Shown here: positions 1 to 64,000 of the stretch, one piece after another
Numbering within the stretch: the first letter of the stretch is position 1
How the letters are laid out: every line of letters begins with the position of its first letter
From: Moniliella sp. 'wahieum'
Taxonomy: Eukaryota > Basidiomycota > Moniliellomycetes > Moniliellales > Moniliellaceae
Assembly: GCA_003971905.1 (NCBI GenBank)
Contig: RSEE01000054.1
Location: forward strand, 1 to 64,000
Length of the DNA: 64,000 nt
Direction: 5' to 3'
Notes under the pieces: model-generated
Seen by the model: the letters and a program-made list of their open reading frames with translations, nothing else
Database searches by the model: none
What the model was told of the DNA's origin: nothing
Translations under genes and position numbers: made by a program

Positions 1-19
1 CCACATCCCCACGAAACGC

Positions 20-3000
20 ATGCCTTTACTGGCGCCTCTGTCGCGCTGCCGCCTCGGGAGCCAGCCCGGCTGCCGACGCCCCACCACGCCTCCGCTCCCT
101 CCGACCTCGGCGGCATCTCCGCCGCTGCCTATTCCTTCCTCCCCGTCCCGCACCGCGCCGCCGCCCCCCCACGCGTCGCAGTCCGCGTCGTCTGTCCATG
201 TCACGCCCGATGCCGTGCGCCACACCAACAAGCTCCTCTCCGACGGCGCGCATGCCCGGCCGAAAGCTACCTTGCAACAGCAGCAGGAGCCCGCTTCGAC
301 CATCTGGCCTCGCGCCTCGCCTCAAGCCCAATGGCTCCGCGACGCGGAGGAGGAACCGCTGACCAACCTGCAAGCCGAGGTGGCCAGTTTCCTCGCCTTT
401 GATGCCGAAGGTACCGATGATGCGGCCACGGCCGCCAAGAGGCCATGGTGGCTACTGCGCATGAACTCATCGAGTCGGTCACCCACCTTCAACAGACGGC
501 CAATGCAACTCAAGGAGAGTCGCTGTTGGGATCTGTATCCAAGATCCTGGCGCTTCCTCGAATGACGAGCGAATTGGCGGGGGCAAGACCCACAAGTTAG
601 TTGCCTCCATTCCGGCACCATTCCCTTGTTCGACAACTTCCTCTACCGACGACGAAGAGAAGCCCAGCCCACCATCCGAGTCGGAGGCGACCCAGGAGGC
701 CACGGCGATCGCTTGTCCGAAAGCGATACGAGACTCATGGCCAACTTGCTCGCTGGGTTATGCCAAGGTCACTAGCGATAAGGCTAGCATGCACGGGCCG
801 AGGAGGAGAAGCAAGCGCGCAGCCAGGATATGGCGCGGGCCAACACCAAAGAGGAGCTCAGGAAAAAGCAAGAGGTATTCATTTGTTTTGCCGGCGGTCG
901 ACGACCTGCGAGTATGGAAGGCGTTGAGGATGATGCGGAACTCAGCCCTGCGCAGAAACTTGATTGTTTGGTCCAGGGTTTTGGACCCATCCAAGATGAC
1001 ATCCTGCTTCAAACTTTTGGACAGGAAGCATTTGTACGTTCCCCACCCCTACTTGTCCCTTGGAGATGCTGATTCCTGGACTGCTGTCATAAGCTGGGTG
1101 ACCAAGTTGGCGTTCTGATCAACGAAGTGGGGTTGATTGGCTACTTTGCGCTCACGACGCACCGTCTGTGCTTCGCGGCGTATATTCCCAACATGGAGCA
1201 CATGGCCGTGATGAATGCGCTAGCCAGTTCGAACAAAGATGGCGCAGACGATGTGTCGGCTGCGCCGCGCGCAGTGAGCAGTTGGCCGGCCATCTCATCC
1301 TCAAGAGCGGTTCTGCGTGCAACACGTCGGCTAGCTGGTGTTTCTGCCTCGTTGCTGGATCGCCGGGTTTGGCTTCAACTCCGTTCCGAGGGCCTTTCGT
1401 CTTCAGTTCGAGTGAGGTAGAGGCACTGTACGAGCCTTGGACATTTATCGCTTTGCGGACATGTTTTCTGTCGAGCCAATTTACCAACCGGCCCAAGCAA
1501 ACTTTGTTCACTTTTCGCTCAAAAAGGCCGACGGCACCAAGGGAGAACTGGTTCGGTTTGAGTTTGGTACTCAAGTTGGTGCGCTCGATTGGCGTCGTGA
1601 GCTTCGATCGGCTCTTTTTCGTGCACATTTCTCTGCCAACTTTGTCCGCTGTCCCTCCCCCTGCCCAGATTACTCAGGTGTTGCAGCATAGCACATCCCA
1701 CAACGTGTTGCTCCACCTGCGTTCCCTCCTGGGCAAGTCCGGACGCATGTTGGGAACCATGGTAGTACGCACAATGAACCATCAACAGGGGAGATGAACC
1801 ATCTCTTCTTATCCAGCACAACACTCTGACCATCGCTATCCTTGGCCGCTCGCCATGGCAAGTGGACTGATGGCCAAGTTTGAGGCGGCCGTGCGGTCTG
1901 TGGCATCCAAACAGCTTCCTCGCGACCAGCTTGGTCCCGAATGCAAGTTGCAATTGCTGATTGACCAAGAGGCGAGCCTGAACGCGGCCACTCTGGCGCC
2001 CCCACCCCAAAGGCAAACACGGAGCCCACTCCATTTCTACCTCAACCAAACCGCTGCAGGAATCCGAGGTCGCCGAGGTGGCTCGGGATTTAGCCTTGGA
2101 TCCGGCGAGTGTCAAAGCAATCTACCATGCCCAGTTATGGAAGAACATGGTGCCCACCCGAGGTCACCTGTGCATATCATCTGACTATATTGGCTTCATT
2201 CGTGAGCACGCGGTCAAAGACGATTACCGATTGCGCATCCCCACTACCCCTTAATGGGGCGAAAAAAGCCAAGGGACACTTGACGTTTTCAGCCTTGGTG
2301 CTTCAAGTCAAGGGCCACGAAGACATTTGGTTCTTATTTGGGTCGAAGCACGAACGGACGAAGCGCTTGCCCAGACCAACGAAGCTGTTCACCACATTCA
2401 TCGTCGCCTCCAGGACGCTTCGCACGGAAAAACACGCTTATCGCGGGGCTTTGGTGCAAACCCACACTGCCCACCTCATGGCTCAACTATGTACCAAAGC
2501 TATCAACACGGACGGTACCTTCCAAATCCGCATTCCTCCGCGGCGTTTTGCATTGCGGTCATTGGCTCACGGGGGATGTGCAACCGCTGATCGCACTGGG
2601 CCAAGTCTTGATGCAACACAAGCACACGGTCCGGATCGTGTCCCACCCGGAATACGAAGATGGGTTCGTGGTCACGGACTTGACTTTGCTGCGGCCGGGG
2701 GCGATCCGGGGGCGTTGATGGCGCTGTCGGTGGAGCACCGTCTGTTTTCGCCGGGCTTCTTTACCGAGTCGATGGCCAAGTTCCGTTCGTGGCTCGACGA
2801 TCTGTTGCGAGAAGTGTACGAGGGATGTTACGATGCGGATGTGATTCTCGAGGCGCGCAGACCATGGCGGGCATTCATGTGGCGGAGCGATTGGGCGTGC
2901 CCTATTTCCGTATCTTCACCATGCCCTGGACCAAGACGGCGGCCTACCCCAAGCGTTCAGTGTGCCGCCAGTCGACTTGGGCAGCCACTACTACACCTAA

Positions 3001-4854
3001 TGAGCTACACGGGTTTGATCAAGTCTTTTGGGCGGCCAGTTCGGGGCAAATCAATCGATGGCGCAAAAACATGCTCGGCCTCAAACCCACCGACCTGGCC
3101 GAGTTGGACCAAGCCAGCGTACCCTTCATTTACAACTTTTCCTGCCGTCGTACCCGTGCCCACCGACTGGACGATAACATTTGTGTTTCCGGGTACTGGT
3201 CCTCCCCACCCCCAAGACCGAATGGGATCCGCCCAAGGAGTTGGTTGCCTTTTTGAAAGAGGGGCGCAAACAAGGCAAAAAGTTGGCCTACTGTGGCTTT
3301 GGCTCGATTGTCGTCGACGACCCCGAGGCGATGACGCGCAACTTGTATGCGGCTGTGGAGAAGGCTGGGGTGTATGCAGTGGTGGCAAAGGGATGGTCGT
3401 CCCGTATGAAGAAGCAAGAACAAGCAGAAGGAACAGAGGAAGAACTGATTCCGGTCCCGAGACTGTTGTTATGTCGTTGATTCCATCCGCACGACTGGCT
3501 TTTCCCTCAGATTGACATTGCGCTGCACCATGGCGGAGCCGGTACGACGGGTGCTTCGTTGCGTGCCTCGCTGTCACCGCCATCAAACCCTTTTTGGCGA
3601 CCAATTCTTCTGGGCCCAGCGCGTACAGAAGTGGGGCGCTGGTGTGCGGGTGGCGTCGCTGTCGACCAACGATTTGGCTTCGGCATTGAAGAAGGCAGCT
3701 GAGGATCGGATCATGCGGGAGAAAGCGCAACAAGTCGGTGCAAGCATCTCTACCGAAGATGGACCAGCCAGGCGGTCGGTTTTTTGTACGACAAACCTGA
3801 TGCGGGCTCGTCGCCATCCTCGGTTCCGTGAGGACCTGTGTGTGCTAAAGGAAGACCAGCTGTTTTCTACCCAACGCGGGAGGAAGGAAAAGGGAGTGAA
3901 GGAAGAGAAGAAGAAGAAGAGAAGGAGAAGGAAGAAAAGAAGAAGAGAAAGAAAGAAGAAGAAAAGAAGAAGAAGAAGAAAGAAGAAGAAAGAAGAGAAG
4001 AAGAAGAAGAAGAAGAGAAGAAAGAAGAAGAAGAAGAGAAGAGAGAAAGAAGAAGAGAAAAGAAGGAAGAAAGAAGAACGAAGAAGAAAGAAGAAGAAGA
4101 AGAAGAAGAAGAAGAAGAAAAGAAGAAGAAGAAGAAGAAGAAGAAGAAGAAGAGAAGAAGAGAAGAAGAAGAAGAAGAAGAAGAAGAGAGAAGAAGAAGA
4201 AGAAGAAGAAGAAAGAAGAAGAGAAAGAAGAAGAAGAAGAAAGAAGCGAAGGAGAAGGTGACGGAGAAGCATGCAAAAGGCGCAAGCACAGCGGACATTC
4301 GTACCTCCCATACCCGCGACTCATCCCTCCACTCTTCCCACAGTGCACCTCCCGCTTCGCCCACAGAGGAGGCCCTACCGATACGAACGGGGCGGGGACC
4401 AGTCGCCTTCTACACCCTCTACGCCCAAACGACTGCTTCACAAGATTGGGAGCAAGTTGAATTTGGCGAGCGACGAGGCGAGCGCAGCTATCTCGACGGG
4501 ATCGTTGCCACTCAAGAAACGACGAGCTTGCTACCGCGTTTGCCTAGCCTGCCAGCCTGCCCAATACCCACTCTGGACGGTATGCCCAAACTCTCGCTGG
4601 TTTCGGCCATGCGGCAAATGGTCGATTCGGACGAGTGTGAGCAAAGCGAAGTCAACCGGGCCGAGCAGAAACATGCGTCTCTCTCGGTCGCACTGGCGGA
4701 CCAGCTGCATGCGCGTCAATTGCTGCCCAAGCAAATTGAATTGCGCCTGGCCCAGCGCTTGGCCCAGCACACCCACGACATGTACCTCGACCAAGGTTCT
4801 CCCTCTGCCACTGACTGGGATGGCCTTCCCGCTTCAGCGGGGCAACCACACTAA
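20..4854 (+). CDS. ATG26: Sterol 3-beta-glucosyltransferase (UGT51/Atg26 family)
   Basis: Transfers glucose from UDP-glucose to membrane sterols; family members act at membranes through GRAM and PH domains. Seen here in order: a GRAM-like segment (about 1090-1190, [17 protein letters not shown]), a PH-like segment (about 1430-1640), a second GRAM-like segment (about 2215-2400, [14 protein letters not shown]), a GT28 N-lobe (about 2530-2690, [20 protein letters not shown]) and a C-terminal UGT domain (about 2860-3760) with [14 protein letters not shown] and [20 protein letters not shown]. These are diagnostic of Atg26. The reading frame changes many times, probably from assembly indels, so the coordinates are an envelope. 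Its span of about 1600 codons suits fungal Atg26. The 5' end lies at the window edge; ATG at 20 is a guess and the true start may be outside. A Lys/Glu-only tract (3898-4258) precedes the last 190 or so codons. Family call very sure, exon structure not. Confidence 0.87.
3898..4258. repeat. Polypurine (GAA/AAG)n tract inside the ATG26 3' coding region
   Basis: Of 361 bases only two are pyrimidines, both C (4079 and 4247); the rest is imperfect GAA, GAAA and GGA repeat. Translated, it gives only Lys, Glu and Arg in the sense frames. Long purine/pyrimidine mirror-like tracts can adopt triplex DNA. Length is probably unreliable in this assembly. Confidence 0.95.
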
Positions 4855-5943
4855 TTCACTCCAGTTGGGCTCCCTCGCCGCTAGTGAAACCAACCTATAT
4901 CTCGTTCTGCTCTGCTCTGCTCTGCTCCGCTCTGATCTGCCCAAGACAGTGGGAGCTTGTGATTAATGTGACCCAATGCCATCCCTATCTATTTCCCCAT
5001 AGCTCGCCCTGTGGTACTTAGTACAGGACCGACTTCGCCATAAAAGACCTTTAGCAAAGCTCGATCGATGTGCCGACCTACCGGGGACCCACTTCAGGAG
5101 ACCTCCATGCCTCTTTGCAAGCCCGGTTCCCGATTCCGATTCCTGATTCCTGACTCCTGACTCCTGACTTCTCTCAGCGCGTACGCTGCCCACCCGCCTC
5201 AACCACCCGCGGACTTACTAGTCAACAGTCATCCGCCCCAGCTGCCTCGGCCGCCAAAGTCTACCGGGGACTGTTTTTGCCACTCGCTTGGCTCTCCATC
5301 GTGCCAAACCAAGGCCCAGAGCGGGCAGCGCGGACGGCCACGCACAGCACGCAGCACGCAGCATAGGGCACGCATCGTGCTGCCCCCTAGGCGCTGGGGG
5401 GCGGGTTCAGGGACTACCATGGCTCCCGCTGCGTGCAGCCATGGGAACTTGTCTGGCAAGCAACGGACAACGGACGCTCTTCCCTCTCCTCGAGGGCTGG
5501 GCGCGCCGCGTAGGCCCCAAGAGCGAGCGGGTGCAGTGTCCCTACCTGTACCTTAGCTGCGTTGCTGAACGTTGAGCTTTCGGGTGGCGTTGCGTGTGAG
5601 CGCGTACCAATCCATGCCCAGCACGTGGGCGCGGCGGAGCTGGCAGGCAGAAGGGCGCGCGAGCGCTAGCGTGCTCTGCTCGCCTCCTCCGCCCGCACGG
5701 CAGGCCGAAGCCGAGCGGCGGGCTGGGTAGGGTGGGGGGCAAGCAGGCAACGAGGCGGTGCCAAGGGTGCACTATGGTGTGGGCGGTGGGTGGAATCAAG
5801 TAGCGTGCCACCCGCCGGACGCGCGGGGGCACGGCTATGTTGCCGCCTGGCTTCCGCGCCAACAAGGGTGCATTGCATTGCATGGCAAGATAGTAGTGTG
5901 CACAAGGGAGGCGTGAAGGGGGAAGAGGGGGGGAGGAGAGAGT
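4855..5943. other. Gene-free stretch between ATG26 and PAM18 3' ends
   Basis: Convergent intergenic region. It holds a TCTGC pentamer run (4906-4940) and a TGA-phased heptamer array (5144-5171). Short open frames here look like chance in GC-rich DNA. No RNA gene recognised. Confidence 0.6.
5144..5171. repeat. TGA-phased heptamer array, units TGATTCC/TGACTCC
   Basis: Four consecutive 7-base units each start with TGA: TGATTCC, TGACTCC, TGACTCC, TGACTTC. The four-base part is not palindromic here, unlike most arrays of this family elsewhere in the window. Confidence 0.9.
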
Positions 5944-6528
5944 TTAGCGAGTCGTGTTCTTTTCCAGCAAGTCCTTTGCTTCGTTCACCTCTGTTCGCGG
6001 GGGGGGGGGGTTAGCGCATGGCTACAGCGTCAGGGGGGGAGGGGGAGCCGGAGGGGAGAAGCAACGTACTGGAGGCAATGTAAGGTGATCCCCCGCGGTC
6101 GGGTGGTTGGCAATCATCATTCGCCGGTGGGCATCCTTGATTTTGGCCTTGGTCAAGGACGCCTCCCTCAAGCCGAGGATCTGGGACGCTTCCTTCTTGT
6201 CCATCTTGGCTTGGAACCCGCCTTTGGCCCACTTGCCCGACGGGCCCGCACTCGACGACCCCTTCAACAGCATCCGAGCCGCCACCGCCGCGCCCAGCAC
6301 CGCCGCACCAATCAACACGGGCGTCGCGGCCTCGTTGGTGGCAGGCGTAACGTGCAGCGCGGCCGGGCGCGACACTTGCAGCGCCCGCACGGCCGACGTG
6401 TGCAACGGCGCGCGCACCGGCGCAGGACGCGCTCCCATACCTGGCCTGGCGGCGGGCGGGGCGCGGGCAAGGAGCACTGCAGCACGCGCGGCAGGCCGCA
6501 GCGGCAGCGCAGAGGGCAAGGCAGGCAT
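5944..6528 (-). CDS. PAM18: Mitochondrial import motor J-protein Pam18/Tim14
   Basis: Pam18 stimulates mtHsp70 (Ssc1) ATPase in the TIM23 import motor at the inner membrane. Visible parts: Arg/Ala-rich presequence-like N terminus, one hydrophobic segment (TPVLIGAAVLGAAVAARMLL), then the J-domain: WAKGGFQAKMDKKEASQILG, KIKDAHRRMMIANHP, and RGGSPYIAS. An intron (5991-6069, donor GTACGT, branch GCTAAC, acceptor CAG) splits the gene. The last exon encodes KVNEAKDLLEKNTTR then TAA, the expected Tim14 C terminus. The invariant HPD motif is off frame by one missing base (CCG-GAC reads CCGAC, about 6100); restoring it gives exactly 169 codons, so an assembly indel is likely. ATG at 6528 was chosen because it starts the presequence; an in-frame upstream ATG exists. 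Confidence 0.9.
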
Positions 6529-7399
6529 GCGGAGAAGATGGTTTGGGGCTGCGCAGGCGGGCAACCTTCCAGGGGGGCGCCTCGGACCAAAAAAATCCAG
6601 CGGGCTTGCCTGACGTACTGGCGGGCAGACATGCAAGGCGGATGCTGAGGTAAGCACACACATCACCCCTTGCGTATTGATATTGAACGTTCAACTTGCG
6701 TCTGTCCTAGGAGAGAAGCCAAGCCACCTATGTACTGCCTCCTTTTTTCTACCCTGTGCTACGGCGCGACGTCCCGGACATCCCAACTCCCCCAAGAACA
6801 GCAACACACACACGTCAACCTTCAAGCTTCAAGCTCATGACCCGCGACGCGGTGCGCAGTACGCTTGGCGCGCCAGGGCAGAAAAGCGTTGGTCTAGCGC
6901 GTCGCATATCACAACAACCCACAACACCATACGGTGACCCGGTGACAGCTTCAATAAGGAGGGAGGATCGAGGACGAGAGAAAAAAGAGAAGAGAGAGCC
7001 AAGAGCCCCCCCCCCGAGGTAGGTGCGAAAGGAAAGGAGGAAGAACCCGGGTGGCACCTGGGTGGAACGTGGAACCGAGGAAACAGGACAAGACAGGAGG
7101 GGAGCAGATGCAGGGAGAGAGACAGAACGGACGGATAGGATAGACTGATGGCCAGATCGCAGGGGGGGAGGGGGAACACGGAGACGGGAGAGGTCGAATC
7201 AGTATAATATAGAACACTGCGGTTGGCCATCACAAAGAGGAAAACCGCGGCCCGAGTCCCGTCCGGCTCCTGTCCGTCCAGGCCAGACTGAGACCGGAAC
7301 TGGACGCAACCGGAGGAACGGATGGGACGCACGCAAGCGGAGTAGAGGTGCGAAAACAAACATAGGTGAGAGGAAAGTTCATGAGGGTGGCTGGTACAG
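6529..7399. other. Intergenic: PAM18 upstream region and WOPR gene 3' flank
   Basis: No convincing gene. It contains the promoter side of PAM18, a TCAAGCT array (6815-6835) and a purine-rich stretch (about 6950-7150). Open frames on the minus strand here are low-complexity Ser/Leu/Pro. Confidence 0.5.
6815..6835. repeat. Heptad array, unit TCA+AGCT
   Basis: Units TCAACCT, TCAAGCT, TCAAGCT. The tetramer AGCT is a palindrome, so the unit embeds AAGCTT. Confidence 0.9.
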
Positions 7400-9603
7400 G
7401 ACGCGGGGGGAGGGGGAGGAGGAAACAACCGCATGCGCCGACGGTCATCGACCCAAGCCAAGCCGGTATACTGGTCAGCATTATGCCGATCGAGGGAGAG
7501 CTTGACTTCAGGGCGCGCCCAAGGGCAAGCCCGAAGCCAAGGCGGGCGAACCGTCAGGAGCAATGCACGTTGGCCGTCTTGGGCATAGCCATGCTCACCA
7601 GCACCCCGGCCGCCGAAGTGCCGTCAGGCTTGGCACGCTCCTCCATCCCACCGCGTCACCCACAGTGTGGTCTGGGACCACCGACTGGTCGCCGTCGCCG
7701 TCGACGTCCGTCGGTCTACCGACGCACCCGAGCCGTCCGAGTCGGGACTGGACCGGTGGTGCGATCCTGGTCCTCGGACAAAGTGGCTCACGGTTATCAG
7801 CCCCGTCAACTTGTTGTCCCTTGGTATTTCCGGCGAGTACAGGACGAAGGAGGGACCGGCCCGGCGCATACGAACCACAAGTCCGTTGTTAGCCCATTCC
7901 ACCGTGCCTTTTTGGACGCCGGGGGGGCTAGGGAGATCGCAGCGTCCATCCCAGTACCCGGTGCGCTGGCTGCGGTAGGCGGGCCGCGACGCGGATGGGA
8001 GCCAAGGCTGAGGCCGATCGTAGACCCCATCAGCAGACCAGGACCTTCGCTCTTTGGTGTGGCCGGGTCCATCGAGACGGCAAGCATGGTAGGGGACCGG
8101 GCGCGCTTGCGCATCGGTTTCCTTTTCCTCCCATCCCTCCCCGCCCTAATGACGCAGACACCAACCCCGCCCGATCCCAGAAGGACTGGTGGGCTGTCTC
8201 TCATCCCGCCAAGGGGTGCGGTCCGCGTCGGCCGTGTAGGTGCGGTGGCGGTGGGGTGCCAGGAGCTCAGAGGGGAGGGGCAACAACGATGGTTCTTGGT
8301 CTTGGTCCCGGTCTTGATCTTGGTCTTGATCATGGGGTTGCTGTTGGAGTTGAGTTTGCTCCAACTCCAGCTCGGGATCGGGGTACTCCACCTCGTCCAC
8401 CTCGGTCGCCCAGCCAGTCAACTTTCGGTAAACCGAGGATCGTCGTCAATCCGTCTCAGGCTGCCGTCCAACAAGTCATGCTTGTGGTAGTACGAGATGA
8501 CGTGCATCTTGCGGCCCGAGGTGGTGGTCATGGTGAACGACTGCTTGATCAGCCCATCTTCCTACTGTGTTTTGTGTCGGACAGCCGGGGCACCCGACCG
8601 GCTACAAGGCAAACCAAACCGCGTCATCATCGTCAGCCAACCGGACCTTATGCAGCTTGGGAACCGCACGCGAGACATGCGGCCCAAACGTACTACAGAG
8701 AGCAAAAAATGGGCGAGAGGGGGGGGGAAGTGGAGACGTACTGCTTGCGCACCAGTAGCTCACGGTACGTGAGGAAACATCCGTGTACGCGGCTCGCGGA
8801 CCAGACCCGGCCGTCGGTCCAACGGCGAATGCCGGCTTCCTCCTCGTCCCAGACAAACACGTTGCCCGAACGGATCAAGTCAGCCCGTTCGGCATCGAGC
8901 AGACGGCGGGGGATGCGCCGGGGTGGCGAGTGCGGTGTCTCGGCAGGCGCATCGCATGCGGCCATGAGCTTGATGGCCTCTTTGGTGGTTTGGATGAAAC
9001 CAACGTAGGTGGGCTTCTGCTGGTACAGAGGCAGGCTGGCCAGCTGGTGGACCGTGGCGCTAGAGGGGGCGGTGGTGGCGGAGGCAGCGGCAGCGGCAGC
9101 GGCAGCAGCAGCCGTGGCCGGTGCGGCAGAGGCGGGGGGGTGGCAGAGGCGGGAGTGGAGGTGGAGGCAAAGGCAGGCAGGAAGGGGAGGCCGACCATGA
9201 GGGAGGGGTCGGGGAGGCGCGGGCGGTAGGGAAGCATGTCGGAGAAGCTGCTGGGATGGGAGAGGTAGACGGGCGGGGCGCGGTCGCGGTCGTCATAGTA
9301 CGCGGGGGGTGTTGGGCAGCGGGCGGGGGCGGCGGCAGGGAGGCAGGCGGGTACTCGGGCGAGACGAGCAGGGCGGTGGGGGAGGAGCGGAGGTAGAGGG
9401 TGGGCTCGGGTGCATAGTGGGCCGACAGGTACTCGGGTGCCGGCGGGACTGGCGGGGCGGGCGGGGCGGGACAGGCGGGTAGGCGGCCGAGGTGCTGCGC
9501 GGGGCAGGCAGGCGCGGCTATCCCAGGCAAAGGCGGCGGACGCAGCAGCAGGCGCCGTGACGGCGCTGGGCGCGTAGCGGGGGTAGTAGTAGCCGTCCTG
9601 CAT
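7400..9603 (-). CDS. Gti1/Pac2 (WOPR) family transcription factor
   Basis: WOPR proteins (Wor1, Ryp1, Ros1, Gti1, Pac2) are fungal DNA-binding master regulators of morphology and sporulation. N-terminal WOPR half (about 8755-9030): TYVGFIQTTKEAIKLMAA, then RIPRRLLDAERADLIRSG, VFVWDEEEAGIRRWTDGRVW and SASRVHGCFLTYREL. C-terminal half (about 8410-8545): GLIKQSFTMTTTSGRKMHVI, SYYHKHDLLDGSLRRIDDD. The halves are split by at least one intron (donor GTACGT at about 8740, after RKQ) and probably a second one ending with CAG/TAG near 8545. Between N terminus and domain lie Pro- and Ala-rich runs, including an Ala run coded by (GGCAGC)n. Downstream of the domain is Gln/Asp- and Ser/Pro-rich low complexity. 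Start ATG at 9603 (MQDGYYYPRYAPS) is plausible; the 3' end is uncertain by a few hundred bases because of frame changes. Confidence 0.85.
9078..9118. repeat. (GGCAGC)n in the WOPR gene
   Basis: Imperfect GGCAGC hexamers that encode an Ala run on the minus strand just before the DNA-binding domain. Confidence 0.8.
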
Positions 9604-10679
9604 TGCTCAGCGCCACCGGCACAGGTGTCTGCGATGTGCACCGAGAGAGGAGGAGGTGGTGGCACAGACGCACGCCGTCGTCCTCGCCGCGCGGGCACGT
9701 CCACCCGCGTCCTCGCCGGCCTGCTCTCTGCCGCTGGGGATGCGTAGTGGGATAGTGAGCGGCGTCGCTCAGCTCAGCGGAGGCATATGTGGAGCCGCTT
9801 GCGCGGCGGACAGCAGGCAGCCGCCGCCGCAGCAGCACGCATCAATGCATCCATGCATCACCCTCGCTTGTCTGGCCCCGCTCCAGGCTGCTCCGGCGTG
9901 CCTGACCCGCCCACAGCCGGAGCACCCGCCGCACACTCCCCCCGCGCCTGCATCTTCTACCCCGCGGTGGCCACCCATCACACATCCATCAGCCACCGCC
10001 TTCCATACTCTGCAGCGACACCAACATGTCCCGCGAAAACACCTGCCCCCCCGGTGGATATGTACCTCCAGCCGCCGTGCATTGGTCCGCGCCTGGCCTT
10101 GTCCTTTCGGCTCGGCCCTCACTCAGTACTGACACACTCAGCAGGGCTACGTAGGACGCACTACGTAGCCCACTCCACTCGTGTACGTTCCCCAAATGGA
10201 ATGGTCAATGGACATTGCAATCGCACCCACTGCCTAGCCACCCCGCGGGGCTGTCACAAACCCACCCCGGTATACTCGACCTAGCCACCCAGTACCCACT
10301 GCCCTACCCCCCGGAGCGCCTGAGTGCCAGAACGCTTCAAGCAAAGCTTGACTTGCTTCTGCCCCCCCGCCCGCTGCGCTGCTGCGGCGCTGGCGTGCAC
10401 CAACCACAGCTCCCCGCACTGCGCTGCCAGTCCCTTCCCTTCCCTATCCCGTGTCCCATGTTCCACGTCCTCGCCGCCCACCCTGCGCCGCTGCGCCCTG
10501 CCCGGCTGGAAACCCTTGCGCAACAGTGCGTAGCGATTAGCGCAATAATTGTATGTCGGTGTTTTTCTTATTAGCACGTGTGGTTGTTCCTATGGCACCA
10601 GATCGCACCTGTGTGCGCGCCCTGGGCAGCAGAACGCTCTGTGGTTTGGGTTGAAAACGTTGCGGTGAGGCGTTGAAAT

Positions 10680-10736
10680 GTGAAGCTTCAGCGACTTCAA
10701 CGTACCTTCAACAAGGTACCTTGACGGTGACATGCG
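10680..10736. repeat. Degenerate TCA/TGA-phased array
   Basis: Degenerate tandem of TGAAGCT, TCAGCGACT, TCAACGTACCT, TCAACAAGGTACCT, TGACGG and TGACATG. TCA or TGA precedes palindromic cores ACGT, GTAC, CATG. Confidence 0.7.
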
Positions 10737-10883
10737 CTGCCACAGCAGTGCCACCGCCCGTCCTCGCGTCCTCCCCACTTTCGTCTTTGCCTCTGCCCAT
10801 ATGCCTCAGTGCCTAAAGGTCTAAAGCTTAAAGGCTCTCGGCCGAACACAGTGATAGCGATTATTTCGATTATTGACGCTCGA

Positions 10884-10918
10884 TGATCGATGATCGATGA
10901 TCGATGATCGATGATATA
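10884..10918. repeat. Heptad array, unit TGA+TCGA
   Basis: Four perfect TGATCGA units plus TGATATA. Each junction forms the palindrome ATCGAT. Confidence 0.97.
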
Positions 10919-11033
10919 CGATACCCCCCAGTCCCTGCGTTTTCCCACCGCGCAATGACGCATACAAATGATGAGTCCCCCGTTCCAGGCTGTTCCATCT
11001 ATCATGCAATCATGCCTGGATGTATAGGGGGGT

Positions 11034-11054
11034 GTTGAACGTTGAACGTTGAAC
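11034..11054. repeat. Heptad array, unit TGA+ACGT
   Basis: Three copies of GTTGAAC (phase TGAACGT), embedding AACGTT. Confidence 0.95.
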
Positions 11055-11266
11055 TCAAAACGGGGAGCTGAACTTACCGGCCGAGCCCGGCAGGGCTGGG
11101 CAGAGCTGGCAGGACAAAGCCCGGGAGAGGTCGATGATGTTGACGACGATGGAAATGGCATGCGGGATGAGTGTGACGTCTGTGACTTGTGCCAGCGTGA
11201 CACACGAATCGTTAAACCCACCGCAGCAATGTGGCGCAGCGTGACGCGTGAATATTGAATGGTACA

Positions 11267-11290
11267 TGATGCATGATGCATGATGCATGA
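11267..11290. repeat. Heptad array, unit TGA+TGCA
   Basis: Three perfect TGATGCA units followed by TGA, embedding ATGCAT. Confidence 0.96.
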
Positions 11291-11454
11291 GATGGACGAT
11301 TAGTGATCATCGATCAATGAGTAATATTTAATGATAGTAATGAGATCTGAGACAGAGATGTCAAATCTCCGAACCGGGATTTGGGGATGCGGGAAGCTGG
11401 AAGTGGGAGTGGAAAGGGCAAAACATGTCAAAGTAGTGTCAAGCATGACGCATG

Positions 11455-11531
11455 TCAAGCTCTTCAAGCTTCAAGCTAGCTTCAAGCTTCAAGCCTGTCA
11501 AAGCTTCGTCATGCGTCACGCGCGTCACGTG
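11455..11531. repeat. Composite heptad array, TCA+AGCT then TCA+CGCG
   Basis: Four TCAAGCT units and TCAAGCC, broken by CT and AGCT, then TCATGCG, TCACGCG and TCACGTG. The tetramer changes along the array while TCA stays. Confidence 0.93.
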
Positions 11532-11897
11532 CCATATGTCACACGCCACCCACCATGCAGCAGGCATCAAGCGCCAGTCATCGATCATCGTTGGTACGGT
11601 TAGTCGCCGTTTCCTAATGGTAAGCTCGATTAGAAAATCGATAGAAAAATCTACTACCCTAGTCTAAGATCTAAGCATTAAACGAAACGTTAAACGTTAA
11701 CCACGTCACGGGTGGCCATCAGTAACTAGTAACTTGTAATCAGCGACGGCGACCAGGCAACCCTGTATATTTGGCCGCACGTGCCAACCTTCGCAACGTC
11801 AAACGTCTGCAACGTACAATTCAAACGTAAAGCAGCCTAAAGCTTATAGCTTGAAGGAATACATACGGTTCCGATCTCAGAACTGAGTTTCAGATCT

Positions 11898-11918
11898 TCA
11901 ACGTTCAACGTTCAACGA
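11898..11918. repeat. Heptad array, unit TCA+ACGT
   Basis: TCAACGT, TCAACGT, TCAACGA; reverse-complement equivalent of the TGAACGT array at 11034. Confidence 0.95.
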
Positions 11919-11925
11919 CGTACAT

Positions 11926-11990
11926 ACAACCGTACAACCGTACAACCGTATTACAACCGTACAACCGTACAACCGTACAACCGTACAACC
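11926..11990. repeat. Octamer tandem array, unit ACAACCGT
   Basis: Three perfect units, a 3-base interruption (ATT), then four more perfect units and a partial one. Period is 8, and the unit lacks TGA/TCA, but each junction creates GTAC. It lies between two heptad arrays. Confidence 0.96.
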
Positions 11991-12003
11991 GAACCAACCG
12001 CGG

Positions 12004-12047
12004 TAACCGGTAACCAGTAACTAGTAACCGATAACCGGGATAACCGG
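12004..12047. repeat. Heptad array, unit TAA+CCGG with drifting tetramer
   Basis: TAACCGG, TAACCAG, TAACTAG, TAACCGA, TAACCGG, then GA and TAACCGG. The trinucleotide is TAA and the tetramer moves through CCGG, CAG-type and CTAG forms. Confidence 0.94.
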
Positions 12048-12314
12048 CGCTCTCGCGTCTCGTCGCTCGCAGCCGGCGCCCGCCCACTGCGCCTACTGCG
12101 CCCCTCTCGCACCCCGCCACCGCTCACGGGTGAAGTCACCAGCCAGGGCGACCTCTCTGATTTGGCCGTGGATAAGGCCAAGGCCTAAGGAGTTGGGGCC
12201 ATTGCGGCGGCTGCATTCTTTGTCGGCTGTATCGGACCCGAACCGATACCAAAAGCTCCGGGCCAGAGTCCACTGCGTACATACTGAATGTGGGTACTGA
12301 ACGAGTGTCAGGGA

Positions 12315-12392
12315 TGATCGATGATCGATGGTCGATGAGTACTCAGACTGAGTGCTGAGTCGATGAGGCCGATGGGCTTGAAGCTTGAAGTC
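12315..12392. repeat. Composite heptad array with changing palindromes
   Basis: Units in order: TGATCGA, TGATCGA, TGGTCGA, TGAGTAC, TCAGAC, TGAGTGC, TGAGTCGA, TGAGGCCGA, a short break, TGAAGCT, TGAAGTC. Four different palindromic cores follow each other in one array. Confidence 0.92.
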
Positions 12393-12445
12393 TGCCGCAC
12401 TTTGTGAGCTTCAGGCCTCAGGATGCATGATAATGGATAGCATCG

Positions 12446-12513
12446 ATGAGAAGCTGAGTACTGAGTCTCAGCTCTCGGTATACTGAGGTCCTGAGGCCTT
12501 CAGCCTGAGGGCT
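12446..12513. repeat. Degenerate TGA-phased array
   Basis: Runs of TGAGAAGC, TGAGTAC, TGAGTC, TCAGCTC, then TGAGGTCC, TGAGGCCT, TCAGCC, TGAGGGC. Spacing varies between 6 and 9. Confidence 0.8.
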
Positions 12514-12566
12514 TCTCTATGCACCCCCCTTCGGTCTTTCAATTGGAGCGGCTAACATTTGCAAGG

Positions 12567-12613
12567 GGAAGCTTCAAGCTTTTAAATTAGCTTCACGCGT
12601 CACGCGTCACGTG
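12567..12613. repeat. Heptad array, TCA+AGCT and TCA+CGCG
   Basis: TCAAGCT, an AT-rich spacer, then TCACGCG, TCACGCG, TCACGTG. Followed by TGATCC. Confidence 0.9.
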
Positions 12614-12663
12614 TGATCCCATTAAGCTTTAAGGTCATTCTAGGAAGCTTGATTTGATCCTAG

Positions 12664-12718
12664 ATGATCGATGACTCGACGTGACGCGTGACGTACCTCG
12701 ATCGATAGCTTCAAGCTG
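12664..12718. repeat. Degenerate array with TGATCGA, TGACGCG, TGACGTAC, TCAAGCT
   Basis: Single or paired units of several arrays in a row, ending with TCAAGCT. Reads like a chimera of neighbouring arrays. Confidence 0.75.
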
Positions 12719-14924
12719 GAATCCAACCGTCGCCACTGGTCCTACTCGGACAGAGGTAAACGCAGTGTACTACATCTGGGCTGCGACCCGAGCGAGCGGT
12801 GGCGGGGCGGGCAAACGTGTGAGAAATGACGGGCCCGTGGACGTGTGGGAGTTTATTATTGCTCAGAGTCGATTGAGATATATGGCCCAACAAGCATCCG
12901 TACGGCCTGAGACGCCCGACCTGTCATTAATTGCAGCCAAGTACTAAAACGAATCGGTAGCGACACCGCCTTTGCCCACGAGAAATCATCGTTCCCAACG
13001 GAAGGTGGAGCAACTTGTGCACAAACGCGCCAAGAAAACCTTACTGTCTCTCGGGCGTGACTCTTTTGTAAACATCAGGAAACGGTCAAGGGCGGGGAAG
13101 GTGTGGTGATGGCGGTTGATTCGAGAAGAAGAGGTGGAGTGCCAAAGCTTTCAGCCAAGGTTGAGGTATTGATTGTTGCCCTCAGGCGGCGGTAGGGAAG
13201 AGGTCAGATGAGGTGAGGAAATAACGACTGCTGGTTTATGGACGATAAGTCGATATGGATGCAAGCCCAGTCTCAGAGGTGCGACAGGAGAGGTGCTTTG
13301 CAGTAGAGGTCGTAATTCGTCGCCGCATGGCGGTTCATAGGTACGACGAAGAACCCCAATGACTGGGACATTAGAGTGAGTATCGCAACGAGACGCGAAT
13401 GAGAAGAGTTGTAATCGCGTCGCCTCGAGTCATATGATCTGGGAAAAGAATGAACAATCCGGATGGAATGTGGAAGAACTGGACTGAAAGAGGATAAGGT
13501 ACTGTGACAGCCTCCGAGGCGTTTAGGCGTATGCTTGGTTCCCACAGTGTAAAACGAGAGTCAGTGATTCTCGGTATGCAGAGGGCGAATCGAGGAAAGA
13601 TACTAATATACGCCTAGGACAAGCTAGTTATGCATTATGGTCGATCCTTGGGAGGCCTGAGTGCTGTCCAACGCTGCTCTTGGCGCTTGGTTAGCTTGTT
13701 GATTCGAGCAGGTGTTGCGCCTCTGTCATTTCTTTTGCTCTCCTCGGTGGTGCGGGCGTTGCGGCGTTTTGGTACTGGTGATGCACCCGTTCGTTTTCCC
13801 GAACCACAGCGCGCACTCTTTCCCGGGTAAATCGGTGCGATTTGGACGAACCCACGTTAGGTGAAGCTTGAAGAGTACTAGTAGAGGTCTCAGTACGCCC
13901 AGCAGTTGCTTCTTCAGCACCGCTTTCTGCTTATCCCTGTAACAAATGTAGCCTAAATGATCAAGTTACAGTAGTTGTCCATCGTCTCTCTTCCACCATC
14001 TTGACTACCTCCAAATCCCCCACCTCGAGAGACTTTCATGTTCTTGCTCTGTCAGTTCTTAGTTGGTCAGCTATTCGCCTCCACACAATTAGGGCGCCTA
14101 CTTCTGCCCCTTGCCCCGCAGGAGGCCAGTTCGTGGTACCTCTCTTCTTCGGACGGTGCCATTGTAGGCCAAGTGATAGGCGAGCAGGTTACCATTGTTG
14201 CTAGTTTATACGTTCGTACCACCATTCATGCTGGAAGACGTCCAGCCCTGAAGCTCGTTCGCGTTGGGCGCGACCCATGCTGTGGGCTGCACCCCCTCCC
14301 AAATAAAAAGCAAATCGAGGCTATACTACTGGAGCGTTACCGAAGGGGGAGAGACAGGGTCAGCCGTAGGACGGTGAAACGTTTTCGCGCTCGCAACGTG
14401 GTGGCAGGCACCAAAAGTGAGGTTGACCCCCGGGCCGCTGGGGCCACGGTTGGGGGTAGGGAAGGATACGTGGCGATGGGCTGTAAGGAGTAGGATGCAG
14501 GAGAACTCAAGATGTGCTATGCTATGCTGTGCCGATACGAGGGCCAGACGAGGGCCCAAGCGGAGCGTGCAGTGTGTGGAGGGGGGGCTGACGGCCTGGA
14601 CCAAGGGACAGGGGAAAGAGTGGACGTAACCCCGTTTCCCCAGGCGCTCCTGTCCCACCTCACCAACCTGGCGTCCAGCCTGACGGTGAAGGCAGCCTCG
14701 TGTTGGCCGAACCAAAAGTCTACTGCTATCCGTCTATATGCAGTCCCCGACTGATATAGGTTCAGCCTGACCTGCGACGTTCCACTGAGGCAGTCGGCCA
14801 AGACGACGAAAGTGAAGGGAGTATTCAGTGGGTATGATGGTCAAGATAAGAGATAGAGGAGAGGGGCTGGTATAGTCCCCATGTGCCGTCAGGCCATCGG
14901 GGCAGGCAGCACATCCCCTACATT

Positions 14925-16111
14925 AATCTAACGTTCTCCGATCTTCTCGGCGCCGGCGTCGTCCATGACCATGGGGGGACGGGATCGGCCCATTCCGCCG
15001 CGTGGCTGGTGCCCGCTTGGCCTTACTGGAAGGATCGGATTTGCGTGGCCGCTTGCGTTCGGGCCAGGAGACGTGAGGACGAGCATGGAGGACGGGGGGT
15101 GCTGGACCGAACTGCGCGCTGCATCCTCATACAACGTCTCATCCAGCTCTTCCGAGTTCTCATCCACCTCACTGGATGCAGCACTTGCACTTCGATCTTG
15201 TCTCCTCCGGAAAGAGGTGCCAGGCTTGGCCGCGTAGGCAGCAAAGCCCAGGCCAGTGGACAGGGGCTGGCGGGAAGAGAGACGAGGTGCGTCGGAAGGA
15301 AGCGAAAATCCAAACTCTAGGGTTGAAGGAGGCGGAGCCAGACTCGCTTTCAGCGACACGGGATCCGTCGACTCGGAAGAGGCACATGGAGGCGAGGTAG
15401 GAGCCAGGATGGTAGGGACGCTCACTGGGGTACCCCCCTCCGGAATAGACGAGGGAGTGCCAGTGGATGGCGCTGGTCCAGACAAGTGGACGCAGCCCTG
15501 GTCCAAGCCGGGCGGGAGAGAATGGCTTGAACTCGTTGGGCGTCGAGAGAGGCAGCGCTGGAAGCAGGTGGGGCGGCTTGGGGGCCAGGCACTGGATCCG
15601 ACGCAGTAATGGAGATAGCAGGGGAGGCCGAGCAGGCAGCGGCAGCAGCCGGGGCAGCTCCGGCGCCAGTGCCCGTGGTGGTGCCGGCGGCTATGCCTGG
15701 CGCTCTGGAGAGGGCGGGAGCTGAAGGGGCGGCACCGAAGAAGCATGCTGGGGGGGCGGGTGCCGATGGAACTGGGGGCCGAGGCGGCGGTGGGGCTGGG
15801 TCGTCGTCAGGGTCGTCGGGGGCAGTGAGGGCATCGACACGGGCGGTGAGATGGCAGTGGAGCCAGGCGAGCGTGTCGGCAGGGGCGTCGTGCGGGGAGG
15901 AAGCGGAGCGGGCGGCAAGGCCGGCCTTGATGTCGGTGAGGGCGGCGAGGTAGCCGGCGCGGTGGGCGGAAGCGGCGGCGGTGTGGGCGGAGCGGAAGAG
16001 GGAGGTGAGGTGGCGGGCGGCGGCCTTGAACTCGGTGGAGAGCCGCTCGGTGTCGACGGCGGCCGAGGAGGGCTCGATGAGGGTGTCGCCGAGGCGTCCC
16101 AGCGAGTCCAT
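14925..16111 (-). CDS. Unassigned protein with helical N terminus; weak resemblance to TAPR1/HAPSTR1-like family
   Basis: Function unknown. From ATG at 16111 the frame reads MDSLGRLGDTLIEPSSAAVD and LSTEFKAAARHLTSLFRSAH, then AHRAGYLAALTDIKAGLA and DTLAWLHCHLTARVDALTA, a helical region of about 110 residues. It is followed by a long Pro/Ala/Ser-rich part and, after frame changes, an acidic patch (SEVDENSEELDETLYEDAA) and a basic end (RKRPRKSDPSSKAKRAPATR) that could be a nuclear signal. The pattern FxxAAxxxTxLF, then a Gly-Tyr helix, then a basic C terminus recalls the TAPR1-like family (human C16orf72), but this rests on memory of the pattern only. Divergent from DBP10 across 1.4 kb. The gene is likely real because the N-terminal frame avoids simple-repeat character; the 3' half is poorly defined. 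Confidence 0.5.
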
Positions 16112-17518
16112 CGCAGCGAGCGGGCGATGGGGAACAGCAGGGGGCAGCAAGCGTGGCGGCAAGCGATGGCAGACGCAGGCCCTGGCGCAGCAAGGCGGCG
16201 GCCAGATTAATGAGCGGTCGGTGGGCCTGCATGCTCCCGCGGGCAGCGGGGCAGGTGTGTGCTCTGCCCCCAGCTAGCCCGTGGCTGACGTAACCAGCGT
16301 GGTCAAATTTCCGCCTTGCCCGGGCAGGTGTGCCCGGCGTCCGCATGGGCTTCCCCCAGGTGGAGGCAGGCAGGTGGAGGCAGGCAGGTGGAGGCAGGCA
16401 GTGGAGGCACAGCGGCGCGGGGGCGCTCTCGGCTGCTGCGGTGGCAGCCCCCCGTAGGGTTGCCCCGGCGCTAGGGTTTCGGCGTGGTACAAAACATCCT
16501 CCTGCGCGCGGCCATCCGGCGACGGATTGTTCCTTGACCACCAATCTCCACTGCAAGAGCACCAACCCCGCTATGTGTGATGCATCTCTCTTGACCATGT
16601 GAACGCCTGCCTTGCCTGTCTCTCCATCCACCCCATCCCCGCTGTGGATAGGCCGGCACAGTTGTGCGCGTGCACCTCTAACCCGCCAGGAGCATCCTTT
16701 CGACCCTCTGCCCCGTCAGTCATGGTCTGGGATGTGCCTGCAGCCATTCTGCCCACCTTGCTCCATTTGAGGCTTGCGTGGTTCCTGAAGTGCTGCAAGA
16801 TAAACCCTTTCGGGGGTGCCGCCGTGGCCAATGCCACTTTATGTGGATGCCAAGGTCTTGTCATTCATTCGCCTGCGGCGCTTTCTACACGCCACGGACG
16901 TTATGCAGTGATGAGCGCGCCAACATTTCTTCTTTGCATAATGCATGCTCTGACCCACTCATATCCTCTGCAAGGCGGGGATTTGCTGTACGTAGAGCTA
17001 GTTACTCCCCAGACCTTGACTTGGCCCCAGTGTTCTGAGGGTGCCCACAGGCCCATGCATGATCTGCATAGCGCCCTTTTCTTATATATGGCCGAGCTGA
17101 TCTCATCCGTCCAGCACACATCGGAAGTTTATATCCACCGCAGGGATGCTGTATACCTGGGAGGATTCGGATCCTTTGTGGCCAGGCATCCTTCGAGTCG
17201 TACTCTACATCCTTGCCTGAACCACGCTGACAAGGTCGAGGACCACCGGTTGACATTGTCCTGCCTCCGTACGGCCTGGAGCAAGGGGGGATGGACGAAG
17301 TCAGGCCGCTTGGTCTAGTGGAGAAAATGGACCAGGAACGTACGTAAGCCGCGATGGAACGCGGGCGTACATTTCAAATTTCAGCCGCATCTATTTTTCG
17401 CGGCTGCCAAAAAAAAAAAGCGATGTGAGCCACACCCACAGGGAGGCAGTACGGCCCAGCCCACCCAACGGGTTGCCTCACCCACCACCACCACACCACC
17501 TTCTCCTGCCTTGCCCTC
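16112..17518. other. Divergent intergenic region upstream of DBP10
   Basis: Holds a 14-bp minisatellite (16360-16410) and an open frame of about 240 codons (16599-17318) with no family resemblance, which I do not accept as a gene. CA/CCA-rich leader just before DBP10. Confidence 0.5.
16360..16410. repeat. 14-bp minisatellite, unit GTGGAGGCAGGCAG
   Basis: Three perfect copies and a partial fourth. Confidence 0.95.
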
Positions 17519-20115
17519 ATGGTTACGGCCGACGACAGCCGCAAGCGTCGGCGCGCTGCGCCAGCAAGCCGCTCCAAGTCCAGCCGCACCATCCGCCGCA
17601 CTGCGTTTGACGACGAGCTGGCGCGCATCCGCTCCGACATCCAGCACCTCGATCCCGCCCACCCACCCACCACGTTTGCCGACCTGCCTCTGTCGCGCGC
17701 CACGCGCACCGGCCTCACCCGCGCCGGTTTCCGCGAGCTGACCGACATCCAGCAACGCTCCCTCCGCTTTCGCTAGCTGGAAAGGACGTCCTCGCCGCGG
17801 CGCCCCACGGGCAGTGGCAAACGCTTGCGTTTGTCATTCCTCTTCTCGAACGGCTGTATCAACTGCGCTGGGGTGCCACCGATGGTCTGGGCGCGCTCAT
17901 TATCAGTCCCACCCGCGAGCTGGCCATCCAGATTTTCGATGTGCTTCGCAAGGTCGGCGCGCAGCACACGGCGCTTTCGGCCGGGATCATCTTTGGTGGC
18001 AAGGACTTTAAGGCGGAAGCGATCCGTCTCCCGCGCCTCAACATTTTGGTTGCCACTCCAGGCCGGTTGCGCCAGCACCTGGAACAAACGCCCGGATTTG
18101 ATCCTTCCAACTTACAAATGCTTGTGCTGGACGAGGCGGATCGGAATTTGGATATGGGGTTTGAGGACGACTTGAATGGCATTTGCAACAGTTGCCGCGC
18201 AAGCCGGCTGGCGGCATCCATTCGCCTGACCAGCCGGGGCGCAGACGCTGCTCTTTTCCGCTACGCAAACCAACAAGGTCAGCGACTTGGCCCGCCTCTC
18301 GCTTGACCACCCCGAGTTTGTCGCGGTCAAGGCGGTGGTCGAGGCGGCGGCGGCGCGACGAGCGGGCGGGGCGGAGGAAGGATCGACGGCCAACTTGGTC
18401 TTGCCGGCGCAGTTTCGTCAGCATTACATGCTCGTCGATCTACCTCGCAAGCTCGACCTGCTCTTTTCGTTTTTGCGCACCCACGTCAAGACAAAGATTG
18501 TTGTCTTTTTCTCCGCGTGCCGAGAGGTTCAGTTTGTGTTTGAAACGTTTTGCAAGTTGCGCCCTGGGCTGCCGTTGCTGTGCTTGCACGGCAAGCAAAA
18601 GCAGGGCAAGCGACTGCAGATTTACACCGAGTTTGGGCGCATGAAGCACGCTTGCCTCTTTGCAACCGACATTGCCGCTCGTGGTCTCGATTTCCCCTCG
18701 GTGGATTGGGTGATCCAGGTGGACGCGCCCGAGGAAGGGGATACCTATGTCCATCGCGTCGGGCGTACCGCACGGTACGACAAGGCGGGCAACAGTTTGC
18801 TTTTGTCATGCCAGCCGAGAAGGAGATGGTGCTGGAGAAACTGGCGTCGCGTGGGATTCGTACTGCCGACGATGGCGAAGAGGGCGGTGGGGGTGCGCTG
18901 CGGTTGATCAAGCCGAGGGAAGGCATGATCCAGTCCATTGCGTCGCCTCTGCAGAGCTTCTTGTTCCAAGACCCGCAGCTCAAGTACTTGGGGCAAAAGG
19001 CATTTGTCTCCTATGTCCGCAGCCTGTTCCTAATGAAGGACCGGGCCAAGTTTGACCTGCTCTCCTCGCGCTCGATGCGTATGCGGAATCGTTGGGTCTT
19101 GCCGGCGCACCCAAGCTCAAATTTATCACCCAAGCTCAAAAGGAGAAGACAAAGCAGGCTCGGATTGCCCGCGCCGAGGCCAAGAAGAATGCCAATGTGG
19201 CGAAACGCAATGGGGAACCAGTGCCAGTGCCCAAGCCTGCTTCGGACCAGTCCGGGTCCGAGTCCGAATCCGAGTCTGAAGCGGCACCACCCGAATCGGA
19301 AGCGCAAGCGACTGCCGGACCGCCAAGGTGCGCACCAAGTACGATCGTATGTTTGAACGCAAGAACGACAGTGTCTTGACCCCCCATTACCGCACCCTCG
19401 TCACCAGTGATGACGAAGACGACCAGCACCCGGCGCAAGGGTTCCATTCGGACGAGGACGAGGCAGACGATGTGTTTGAGCTGGCGCGGGCGGACCATGC
19501 GCTGGAGGGTGACGAGCAAGAGGACGTGGATGAGCAGGAAGCACGGGAAGCCGCGATGAACAATATGAGCAAGCGGGCGCTGAAGCGGGGCATGTCCAAG
19601 AAGGCCATGGCAGAGGCCGGCAAGCGTGGGATGAGTACCAAACTTACGTTTGATGAAGAGGGAGAAGCGCACGAGCTGTACGAGCTGCAAGATGAGGCCG
19701 AGTTTAAGAAAGCGGGCGATGTGGCGGAGCAAGCGGCAGCGCATGCCCAAGCTGAACGCGCCCGGCTCAGCGAACAAGATGTGGCGGATCGCGAACGTGT
19801 GCGGGAACAGCGGCGCGAGAAGCGACGGTTGCGCAAAGAGAAGGAACGTGAAGCCCGCGGGGAAGGCCGAGAGGAGACCGAAGTTCAGGCCGCCCTGCCT
19901 TCGGACGCTGAGGAGGACGAGTGGGAAGAACCGATTGGATCTTGCCTGAGGACGACGACAGTCCCTCGGACCGTCGCGCTGCGACGGACGAGGAGAGCGA
20001 GGCGGAGCCAGGCGACCGGCCTCGCAAGCGCCCCCGCCATTCCGCTTCCCCCAATCCCCAGGGCGCTTCTTTGGCCGACGACGAAGCGCTGGCCCTACAA
20101 TTGCTGGGAGCCTAA
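17519..20115 (+). CDS. DBP10: ATP-dependent DEAD-box RNA helicase Dbp10
   Basis: Nucleolar helicase for 60S ribosomal subunit assembly. ATG at 17519 starts [15 protein letters not shown]. Motifs in order: Q motif region ([13 protein letters not shown], about 17725), motif I GSGKT (about 17808), Ia PTRELAIQ (about 17910), Ib TPGRL (about 18055), II DEAD (18130-18141), motif IV/V region [19 protein letters not shown] and [19 protein letters not shown] (about 18652), [12 protein letters not shown] (about 18752). The C-terminal Dbp10-specific domain reads [20 protein letters not shown], followed by an Arg/Lys/Glu coiled region. The end is an acidic then basic tail and LALQLLGA before TAA. No intron seen. 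At least six frame changes occur; two flank motif I, one an extra C in CCCC and one a missing A in AAAA, as expected of homopolymer miscalls. Confidence 0.93.
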
Positions 20116-20229
20116 CCTTCCTCCGTCTTTTGGCCCAAGGTTTGGACTACTACTACCCTACTTCACTGTGCCGCTGCCCAGGTATACGAATCGCCTTTAC
20201 AGATAGGTGGTAGCAATAACCCACGATGC

Positions 20230-20245
20230 GGGGGGGGGGGGGGGG
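20230..20245. repeat. Poly-G tract in the DBP10-UBP12 convergent gap
   Basis: About 16 consecutive G. The 300-bp gap between the two gene ends holds nothing else I recognise. Confidence 0.9.
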
Positions 20246-20417
20246 AGAGGAGGGAGAAGCGAGGAAAAGAGAGGAAACATGGACAATGCAAAAGCGATTG
20301 GCAACACTATAAAACCGTGGGGGCACACGATGACGATTGCCGGGGCACACAAGCGAGGCAAAAATGGGTTTAGGCCTGGGGACTAGTTCTTAGTGTAAAA
20401 CGAAGGCGCAGGCGTGC

Positions 20418-23400
20418 TCAGCAACTGGCTCGTGGTCGACGTACTCCCCTGTAGGCCCGTCCACGTCTCGGTCGGCTCACCTCAGCCACGGCCGTTGCAT
20501 CCTCTTGCCCATCTTCGTCGTCGGTAACGGGGACGGTGGCCACCTTAGGCCGACGCTGGACGCGGATCGCCGAGTCGTCCGTCTCGGACTGGGACGAGTG
20601 ACTGACATGCATCATGCCCGACCGACGGCCCATGCGTCGGCCATCAACTCCTCGTCCTCCTCGCTGCTCTCCGTGTCAGAGGAGGAGACGGAGGAGGCGT
20701 AGGATCGTGAGCGGCATCAGCCTCGGGCAAGCCGTTGGCGTCGATGGAAGCAGCCAGATGGGAGGAAACGTGTGTGCCCGATCCAGCTGGGGCCATGGGC
20801 AGCGGCACAGCGTCGGTGGACGCGGCAAGGGAACTGATGCTCTCATCCAGCCGTTGCCGCGTCTTGCCCCCAATCGCCCGGGAAGTACGTCGACGAAAAA
20901 GCAGATACGCTGCTCGCGTCTTGGCCTCCTCGGCTTGATGAGGCGAACGGTCGAGTCGTCGTAATACCAGTTGCCATCCTCTCGGTTCTTGGCAGCTGCA
21001 GTGTAGTGGCCGCCCAGCCCCCCCAAAGTGGTTGTCGACGGCAAACAAGTCGTAGATGGGGTTATCCGACACCACCGCATCGTCGTTATTGTCGGGATCC
21101 ACTCGAGAAGCAGGCTGATCGCTGGTCGCGGCACCGCCTTCGCCCGGGGCCTACCGTTCTCAGCAGGCGGTGGGGTGGCAGAGGCCACCGACGCAAGGGG
21201 GTTGTTACCCTCCTCATCCAACTTCTTGATCACCTTGGGGCCTTGGACATAATCGCTCAAGTCGAGCCCGGTAGTGGGGAAGTCGACCAAATCGTCAATC
21301 TTGTCTCTCGAGTGGCGGCCGACAGAGAACCGTTTGAGGTGGACAACCAAGATGTCGGGCACCTTCCACAGGTCAAACTTCTTGGTTGCTTGACGAAAGT
21401 CTTTGCAGTGGGGGCAGTACCACAGGTCGTCGGCGCCAGCTGCTCGGCGCGGGTAAACTCATCCAGACAATCGCGCAGATTCAGATCCGCTTTGCGCCCA
21501 CCCACCGTCTTGGCAGCCGTTGCCGAGGATCCACTTGTTCTTCGTAAGGTCCCCACACCTCTCTCGCCCCCGAATAAAGGCAGCCTTAGCCGCTGTCGTC
21601 CATACACAACCATGCCCCCGACGTGTAGACCAAAGGCCAGGGCGTCTGCACAGCCTGCCCGTCTCGTCCTTCGTTTCAAAGGAGAGCCACTCGGTCCCAT
21701 GCGCACGCCGCTCAGCACGCTGGAAGAGCAACTCGCTGCCCTCGTCGTAGTTCTGACCCGACTGGGGAAAAGGCGAAGTAAAGCGTCGGGCAAGATAATA
21801 CATCTGGTACGCGGGCGCCGCGCAGCAGCTGGAGCTAGGGTCAGGTCATCCGTTTCCTCGGCCATGGGAGATGCGACAGAGCTGGGCTCGGGCACGGCGT
21901 CAGCCTCGTCCATCGTGACCGACTTGTGTCATCTTCTGCATCTACAGGCAGGGGCTCTGTTGCATCGGGCGTGGTGTCCATCGCGAGGGATCAAGAGCGG
22001 CCGCCTCAGTCGTTGGGGCGGGGGGTAAATGGTGTTGTGCAGTCCTCGGGGGACTGAGCGTAGCGGGTGTACTGCCACTCGACCACCCGCCGCACCCTCT
22101 GGGTCATTCTTCGCCTCAGGCGGGATGGCAGCAAAGAAAGGAATGCCCATCGGAAGCGCGTTGCTCTTGCCTCCGCGCCGATTCAGACGCGAGTTGGAGG
22201 GCCCGACGAGAGCCAACATGGTAAATACGGGCAGGATCGCCCAGTCCCCAGCCGATGGGTGGGCCGTCGGCGGGGCAAGCCGCTCATAGTCGGGCGCAGG
22301 CTGGGCGCCGGCGCGGACAAAGCTAAACGCACTTTGTTTCGTCGGAGGCAAGCGAACGGGCACCGGCAGTTCCCAAAAGTACGCCACATCGCTCGAGCCA
22401 ATGTCGGTAACGCCGTCCCAGTCAAAGTACCACTTTTGGATGTTGCGTTGCCACACCTCGCCAGCCAAGAGATGGTCCTTGTTCACGCCAAACGCGTCCC
22501 CAACCTGGGCGCGGAGCTGGGCAATGGTCGCGCCTTGCGGACCGAAAGGGTGAGCTTGATGGGCTTGCGTGTGGGGTCGTATGGGACATAGAAGACACTC
22601 CCCGTCCAGCGGCGGCGATTGGGGATGGCAAGGTCAGGTACATGAATGGGTCAAACTTGATGGCCACTTTTTGGCATTCAGGACACACGAGCGTCGACTT
22701 GTATGTCCTTGGAACAGATCAACGATGATGCTATCGTTGCGCGCCTTGTACAACTCCCATTGTTTGCGCGCAAACTCGACAAGGGCGCGATCGTCACCGC
22801 CTTCCCAATCTGGAGCCTCAATATAAGGTTTCTTCTTGATCCGGTTCAGGTCTCATGCAGACCGTCCAGCAGGAACGCCAGCAGCTCCTGTGTGTCTTGC
22901 TGGCCATACCCCGCAAATTGAGGGGCAAAGCGGGAAACAGCAAACTTGAACTCGCGTGGGCTGACCGCATTGCTCCAGCCCCCATACCGACCCAGCATGC
23001 CCGATTTCGTCCCGGAAGCCTTGGGAGACCAAAGTCGTTGGAGCAGCGCGCCGAACGCCTCTGCCAAGGCGCCCCCGTTGCCCAAAGGGTTGTCGCGGTT
23101 GATCTCTTCTTGGAAACATTGGAAACAAAGTATTCCTGTACTCGGGCGTGTTGGAGAGGCACTGCAACGCACTGTTCATAAAGCAAGTGTTGCCCAAGTT
23201 TTGCAAGCCGACCAGTCCGTTGGGTGCCGCTTCGGCTGCGGTTTCGGCGAAGCACGCACCGAAGAGAGCACCGAGCCACCATTGGGAGTGTTGTCGCAGT
23301 GTTCTCCGTAGCCTGGGGGGTTGCATCCGCCGCCTTGGCTTGTTATGCGAGTTGGCTTGTAGTCGGCTCCAATGGTCTTCTGTGTTGGCAGCGAATACGC

Positions 23401-24367
23401 CCTTGACCCCACTAGGTGCGGCGGCCTGATCAGCCACAGGCGGGGGTGAGTCGTCGTAGGCCCAGGTGCCCCCGACTCGGACATCTACTGCCAGGGTTAC
23501 AGCCCGCTCATCCACCTGCAGCATTTCCAGGGTGGGATCGGACGATGTGGACGAAGCCAACTGCTCGTCCACCAGTCGGGCTGCAGGCGACGCAAGGCAG
23601 CAGCATCCAAAGGCGCTGGAAGCGCAGCAGTAGCCGAGATGTCTGTCACACGCCAGAACCTCAGATCGGCATCCGAGACCTGAGGCAGGTTCACGTGCTG
23701 CGCACTATAGCTCTTGAAGGAGCTAAGAGCGTGGAACCGACACGTCTGTGTTGCCCGGGCACCGCGTCGAGGGCGAAGCCGGGGACGGCGATTCGGACAA
23801 GATGGACCGTGGGCGGCCAAAGCTCGATGCGCTCGGCCCCAGATGCCATGCCTGGGATAACGGAGCGAGCAAACGTGGGTCCTTCGTGGCCAAATCTGGG
23901 CAGCGGCAGGTCAGCACATTCTGCCACGGAGGGGGGGGCGGAGGGGAGCGTACGCAGCAACAAGAGCGTCCCAGGTTCGACAGGCACCATCTCGTAGTCA
24001 ACGTCGGCGATCAAGTCGGGGCGGAGCGGGGGGGGGGAGGCGGAGGCGGGCGCGGGTGCGGCGAGGGCGGCGGTGCGGATGGGGCCAGGAGTGTCGTGCG
24101 CGAGGGCAGCGACCATGTGGCGGGGAGGACACACCATGTGTCGCCGACGCACAGGGGCGTGGTGCGGGCGGCGGCGACGCGGGTGCGGAGAGAAGCGGGG
24201 GGGCGCTGGCGCTGGGTGGGATGCGGGAGCTGGAGCGCCCATCGCAGATCGCAGATGGTGGCAGGAGGCGTCCGCCTGTTGAGCGCACAGCAGCCACCAT
24301 CGGCGGCTGTCGTGTCTGGGTGCCCGCATGCGGCCGCAGACTGCCTTCCCGTGAGCACCCAGCGCAC
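20418..24367 (-). CDS. UBP12: Ubiquitin carboxyl-terminal hydrolase, Ubp12/USP4-USP15 type
   Basis: Cysteine protease that removes ubiquitin. N-terminal DUSP domain: [12 protein letters not shown] (about 24120), [27 protein letters not shown] (about 24000), [14 protein letters not shown] linking ubiquitin-like region follows ([20 protein letters not shown], about 23670). The catalytic domain opens with the Cys box [20 protein letters not shown] (about 23195), then [20 protein letters not shown] (about 22890), [20 protein letters not shown] (about 22660), a long insert, [20 protein letters not shown] (about 21320) and the His box [12 protein letters not shown] with [10 protein letters not shown] (about 21020). 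The insert between finger halves contains [13 protein letters not shown] and acidic text, as in USP4/15. The tail is acidic and Ser-rich. Around ten frame changes. The start is uncertain (24241 to 24474). Divergent from seipin with a gap of about 200 bp. Confidence 0.9.
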
Positions 24368-24578
24368 GTGATCTGCGTTCTTTTTTTTTCAGCCCATGCG
24401 GCCGCCGTTACGTCATCCGCCGCCACCCCCTTCCGCCTCCCGCCCGCCAACCATTCCGCCGCCTGCCTTTCCATGTCACCGCCAGGCGCATCACGTCACG
24501 TGCTGCAACCCTTGCCCCCCCGCCCCCTGCGGGGCACGCCGCCCCCCCCGTCTCCGTCCCCACCCCCCCATCTTTGCC

Positions 24579-26522
24579 ATGTCGTTGGCCCTGCACACCG
24601 TCCCCTCCCCACGCCTGACCCCGACCCGCCCTTGCCTCGGCCCGGCATGCGCTCCGACCGCGCCACCAGGCCCAGGCGCCCGTAGACGCGCCCGAGAAGC
24701 GCCCGCTGCAAGCGCTTCATGCCGGCTTCAGTAAGGCGTTCGACTCGCTTCCCTCGTCAAGCCAATGGCCGGAGGCCGTGTACCGCTCCGTTGTGCTTGC
24801 CCCCGGACAGTTCGCCCTCGCCAAGATGCATGCTGTCATCTCCTCACCCCGCACCCACCGGTACTTGCTGCGCGTCTCCATCGCCACCGTGCTCTATACC
24901 TGGCTCTCTTCTTGGCTCTTTTGGCCTACATTGGGTCTTCGTCAATGTGTGGGCGCCACATGCGGGCTTCACCAAGTCGGTCTGGTTGCAGTATGGGTAG
25001 GTTGACTAACTTCTCTTCTTCGCCAGTGTGGCTATGGTTTTCCCATGTGCTAACTCCCCTGTGCTGCCTCCCTCTAGCGAACCGGGGCTCCGTATGCCCA
25101 TTTGCACTTACTTCTCCCACTGCCGCCGACGAAAGGCGTACTTGTTTGACAGCGACGAGCTCCCTCCGAGTCCGATTCTACCTTATTGGACGATCAAGCA
25201 TACGACGTGACGCTTGAACTCCTCCTGCCTGTCACCTCGGCCAATGTGGATCTGGGCAATTTTATGACCACCCTGGAACTGTACAATGCCAACGGTTCCA
25301 CTGTCTGGCGTGCGTCACGACCGGTACGTTGAGCATGTCTAGATGGAAGGCGAAAAGGTCACTAACCAATACATCGGTCCGCCCCGCACCAGTCCATCTT
25401 GCTCACTGAGCCCTCGCCCCTTCGGCTGCTCTCGAGCTTGGCCCGAGTAATGAAAGAGCCATCCTTGACAGGTCTGTTTGATTGGGCGTCGGGGAGCAGC
25501 CGGGAGGAGTGAATCTGGCACTCGCTCCGCTCACGTGGTCGGTGCCAACCCAAGTGATGTCCATTCCCCTCTTGCGGGACGGGTGATGCAGCCGTCGCAC
25601 TCGGCCCTCAGCTTCTCGACCCGGCCACCGACGGGGCGAGACCCAGGGTCGGGAACGGTCTGAGTGGGCATCACCGGCATCGTTGCGGGTCCACGTCGGG
25701 CTTGTTAACCGTGGCCGACCGACAGCGATCGGTATTGGCCTTTGCGGGAGGAGTGCAAGTGCAAGTCCAGCCGATCTCCTTGGTCCGGGGGGGATACGTC
25801 GCGCTGCGTGGCGAACTTCAGATCCTAATGGCCAACTTGCGATTTGATGCACAACTGACGGGGCTCCGGTATGATTTCTTCTTCCTTTTCGTTCCGATGG
25901 TGCTTTTGCTGGGAGTGGGATGCTGACCCAACATTCAGGTCATGCTTTATTACCATCCCATTTTGTTTCCTTGCTTTTCCATCCTCTTTATCGCGCTGGA
26001 GCTGCTGATTGGCCTTGGTCTGTTGGTTGGGGTGGCCTTGTTCACGTCCAACTGTACAAACCTTTTGGGTATGGACCAGCTGCGACCCGAAATCCCCTTG
26101 GTCCACGCACCCAGTCCGCCTTTGGGCCCAGCGCCAGTCCTGTGCGGCCGAGGCCCGGCAGACCGGGACGAACGGGAGCCTCTGTTGGGAGCCGGGTCGC
26201 CGCCCCCGCGCCCGCCTGCGGAACGGAGGATACGGACAGCGATGGTGGGACGGTGACGGAATCGGGGTGGGGCATGACGGGAACGAGCGAAGGACCGCTG
26301 ACGTCCGAGCTGGGCTACGACGGTACCTCTTCCACCGCCGATGACGAGGAGGATCTGGCGGAGATGTTCCCCCCCGCTCCTCAGGACTGGGAGATGAACC
26401 TCGGTCCCGGCCATGGCCGTGGCCAGAGTCTCGGACGACTTTCGGAGGCCACCGAGGAATCTACCAACCTCTTCAGTAGCGGCAGCACCAGTGAGGGCTC
26501 CACCATTTCGGGCCGCGACTGA
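24579..26522 (+). CDS. SEI1: Seipin (lipid droplet biogenesis protein)
   Basis: ER membrane protein that organises lipid-droplet assembly sites. Seen: a first hydrophobic segment (about 24880-24940, RVSIATVLYTW), then SVWLQYG, and after an intron (about 24997-25077, branch GCTAAC) RTGAPYAHL, then AYDVTLELLLPVTSANVDLG and NFMTTLELYNANGSTVW, the lumenal core. Intron 25324-25392 has donor GTACGT. SILLTEPSPLRLLSSLARVM follows. Next comes LVRGGYVALRGELQILMANL, an intron (25869-25938), and the second membrane segment with the seipin signature VMLYYHPILFPC followed by FSILFIALELLIGLGLL. The C-terminal tail is acidic and Ser-rich and ends GSTISGRD before TGA. Signature order fits the family; several one-base frame changes remain. 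ATG at 24579 (MSLALHTVPSP) was chosen as the first in a plausible leader; alternative starts cannot be excluded. Confidence 0.85.
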
Positions 26523-26983
26523 GATGAGGGGCTGACGTACTCTCTCATCTTGCTTCTCCCTGTTCCTTGCTCTATCCTTCTTTCTCTTTTACGATTACGA
26601 CTGTACGACTTTTGTACGACGGGGGATGGAGGTGGAGGGGGGGTTCTCCTACCCTTTTCCTTTTCCTTCTCTCTCTTTTCTCCTTTGCCTTCACGACGTG
26701 GCGAGGCGTACGACACTATTACGGATGTGGGTCGCAGGTGTACGTTGGATTGCCTTGCATGGCGCATGTCCACGCCTTGGCTCTCTCTCTCTCCGCGCCA
26801 CCCTTGTGTGACGATATACCCATTCTGATGGGGGGGCACTCCCCCTCTTTTTTGTCCTGTGCCCTCTGCATCTACCGGTCTGTGCACGGTGTGGAATGCC
26901 TGGCGGGGCGCATGAAAACGTATTATACAAAGAACGATCGTTCGGTCTTGATCTGCATCACGGCTGCTGCGGAGACTGCGGTA

Positions 26984-27010
26984 GGAGGGTGGAGGGTGGA
27001 GGGTGGAGGG
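26984..27010. repeat. G-rich minisatellite, unit GGAGGGT
   Basis: Three full GGAGGGT copies and a partial GGAGGG. Four G-triplets within 27 bases could form a quadruplex. Confidence 0.94.
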
Positions 27011-27294
27011 AACTATCTCTAGCAGGCGGGAAGCATGACAGAGATAGGGTGGGGTGCTTTGCGGTCACTATATTGCCGGAGGCTGCTGACATGTGACACT
27101 CGAAACGGCCAGGTCTGTGTCTCTGAGATCTCCATGGGCCATAGCAACAAAGACACTGCTGTGATACGCTGTGGGCGGCGCTTACTATTGGGCGGCAGGA
27201 TAGGCGGCACCTTGCATGCATCCCAACCGGCGATGATGCGCGTGGGGCGCACGGCATACACCATGATCTTATCATTCACCTTGTTGCTGCGATG

Positions 27295-27322
27295 TCACTA
27301 GTCACTAGTCACTAGTCACTGC
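27295..27322. repeat. Heptad array, unit TCA+CTAG
   Basis: Three TCACTAG units and TCACTGC; embeds ACTAGT. Confidence 0.96.
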
Positions 27323-27729
27323 CCCCGCCCCGCCTCCCCAGGGGACAGTGTGGATTCTACGGGTCTCTCCCCCAGATGGACCCATTCAGCAAAGCGGACC
27401 CAGTCTTCTGGGCGAATCCCGCCGCTCCTGCTCTCGCCGCACGAAGAGAATGGGGCCCACTCCTGCATGATTCCCGCGCCACCCAAAGTCAATTCTCTCA
27501 TCGGCGCGGCAAAGACGCGCGGGGGAGTGTCCCTTGCATGCCAAGTAGGGTTGTGCTGTGCTCAACTGCAAGGCGGCGACGCAAGGGGTAGCTTCTGCAC
27601 AAGTGCGAGGGGCAGAAGCCGAGGATGCCGGCAGTACGACGCATGAGGGTGATGCATGAGATCTGGGGCGGCCCGGAAGTCCATATATCCACAACAGAGC
27701 TGATGCGGAAGCAGGGAGGTGGTTGGTGG

Positions 27730-27764
27730 TCACTGGTCACAGGTCACCGGTCACAGGTCGCAGG
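27730..27764. repeat. Heptad array, TCA+CTGG/CAGG/CCGG
   Basis: TCACTGG, TCACAGG, TCACCGG, TCACAGG, TCGCAGG. Only CCGG is a perfect palindrome; the others differ by one base. Confidence 0.95.
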
Positions 27765-27893
27765 CGAGTCCTGCTGCAGTGCTGCTCTGTTCTGCAATGC
27801 CTCCCCCTGGCGTGGCTGTGGACGATGGTCGATGGACCCTCATTCCAAGTTGCTGGGGAGGGTCAATGCAGCATTGGAAGACGTAATCTTTTG

Positions 27894-27901
27894 TATATAT
27901 A
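27894..27901 (+). promoter_or_regulatory. TATA box of the multicopper oxidase gene
   Basis: TATATATA lies 185 bases before the ATG and is followed by a pyrimidine-rich stretch (about 27904-28040), a typical layout of strongly expressed fungal promoters. Start sites are inferred, not seen. Confidence 0.6.
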
Positions 27902-28085
27902 GACTCCTCTCGTCTCCTCACCCAACCCTCTCCTTCCTCCCGTCCCCACCCCCTTCTCTTTCCTCGCTCTAAGCCCCTAGAAACGCTCACTACGGCATTC
28001 GCACTCTCTCATCCTTTCCCCTTTGCCCCCCTCTTCGCACATTCTCTTGTGACCACCGAGAGCAACGAGCACGGCGTATCGCACC

Positions 28086-30891
28086 ATGCATTATTCCTCT
28101 ATGTCCATCTCTCCGATCCAGGCTCTTGGCTTGCTCTCGGGTCTGGCATCCCTATCCACTGCATACGCAGTTGCCATTCCCAATAATAACCCCCGTCATG
28201 GTAAATCCCCGTCCCTAGCTGCCCCCGTATTGGTCTCGAGGGAGCGTGGCACCAAACAACACCCACGTGCCTTTCGTGCCGTAGACCGCACTCTGTTTGG
28301 GCCTCGCTCCAACTCACTCCAGGACAAGAACCCATGGCACACCGTCACCAAGAACGCCGACGGAAGCCACTCGCATGAGTACAATCTCGTTCTCGAACCC
28401 CGCTGGCTCGCCCCCGACGGGTATTGGCGCAAGACGGACACGATCAATGGCAAGACCCCAGGTCCAACGATCGAAATTGACGAAGGGGACACGGTCACCA
28501 TCCATGCCTTCAATGACAACCCGTCCCAGATGACTCTCCACTTCCACGGAATCGAACTCAAGCCTTTCAATGACGGTGTACCTGGTGTCACGCAGGTATG
28601 TCTCCCCCTCCCTCTTCCCCCATATCAAGCATAGAAAAAAGCACACACGTCAAGCTTCACAGACTCGAGAAAGCTGACCTTTGACCGTGGTTTATGATGA
28701 AGTGGAACATTCTTCCCTACGGCAACTACACTTATACGTGGCAAGCGCATCAGCATGGAGCATTCTGGTACCACTCGCATGCGCGTGGAACGTACGTATA
28801 TGCATACATCTGACTTCATCTACTGTGTATTCGTTGTTCTAGTCACATGTACTAACCAACTTTTTTTCCTGTTTTGTTGATCGCCATAATGGGTAATATC
28901 TATATCGCTCTACGCATACAACAGCTATGCCGACGGTTCCCGTGGCTCGATTGTGATTCACCCCCGCGCAAACGTCACTCGGCCATGGAAGCTGATCAGC
29001 AGCAACAAAGCCGACCAAACGGCCATGGAGCAGGCGTATTCCAAAGCGGGTGTGCTTCAACTGCACGACTGGCGGCACGAGTCACTCGACTCGGCGTTGG
29101 TTCGCTACCGCTACACAGGACAAGACCCGTACTGCATCGATTCGGTATTGATCAACTCGCAAGGTCGCATGCAATGCCCCGACGCGGGCTTCCTTGCAGC
29201 GCAGGGCAAAACCGGCATTGACGGCTACGATGGATCCAAGCTTGACCCTACCGGTTGCATTCCTCCCCGCGCCGGGTTTGTTGACAGTCTGTCCAATGTC
29301 AATCCGCGCGAATGCACCAACACCACCTCGGCCTACGGAGTGTACCCTGCTTCCAAGTACGCTTCAGACGATGGCAAGTGGGCTGCCTTCCACTTGGTCA
29401 ACACGGCTTCGCAGCATGAGATCTGCTTTAGCATTGATGGGTATGTCCCGTTCCTCTCTGTTTTCTTATATCTCTTGGCGCATACATATATGCATTCTAT
29501 AGGGTGTGAGGAGCAAAACTAACCGTCGCTTTTCTTCTTTCAAGACACACCCAATACATTGTGGCATCCGATGGTCCTTTTGTCAAGCCCCAACAAGTGC
29601 AAGTGAGTGACTTGTCCATTGGGATGCGCCAAACTGTGCTGGTTCGACTGGATCAACCCAAGGGCCAATACACTATCCGGGCTGCGCTTTGCAATTCGCG
29701 GGAGCAGATCGCTTCGGGATACGCCGTGTTGGACGTGGACGTCCCCAGTGACAAACAGGAATCGAGCAAGGCGCCGAAAGCGAGCCAAAAGGCACCCCAA
29801 TCGTCTTCCAAACCGACCAGCAGTCTCGCCAGCAAGTCCGTGAATGCGGGCCCCGCCACCATCACACAATTTCGGGCGAGGATGCGACCCAGTTGAATTA
29901 CCCTGCTGTGGCAGTATCCAACCCAGCCATGTCAGTACAGCCATACATGGCGGGCAGCGGTAGTGACGTCCACGGACTACCGCAAGCGCCTGCCAAGTGG
30001 TCCAATGGCTGGACTTCGGCCGATGGTCCCGTGACCAACTGGCTCCCCTCTTCCGACAAGACAAAGGTTTGGTTGGACTACAATGGCAAACTGCTCAATG
30101 GGGCCAAAGTACAAGATGACGAGACCCTCTCTCCCTTTCCTAGCCAATCTCCACCCCAAGGAAAGGCCGACTACACCTTCCGGGTAACGATCAACGAAAC
30201 CAATGCGGTCAGCTGGGCTTTGAACCAAGTACCGTCAACAGTCTCAACTACCAAGCCACCCCTCTTCTCTACCAGCCCCACAATCCCACCCAGGACCCCA
30301 AGCAAACGATCCTCAACGTCGAGGTGGGGAAGGTGGTGGACATTATCTTTGAGGACTTGGGCAACGGCGACTTTGCTGACGTCGCCCATCCCATCCACAA
30401 GCACCAAAACCCCGTGTGGGTGCTGGCGTATGAACGTGGCAAGCGCTTTACTTGGTCAGACGTGTCGGCGGCCGCGGCGGCCAGGAACCAGTCGGGCGTC
30501 AACCTAGTTGACCCGCCCAAGCGCGACTCGTGGATGGTGCCAGTGGGAGGGTATGCGGTCACACGCCACTACGTTGTCAAGCCGGGCGCGACCATACTGC
30601 ACTGTCATCTGGTTGCGCACCACCAGAGGTACGTTTGTTGCCCCTCCCCCTTTGCGACAGCACTGCGACCAGCATGCGCACAGCATAAGCGTGTCTTTTG
30701 GTGTGTGGGTTGATGTATTTACTGACCGCGTTAACCCATCTCCTTTATTCCTTTCTTCGTACAGCGGTATGGCCCTCGTATTCAAGGAGGGCGAGTTCGA
30801 CGCGAGCACTGTGCCTGAGTGGGCGTGCATCTATCCCCATGCTATCCCTCCCTACGCGGACGAGGGTAAGATTGGGTTGGACGAACTGTGA
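28086..30891 (+). CDS. Secreted multicopper oxidase (laccase-like, pigment type)
   Basis: Oxidises phenolic or metal substrates with four copper atoms; probably secreted. ATG at 28086 starts a hydrophobic leader (IQALGLLSGLASLSTAYAVA). Copper motifs: LHFHGIELKPFNDGVPGVTQ, HQHGAFWYHSHARG, HPIHKHQNPVWVLA, and LHCHLVAHHQ joined by splicing to SGMALVFKEG, so all ten His, the Cys and the axial Met are present. The HPIHKH and HCHLVAHHQSGM forms resemble ascomycete pigment laccases (yA/Abr2) more than Fet3. Five exons: introns 28596-28702, 28792-28924, 29441-29544 and 30629-30764, all GT-AG and phase-consistent. In exon 4 there are two frame changes (about 29875 and 30225), likely assembly errors. 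The linker at about 29760-29850 is Ser/Lys-rich. Substrate unknown. Confidence 0.9.
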
Positions 30892-31380
30892 TGATGGATG
30901 CACGAGAATTATCAATGCCAGCAGAGACCGGTCACCTTTTGCTTCTGCTCCTGTGTTTTCTTTTTCGCTGGCACATCCACACACAACTTATCAAGGCAGC
31001 CTCCCTTTTGTTTCGATACTCTCATTGTGCTATAACTCTCTCTCCCTCTCACACGGTGATGTGTGTATTATGCCTCAAATCCCCACCTGATGACACTTTT
31101 TTTGCCATCCGTTTTTGTGATTATAAACTAGGCTCTACCCGCCTTATTCGCCTTTTATCCCCTTGTCAGGCACTGTTTTCTTCTTCAATCGTCTTGCGTG
31201 CTACCCTTTTCCAAAACAACACCCCCCGCTATGCTGTTACCCTCTCCGCGCCATCGCCTATATACTACTCTCCCAGCGTCATATTCCGAGACCTTTTTTT
31301 TTTTTTTTGAATCATTTTGGGCTTAACATGCACGTCAATAGAAGCAGGCATGGGCAATTATTCAAAAAACTGCCAAGGCA
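30892..31380. other. 3' flank of the multicopper oxidase
   Basis: AT-rich, no gene seen. It includes a run of about 16 T (31293-31308) before the LINE-derived segment. Confidence 0.5.
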
Positions 31381-32312
31381 GTGTATATATACTCGAGTAT
31401 AGAAGAGGGATATATGGTAGATAAGGAGAACCACCGGGCCTACGGCCCGGTCAGTCAGCTGGGGCTTCGCCCCAGCTGCCGTTCCCCCTTCGCCACCGTA
31501 GCCACCGTTCCCCTGGGCCACCGTTCCACGCTGGAGAGGGAACATAATATCACCGATACTTGCGGGTGGGCTGGAACGTGGTACCGGTCAGGGAACGTGG
31601 CACCGGTCGCTGATGTAAAAGCGTGCAGATCGGGGGTCGTGCAATATTTTGGTGCGTTGCATGACGCAGTGCGGGAGCCCATTCTCCAGCTCCTACGCTC
31701 CATCCCCGACACCCATGTCCGCAACGAACCTATGGTGGAGGACGAGGATGGGAGAAGACAAAGGACGCAGCGCACCGACTACCGCGTGATGGGGCCCGGA
31801 GCACTCGGAGGATCAGGAATGGAGGTAGACCACACGCTGCGCGACACGGGATCACTGGCGGCGCAGAGCGCGTTCCGGAGGGTGGTGCATGAGAGCACCG
31901 CAACCCCCTTGGAACGCCGGGAGAAGGAGCTGCTTCGGATGCTTGAACAAGCCGAATGCGGCAAGAACGCCAAGTACCAGGGACGCACTCAAGAGCCGTT
32001 TTTCCCCCTGGTTTTGACGACGCGAGGATACTACGGCACCAAGACGGCGGGCAAGTTGTTCGCGCATTGGAAGGAGTTGGCTACTAAGTCTCAGTGGAAA
32101 TGGTTCCTCGCTCGGATGTCAACCACGTTCCTCCGTGTCCACACGCGCTTCCTAGGGTACGGGACCGGATGGCGTGAGCCGGAGGGTCCTGATATCCTGG
32201 CGATCCCCTGGTCCCTTGACCCTGGTGGTGCCCCCAAGTAACCCCCGCAAGATGAACGGTTAGGTTTAGACGTAGCGTTCCCCCTGTCCCAGCCTTAAGC
32301 TCTGTCAATGAA
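31381..32312 (+). mobile_element. 5'-truncated LINE (non-LTR retrotransposon), 3' end of ORF2 and 3' UTR
   Basis: An open frame runs to TAA at 32239-32241. Its last 130 or so residues (EVDHTLRDTGSLAAQSAFRR, then QEPFFPLVLTTRGYYGTK and AGKLFAHWKELA) match the pattern at the C terminus of LINE ORF2 proteins: a conserved Phe-x-Pro stretch followed by Gly-Tyr/Phe-Gly and a helical end. No reverse transcriptase core is present, so the copy is 5'-truncated. The segment from about 32097 to 32312 recurs in inverse orientation at 61435-61650, and both copies stop at the same CTCTGTCAATGA-type 3' end. Left boundary unclear: the portion before about 31620 does not look RT-like. The family name is not known to me. 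Confidence 0.65.
31433..31478. other. Two adjacent perfect hairpins
   Basis: Stem 1: 31433-31440 pairs with 31444-31451 (8 bp, loop TAC). Stem 2: 31456-31465 pairs with 31469-31478 (10 bp, loop TTC). Both are GC-rich and only four bases apart, at the start of the LINE-derived segment. Downstream, CCACCGT occurs three times within about 40 bases. Confidence 0.9.
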
Positions 32313-32944
32313 ATGGACGTGACTTAGGGCTCAGCGAGGGAGATGAGATCGAGAGGAAAGACCCCTCCGTGAAAGCTCATCTCCATCAGTCTCTTTCGAT
32401 AATATTATGCAGTTGAAAGTGTGGATTGTGGGTGTGGGCTTCGCATCAAATTGTTCGTGAAGTCCATGCTATACTAACGATATACTAACGATAATCGATC
32501 ATCGATAGTCGATCGTCGAGGGATATTGGCGATGATCGATGATATCGATGACAGGATGACAGGTGTGTGACAGAAATGCAAGCGGCTGGGCAGTGTGTTC
32601 CGAGCCCAGCGGCGCCGCCTGCTGGCCCCGGGAGACAGTCGCCTATTGCGCCCCACACTCGACGGGCCTGTAGCATGTATTTACGCCCCGTTCAGCAGAG
32701 TGTGCACGGGCAGTGTGCGGGGCAAGCATTTGTGAATGCAATAATGCGAATGTATATCGGACAGGCTGTTGCATGCTATGGCCATTCATTTTCATTCTAC
32801 CATGGGGCTGCAGTGCCCCTCAGCCACACCCATGCGGGGCAATGCACGCCATCATACACTAATCTTTGGCCAGTAACTAGTCTGTAGGGCCTGCGTCAGA
32901 TCTCAGGATACAAGACACTTATGCAGTTCCTGTGGGCCAAATGA
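32313..32944. other. Intergenic region upstream of STT4
   Basis: No gene seen. Holds an array region (32471-32560) built of ATACTAACG repeats and TCGATCA/TCGATAG/TGATCGA units. Confidence 0.55.
32471..32560. repeat. Mixed array of TCGA heptads and ATACTAACG units
   Basis: Two copies of ATACTAACGAT, then TCGATCA, TCGATAG, TCGATCG, and further on TGATCGA, TGATATCGA, TGACAGGA, TGACAGG. Confidence 0.8.
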
Positions 32945-39388
<6,444 letters not shown>

Positions 39389-39669
39389 GCCTCTTTTGGG
39401 GGTCATTGGCACAACTCTAGCCTTTTGATCAGTGCAGACCACCCCTTAGGTTTTGAGACCATGCCCAGTCCTCTCCCTCCCTCAGACCCAATCCTGTCCC
39501 TGTCAAGATCCCGGCCCATACACCTTTTTTCGCTATGCACTTTTCTTTCCACCAAGTCTTTTCTCTTTCTATGTATCCTCACCCTCACTCCCCCCGGGGT
39601 GAGAGGGGATAGAACATCGGCAGTTGTCCCACGCAGCGCCATTACATGATTTCCCCCCCTCGCTTCTTG

Positions 39670-39690
39670 TCACATGTCACATGTCAATTA
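39670..39690. repeat. Heptad array, unit TCA+CATG
   Basis: TCACATG, TCACATG, TCAATTA; embeds ACATGT. Confidence 0.94.
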
Positions 39691-40284
39691 GACTGCCGCA
39701 TAGTAGGAAAGCAGATGCTATCAATGGCCTCCATGACGTTTGAGTGGGATAGAGTATTAGAGCTGAACTTGGCAGACGGTGGCCCAAAGAATCAATGGAA
39801 GAGGAAATGAAGGATGATGTCGATAGTGACCCGGGCCTTTAGCGCGCCACGAGCGTCTTCAAAAAAGCCCTCCACTACTGATCTTCTTCTCAGTCTGGGC
39901 CAATCCAGCTCTGGTCACTTCTTTCGCTACCACGGCGGAACTCCATGTAGCTTACCGCGGGAACTGAACGAACCGTAGCGGAAGCGGTGTTGGCCCTCGC
40001 ACACCTTCGTCAATTGGCCGACTATTAGCGAGTTACGCTACATCTACGGAATACTTCCTTGCGGACCAGGATTGCCTCCTCTTATCCACCTCAGACGACC
40101 ATAGCATACCAATTCAATTCGAACCATCAGCCTAGCCTAGGTCCTGCCACCGTTCTGCGCCGAACGGACGGCGCACGGGGTGGTGGCAGAGGTGCAAGCG
40201 AGTGACAGAGTAGGACAAAGTTGTACAAAAAAAGGGGGGGAGGTGCATGAGAGAGGAACAAGAAGCAAGGGGGAGGGGGGCGGA

Positions 40285-40289
<5 letters not shown>

Positions 40290-40315
<26 letters not shown>

Positions 40316-40318
40316 GGC
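40290..40318. repeat. (GA)n microsatellite
   Basis: About 13 GA dinucleotides downstream of the GH5 stop codon. Confidence 0.9.
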
Positions 40319-40516
40319 TGAGAGAGAGAAGTGTACAAGGTTCAGGTGGGCAGGCTGGGCAGCAGGAGAAGAGCAAGTGTGTGCTCTCGGTGTTGGCCCA
40401 CCCCCAGCAAAGAAAGGGACGACAAGAGCAAAATAGATCGTGTGACAGAGAGCGAGCCTCCTTAAAGGGGGTTGCGAGAGTGGTGGTGGGGGGGGGGGAG
40501 CGGGATCGCATAGATA

Positions 40517-42538
40517 TTAGATTTTTGATCCAAGCGGCCGGGCATGGACCAACTTGGCGCTCCGCCGCGATGGGGTCGAAGCACCCGATTCGATCGAAAT
40601 GGAGGGGGCTCTGCTACCCGTCGAGGCGTAATGGGCGTCGCGCATCGGACCACATGCGTTGGGCATGGTGGCAAGGTACGCCTTGGCACCCAAGGACGTG
40701 TTGAGTGGCGCAATGCCCATTTGGGCAATCCATTCAAACGAGTACTGCATCTGGTTCAAGTCGCCACCCGCCTGGCGTCCTTGCCATTGCGGCACGGTCG
40801 AATTTTCCATTCGCCAACTCCAAAAGAACCAGCGGCCGATCCGTAGGTGGCAGCTTGGTTGATAAAGTACGCTTTGCTCCACGTCATGTCGGTCAAGCCG
40901 CTGGCCAACGACCATTCCGTCTTGGCTGTGGGCACGGGGAAGCTAAGGTACGGGTCAATGTTGTTGCACACGCGGTTGTTGATCAAGGTCTGGTTGGTTT
41001 GGGCTGGGAAGTTGCCCGGGTAGGGATTGTCGTTGAGCACGAGCAACGACGCATTCTTGCCCGTGGCAAACGGCGCCCAAAATTGAGTCGGGTTGCTGAC
41101 AAAGGCATGGTGAAAGTACATGGGCAGCTCGACCGCGGCCAGCAGGGGGTACACTTGCTCGTAAAACTGTTGTGTGATTTGCACCCGTTCAGGCGTACCA
41201 AACTTGACCCCAATCGGTTCGTTGACCGGCGACACACCCGTCACGACCGACTTGTACTGGTTGCGTGATCCACGAGATGAGGTTCTAACGGTGGTCAGGC
41301 CACGCGCTTGGTTGGTCGAGTTGAACCAGTCGGGGGGACCGACATGTCCACTGCTCTGATCGCCCGACTATAGAAGCGCGAGAGACGGACACGGGGTACA
41401 GTCAGTACATCATGCGCCCTGGGTGAGGAGCGGTCCCAACCCAATCTACACCCTGGAGGGAGAGAAGGCGGAGAAAAAGGGCAAAGAAGGGGGGGGAGTA
41501 CGTACCTGAGAGCCGGGCATCGCGTGCAGGTCAATCAAGGCGCGCATGCCGCGCTTGTAGAGCCAGCCAAGAATGTTGTTGAGGTGGATGAGCTGGGTCG
41601 AGTTGACGTACGGCTCATCGCCTTCGGTCGGGATCAAGGTCCAAAATCCAAGGGGGATACGAAGGTGGTTGACGCCATGGGCCTGCATCAGGTCCAAGTC
41701 GCTCTCGACCAGCCAAGTGGACCAATGTTGATCCAGAACCTCCTTGGCCTTGTCGGGGCCCGCCTGGACAAATGTCCACTCGTCATGGGCGTTGGGCGCA
41801 TAGGACACAAACCAATCCTCATTCATCCACCGTTCCAGGACAAAGTACCCACCCAACGACACGCCAACAATCTTGTTCTTGGGGTCGCTCGCATCCCAAA
41901 ACGGAAGCGGCTCTACCGCCAGGGGCAGATCGGGTGCGGCCTGCGGGCTCCAGTTGCCAAAGCGAGCCTTGACGGCGGCCTGGTTGGGCAGGATCTCCCC
42001 CAGTGTAATACCCAGGACCATGGCGATGGAAAACAGAAAGAGGAGGACGAGGGAGGTAAGGCTTTTGGGATGACTCTTGAGATAGCCAATCGGGTCATTG
42101 TCAAACGTAACGGGGACGGCGGCTCGAGACGGATCCTTTTCATTATAGTAGCCATAATCGTAGCCACGGTCTACAAAGACGCCGTTGTCGTTCTGAACAT
42201 CAATCTCGGGTTCAGGGGCGGGATGGTGCGCGGGCTGAAGTTCGGGCTCGGGGTCAAGAGCGACATCGTTGAGGCGAACAGTGTAGGAGGTGCTGGCGTA
42301 CATCTGCTGCGACCCGTAGAGGGAGGCGGCCGAGTAGGGGCCCTGGTCAAACTGGAGTGAAGAGGGTTAGCTATACCATGCGGCAGGGCAGGCAACAGGG
42401 GATGGGCAGGCGGGGGACGCACATCGTGGTAGGCGGTGGGCGGCGTGTGGCAGCATACTGGGGGCAGGATCTGAGGCGGAGGGGCGTAGCTGCGGTGGGG
42501 AGGGCAGCGCCAGCGTGCCAGACGGGTTGCTGCTGCAT
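40517..42538 (-). CDS. Membrane-anchored exo-beta-1,3-glucanase (GH5 family)
   Basis: Hydrolyses or remodels cell-wall beta-1,3-glucan. Type II membrane layout: acidic cytosolic N terminus (DPEPELQPAHHPAPEPEIDV), a membrane segment (SLTSLVLLFLFSIAMVLGIT, about 42040), then the lumenal GH5 domain. Family motifs: VGVSLGGYFVLERWMNEDWF, VNHLRIPLGFWTL, RGMRALIDLHAMPGSQ, the acid/base Glu in GVSPVNEPIG (about 41225), the probable nucleophile in TAKTEWSLASGLTDM, and GSFFWSWRMENSTVPQW near the end. Introns: 41368-41505 (donor GTACGT) and 42352-42422 (donor GTGCGT, branch GCTAAC) before FDQGPYSAASLYGSQQ. The first exon is Pro-rich; the ATG at 42538 is tentative because a frame change falls between it and the donor. 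Stop at 40517-40519. Frame changes also near 40830. Confidence 0.87.
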
Positions 42539-43734
42539 GGCGAGGGGGAGGGGGAGGGGGAGGGGGGGGAGGAGGAGGAGGGAGAGGTGGTGGGAAGAGG
42601 AGGGGATGGGGCAGAAAAAGTATCTTGCCTGTCGAGTGGTAGCAGCTGTCGCTCGCTCGTCGGGGCCGGGCGGGACTGGGTGAGTGCGTCTGCACACGCC
42701 TGGTCCTGGTCTGCAATATACGCCCGAGGGAGCCAAACGACGCAACCTACGCCATGGCCCGCACGGGGGCAGTGGGCCTGGCGGCGATTTGGGGCACTGC
42801 CGCAGAGCGCCGGTGGGTGGGCAGGGTGCAGAGTGGCGCGGTGCGGTGCGGTGGGACGGGGCGGCAGCGGCAGCGGCAGCGAGTGCCGTGCCGTGCGCCC
42901 GGCTGCACCTTCCACCTGCGGCAGGCGGGGTGCAGCAGGGTGCAGTGCCTGTTTGTGCCGCCGGCTCTGTTGCCTGCCGCACTCGAGTGCAGGCCGGGCA
43001 CGCCGGCCGCTGCAGGGGGCGAGCCAGTCCGGGCACCCCGTGCATCGTCGGGCATCGATCATGCATCAGATCATGCCTCTGGCTGCTGGCCCTCGTGTGG
43101 GATGGGTGCTTTCCCGATCCCTTTCAGATCTTAGTCTCTCAGTCACCAATAGTAGTCAGTACTCCCGCAACCCAGTATCCAGCCTTGTCGAATGGGCATC
43201 GGTCAGCGACATCTGCCATGCCCCCCCGTCTACGCGAGAGTGGCAGTGGGCACACGCGAGCCGTGAAGAGCATCATCGCCATGGCGCCCGCTGTGGCCGC
43301 TTGCCTGCCCAGGCGATCCCCCATTCGCGATCGGGGCTGAGGCACTGGGGCTCAGTCTGGCGCAGCGCTCAGCCGCTCAGCCGCTCACGCCCGCACCTCC
43401 TCCCGAACGAGGGGGCCAGGAGCAGGGGCCACAGTGTGATCCGCTGCTGCGCCATTGCAAACACATGTGGATGGCGGGGGGGAATCCTCGTCGTCCTGCG
43501 CCTCGGCCCGCCACCCCCTCCCACGGCCATGTGGGTTTGAAAGCGGACCTGCGCCTGGGGCCGGGCAGGGTTATCAGGCTGAGCCTCAACGCTGAGCCTC
43601 AGCACTGGCGGATTAAGCACTGGTCTGCTGTGCTCCACCGACTCGTACGGACTCCGAGCGACCCCCTTCAAATTCTGAAGCACACGCTTGCTATATTATC
43701 CGTCCCGGCGCTGTTGTGCCGACGGGGCCTGAGG

Positions 43735-43772
43735 CCCTGAGAGATCCTGAGATCTGAGGTCATCGATCAACG
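43735..43772. repeat. Degenerate TGA-phased array
   Basis: TGAGGCCC, TGAGAGATCC, TGAGATC, TGAGGTCA, TCGATCA. Cores GGCC, GATC and TCGA are palindromes. Confidence 0.85.
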
Positions 43773-44181
43773 TCTTGGGGCCCTAGGCACTGTACACACG
43801 AGTCCATCTGAGTACCTGAGTACACGCACTACAACCGCCGCTCCCCTCTCCAACCGCGCTCTCTCTTGCGCTGCTCTCAGCTCGCTGTGGCTGGCTGAAC
43901 GGGGGTTGTTGCGCTGGAGAGGGCACTCACCCATCACACACCCTATTCGTATCCATGCACCATGCATCACCCAAACGTCACGCATGTAAGTTTTTCCCTA
44001 TCGTCTATCGTCCCTGTCACATCCACATCACGCACATCACAGGTCCCAGCACCAAACTTTCTACACAGCCAAGCACCATCAGCGCATCAGTATACCAGTG
44101 CATCAGCACCATCCCATTAACATTGGAGCAGGAAGGCGCATGAGCACGAGATCGGAGCAAGCGAAGCATGGCGATGGGCGA

Positions 44182-44230
44182 TGATCGATGACGTTGAACG
44201 TTGACGTTGAACGTTGACGTTGAACGTTGA
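44182..44230. repeat. Alternating TGACGT/TGAACGT array
   Basis: After TGATCGA the units strictly alternate six and seven bases: TGACGT, TGAACGT, three times, then TGACATGCAT. The 13-base pair is the real repeat unit. Confidence 0.96.
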
Positions 44231-44370
44231 CATGCATTGAAATTCAATCAGCCCCAGATCCCACAGGCGCCCCGGCTCCAGCATCCCATCGAGTCTGAGA
44301 TCTGCATTTCATCTGAAATCCAGCCAGTGTGAGATGCGGGTCGTGTAGATCGAAGCCAATCCTAAAGCAA

Positions 44371-44391
44371 TCAAGCTTCAAGCTTCAAGCG
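44371..44391. repeat. Heptad array, unit TCA+AGCT
   Basis: TCAAGCT, TCAAGCT, TCAAGCG, just outside the NMT1 stop codon region. Confidence 0.95.
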
Positions 44392-44460
44392 CCCAGTCGT
44401 TGATCTTTCCCGTCACCGGGTCACCGGCATCGGCCATGCCTCCTTGGGCCACGTGTCCGT

Positions 44461-46718
44461 TCACACCATCGTCACACCATTCCCACTCCCCCACTCGTCC
44501 GGGCGCGTGCGGGCCCGCAGCGAGCGCCCGAGGCTGTCTCTCGTCACGCCCGCCGGCAGGGTCTGGCCGTCGGCCAAGGCCTTCATCGATGCCTTGATGT
44601 AGTCCACCATCGGGTCCGCTTCGGGCTCGCGCGGCCGGTTGCCCATTCCCCCCGCGACGGGACGCACGTTCCAGTTGAACAGGTAGAAGCGCAAGAAGCC
44701 ACTGCCCGGACCAAACTTTTGCTCGGTCAGGAACATGGGGTGTCCATCACCGTCAAGCAGTTCATCACATCGAACCCGGCCTGCACAGCGCCGCAAAACA
44801 CACCCATAAACACAGACATAAACCTGGTCAGCGAACCCTTTTATCCACCGCGTCCTCCCTCCCCCGTACCCCCACCTGAGCCAGACTTACATCTTGGCTA
44901 CAATCGATACGTCCTGCACCAACTCGTTCAGTCGCGCTCGAATCTTCTTCTTGGATTCGGGCGACTCAAAGTCCCACTTGAGCACACCTCTTCGCCTCCG
45001 CTTCGGTGGCGGACAAGGTGGTGGTGCTGGACAGCGGTACGGTTCGGCGTCCTCGGGCACGGGCTTTACCTCGGGTGCAGTGGCATACGCCCAGGACGGC
45101 GGCCTTGCTGCCTCGTTCTCTGCCGACGCGGAGGTGGAAGCCGAGGCTGAGGCCGACGCACCGGCGGCGGCATGGTCGTCAAACGCCACGTCGTTGCATA
45201 GTAGAACAGGTAGGCAGCGTTCACAGCATCGTACTTGTCATTGTCCAGGATGGAGGGCAAGGAATAGAAACTGATCACGTCAGTAATCTTGCCCTGTTGT
45301 TCCACCACATAGGTCCAGGTAACTGCTGGTGGCGGTGTCCGTTCCCGGCACCGTTCTTGCCATCGTTCTCACCCTCCCGTCCACGGCCCGAGAAGAGTAG
45401 GTGAGCCACCTCCTCGTCCCAAAGCGCGGGGCCATGTCGAATTTGCGCAGGTACCGGCGCAGCAGCTTGGCCACCTGACCAATATTTTCTTCCATCTCGC
45501 GCCAGCCCGGAGTGGAGGTCACGGTGGGCAGGTCATACCGCTTCACATACTGGTCGCGCGCCATGCCCTCGGCACAGCGGCAAACCCAATGTCCAACAGT
45601 TTTTCCACCTGCAACGAGCGGTGGTAGTACCGCGCACACGACATGGGCGTCGGGATCACAATTCCGCCCGTGTAGATGGCTTGGAACACGCCCGTCAAGT
45701 GAATTGGCGCGTCACTTCTTGATCAGCACGGGCGCCAAGCGCTTGGCGCGCACTTTTTGTGCACGCACAAAAAGTTGATCTCGGTCGAGCGGTACGAGAC
45801 GTTGCGCACCCGGATCTCATGCGGGATACCCGCAATGAACCCGACAACTTGCCCGTCGACTTGACCGCCACACACCCACGCCACTTGTGATAACCAGGAT
45901 GCTTGAGCGCCCTGGCATGCGGCGCGCGCCAAATGGTTTTACTCGGTCAGTCACATATATGTTTCCCAGGGTGCCACTCTCCTTTGTAGTCCAGGAACAA
46001 GGGAGAACAACGTACCAATGGAGAAACTCGGGACGTAACGGAAGCGAAACTCTCTTCTTCGTCCTCGCATAGTTGCCATACAAGAGTTCATGCAGTTCCG
46101 CCAAGTCTTGCGAGTCATCAATGTCGACCTGCACCCACTCAAAGTCCGGTGGGAGGGGCAAGGGGTGGTGGAGACTCCGACGCTGGCTGAGCCGGCTGGA
46201 TCGGACCTTCTTCCTGGACGGCAACGACTGGCCACGGCTGGTCTTCCAAAACTTGTGTCTTCAATCGCCTTGATCAGTTCCTCTTGCGACGACCCCGACG
46301 CCTGCTTGGCATCCAGACGCGCCAACAAACCAGCCCGCATTCTCCCGCGTCACTTGCGATGCCATGGCCGGGCCAAACCGAGCTGCAATCTGCGCCCGCA
46401 CCAACTCCAACACCGCATCCGTCCTCGCGCCCCCGGCCGAAGGCGCCACAGCAAGCACCCGAAGCAAGCACCCGAACCGACCCGCCTGCTTCGACAACAG
46501 CAGACTCGACATTCGCACCGGCACCATCGGCCGCGGCTGCCTCGCGTTTCTTGGCCTTGGCACGTTCGCGCTTCTTCTTGTTCTTCTTGCTGCCCGCCGA
46601 CGGGGTCGCGTCACCGGCCGCATCGGCATCGACGCCGGCATCGGCCGGCGGAAGCAGGGTGCATGTCCGGGTCCGAGGCGCTGGGGAGGTGGGTAGGATC
46701 GACAGGGGGGGTGCTCAT
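44461..46718 (-). CDS. NMT1: Glycylpeptide N-tetradecanoyltransferase (N-myristoyltransferase)
   Basis: Adds myristate to N-terminal glycine of proteins. ATG at 46718 (MSTPPVDPTHLPSASDP) leads into the Lys-rich ribosome-binding tract SKKNKKKRERAKAKKREA, then LPPDFEWVQVDIDDSQDLAE and LHELLYGNY (about 46100), FRFRYVPEFLHW, and after intron 45912-46015 ALKHPGYHKWR, GFIAGIPHEIRVRNVSYRST, the signature EINFLCVHKK (about 45760), ISFYSLPSILDNDKYDAVNA (about 45270), AGFDVMNCLTVMDTPMFL and RFYLFNWNVRP (about 44680). A second intron is 44781-44890 (donor GTAAGT). Between AAYLFYYAT and VSIVAKM lies an extra stretch of about 75 residues rich in Ala, Ser, Glu and Pro (about 44930-45190) that normal NMTs lack. 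The tail also runs some 60 residues past the usual end. Several frame changes. Confidence 0.9.
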
Positions 46719-46889
46719 GGGGCGGAAGGATGGTGGGAGCGGAGTAGCGCGGGCCGAGCCGCAAGCAGCTCTGTTCCCGGCCGAGCGGCCCCGGATCATC
46801 GATCGTCTTCCCACGCTTGCTGAGGTAAGCACGATGGGGCTGCTGTGCCACGTCGTATGTCCAACTGCACTCACTCTGGAGTCGCCTAG

Positions 46890-46919
46890 TCACTAGCTTC
46901 ACTAGTCACTACTCAATGA
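46890..46919. repeat. Heptad array, unit TCA+CTAG
   Basis: TCACTAGCT, TCACTAG, TCACTAC, TCAATGA. Confidence 0.92.
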
Positions 46920-47106
46920 TGGGCCTGTGACTCTTCCCACGACATCCGGAGCATAGTGGGCATGAATTGCTGGGCGGGCAAACGCTCCGACTTAGGGGGG
47001 CGGGGGGAGGGAGAGAAAAGAGGGGAGAGAAAGGAAAGCCAAAAGAGGAGAGAAGAGGCGAGGCCAAGTCGGGCAAAGGAAAAAAAAGAATGGTGACACG
47101 TGCGAG

Positions 47107-47176
47107 ATGATGATGATCGATGATCCGTCGATGATCGACCATAAAGCTATCGCTTTTGAAGCTTGAAGCTGGGTCG
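47107..47176. repeat. TGATCGA and TGAAGCT units
   Basis: TGATGATGATCGA, TGATCCGTCGA, TGATCGACC, then a spacer and TGAAGCT twice. Confidence 0.88.
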
Positions 47177-47485
47177 ACCAGTAGCCGGTCCACCCAACGA
47201 CAACGAGCCAGTAAGCGCAGCGGGAAAAAGCTAGATTGGCAGACACCATGACAACGCATGCCAACAAAACCATAACAACCAAGACCATAACAGAGACAGG
47301 ACGGCTCGTGGCGTGGTGGGCTGGAAGGTCCGGAGGGTTCCTGTGATTCCACAGACGCCCGCCCCTGCCTTCCACCACGGGGGGAGGCAGGGTATGGTGG
47401 ACCACAGATGGAAATGCGAGAGGAGGAAATGACGAGAAGGAGAGAGAGAGAGAGCATCCGAAGAGACGATGCGAAACAGCAGTGA

Positions 47486-49885
47486 TTAGTTTTGCTCTTG
47501 ACCTTTGTTCCAGCTGGAGATGTCGCATTGAGGCTGGTGGTTGCCAATCTGGGCCGAAGCGTAAGCGCGCGCTTTGGGCACGGCCCGCGTGGGACTCCCA
47601 GGGTTTTTGGACAGGGTGGCACTGCATCCATCTGGGTTAAGTCGGTTGCGCGGCCAATCGGCACCATACCCGCCCTGGCCGCCACCCCAGAGGGTATAGT
47701 TGGGATTGGTGTAGGCTTCGAGGTGGCGATTGATGTAGGCTGCGGTGGGGTAGTCGGGTGGGTCGCACCCAACGTTGGTCTTGCCTGCCGGCTGGTACAC
47801 GCGAACAAAATCAATCTCCATTGTCGAGGGCCACACCAAGTCTTTCCAAGACGGCGTGCCAAAGTTTTGCGAAATGCCCACGTTGGCAAGAATGTACATG
47901 GGTTCGGGAGGGACGGGCCGCGAGGAAATTTGGGACACCGGGTCGGGAGCCAGTTGTTCGGGAGTCAGGCGCCAAGCGGGCTTGCCACTGGCTTCCCACT
48001 GGATGTACCCGCCGTGACCGGGTTGGTACTCGACCGCATACTCGGTAAAGATACCGGTCGAATTGTCGGGCAAGAATTGAACGCCTTGCTGGTCTGTCGG
48101 CGTCACGCCCGACATGCTCTGCTGTGTGATTTCACCCGTGTACGAGTTAGCGATCGCATGCGGGTTGAGTAGCATGGGTGGAGCCATAGGACGGTAATAG
48201 GCACTATTCACAATAACAAAGCAAACAGTAAATGTCCTACGTCAGTCGCACTGGCATGGCAAGGTGTACAGACAAGCAAGAACAAGCAAGCAAGAACGAA
48301 AGAAAGAGACGTACTTGTACGGAGCAAATTGCCCCGACTGCGAGACGGTCATTCCCTCTTGCGAGTTGACCTGGGCCTCAAACAGATCAATCTCCGGTGC
48401 CATTCGACCGGCATAGGAGCCGTTGGGGAACTGCGGTCCCGGGTGGTCGTCGCCTGGACAGGTGCACGCCGACAGACGCTGACCCGGGAGGAACGAAAGG
48501 GACTTGGTCAAGTGCTTCTGGTTGAAGCCACAGTTGCCCAACTTGGTCGTGTCGGGCAACAAGGTGACGGGATCGGTCTGGTTGGGCAAGGTGCCAACGT
48601 CACACGCGTCGTAACTGTATGGCCAGGTGCCTTCAAGCGTGGCGCCGTACCCGGCGCGTCCCAGGTTGCCCATCAACCATACCGCAGGCCAGAGACCGGC
48701 TACCTTGGCCTTGCCCGGTAGCCGGACACTGACGACCAGCACGCCGCCCGTAAAGCAAAACTTGTTCCACGATTGGATCATGCCGCCACGAAAGTTAAGG
48801 TTGTGTTCCGGGTGTTGGCTCAGGGTGAGCTGCAATGCGCCATTGGCGGTAGTGACCCCAGCCGGGTCGTACCACTCGTAGTTGTTGGTGGCCCAGTAGT
48901 GCAGGTCGACGGCTTCCCAAAATGCGTCATCGCCCGGGTAAAAGCTACGGCCCGGGGTATTGAACTCGTCGGAAAAGACGAGGTTCATCGTGCCTGAACC
49001 GACGGCGGCGCGTGTAGGCGTCCTGAGGCGTGTCGGGATCGATCAAGGTGGTGCGTACGCCTGGAATGCTAGACACTTGGCCCGAGCCGTTGGTACCGCC
49101 GGGCCAAAGCCGCCGAGCGAGTCGTGCTTCGTAGAGAAGGCGGTAAAGATGGGGTAGCCAGCAAACAGCATCAGCAGCGCACCAATCAGGATGAGCATGG
49201 TGGCAATGTTGAGCGCGCCTCGGGCGCTAATGCCTTGGCCCTTGCCACCCTTCTTGTCGTCGTTGGGACCAATGCGGTGCAGTTCATCATCCAGGTCACC
49301 CAGCTCATTGTAGTACATCGCGTTGAGCTGCATGTTGGGATCTACCAAGCCGTACCGCGACGCCGATTCCGGTGCGACTGTGCCTTCCTGCGAAGAAGAG
49401 GAGACAACAGTTGTGTGGGAAGGAGTGGCCGACTGCGCCGATGCGCCAGGTGAGGCGCGTGTGTGGATGCCCAGCCCGTGTGCGGCTGAGTCGGGAGAGA
49501 GGAAAGAGACACCTGCAGAGAACTGAGAGAGGGAGGTAGGCATCTCGGGGGTCAGGCCTTTCCGACTCGAGTCGGCCTGCGACGGGAAGGTGGCCAGACC
49601 GGTCCAGCTATCGGAAGGGGAAGCATAGCCGTCCTTGTCCATCAGAGAGTCTTGCCCGACACTCTGATGGGGCGAGGCAATGTCGGCGTCGACAGCCCAG
49701 GCAGAGCGCTTGCGGGTGTGCTGCTGTTGCTGGGTGCCCTCGGGACCGGCGGTGGAGGTGGAGAAGGAGGTGGCATGCCCGCGGCGGGGGGTGCGGTGTG
49801 GTGGTGGATTGCTGTTGGTAGAGAGCGTGAACATAGGGCTCGTAGGAGCCCTCGTCGTACGCCTGGGATCTGGCGGCGGGTTCAT
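47486..49885 (-). CDS. KRE6: Beta-glucan synthesis-associated protein, Kre6/Skn1 family (GH16-like)
   Basis: Type II Golgi/ER membrane protein needed for beta-1,6-glucan assembly. ATG at 49885 (MNPPPDPRRTTRAP) starts a Ser/Pro-rich cytosolic part, followed by a membrane segment (ALNIATMLILIGALLMLFAG, about 49190). The lumenal domain has MNLVFSDEFNTPGRSFYPGD, WEAVDLHYWATNNYEWYDPA, GLWPAVWLMGNLGRAGYGAT, WPYSYDACDVGTLPNQTDP, and the GH16 site APEIDLFEAQV (about 48385) with Glu, Asp and Glu in place. Intron 48204-48314 (donor GTACGT) precedes SAYYRPMAPPMLLNP. Near the end are PSTMEIDFVRVYQP and the Cys-rich tail. Only one clear frame change (about 49050). Same strand as NMT1 and the GH5 gene, but each is far enough apart to have its own promoter. 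KRE6 versus SKN1 cannot be told apart. Confidence 0.92.
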
Positions 49886-50489
49886 GGCGGCGGGGGAAGG
49901 CTGGACGAAGCGACCCGGAACCGCTACAAGTTCGGAAGGGGTGGTGGGGAACGGAAGGGGCAGGAGGCTGGAAGGGCCAGTCCGATCTCAGAAGCCCAGC
50001 GGCCCACCACCGAGCTGTGCTGTGCAGGCTGTTCGCACGCGCTATCGCTGTCCACTGCTGCGTCCTGCTGCGTCCCCAACGGCTGCCACCCGCGGCTCGT
50101 TCAGGGCACACTCGGCAAGTCCTCTGACTAGCACCATGCACGCCCAGCGCCACGTACTGCTCGACCGAGCTGATGTACTGAGCACTGAGAACTTCTCTGA
50201 GTGCCTCCGACCCACCGCCGCACCACTCGAGCGGCGCCAGCGCCCAGCCCGTCTGCAGGACGCAAACCGAACACCATGCCTGAAACAGCCACGCAGGCAG
50301 CGGGGTGCCAGCACAAAAGCACACTTGCTCTGCCCGGCCCGTCCCTCGCGTCGCAGAGCTCAGGCGCCCAAGTTTCAAGCCTTGAACAGCTCCAAGACCT
50401 TGCTGGTGGGGGGCGCGGCGGGGGAGACAGACGCAGTGCCCGCAGTGAGCCAGCGAACACCCTGGCTGCTGGGGCGTTTGCCAGGCTCA

Positions 50490-50530
50490 GCGCCTCAGCT
50501 GAAGCCTGAGGCTCAGGCTCAGCCTCAGAG
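50490..50530. repeat. GCTCAG/GCCTGAG inverted cluster
   Basis: Alternating TCAG and TGAGG hexamers, mutually complementary, so the stretch can fold on itself. Confidence 0.75.
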
Positions 50531-50785
50531 CACCCAGGCGCTCAGACCCCGGCACTTGCCACCGACAACTGCCGGGGAGCTAGGTCTCACATCTCACCTG
50601 CTCACTGGTCGGCGCATTGGCTAGTGGCGGGTGCAACATTGGAGCGACTTTGCGTGGAGAGCCAGGGGCGGTATACGGGTTGCGCCGTGCTTCTCCCCGC
50701 CCTGGCGAATTGTCGGTGGTCGATCCATCCTGGGCACCGCCAACACCCCTCCACACTTCGATTGACCCACCCACAGCATCGATCT

Positions 50786-50806
50786 TGAGCTTGAAGCTTG
50801 AAGCTT
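50786..50806. repeat. Heptad array, unit TGA+AGCT
   Basis: TGAGCT, TGAAGCT, TGAAGCT. Confidence 0.93.
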
Positions 50807-51767
50807 TTGACCTACATAGCTAGCTTTACTTGGGGTTGAAGCTGTTGAAGCGCTGGCGCGATGGCTCAAGTGGTCTGGCTTTTGGATCTGGGTGTGTGGG
50901 GGGACAATGCTGGCACCATTGCCGGTAACAATGCTGGCAAAACTGGCCGAATGGGACGTCCTGAGTGATCGAGTGATCGGAGTTGTTGACGAGGACCAAT
51001 AGTCTTCTGTTGGGCTTCTTTTCGTAGCACTGATGATCGATGATCAAAGGGTGATTGGTGATGCGTGCACGTGATGCGTGACGCCCACACCAGCCTCTGT
51101 TTGTCGGCTGCGTCCTGTGCCTGCAGGCTGGGCGGAGCACTGGCGGAGCTGCTCGTGCTTGGAGTTCACCCGGGTACACTGCCGCCATGCACATCTGCCT
51201 GCGCCCCACCCGATGTGCGACCCGGCGTGGCCGGCTGTTCTCTTGCCCGACAGCAGGCGGCCAGCAGAGCAGTCCAGACAGCGCGCCTGGTGCTCGCGCT
51301 CGCATGCTTCGCTCCCGCGTTCTGAATCTGAGAAGGCTAAGATCTGCCTCTCAGATCTAATGTTCAACGTAACCAACCATTCAACGTGTTGGCTGGTTTC
51401 AGGCCTCAGGATCGTTCGAATACCCGAGAACGCCGGTGAACTTGACCGCGAACGTACTGTACGGACTGGTTGTTTACGACTTTACGCGGTTACGCTGCAT
51501 GTGAGAAGCCTGAAGACTTTTGGAATTCTGAACGCTGCAACTGAGAGTTGGACACGTGTATTGTGCAGCCCCGTACCCGACTAAATCGATTCACATGACC
51601 GGATCGGCGCAGGATGTGCACCATGCGCCCAAGGACTGGGAGGAACAGGCAGGAGCAGGGAGGAGCTTGGAAGTTAGAAACACGAGCACGTGACCAAGCG
51701 ACACCTTAGGCCTTAGGTGGTCCTGGCGTCGATCGTCATACATGGCATCATCCGTCAGCTGCGATAG

Positions 51768-51790
51768 TTATCGATTATCGATTATCGCCG
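51768..51790. repeat. Heptad array, unit TTA+TCGA
   Basis: TTATCGA, TTATCGA, TTATCGC; TTA in place of TGA. Confidence 0.92.
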
Positions 51791-51937
51791 ATAGCTACCC
51801 TATACGACCCCTCTACCCATCTCCTCGTCACACACATCCATTCTGCTAATCACATCTGCTCGTTACCAGTGAGGTGTTGCCACCGACGTTTAACACGTTT
51901 AACGCTGCTTCGGCACTCAACTGTGGACTAATTTAGT

Positions 51938-53373
51938 TCACAGGTGCGGCTTGATACCGGCCTTGGCGAGGAGAGCGTGGGTGCGCGCGGCCAACGTTCC
52001 TGCTCTGCCACCAGCGCTGGCGCCGGCGTAATTCGATCCGGCCCAGTTGGTGCAGATGCATCGTCCGGCCCGTCCGCGTAGCGCAGGGTACGCAACCCAG
52101 CCCAGAGCTGTGCTAGGGCGTGTCCTGGCTGATGCCCTCGGCGCCATACGCCTGCATCGCACGGTCCACAACCGCCAGTGGCGGTCCGCACGACGGCGAC
52201 TTTGCTCATACCAATGTCACGCAGCGCTTCTTTGGCATCGCCCGTATCAATGCGGTGAGCCGCCAGAGGACCAACAAGCGTGCCTGCTCAATCTCCATCC
52301 GGCTCTGGGCTATGAGCGAGATGATGGTGCCATGATCGCACAGTCGCTTGCCAACGCTCGCTTCTTCTCGTCCGTCGCGCGCAACAGCATTAGTTTCCAG
52401 TGCCCACTCGCCGCGCCAATCGACCGCATGCAGTGGTGGATCCGGCCCGGGCCCAGACGACCTTGCACCACCTCAAATCCCGGCCCCAACCAAGGACAAT
52501 GTTCTCCTTGGGCACAACGCACCCGGTCATACACCACTTCCATATGACCTTCCGGTGCATCATCGTATCCCAGCACTTTCATCGCCCGCACCACCTTGAC
52601 GCCCTTAGCATCGGAAGGAACCAATACGAGCGACTGCTGCCGGTGCCGGTTGGGGTTGTTGGCATCCGACTTGCCCATGACCAAGTGAATCGCACAGCGC
52701 GGGTCCCCCGCGCCTGAGATGTACCACTTGCGACCGCTCACCACCACCTCGTCCCCCTCGATTGTCAGCGAGTTTCATGTTGGTCGCATCTGACGAAGCG
52801 ACGCCAGGCTCGGTCATGGAAAAGGCACTGCGAATCTTGCCCTCCACAGGGGCTGAAGCCAACGCTCTTGCTGTGCCGGCGTACCGTATTTCGCCAGCAC
52901 CTCTGCCACCTTCTGCCACCCCAATTCCCAAGCGCCATCGTGACAGAAAGACAAAACAACAAGGGGGAGAGGGTAAATAATACGCACCCATGTTGCCTGT
53001 GTCAGGGCAGAGCAGTTGACACCTCGGAAGCCAGATGGCCTCCGCGGCCCATCAGTTCGGCCATGACGGCATACTCTAGAATGGAGAGGTTGGTGCCGTG
53101 GAGTGGGTACTTAGACTTGGGCAGAACAGGTTCCATAGCCCCTCGGCCTTGGCTTTGGCCTTGAGTTCTTCTGTAATGGCAGGGTAGCTGCTAAGCGCTT
53201 GGCTGGGTCCAGGGGCATCTGCGCTTGGAACACAGCCTCTGCGGGTAGACGTGCTCCTCTAGGAAGGCAATCAGCTTGCGCAGCACCTCTTTCCCGTGTG
53301 GGGTGAACCGGTCGGCGATGAGAGCCCAGACAGAGGGATTGATGTACCGTTCAATGGGATGGGGGGTCGACAT
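51938..53373 (-). CDS. Acyl-CoA dehydrogenase family protein (ACAD10/11-like)
   Basis: FAD-dependent oxidation of acyl-CoA, probably in mitochondria or peroxisomes. ATG at 53373 (MSTPHPIERYINPSVWALIA) then EVLRKLIAFLEEHVYPAE. An intron (52903-52987, donor GTGCGT) joins GNM to EVLAKYGTPAQQERWLQPL. FAD/substrate motifs follow: IEGDEVVVSGRKWYISGAGD (about 52750), CAIHLVMGKSD, VLGYDDAPEGHMEVVYDRVR, FEVVQGRLGPGRIHHCMRSI (about 52440), MSKVAVVRTAT (about 52200), ALAQLWAGLRTLRYADGPDD, HALLAKAGIKPHL, TGA. The layout fits the large ACAD group with the DGPDxVH motif. About five frame changes. No peroxisomal SKL-type end seen. Substrate unknown. Confidence 0.88.
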
Positions 53374-54762
53374 GGTGTTCGTGCTCACAGGGGAGGATAG
53401 AGAGACAAGATGGATGGAGAAGGGGAAAAGGGGGGGGTGGCGTGGCGTGGCGTGGGGGAGCAAGGTAGGGTAAATGAAAGCGGGGTTAGGGGCTTCGTTG
53501 CGGCCGGTGGTGGGGAAAGGGTGTAGCAGTTGGAGTGGGGCCACTGCGCTGAGCAGGAGCGCTCAAGCCAAGACGGTGTCTTCGAAAGGGCAGTTGCGTC
53601 CATGATTCGGTTGGGCCGAGCGGGTCACCGGGCGCCGGTCAACCGGCTCGGCTGCAGCCGGTAGTATTTCAAAGTTGTTAACCCACCGGTGCCTTGCCTG
53701 ATACGTAGATGTGAAAGCTAGACCCTAGAGTTGCCGCGCGCAGGCCAGCAGGCCACGTGTACATTCCTGTCCCACTGCTTGCTCTGTCCTCTTCGCCACC
53801 ACCTCTCCTTCCCCCTTCCCCTTCTTCTCGCTCACCTCGTTACTTGATTACTACTCGCTGATCGTCTGTGGTTTAGAGACTAGGTGTCTCCAGGTCAGAG
53901 CCTTCACGCGTCGCTACAGTATTCTACGTGCTGCCAGTTGCCCATTGCCCCTATTAGGCCCCGGTCGAATCACTCACTATAATCATTGGCATATACAACC
54001 TCCATCTGAGCGGCGGAGCCAACACTCAACCATGTGTAATAGGTCCCCATCCCTGCTTAACAACACCCACCCTCCAGCCCGTTTTTGTACACTCATTGTC
54101 GTCTCGCCAAACCGCAAAACGATTGTCACATAAAAGTAAGCCCAACCCCGATAGACCATCTCTTTTACCCTCTTCGCACATCCAAGAGCTGTAGGTGACG
54201 CCAATAATGCGCCGCTTTTCTCGCATTTCCCCCCTTTGCCGGAAAAAGAATGAGAGCCACAGGGAGAAGACGCAGACAAAAGACCGACCGCCGATGAGAT
54301 CCGGCCAGTCTCCGGCCAGTCTCCCAATTAATCCTTCCTATTAGGAAGGGAGGTTTATTAGCCTTTTATTGCTGGCACTGGGACACCCGCATTACCGATA
54401 CTCAATAATGCGAGAGAAGAGTAGAGCGAAAGAAGACTAACGATAGAAACGAGACAGCCCTGTTCTCCCTCCTCCATTGCTGTGGCCGATCCAAGGCCGA
54501 GGACTAGAGAGAATATGCCTCGTCTGTGCTTCCACGTAGAAAAGCGTTACGTGCCACTCCCATGAAAAGCAGAAGGAAAGTATCGTTGAGGGGTAAGAAG
54601 ATCCCGTGATTTTGTGGCCTCGCTCGGCCTATTGGTTCATCAAGTTCTCCTCGTGGTACAGTGAAGCGATCCGCTCGGGCCCCTTCTCTTCCTCCGAGCG
54701 ACGCGAGGAAGAAAAATGTAACGGCATGGCCAGCATCTGATGGTGATCCGACGTGGCTACTC
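53374..54762. other. Intergenic region upstream of the acyl-CoA dehydrogenase
   Basis: AT-richer stretch; no gene, RNA or repeat array recognised. The 3' part may include the tail of the F-BAR-like gene. Confidence 0.45.
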
Positions 54763-56088
54763 TCACTTGACTTTCTTAGGATTGAGGGCAAACGAGACGG
54801 ATCGCTCCCTCTGGAGACCAGAATCGGAGATACTAAGCTGCCAATGGGAGGCTGAAAAGAATGGTCGGTGCGCGCAACTGAGGTGGGGTATCGATGGGTG
54901 GCAAGGACACCACGGGTGAAATGGGAGTTGGGTTGTACGGATCCCCCCGTTCATCAGAGATCGGGGAAGGTGGGGGGGTGACACGATCCCTTTGCCTCCT
55001 CTCTTGGTGGGAGAAGTGATTTCGCCCTTCCTTTCCACTTGCGGCGTTCTTCCAAGGCGACAGAAGAATATGAGTTCTGCGCTTTTCTTGCGCTGCCGCA
55101 AGGCATGGAGAAAGCCAGGCTTGATTGGCGCCAGCTCGGAGGTGGCACGTTTCGGAAGGGGGCCTTCCGCGAAGCCGGGATCCGATGAGGACGGTGGTTG
55201 GAGGGTATGAGAACGAGAAATAGTATACTGATCTGATCCGTCCGCGGTGGGCTCAGTGTCGCTGGGAATAATGTCGACCTTCTCCGATCCTCAACGAGTG
55301 CCTGTGATGAGAGTATGGCCCCCCGTTGCTGCTCTGAGAAGAAAAGGGAGGGATTGACCAACAGGCGGGGGGGTGACAGAAGAGGATGCGACATAAGAGA
55401 AGGCATGGGCCAGAAACACGAGTTTGGGCAAAGTGTGCCATCGCGGCATCAATGTTAAACGCTAGGGCCCCTTGGCGAGCTGTGTCAGCAATGCCAATGA
55501 GCTGTTGGCCCAAATTGACCCCATCGGTGTGGAATTTGGTCATCACATTCTTCAACACCAAGAGACGCTCCGCATCCGCCGTTTGAGCTACGGAAAATAC
55601 CGCACTTGCTTCTCGCCTCCATTGGGACACTACCTTGTCGCGATCGTGCTGTAACAGAGCGACTCGTCGAGAGGACAGGCGGCGTACCTGGAAGGACGCA
55701 GCATCCAAATTCTTGGTCTCTCGAACGAGGCTGGCTTCGATCAGATTCAAGCCCGTGCCGTATCGTGCAATCGGTCTTCATGAGGCGCAAGCTGCGCCCA
55801 CGCCCCTCGTCGGGGCTTTGCAGAGAGAACGTTGACATGCCTCGCTCTCGAGCGACCGTGCGGTATAAAGTTGTGACACGGTAATCAGCTCCGAGGCCAG
55901 CATGTCGAGCACAGGCTGCAACCCACACGGGACCGAGCTCTGATCAGAGAAGAAAGGTTGCTCGCCAAGCTCGGCCAGGGCGGTAGCATGGGCTCGGTCG
56001 AGAGCGGCTCGCTTCAAAAAGTACTCGCCCAGCTCATCCCCAGTGCAAGGGCGTCGCGGAAGCGTTGCTGTAGCAGTTGCGTCGCCAT
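54763..56088 (-). CDS. F-BAR-like membrane-curvature protein (tentative)
   Basis: Probably a dimeric helical membrane-bending protein of the F-BAR group, acting at the cell cortex. ATG at 56088: MATQLLQQRFRDALALG, then after one missing G in a G-run DELGEYFLKRAALDRAHATA, LAELGEQPFF, QPVLDMLASELITVSQLYTA, LIEASLVRETKNLDAASFQV, VALLQHDRDKVVSQWRREAS, DAERLLVLKNVMTKFHTDGV and NLGQQLIGIADTARQGALAF. The last parts match the F-BAR core pattern (ERxxxLKxxLxxFxT, then a long helix). An intron seems to lie at about 55330-55430. The C-terminal exon reads SDPGFAEGPLPKRATSELAP and FLHALRQRKKS; its end is uncertain (54500-54960). No SH3 or RhoGAP domain could be seen. The family call rests on pattern only. 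Confidence 0.6.
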
Positions 56089-56874
56089 TCTGGGGTCCCC
56101 CTTGCTGAGCGATTCAGCATAAAGCAGCGGTGCTGATTGGTCGTCATGGCAAGCACCCGTGTGGTGGGACTGCGAAAGAAGTGGCGGACAGGCACCACCG
56201 GAGCTGGATGGTTGCCTTCTCTATACTTACTCATGTGTGGGGCAAAGCAGGGCGGGACACTTCTCTCCGAGAAAGCGGTCAATGACCAATCTGAGATGAT
56301 ATCATCGGTGACGCTTGAAGCTAACTTGAAGCCGAAAGGGGCATCCCTTCGCGCCGCCCCTTCCCATCTACATTCCTACTTTTGTTAGAGGGTACTGCTA
56401 GGGTTCTCCTGCGCGGCCCTCAATGGGTCGGTGACGCTCGCCTAGCCGAGCGGAAGCGTTCCGCTCGCAGGCCGCGCACGCCCTGCTCGCTCCATCTCCC
56501 TTCCTCTCTCCTTTCTCCTTCCCTTCAGACGTTGCTTGAAGACTTGTGGCTCACCACTTTGCCTTCACGCCTTGTCTGAAGGCTGATTTGCAGCTGATCC
56601 ATAGGATCGCGAGTGCTCCCAAGTCGCACTCTAGCAACTTTGTCGTCCCAACCCATCTGTGCATAATTGGATGGCAAGAGGAATGATCGATTTTGTACGA
56701 AAGCGTTGAACATGTCTCTCTCTTTCTCTCTCTAATAAACAATTGAGGCCTATACATGTACCCCCCTCTGCATTGCCATATTATCATACGACCAGCTTCC
56801 CAGCAGGTCTCCTACAGTAGTTCGTACCACATGTTTTTTGAGGGATAGAAGTACACCAACAACAGCAGGGCGCC
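56089..56874. other. Intergenic region upstream of the F-BAR-like gene
   Basis: No gene or array recognised; pyrimidine-rich stretch at about 56480-56530. Confidence 0.45.
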
Positions 56875-58887
56875 TCACTCGTCCTCGTCCTCATCCGCAT
56901 CCCCCTCGCCCGCATTGGAGGCAGAAGCGCCAGAAGCCGCATGGCGGCGCTGACGCTTTCCTTCGGGCACCGCGTCGTCCTGGCCCTCAGCCTCAGCCTG
57001 TAGCGCCGCCAATTCGTCGTCCATCTCTTCTGGGTCGGCGTCGGAACCAGCGTCAGAACCCGAGTCAGAGCCCGAGTCAGAGCCCGAATCAGGTGCCTGG
57101 CGCTTGGGCGAGGGTGATCGGGAGGACGCAGAACGGTGCAACGAAGCAGCACGGGGCGCGGGAGAGGAGCGCCCCTCCTCCTCTTCCGCATCGGCCATGG
57201 ACACATCCTCATTGCCGTCCATCTTTGTGTGCAGGGACGAGGGGCGCCTGGAAATGGGTGTCGAGGCGGAGGAAGATGCGGCTTCTTCTGGCTCCGAATC
57301 GGACAGCTCGGGTACCAGGGTAGGGTCCAACTGGTCCACCTCGCGACGCGAGCGCCATGCCTTACGGAGCTCGTATTGGGACAGAGCTCGGTCCGTCGCT
57401 TGCACCCCGGCCCACATGTCCGGGTAACGAGCCGAGTCGGTGCGTTTCAGGCGCTTTTGGCGCAGTGTGTACTGCATCGCCACAGGATGGTAGTAGGCCA
57501 CCGGGCGTTTCTTTCCACTTCCCACAAGGGGCGGGGCGTGACCCTTCTTTTCCAATTGCTCGGCCTGCCAGTCGGATTGGGCTTTGCTCGCCACCGGGGC
57601 ATCCCCTTCTTCTGTCAATACAATCACATACTGACTTGCTTGGGCTTGACCCGCATTCTCCCGGCTTGATAGTCGCGATGGAACTTGAACTGGGTCATTG
57701 CCGATTCCGGCGCTTGGCCATCCTCAATTTCGTCCAGCGCGACCAACTCGCCTTTGATTCGACGCTCCTTGAGTTTGGCGACCGCAATGTCATCGAGTTG
57801 TTCTTGGCTGAGCTGCTCAGACTCAGCTTCTGGCTGGGGCGAAGGAGACCTGGGTTTGCTTTCATTGTCCGATTCCGAGTCGCCAAAGAGGCCCTCGTCG
57901 TCACTGTCTCCCTCATTAGCAGGTTTGGACTTAGATTTGTGTGCTTGGTCCGGGGCTTGCCATTTCCATTCGCAGGAAGCGGGGCATCCTTCTCATCCCC
58001 CGTTACGAGATAGAGGCTGATCCGCTGATCACCGCCATGGTTGACGGGGCGCAGGATGGCCTCAGCGACGCGGGGATCAGCAACCGGTTGACCTGCACGT
58101 GTTCGTCCGGGCCAATCCTGGAACCGGACCAGCTGATAGTCGGTCGCCCACGTATCCACATCGGGCAAGAACTCGTAGGAAGCAACAGGCTGGAGATGGG
58201 GCTTGGTCGGGTGCCGCAAACTGGCCAAAGAACTGTCCTGGACAGCAGCAAATGTCTCGTTGATCCTGGCCACCTGCATCACGCGACGTGTCAACGTCCA
58301 TAATATCCTCTTGGTCCACACCGGCCTTGCGTCTGGCCGACTTTTCGGGGGTGGCACCGTGCTCGTTCCTTCGCAGCCACGCAGCATCCGTACCCGATTT
58401 GCGCGAGATCATGACGGATGCCATTTTCGATGTAACCGCCGACGAGGATGCAGGCAGTGCTGCAGACAAGGGAGTGAGCAAGAACCGATCCTCTTCGTCG
58501 ATCTCGAGGGTGTCGACATCAGGCAAGGTGCGCGGGGCAAAGGGGTTGATGTCGCCAGTCCAGACGCCCGGAAAACGGGTGAGGTCCATGGGGATGCCGC
58601 CCTCTGCATTGACGAGGACGGGGAGCTGGTTGGCGCGGGCCAGGCGGTCGGTGAAGGTGATGGCCAGATCGCCGCCGACGCGACTTTGGGTCTCGGGGCC
58701 ATCGGCGTAGCGTGCAGCAGAGACGCTGACGCGCTGGAGCTTGGGCGGGAAAGGCGGGAGAGGAAGTGGGTTGGGGTACCGCACGCGGTCGATGAGCTCG
58801 GTCCTAACGCAGCGCGTTAGCAATGAGCGGTGGTGGAGCGGTCAAAGAGGGGGGAAGAAACACGTACTGCTTGCGCTCGCTACTCAT
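56875..58887 (-). CDS. PAF1: RNA polymerase II-associated protein Paf1
   Basis: Core subunit of the Paf1 transcription elongation complex in the nucleus. The first exon is only 20 bases (58868-58887); intron 58804-58867 (donor GTACGT, branch GCTAAC, acceptor TAG) joins MSSERKQ to TELIDRVRYPNPLPLPPFPP, the typical Paf1 opening. Then FPGVWTGDINPFAPRTLPD, DEEDRFLLTPLSAALPAS, AAWLRRNEHGATPEK, HPTKPHLQPVASYEFLPDVD, WATDYQLVRFQDWPGRTR, RISLYLVTGDE, VAYYHPVAMQYTLRQKRLKR (about 57470). The tail is Ser/Asp-rich with SGSDSGSDSGSDAGSDADPE and ends DADEDEDE before TGA, as is usual for Paf1. Few frame changes (about four). Divergent from uS19m with about 200 bp between starts, a possible shared promoter. 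Confidence 0.93.
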
Positions 58888-59089
58888 GGTGGCCTGGCAG
58901 AGACAGGAATGGACGAACGATGGGGCCAGCCGTGGCTACCGTGCTGGCGGGAGGCGGAATTCTTGGCTGATAATCCGCTCCGAGGCATGCCCTCCAGGGC
59001 GTCACGTGAGATTACGTACTGCCCTCCCCCCGGCTGCGCGTGGCGTCCACAACGTTTTAAGACACGGCGGCAACCATACACTGGCTCCC

Positions 59090-59552
59090 ATGCTGCCCTC
59101 GGCTGTGGCATGGCGGTCGGCCTGGAAAGGCACGTTGGGTTGTTCCCTGCGTGGGATGTGCTGTGCTCCTGACGGCTCCTTTTCATCCCGGCCCCTACTT
59201 TGTGGCCTTCCCCAACCTAGCGGATGCGCTGCTCAACAACCGCGCCATCCGCACCAACGCCCGCTCCTGTACCATTCTTCCCAACTTTGTGGGGTACGTC
59301 GCCGTGTCTTTGCATCGCGCTCGCTCACCTCCTGCTCTCGCACAGCCTCAAGTTCATGGTTCGCAACAGCCGCGTTCACTTGCCCGTGGTGGTCACGGAA
59401 GAAATGATTGGCCACAAGTTGGGTGAATTTGCCCCGACGCGGAAACGCTTCTCAGCTATCGCATCTCGCCTATTTCCTGACCCCGTCCCCCTTGTTGTTC
59501 TCTGATCGCTTTGCACTATTAACCCCTCCTCAGGAAAACCAACGCGAAGTAA
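59090..59552 (+). CDS. RSM19: Mitochondrial small-subunit ribosomal protein uS19m
   Basis: Structural protein of the mitoribosome head. Exon 1: ATG at 59090, [13 protein letters not shown]. Exon 2: [35 protein letters not shown]. Exon 3: [36 protein letters not shown], matching the S19 signature (TILPxFVG, [22 protein letters not shown]). The intron between exons 2 and 3 is standard (donor GTACGT at 59294, acceptor CAG). The first intron is odd: the donor reads GCACGT and the acceptor CCCGG, without AG. The last exon is probably AAAACCAACGCGAAG-TAA (KTNAK), after a TTAAC branch and CCTCAG. Its donor near 59460 also reads GC, not GT. These may be base errors or non-canonical sites. Confidence 0.85.
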
Positions 59553-61434
59553 GCGGGTATTTGCATCCATATGTATCTCTCCATATCTACCCTCTTCCTG
59601 GGAGTGCAGCATCCCCTCGGTCGACGACAACGACGTTTCTCCCGTCCGTCATAGTTTTTTCTAATCGTCTTTTTGACCAAACGGCGTCACGCCCCTCGCG
59701 CACGAAAATGCCATACAGGGGCATATGGCTCAACGAGCCAAAGAGCCTGAGTTGAACTACCACAAACTCCTGCAATCTGGAGGGACGGTCATCGCGACGG
59801 TATCCTTTTGTCGGAAGTAGAACCAGGACAACAGTAACACGCGAAGCTAGCAGGACCTATTTCCTGTCATGAGCGCGTGATCACTGAGCTACATATATAA
59901 TCCTGGACAAACTGAGGAGAAACGACTGGACCAATGGGCAGGGGTTGCATAGTACTCTCGTTGTCGGGGCGAGGCGGTGGCGGCAGCGGGCCAAGCAATG
60001 GCCTACCACCAGAATGTGGCATCTGACGTGGCTCGTGAAGAGACCGATAACTGGTGTTGCTGCCGCCACCAATCGAGCTGTTTCTTCCATCTTTTCTCCT
60101 TTCATCAGCACCGCCCTCATGCTTCCACTCATTCCAGGTGCGCCCGGCATGGTCCTAGGACCTGGACTCAGTGCGCAGCCCATATGCCTCGATTGTGCTT
60201 CCTGGATCGATGTAACGACTCTTTTTATCAGATCACCTGCGACGGCCTGCCGCTGGACAAGACGGTTAACATTTCCGGGTATACAATGTCCGTTATAATG
60301 GGGGCTTCATCCCAGCGTTGGAGGCGCACACCGACAATGACATGCCCCTCGAATGGGCTGACATCTTCTTCCAGAGGCGACTTCGAAGAGCGCCTGGCGC
60401 GCGAGTACATCCCCAATAATAGACGTGTGGTCTTTATCTTGGATCGTCTTCTGGCCTCCCACAAGTTGCCTTCCACCAATTGTCATCGCTCAGCGTGACT
60501 GTGTTCCCATATGTCGTCGGCTCCAGCTTCTCAGCATGCGGCCCACGATGCATCAGCCATCGCGCAGCCCAGGATTGACCCACGTACACACTCAACAATC
60601 CCTCAGTCTGATACTCACTCTTCTGGCTTGCAGCTTGCCCGGCCGCCCTCACCTCGGTCCACCTCTGATGTACCAAGAGGTGGTCAAGCAAAATATGGTG
60701 GAAGTATGTAATGGTATATCTTCCTATGTATTCATTGAACTATAACTTTTCTTCCCAATTCTGCATATGGAAGTATTTTTGTCTCTGGCAAAAAGCTACT
60801 AAGCTTGACCGTTATCGCTATTATACCGAATTGCCCCCTGTGTCGGTGGCAGTGAGCCAGTTGCATGTTCAGAAAAGAGTCTTTGGTTGGCATGCATGAC
60901 CTTACATCGATCCACACCTCTCTGGGATGGAAACTGTGGCCTCAACTATCTGCCTCCTCCTAGGTCTGTTGATGGAACGGTTACGTGTCACTGTGGGCTG
61001 GCTCGCTTACACAAGCCATTTCCTCCGTTGCGCAGAGCATGCTTTCTTCGACCTGTGCGACCAAAATCGAGTCCCTTCCGTACGGTTGGGGAGGTCTGTG
61101 CGTGAGCTTGGAGTCCCTAGTACTGATCTTATTCTACTTCAAATATTTGTGGTCTTTGGTCTTGAGCGCAAGTGAGCTCTAAGGTGAGCTGCCGGATCTG
61201 GACGTCGACAGTCATCAGTCCTGATCCGCGGGCGTCTCGTCCTCGATGTGAGATTCTACCCTCTTCATGCCTTAATTTTGCCTTCTTATTGCTGGTGAGG
61301 GCGGAGACCTGCCCATTACTTTCCGCATTTTTTCTTGTTTTGCTGTTCCTGTTCTAAACTGAGTGTAGGAACCTTTTGCTCCTTTGAGAGTCATTCGTCT
61401 TTATTCCTTCCTCTTTCTATGTTGCATCCATATC
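59553..61434. other. Gene-poor region downstream of uS19m
   Basis: No protein family recognised. Between 60200 and 60480 both strands have open frames (for example IITDIVYPEMLTVLSSGRPS on the minus strand) that could be a decayed gene, but I cannot assign one. From 60700 the DNA is clearly AT-richer than the gene regions. Confidence 0.45.
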
Positions 61435-61650
61435 ATTGACAGAGCTTAAGGCTGGGATGGGGGAAACGCTACGTCTAAACCGAACCGTTCATCTTGCGGG
61501 GGTTACTTGGAAGCGCCACCAAGGTTAAGAAACCAGGGGGATCGCCAGGATATCAGGACCCTCTGGTTCTCGCCATCCTATCCCGTACCCTAGGAAGCGC
61601 GTGTGGACACGGATGAATGTGGTTGACATCCGAGCGAGGAACCATTTCTG
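61435..61650 (-). mobile_element. 3' tail of the same LINE family, 5'-truncated copy
   Basis: Reverse complement of this segment matches 32097-32312 across its whole length with only scattered differences (about nine in ten bases by eye), covering the ORF2 C terminus (MSTTFLRVHTRFLGYGTGWR in the other copy) and the 3' UTR. Truncation at about 215 bases from the 3' end is typical of target-primed reverse transcription. Orientation is opposite to the first copy. Confidence 0.85.
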
Positions 61651-62844
61651 TAAGATGTTGATTCCGTCAATAAAAAATGCCCGTCGGTATGTAGCCTTTT
61701 TGTTCTACGTCATTTTCTAGCGGGCCATTTTGTATAGCAACATATCTCCTTGCATATCCATTCTGGAGACCCACTAGGCAACACCCGTGTTACTCCGTAG
61801 TAGTTCACCGGCAGTCCCACCGACCTGCTTTAGCAACCACATCTTGGCTTTTCCGAATTCTTTCGTCCAGGGTTTCCTTTGCCGTCGATCTCCCTCCAGC
61901 TTTCAGTCTCCTCTCTGTACGGATGCCGCGGCGCTATCCTACAAGAGTTGAGTTACTCTGTGACAGGACTTGTCCGACCCTGGTTTTGGCTACGTCAACC
62001 TTCCGCAACCTTTCAAGATTCTGCATCTACAGGCACGCTGGTCCGGCTCGTTCCATGAAGGTGCATATACACAACCTTGCCACGCTAGCCGATGCCCCAA
62101 TATTTGAAAGGCCTCACCTCGTCTCTTGCTCCGCTCGCATCCGCCAATAATAGCGTTCACGTTTTTTGGTAGACCGTGAGTGGACCCTCCTCCTTGATGG
62201 GAAAGAACCCCTGAACCGTGGGTTGGGCTCTAGTTCTGGGCCCGATGGATATCCATATTTTCAAGCCCTATCGTGTCCAACTTGCCGGCTAACGTGATGG
62301 AGATAACCACAGGCGCCAAAACTTGAACCATCTCGCACGTATTAGCCATCTTGATCTGTGTATTCATGTGTACTGCCCCCTGCCGTCCAGAAACGGAGCC
62401 TCTTTTCACCGTCTTTCTCCACCAACTTCAATATGCAGCCTGTTGTCGGCTTCTTTTGCCTGCGCTGAGACTCCGACAACCACATTCACCGCAAAAAAGA
62501 CAGAAGGAGTTTACCTCTCCTCCGTATTATCGAGCGCTTCTGTTCTGCTCTGTTGGCGTTGACCAAGTTGACGGTTGCGGGGGAACCCAGTCAGTGAAAA
62601 GCACCCGACTATTACATTCCCAGCATCCCACGCACTGCCCGTTTGGAGCCAGTGCCCTTTCTTTGGACACTCCTTTTTTTCTTGTGCTTTGCGAGGGTCG
62701 TGATTATGAGCGAACTTGACGTTCTGATATACAAGCAATAAAACACTTCGGAGGAGACCAAGCTTGCCCTCACCGTGGAGGGGCCCGCGTTTGCTCCCAC
62801 AGGGGCGCAACTTCTGAGTGTCAACATGCCACCCACGCCGTGCT

Positions 62845-62880
62845 TGAAGCTTCACTTGATGAGCTTGATGCATGATGAAT
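62845..62880. repeat. Mixed array TGAAGCT, TGATGCA
   Basis: TGAAGCT, TCACT, TGATGAGCT, TGATGCA, TGATGAA. Confidence 0.85.
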
Positions 62881-63144
62881 GGTGGCGGATATATATGGGT
62901 CTAGAATCCAGCTGTGGTATAGGGGACAAGTAGGCATGCTCGCAGTGGGTGCAACATGCACATCAACCAATCACATATGGGTGGTGGCAACCGGCGCTGC
63001 ACCAGTGCTGGAGACGCACTTCAACGTTCAACAACTGTACGCGCCACCCAGAAGAACAGAGAGGTGCAGCGCATGCCCTGCGGTCGAGTCGGACCGATCG
63101 GACTGTGGCGTTTGGGCCGATGTGGCAGCTGTGGCAGGCGAATG

Positions 63145-63162
63145 TGATGCATGATGCATCAG
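63145..63162. repeat. Heptad array, unit TGA+TGCA
   Basis: TGATGCA twice, then TCAG. Confidence 0.9.
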
Positions 63163-63224
63163 TGTAACAGGTGTCAACACTAGGATCAACGCGCTCAGCC
63201 AGCACACTCAGCCAGCACTCATGT

Positions 63225-63285
63225 TAACTAGTCACTAGTCACTAGTCACTAGCCAGTCACTTGTCACATGTCACTAGTCACTTAG
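63225..63285. repeat. Heptad array, TCA+CTAG with drift to CTTG and CATG
   Basis: TAACTAG, three TCACTAG, CCAG, TCACTTG, TCACATG, TCACTAG, TCACTTAG. The longest CTAG array in the window. Confidence 0.96.
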
Positions 63286-64000
63286 GGGAAGCATGGCTGT
63301 GAGAGCTGCTACCCCGCCGTAGCCGCAGTCTCTCGCCAATGCTGCTGCGCATCGCCAGCTATTGTCTTCTGTTCCCACTGCTTCCAGAGTGGTACAGTGT
63401 CAATTGCATGTCAATATTCAATCGATTCTTTGACTCTTTTTGTGCATATATACCATTGCTTAAGGCGCTTATAAGGCCTAATTACTAACTGTTGCTTTTA
63501 TTATGGCCTGCGCCTGCTTATACAACTCGTGTACGACAGGGACCTAGAGCTAGTAATAGCTGTTGCTCGAGCGATAGGAAATGGTGTGTTGGTTTGGGGA
63601 GCTATTGATGGTGGCTTGGGCTTTTCTGTGCCTGGCTTTCTGAGGCCGGGGGGAAATCGGACAAAAAGGAAGGCAGATTGTGTCACGCGCGCCACTGGAC
63701 AAGAAGTGCTCTCGTTGGGCCACTTGTGTTGTGGCGTAGAAAGGTTTGATGGGCTCTGGACCAATGGTGGCCAGCTTAATGTTGTTTGAGCCGCGTATCG
63801 CAGGCCGTGGCACCGCCGTGGCCGGGGGGGCGCACGTCCTGGTTTTAGATATACTTTCTGAAGCGTTCCTACAGTTCATGCATTTTTGGTCCATTAGTAA
63901 CCATGCCGCCAAAAGCTCACATTGAACTGAGAGATCGATTGGAGAGTTGCCGCCAGGGAGGGCCAAGAAAGTTTTGCACGCGTGATCTAGCCCGAAACGA

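Follow-up and report, generated by a model that had tools for sequence, protein, structure and literature searches.

The window analysed here, that is, the whole stretch of 64,000 nucleotides at positions 1–64000 of contig RSEE01000054.1 (C54), belongs to a 69.5-Mb assembly of 223 contigs, the single assembly on which the analysis rests. The source was judged to be a basidiomycete fungus from a KRE6 exon, whose best named relatives, for the most part Agaricomycetes, share about 55–65% identity with it, one unnamed protein reaching 81%; a PI4-kinase stretch gave no match. Along it are scattered tandem arrays with a period of seven bases, in which a constant TNA triplet, mostly TGA or TCA, alternates with a tetramer that is mostly palindromic and varies between loci. 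Such arrays, already set apart from copies of one microsatellite in a preliminary description, were found both within and beyond the region 10680–12718, with a total of 76 pairs of identical TNA triplets enclosing a palindromic tetramer at 45 loci (palindromic pairs merged when within 30 bp). This region holds 33 of the 76 pairs, in a dense cluster at 10822–12691. On the forward strand, the cluster includes a (TGA TCGA)n array (10884–10914) with TCGA corresponding to its left flank GA, a (TGA ACGT)n array (11036–11052) whose flanks GT and AC would each give ACGT, the mixed array CG-TGA-CGCG-TGA-ATAT-TGA-AT (11242–11258), in which the left tetramer follows the left flank and the right one the right flank, a (TGA TGCA)n array (11267–11290), a TAA chain carrying CCGG, CCAG, and CTAG (12004–12027), one member of which is non-palindromic, and a TGA-TCGA unit (12313–12330). 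On the reverse strand, it includes TCA-AGCT units (11464–11491), a (TCA ACGT)n array (11898–11914), and a (TCA CGCG)n array with the right flank CG (12593–12611). Further along the window, reverse-strand arrays were found of (TCA CTAG)n (27295–27318, and 63232–63280, the latter followed by a degenerate chain), (TCA CATG)n (39670–39686), (TCA AGCT)n (44371–44390), and (TTA TCGA)n (51768–51787). Finally, TGA-TCGA and TGA-ACGT units lie on the forward strand at 44182–44231, partly in an alternation of 7 and 6 bp (TGAACGT/TGACGT), as if every other unit had lost one base.

Repeats of other kinds were also seen, in the window and in a comparison sample of 25 stretches of 10 kb, taken at fixed positions on 25 contigs and selected without regard to content (labels such as L030 denote sampled stretches, and labels such as C11, contigs); two extra stretches were added to the 25 for some counts. 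An 8-bp array, TACAACCG, lies within the dense cluster (11925–12000) and does not follow the seven-base rule, and a period-7 TGA array with the non-palindromic tetramers TTCC and CTCC (5127–5169) breaks the grammar. A long and degenerate tract of GAA (purine), with about 118 copies, occupies 3902–4257. A dispersed repeat with a shared 3′ end and differing 5′ ends has copies at 31342–32330 and 61427–61648, as well as in L009, L027, L033, and L002, and has a LINE- or SINE-type look. In addition, a dispersed LTR-like element was present at L025:1–3579, where its terminal direct repeats (1–128 and 3452–3579) are identical over at least 128 bp, and at L009:8731–10000.

The 76 palindromic pairs of the window exceed by far the mean of 2.3 and the maximum of 8 obtained in 200 dinucleotide-preserving shuffles made in 500-bp blocks. 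The tetramer was palindromic in 64 of 96 TGA/TCA pairs, in 12 of 21 TAA/TTA pairs, and in 5.6% of 3770 pairs of all trinucleotides except TGA/TCA, a pool that still includes TAA/TTA. Similar values were found in the 25 sampled stretches, with 176 of 321 for TGA-N4-TGA, 28 of 58 for TAA-N4-TAA, and 6.0% of 12,926 for trinucleotides except TGA/TCA; all 16 palindromic tetramers were represented among the sampled TGA sites. With window and stretches taken together, palindromes made up 240 of 417 TSA pairs, 40 of 79 TWA pairs, and 8 of 144 pairs of the control AST. The preliminary description had mentioned TAA and TTA units as rare; they show the same palindrome bias. In the genome as a whole, starts of chains of four TGA triplets (overlapping starts counted) numbered 6448 versus 1198 for the reversed pattern, and the TCGA 24-mer was found 112 times versus once. 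The 25 stretches contained 204 sites in 250 kb, or about 0.8 per kb, of which chance would supply roughly 0.1, and this extrapolates to around 57,000 sites in the genome.

In the window, 15 exact runs of period 7 reached a length of 18 bp or more, 12 of which consisted of TNA plus a palindrome when the list of runs was read by eye; runs of at least 2.5 copies numbered 24 for period 4 and between 0 and 9 for periods 5, 6, and 8 to 15. The inserted length is 4 bp, with full palindromes at 7, 8, and 9 bp numbering 5, 2, and 7 versus 1.7, 0.5, and 0.9 expected, an excess also at 11 bp, equivalent to two units, and nil or small excesses at the remaining lengths. Paired triplets keep a single orientation, and TGA-N4-TCA was not enriched. 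As previously noticed for exons, none of the 76 pairs fell inside the nine ORFs (8,496 bp) taken as coding in the window, four of them by their own Pfam hit and the others by position.

The grammar noted earlier was correct, but it missed that the flanking dinucleotides determine the tetramer: in most palindromic sites, it consists of one flanking dinucleotide and its reverse complement. With xy for the two bases to the left of the TNA pair, pq for the two to the right, and ′ for complement, the rule reads xyTNApq to xyTNA-[y′x′xy or pqq′p′]-TNApq, a gain of exactly 7 bp that can be read directly from the assembled sequence. Among 143 isolated palindromic sites, 109 matched a flank (49 the left only, 37 the right only, and 23 both), and 34 fitted neither. 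A second count began with 329 isolated pairs, palindromic or not, and set aside the 153 in which part or all of the flank is shared. In the 176 pairs informative at both positions, 30 were wholly of the xy type and 24 wholly of the pq type, where 0.7 of each would be expected; the next full patterns were LRRR, with 4 cases, and plain duplication, with 3. The pure types also led in the half-informative classes (13, 10, 9, and 7), accompanied by 7 and 2 plain duplications, which means that some sites, a minority, are simple 7-bp duplications.

A fixed-length duplication with a symmetrical core points to a transposase, and joint bases that are the reverse complement of a flank point to former hairpin ends. 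We therefore consider it likely that the TNA-N4-TNA units are excision scars of a cut-and-paste DNA transposon that leaves through hairpin ends, and that the arrays arose by further rounds of the same process. The transposon would insert at a TNA-centred target, mostly TGA or TCA, duplicating the 7 bp xyTNApq, and after its excision each flanking end would retain the duplicated heptamer. These ends, as the inverted copies suggest, would be hairpins opened two nucleotides from the tip, such that the terminal dinucleotide becomes a 4-nt palindrome, pqq′p′ at the left end and y′x′xy at the right end. Joining that preserves one palindrome whole would leave the site exactly 7 bp longer, with its TNA doubled, and the doubled TNA would be a new target from which repeated rounds could build arrays. 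Events inside an array would repeat its tetramer, whereas an event at an outer TNA could take the other flank. An alternative source of the tetramer was rejected: footprints of Tc1 transposons contain 2+2 terminal bases of the transposon left behind, but the tetramer here matches the genomic flank and not a constant end. A search for 3-bp TNA duplications accompanied by terminal inverted repeats (TIRs) gave 7 with TGA and 4 with TCA among 150 candidates, several of them being arrays, with no clear excess.

The attribution to transposon excision relies on an element that matches the scars in target length and centre. A 7-bp target duplication of the form NNTNANN had been predicted before this element was recognised; the scan run concurrently with the prediction, which also tried duplications of 5, 6, 8, and 9 bp, had already returned it as one of 61 candidates with 7-bp duplications, where it went unnoticed until later scans. 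No TNA centre was imposed in any of these element scans. The element, at L030:4552–9519, is 4968 bp long, with a TIR of 23/24 matching positions that begins CTCACTGA and a duplication GATCATG. Using its first 100 bp as query, 19 ends were detected in the genome. Both ends could be read in six complete copies, five of which have exact 7-bp duplications (GATCATG, GATGATG, GTTGATG, CATCAAC, and again GTTGATG), each centred on TGA or TCA; the sixth, in C11, has different heptamers on its two sides, CCTGATG and TATCATC, each centred on TSA, and is perhaps a recombinant. Single ends in register were read in C149 (ATTGAAC) and at L030:3503 (GATGAAG), and one end in C8 lies two bases out of strict register; the ends at C16, C4, C66, and C38 are outside this reading. 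A genome-wide pattern of TNA, two bases, and the TIR start yielded 13 exact and 6 one-mismatch occurrences versus 2 for the reversed control. The end at L030:3503 immediately follows the scar GA-TGA-TCGA-TGA-AG, an arrangement expected if a scarred TGA were reused; the C8 copy has the same flank, so both are probably copies of one event.

In L031:4861–9763, a TIR of 13/14 with the duplication CCTCACC was set aside, as it spans apparently ordinary coding ORFs and its TIR similarity fades after 14 bp. The region between two TCGA arrays in the same orientation 4 kb apart in C58 showed no TIR element and a single ORF longer than 120 codons, and it is not considered an insertion. A set of 238 weaker candidates with a 7-bp duplication showed no excess of TNA centres (10 cases), and paralogous repeats used as stand-ins for alleles gave two gaps, of 7 and 14 bp, both of which departed from the predicted form.

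None of the eight ORFs of the L030 element had a Pfam hit. One of them, of 186 codons (L030:7530–8087), had matches only in five of the complete copies and in C66, the latter at 70% identity and near another TIR end; no relative was found in Pfam, the protein database, or the PDB. The element also carries 11-bp subterminal repeats (TTCCGTACCnC) close to the left terminus and, at L030:9123–9208, a stretch of 86 bp that has inverted ends of 12 bp and lies between two TGA triplets. A search of the genome for six transposase families gave no match, although for hAT (dimerisation domain PF05699), KDZ, and Plavaka the control genomes gave none either. RVT_1 gave 71 hits in the genome. The putative transposase may differ greatly from those known, may be missing from the assembly, or may be the product of the 186-codon ORF.

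Several observations stand against the excision model: the six transposase families gave no match (three of them with silent controls), 19 element ends face an extrapolated 57,000 sites, and the scars are invariant in length, unlike known hairpin footprints. The same applies to the irregular copies in C11 and C8, the plain 7-bp duplications, the isolated palindromic sites that fit neither flank, the chains with three palindromes, and the lack of a TNA excess among the 238 weaker candidates. Moreover, when target heptamers were rebuilt from the 98 isolated TGA scars that fit a flank, GTTGATG, the commonest target of the element, was found in none of them. This absence weighs only lightly, but together with the few ends it makes it doubtful that the L030 family was the source of most scars. 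The L030 family or its relatives would have made the scars under the excision model; other transposon families sharing the machinery and since lost, or an enzyme without an element, are possible sources too. A tentative reading, to which we give clearly less credence than to excision by a transposon, is that of a dedicated and precise cut-and-rejoin pathway, in which a hairpin-forming enzyme, perhaps of an undescribed transposase superfamily or a tamed one, would repeatedly cut intergenic TNA sites, its matched opening always adding the 2+2 palindrome, with the scars as a growing repeat class. Unlikely, as a rival to excision, is a non-mobile enzyme, such as a tamed transposase or nuclease, that makes cuts staggered by 7 nt at TNA-centred sites and whose hairpin or templated ends produce the tetramer with no insertion needed. 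Such an enzyme would agree with the silence of the six transposase searches (three of which lacked a match in the controls as well), with the scarcity of TIR copies beside so many scars, and with rebuilt targets devoid of the preferred heptamer of the TIR family; but it leaves aside the presence of a TIR family whose duplications have exactly the length and centre predicted, and one end of which adjoins a scarred TGA.

The depth of copying bears on a further alternative. Flank palindromes of 6, 8, 10, and 12 bp numbered 2 altogether, so that copying extends over two bases. If a repair polymerase such as Pol theta acted by snap-back synthesis, in which a 3′ end would fold at T-N-A, copy two bases, and return, an inverted copy of one flank would also result, and the T and A of TNA can indeed pair; but the absence of any spread in copy length counts against it, and other self-pairing trinucleotides (AGT/ACT, CAG) show little or nothing, which makes this reading very unlikely. 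Templated synthesis at break ends was nonetheless the nearest of the three origins initially proposed, in that the data point to the repair of broken ends, although of ends closed as hairpins.

If the doubled TNA left by excision is reusable, arrays should carry a left block derived from the left flank and a right block derived from the right one. We found 84 chains of at least two tetramers, 43 of them all-palindromic (32 uniform and 11 mixed); the block-order comparison omits the 41 chains with any non-palindromic tetramer. In the mixed all-palindromic chains, the first tetramer fitted the left flank in 10 of 11 cases and the last one the right flank also in 10 of 11, with both ends fitting in nine; the two partial failures, L017:5453 and L033:737, each miss at one side. 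Among uniform chains, 28 of 32 fitted at least one flank. Chains with three different palindromes, such as that at C1:61651, also occur, and they are not explained by the flanks alone, as two flanks cannot give three palindromes. Copying of a single microsatellite unit is not what these 11 of the 43 all-palindromic chains present, with different tetramers in flank order. Ordinary microsatellite slippage, or the hairpin-driven expansion of near-palindromic heptamers that had been suggested at first, could appeal to the 32 uniform chains out of 43, but palindromes are already present at isolated sites, adjacent tetramers can differ while each obeys its own flank, and single near-palindromic heptamers show hardly any excess, with 291 of 4123 for TGA (7.1%) and 316 of 4018 for TCA (7.9%), where even base use would give 6.25% and AGT reaches 8.2%, above both. 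Given the flank rule, we regard this as a highly improbable first cause; slippage may still lengthen uniform arrays, in which it would look the same as the repeated insertion and excision proposed for the long ones. Selection for sites bound by a protein that reads TGA half-sites at 7-bp spacing, likewise suggested earlier, would fit the constant TGA, the fixed spacing, and the lack of sites in the nine ORFs taken as coding; but the tetramer can be any of 16 palindromes and copies the flank, neither of which such a protein would require, and the flank rule leaves this reading with practically no credit.

Scar formation as proposed here resembles processes known from other systems. In V(D)J recombination, performed by RAG and Artemis, coding joints arise from perfect hairpins at the flanks, whose opening some 2 nt from the tip gives 2-nt P-nucleotides; RAG and Transib duplicate 5 bp. 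The likeness lies in the position of hairpin opening, and the difference, in this 5-bp duplication. Among transposons, the closest parallel is offered by hAT elements such as Ac/Ds and TcBuster, whose footprints are described as the result of flank hairpins and end joining with retention of the duplication (passages in PMC5873905 and PMC3499496), including, for Ac/Ds, palindromic P-nucleotides of variable length (PMC5873905). The scars share with them the kept target duplication and the flank-derived palindromes. They differ in that hAT footprints, as those passages present them, vary in length and carry deletions, whereas the scars always have 2+2 bases and a gain of 7 bp; in addition, the hAT palindrome has as its centre the complement of the base adjacent to the element (PMC5873905), whereas here the centre falls between two bases. 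Duplications of hAT elements are given as usually 8 bp, but 7-bp target duplications are recorded in basidiomycetes for hAT7 of Puccinia and Kyakuja of Agaricomycotina (passages in PMC12730594). The 7-bp duplication of five of the six complete copies of the L030 element, and the constant gain of 7 bp in the scars, resemble hAT7. The transposases of hAT7 and Kyakuja are of the hAT or KDZ type, neither of which had a match here, with controls silent too, and Kyakuja has CA..TG ends without TIRs, unlike the 23/24 TIR of the L030 element. Finally, Galileo, of the P superfamily, is reported to make a 7-bp duplication at a palindromic target with the consensus GTANTAC (passages in PMC4168063), similar in length but different from the NNTSANN of the L030 element. 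Excision footprints, P-nucleotides, and 7-bp duplications of basidiomycete transposons are already on record (PMC5873905 and PMC12730594).

A description of this seven-base grammar was not found in the literature consulted, consisting of titles, abstract openings, and some passages. To our knowledge, no report exists of an invariant palindromic scar of +7 bp, of its density, or of its growth into flank-ordered arrays.

The flank rule turns the repeat grammar into a readable record of mutation, in which each scar names the original target heptamer and the end that supplied the palindrome. If the proposed origin is true, the arrays would make it possible to count break repairs across evolutionary time, would explain where one class of short tandem repeats comes from, and would serve as a natural assay for the opening of hairpin ends outside the immune system. 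It would also mean that a genome in which few DNA transposons are found can carry very many traces of their activity.
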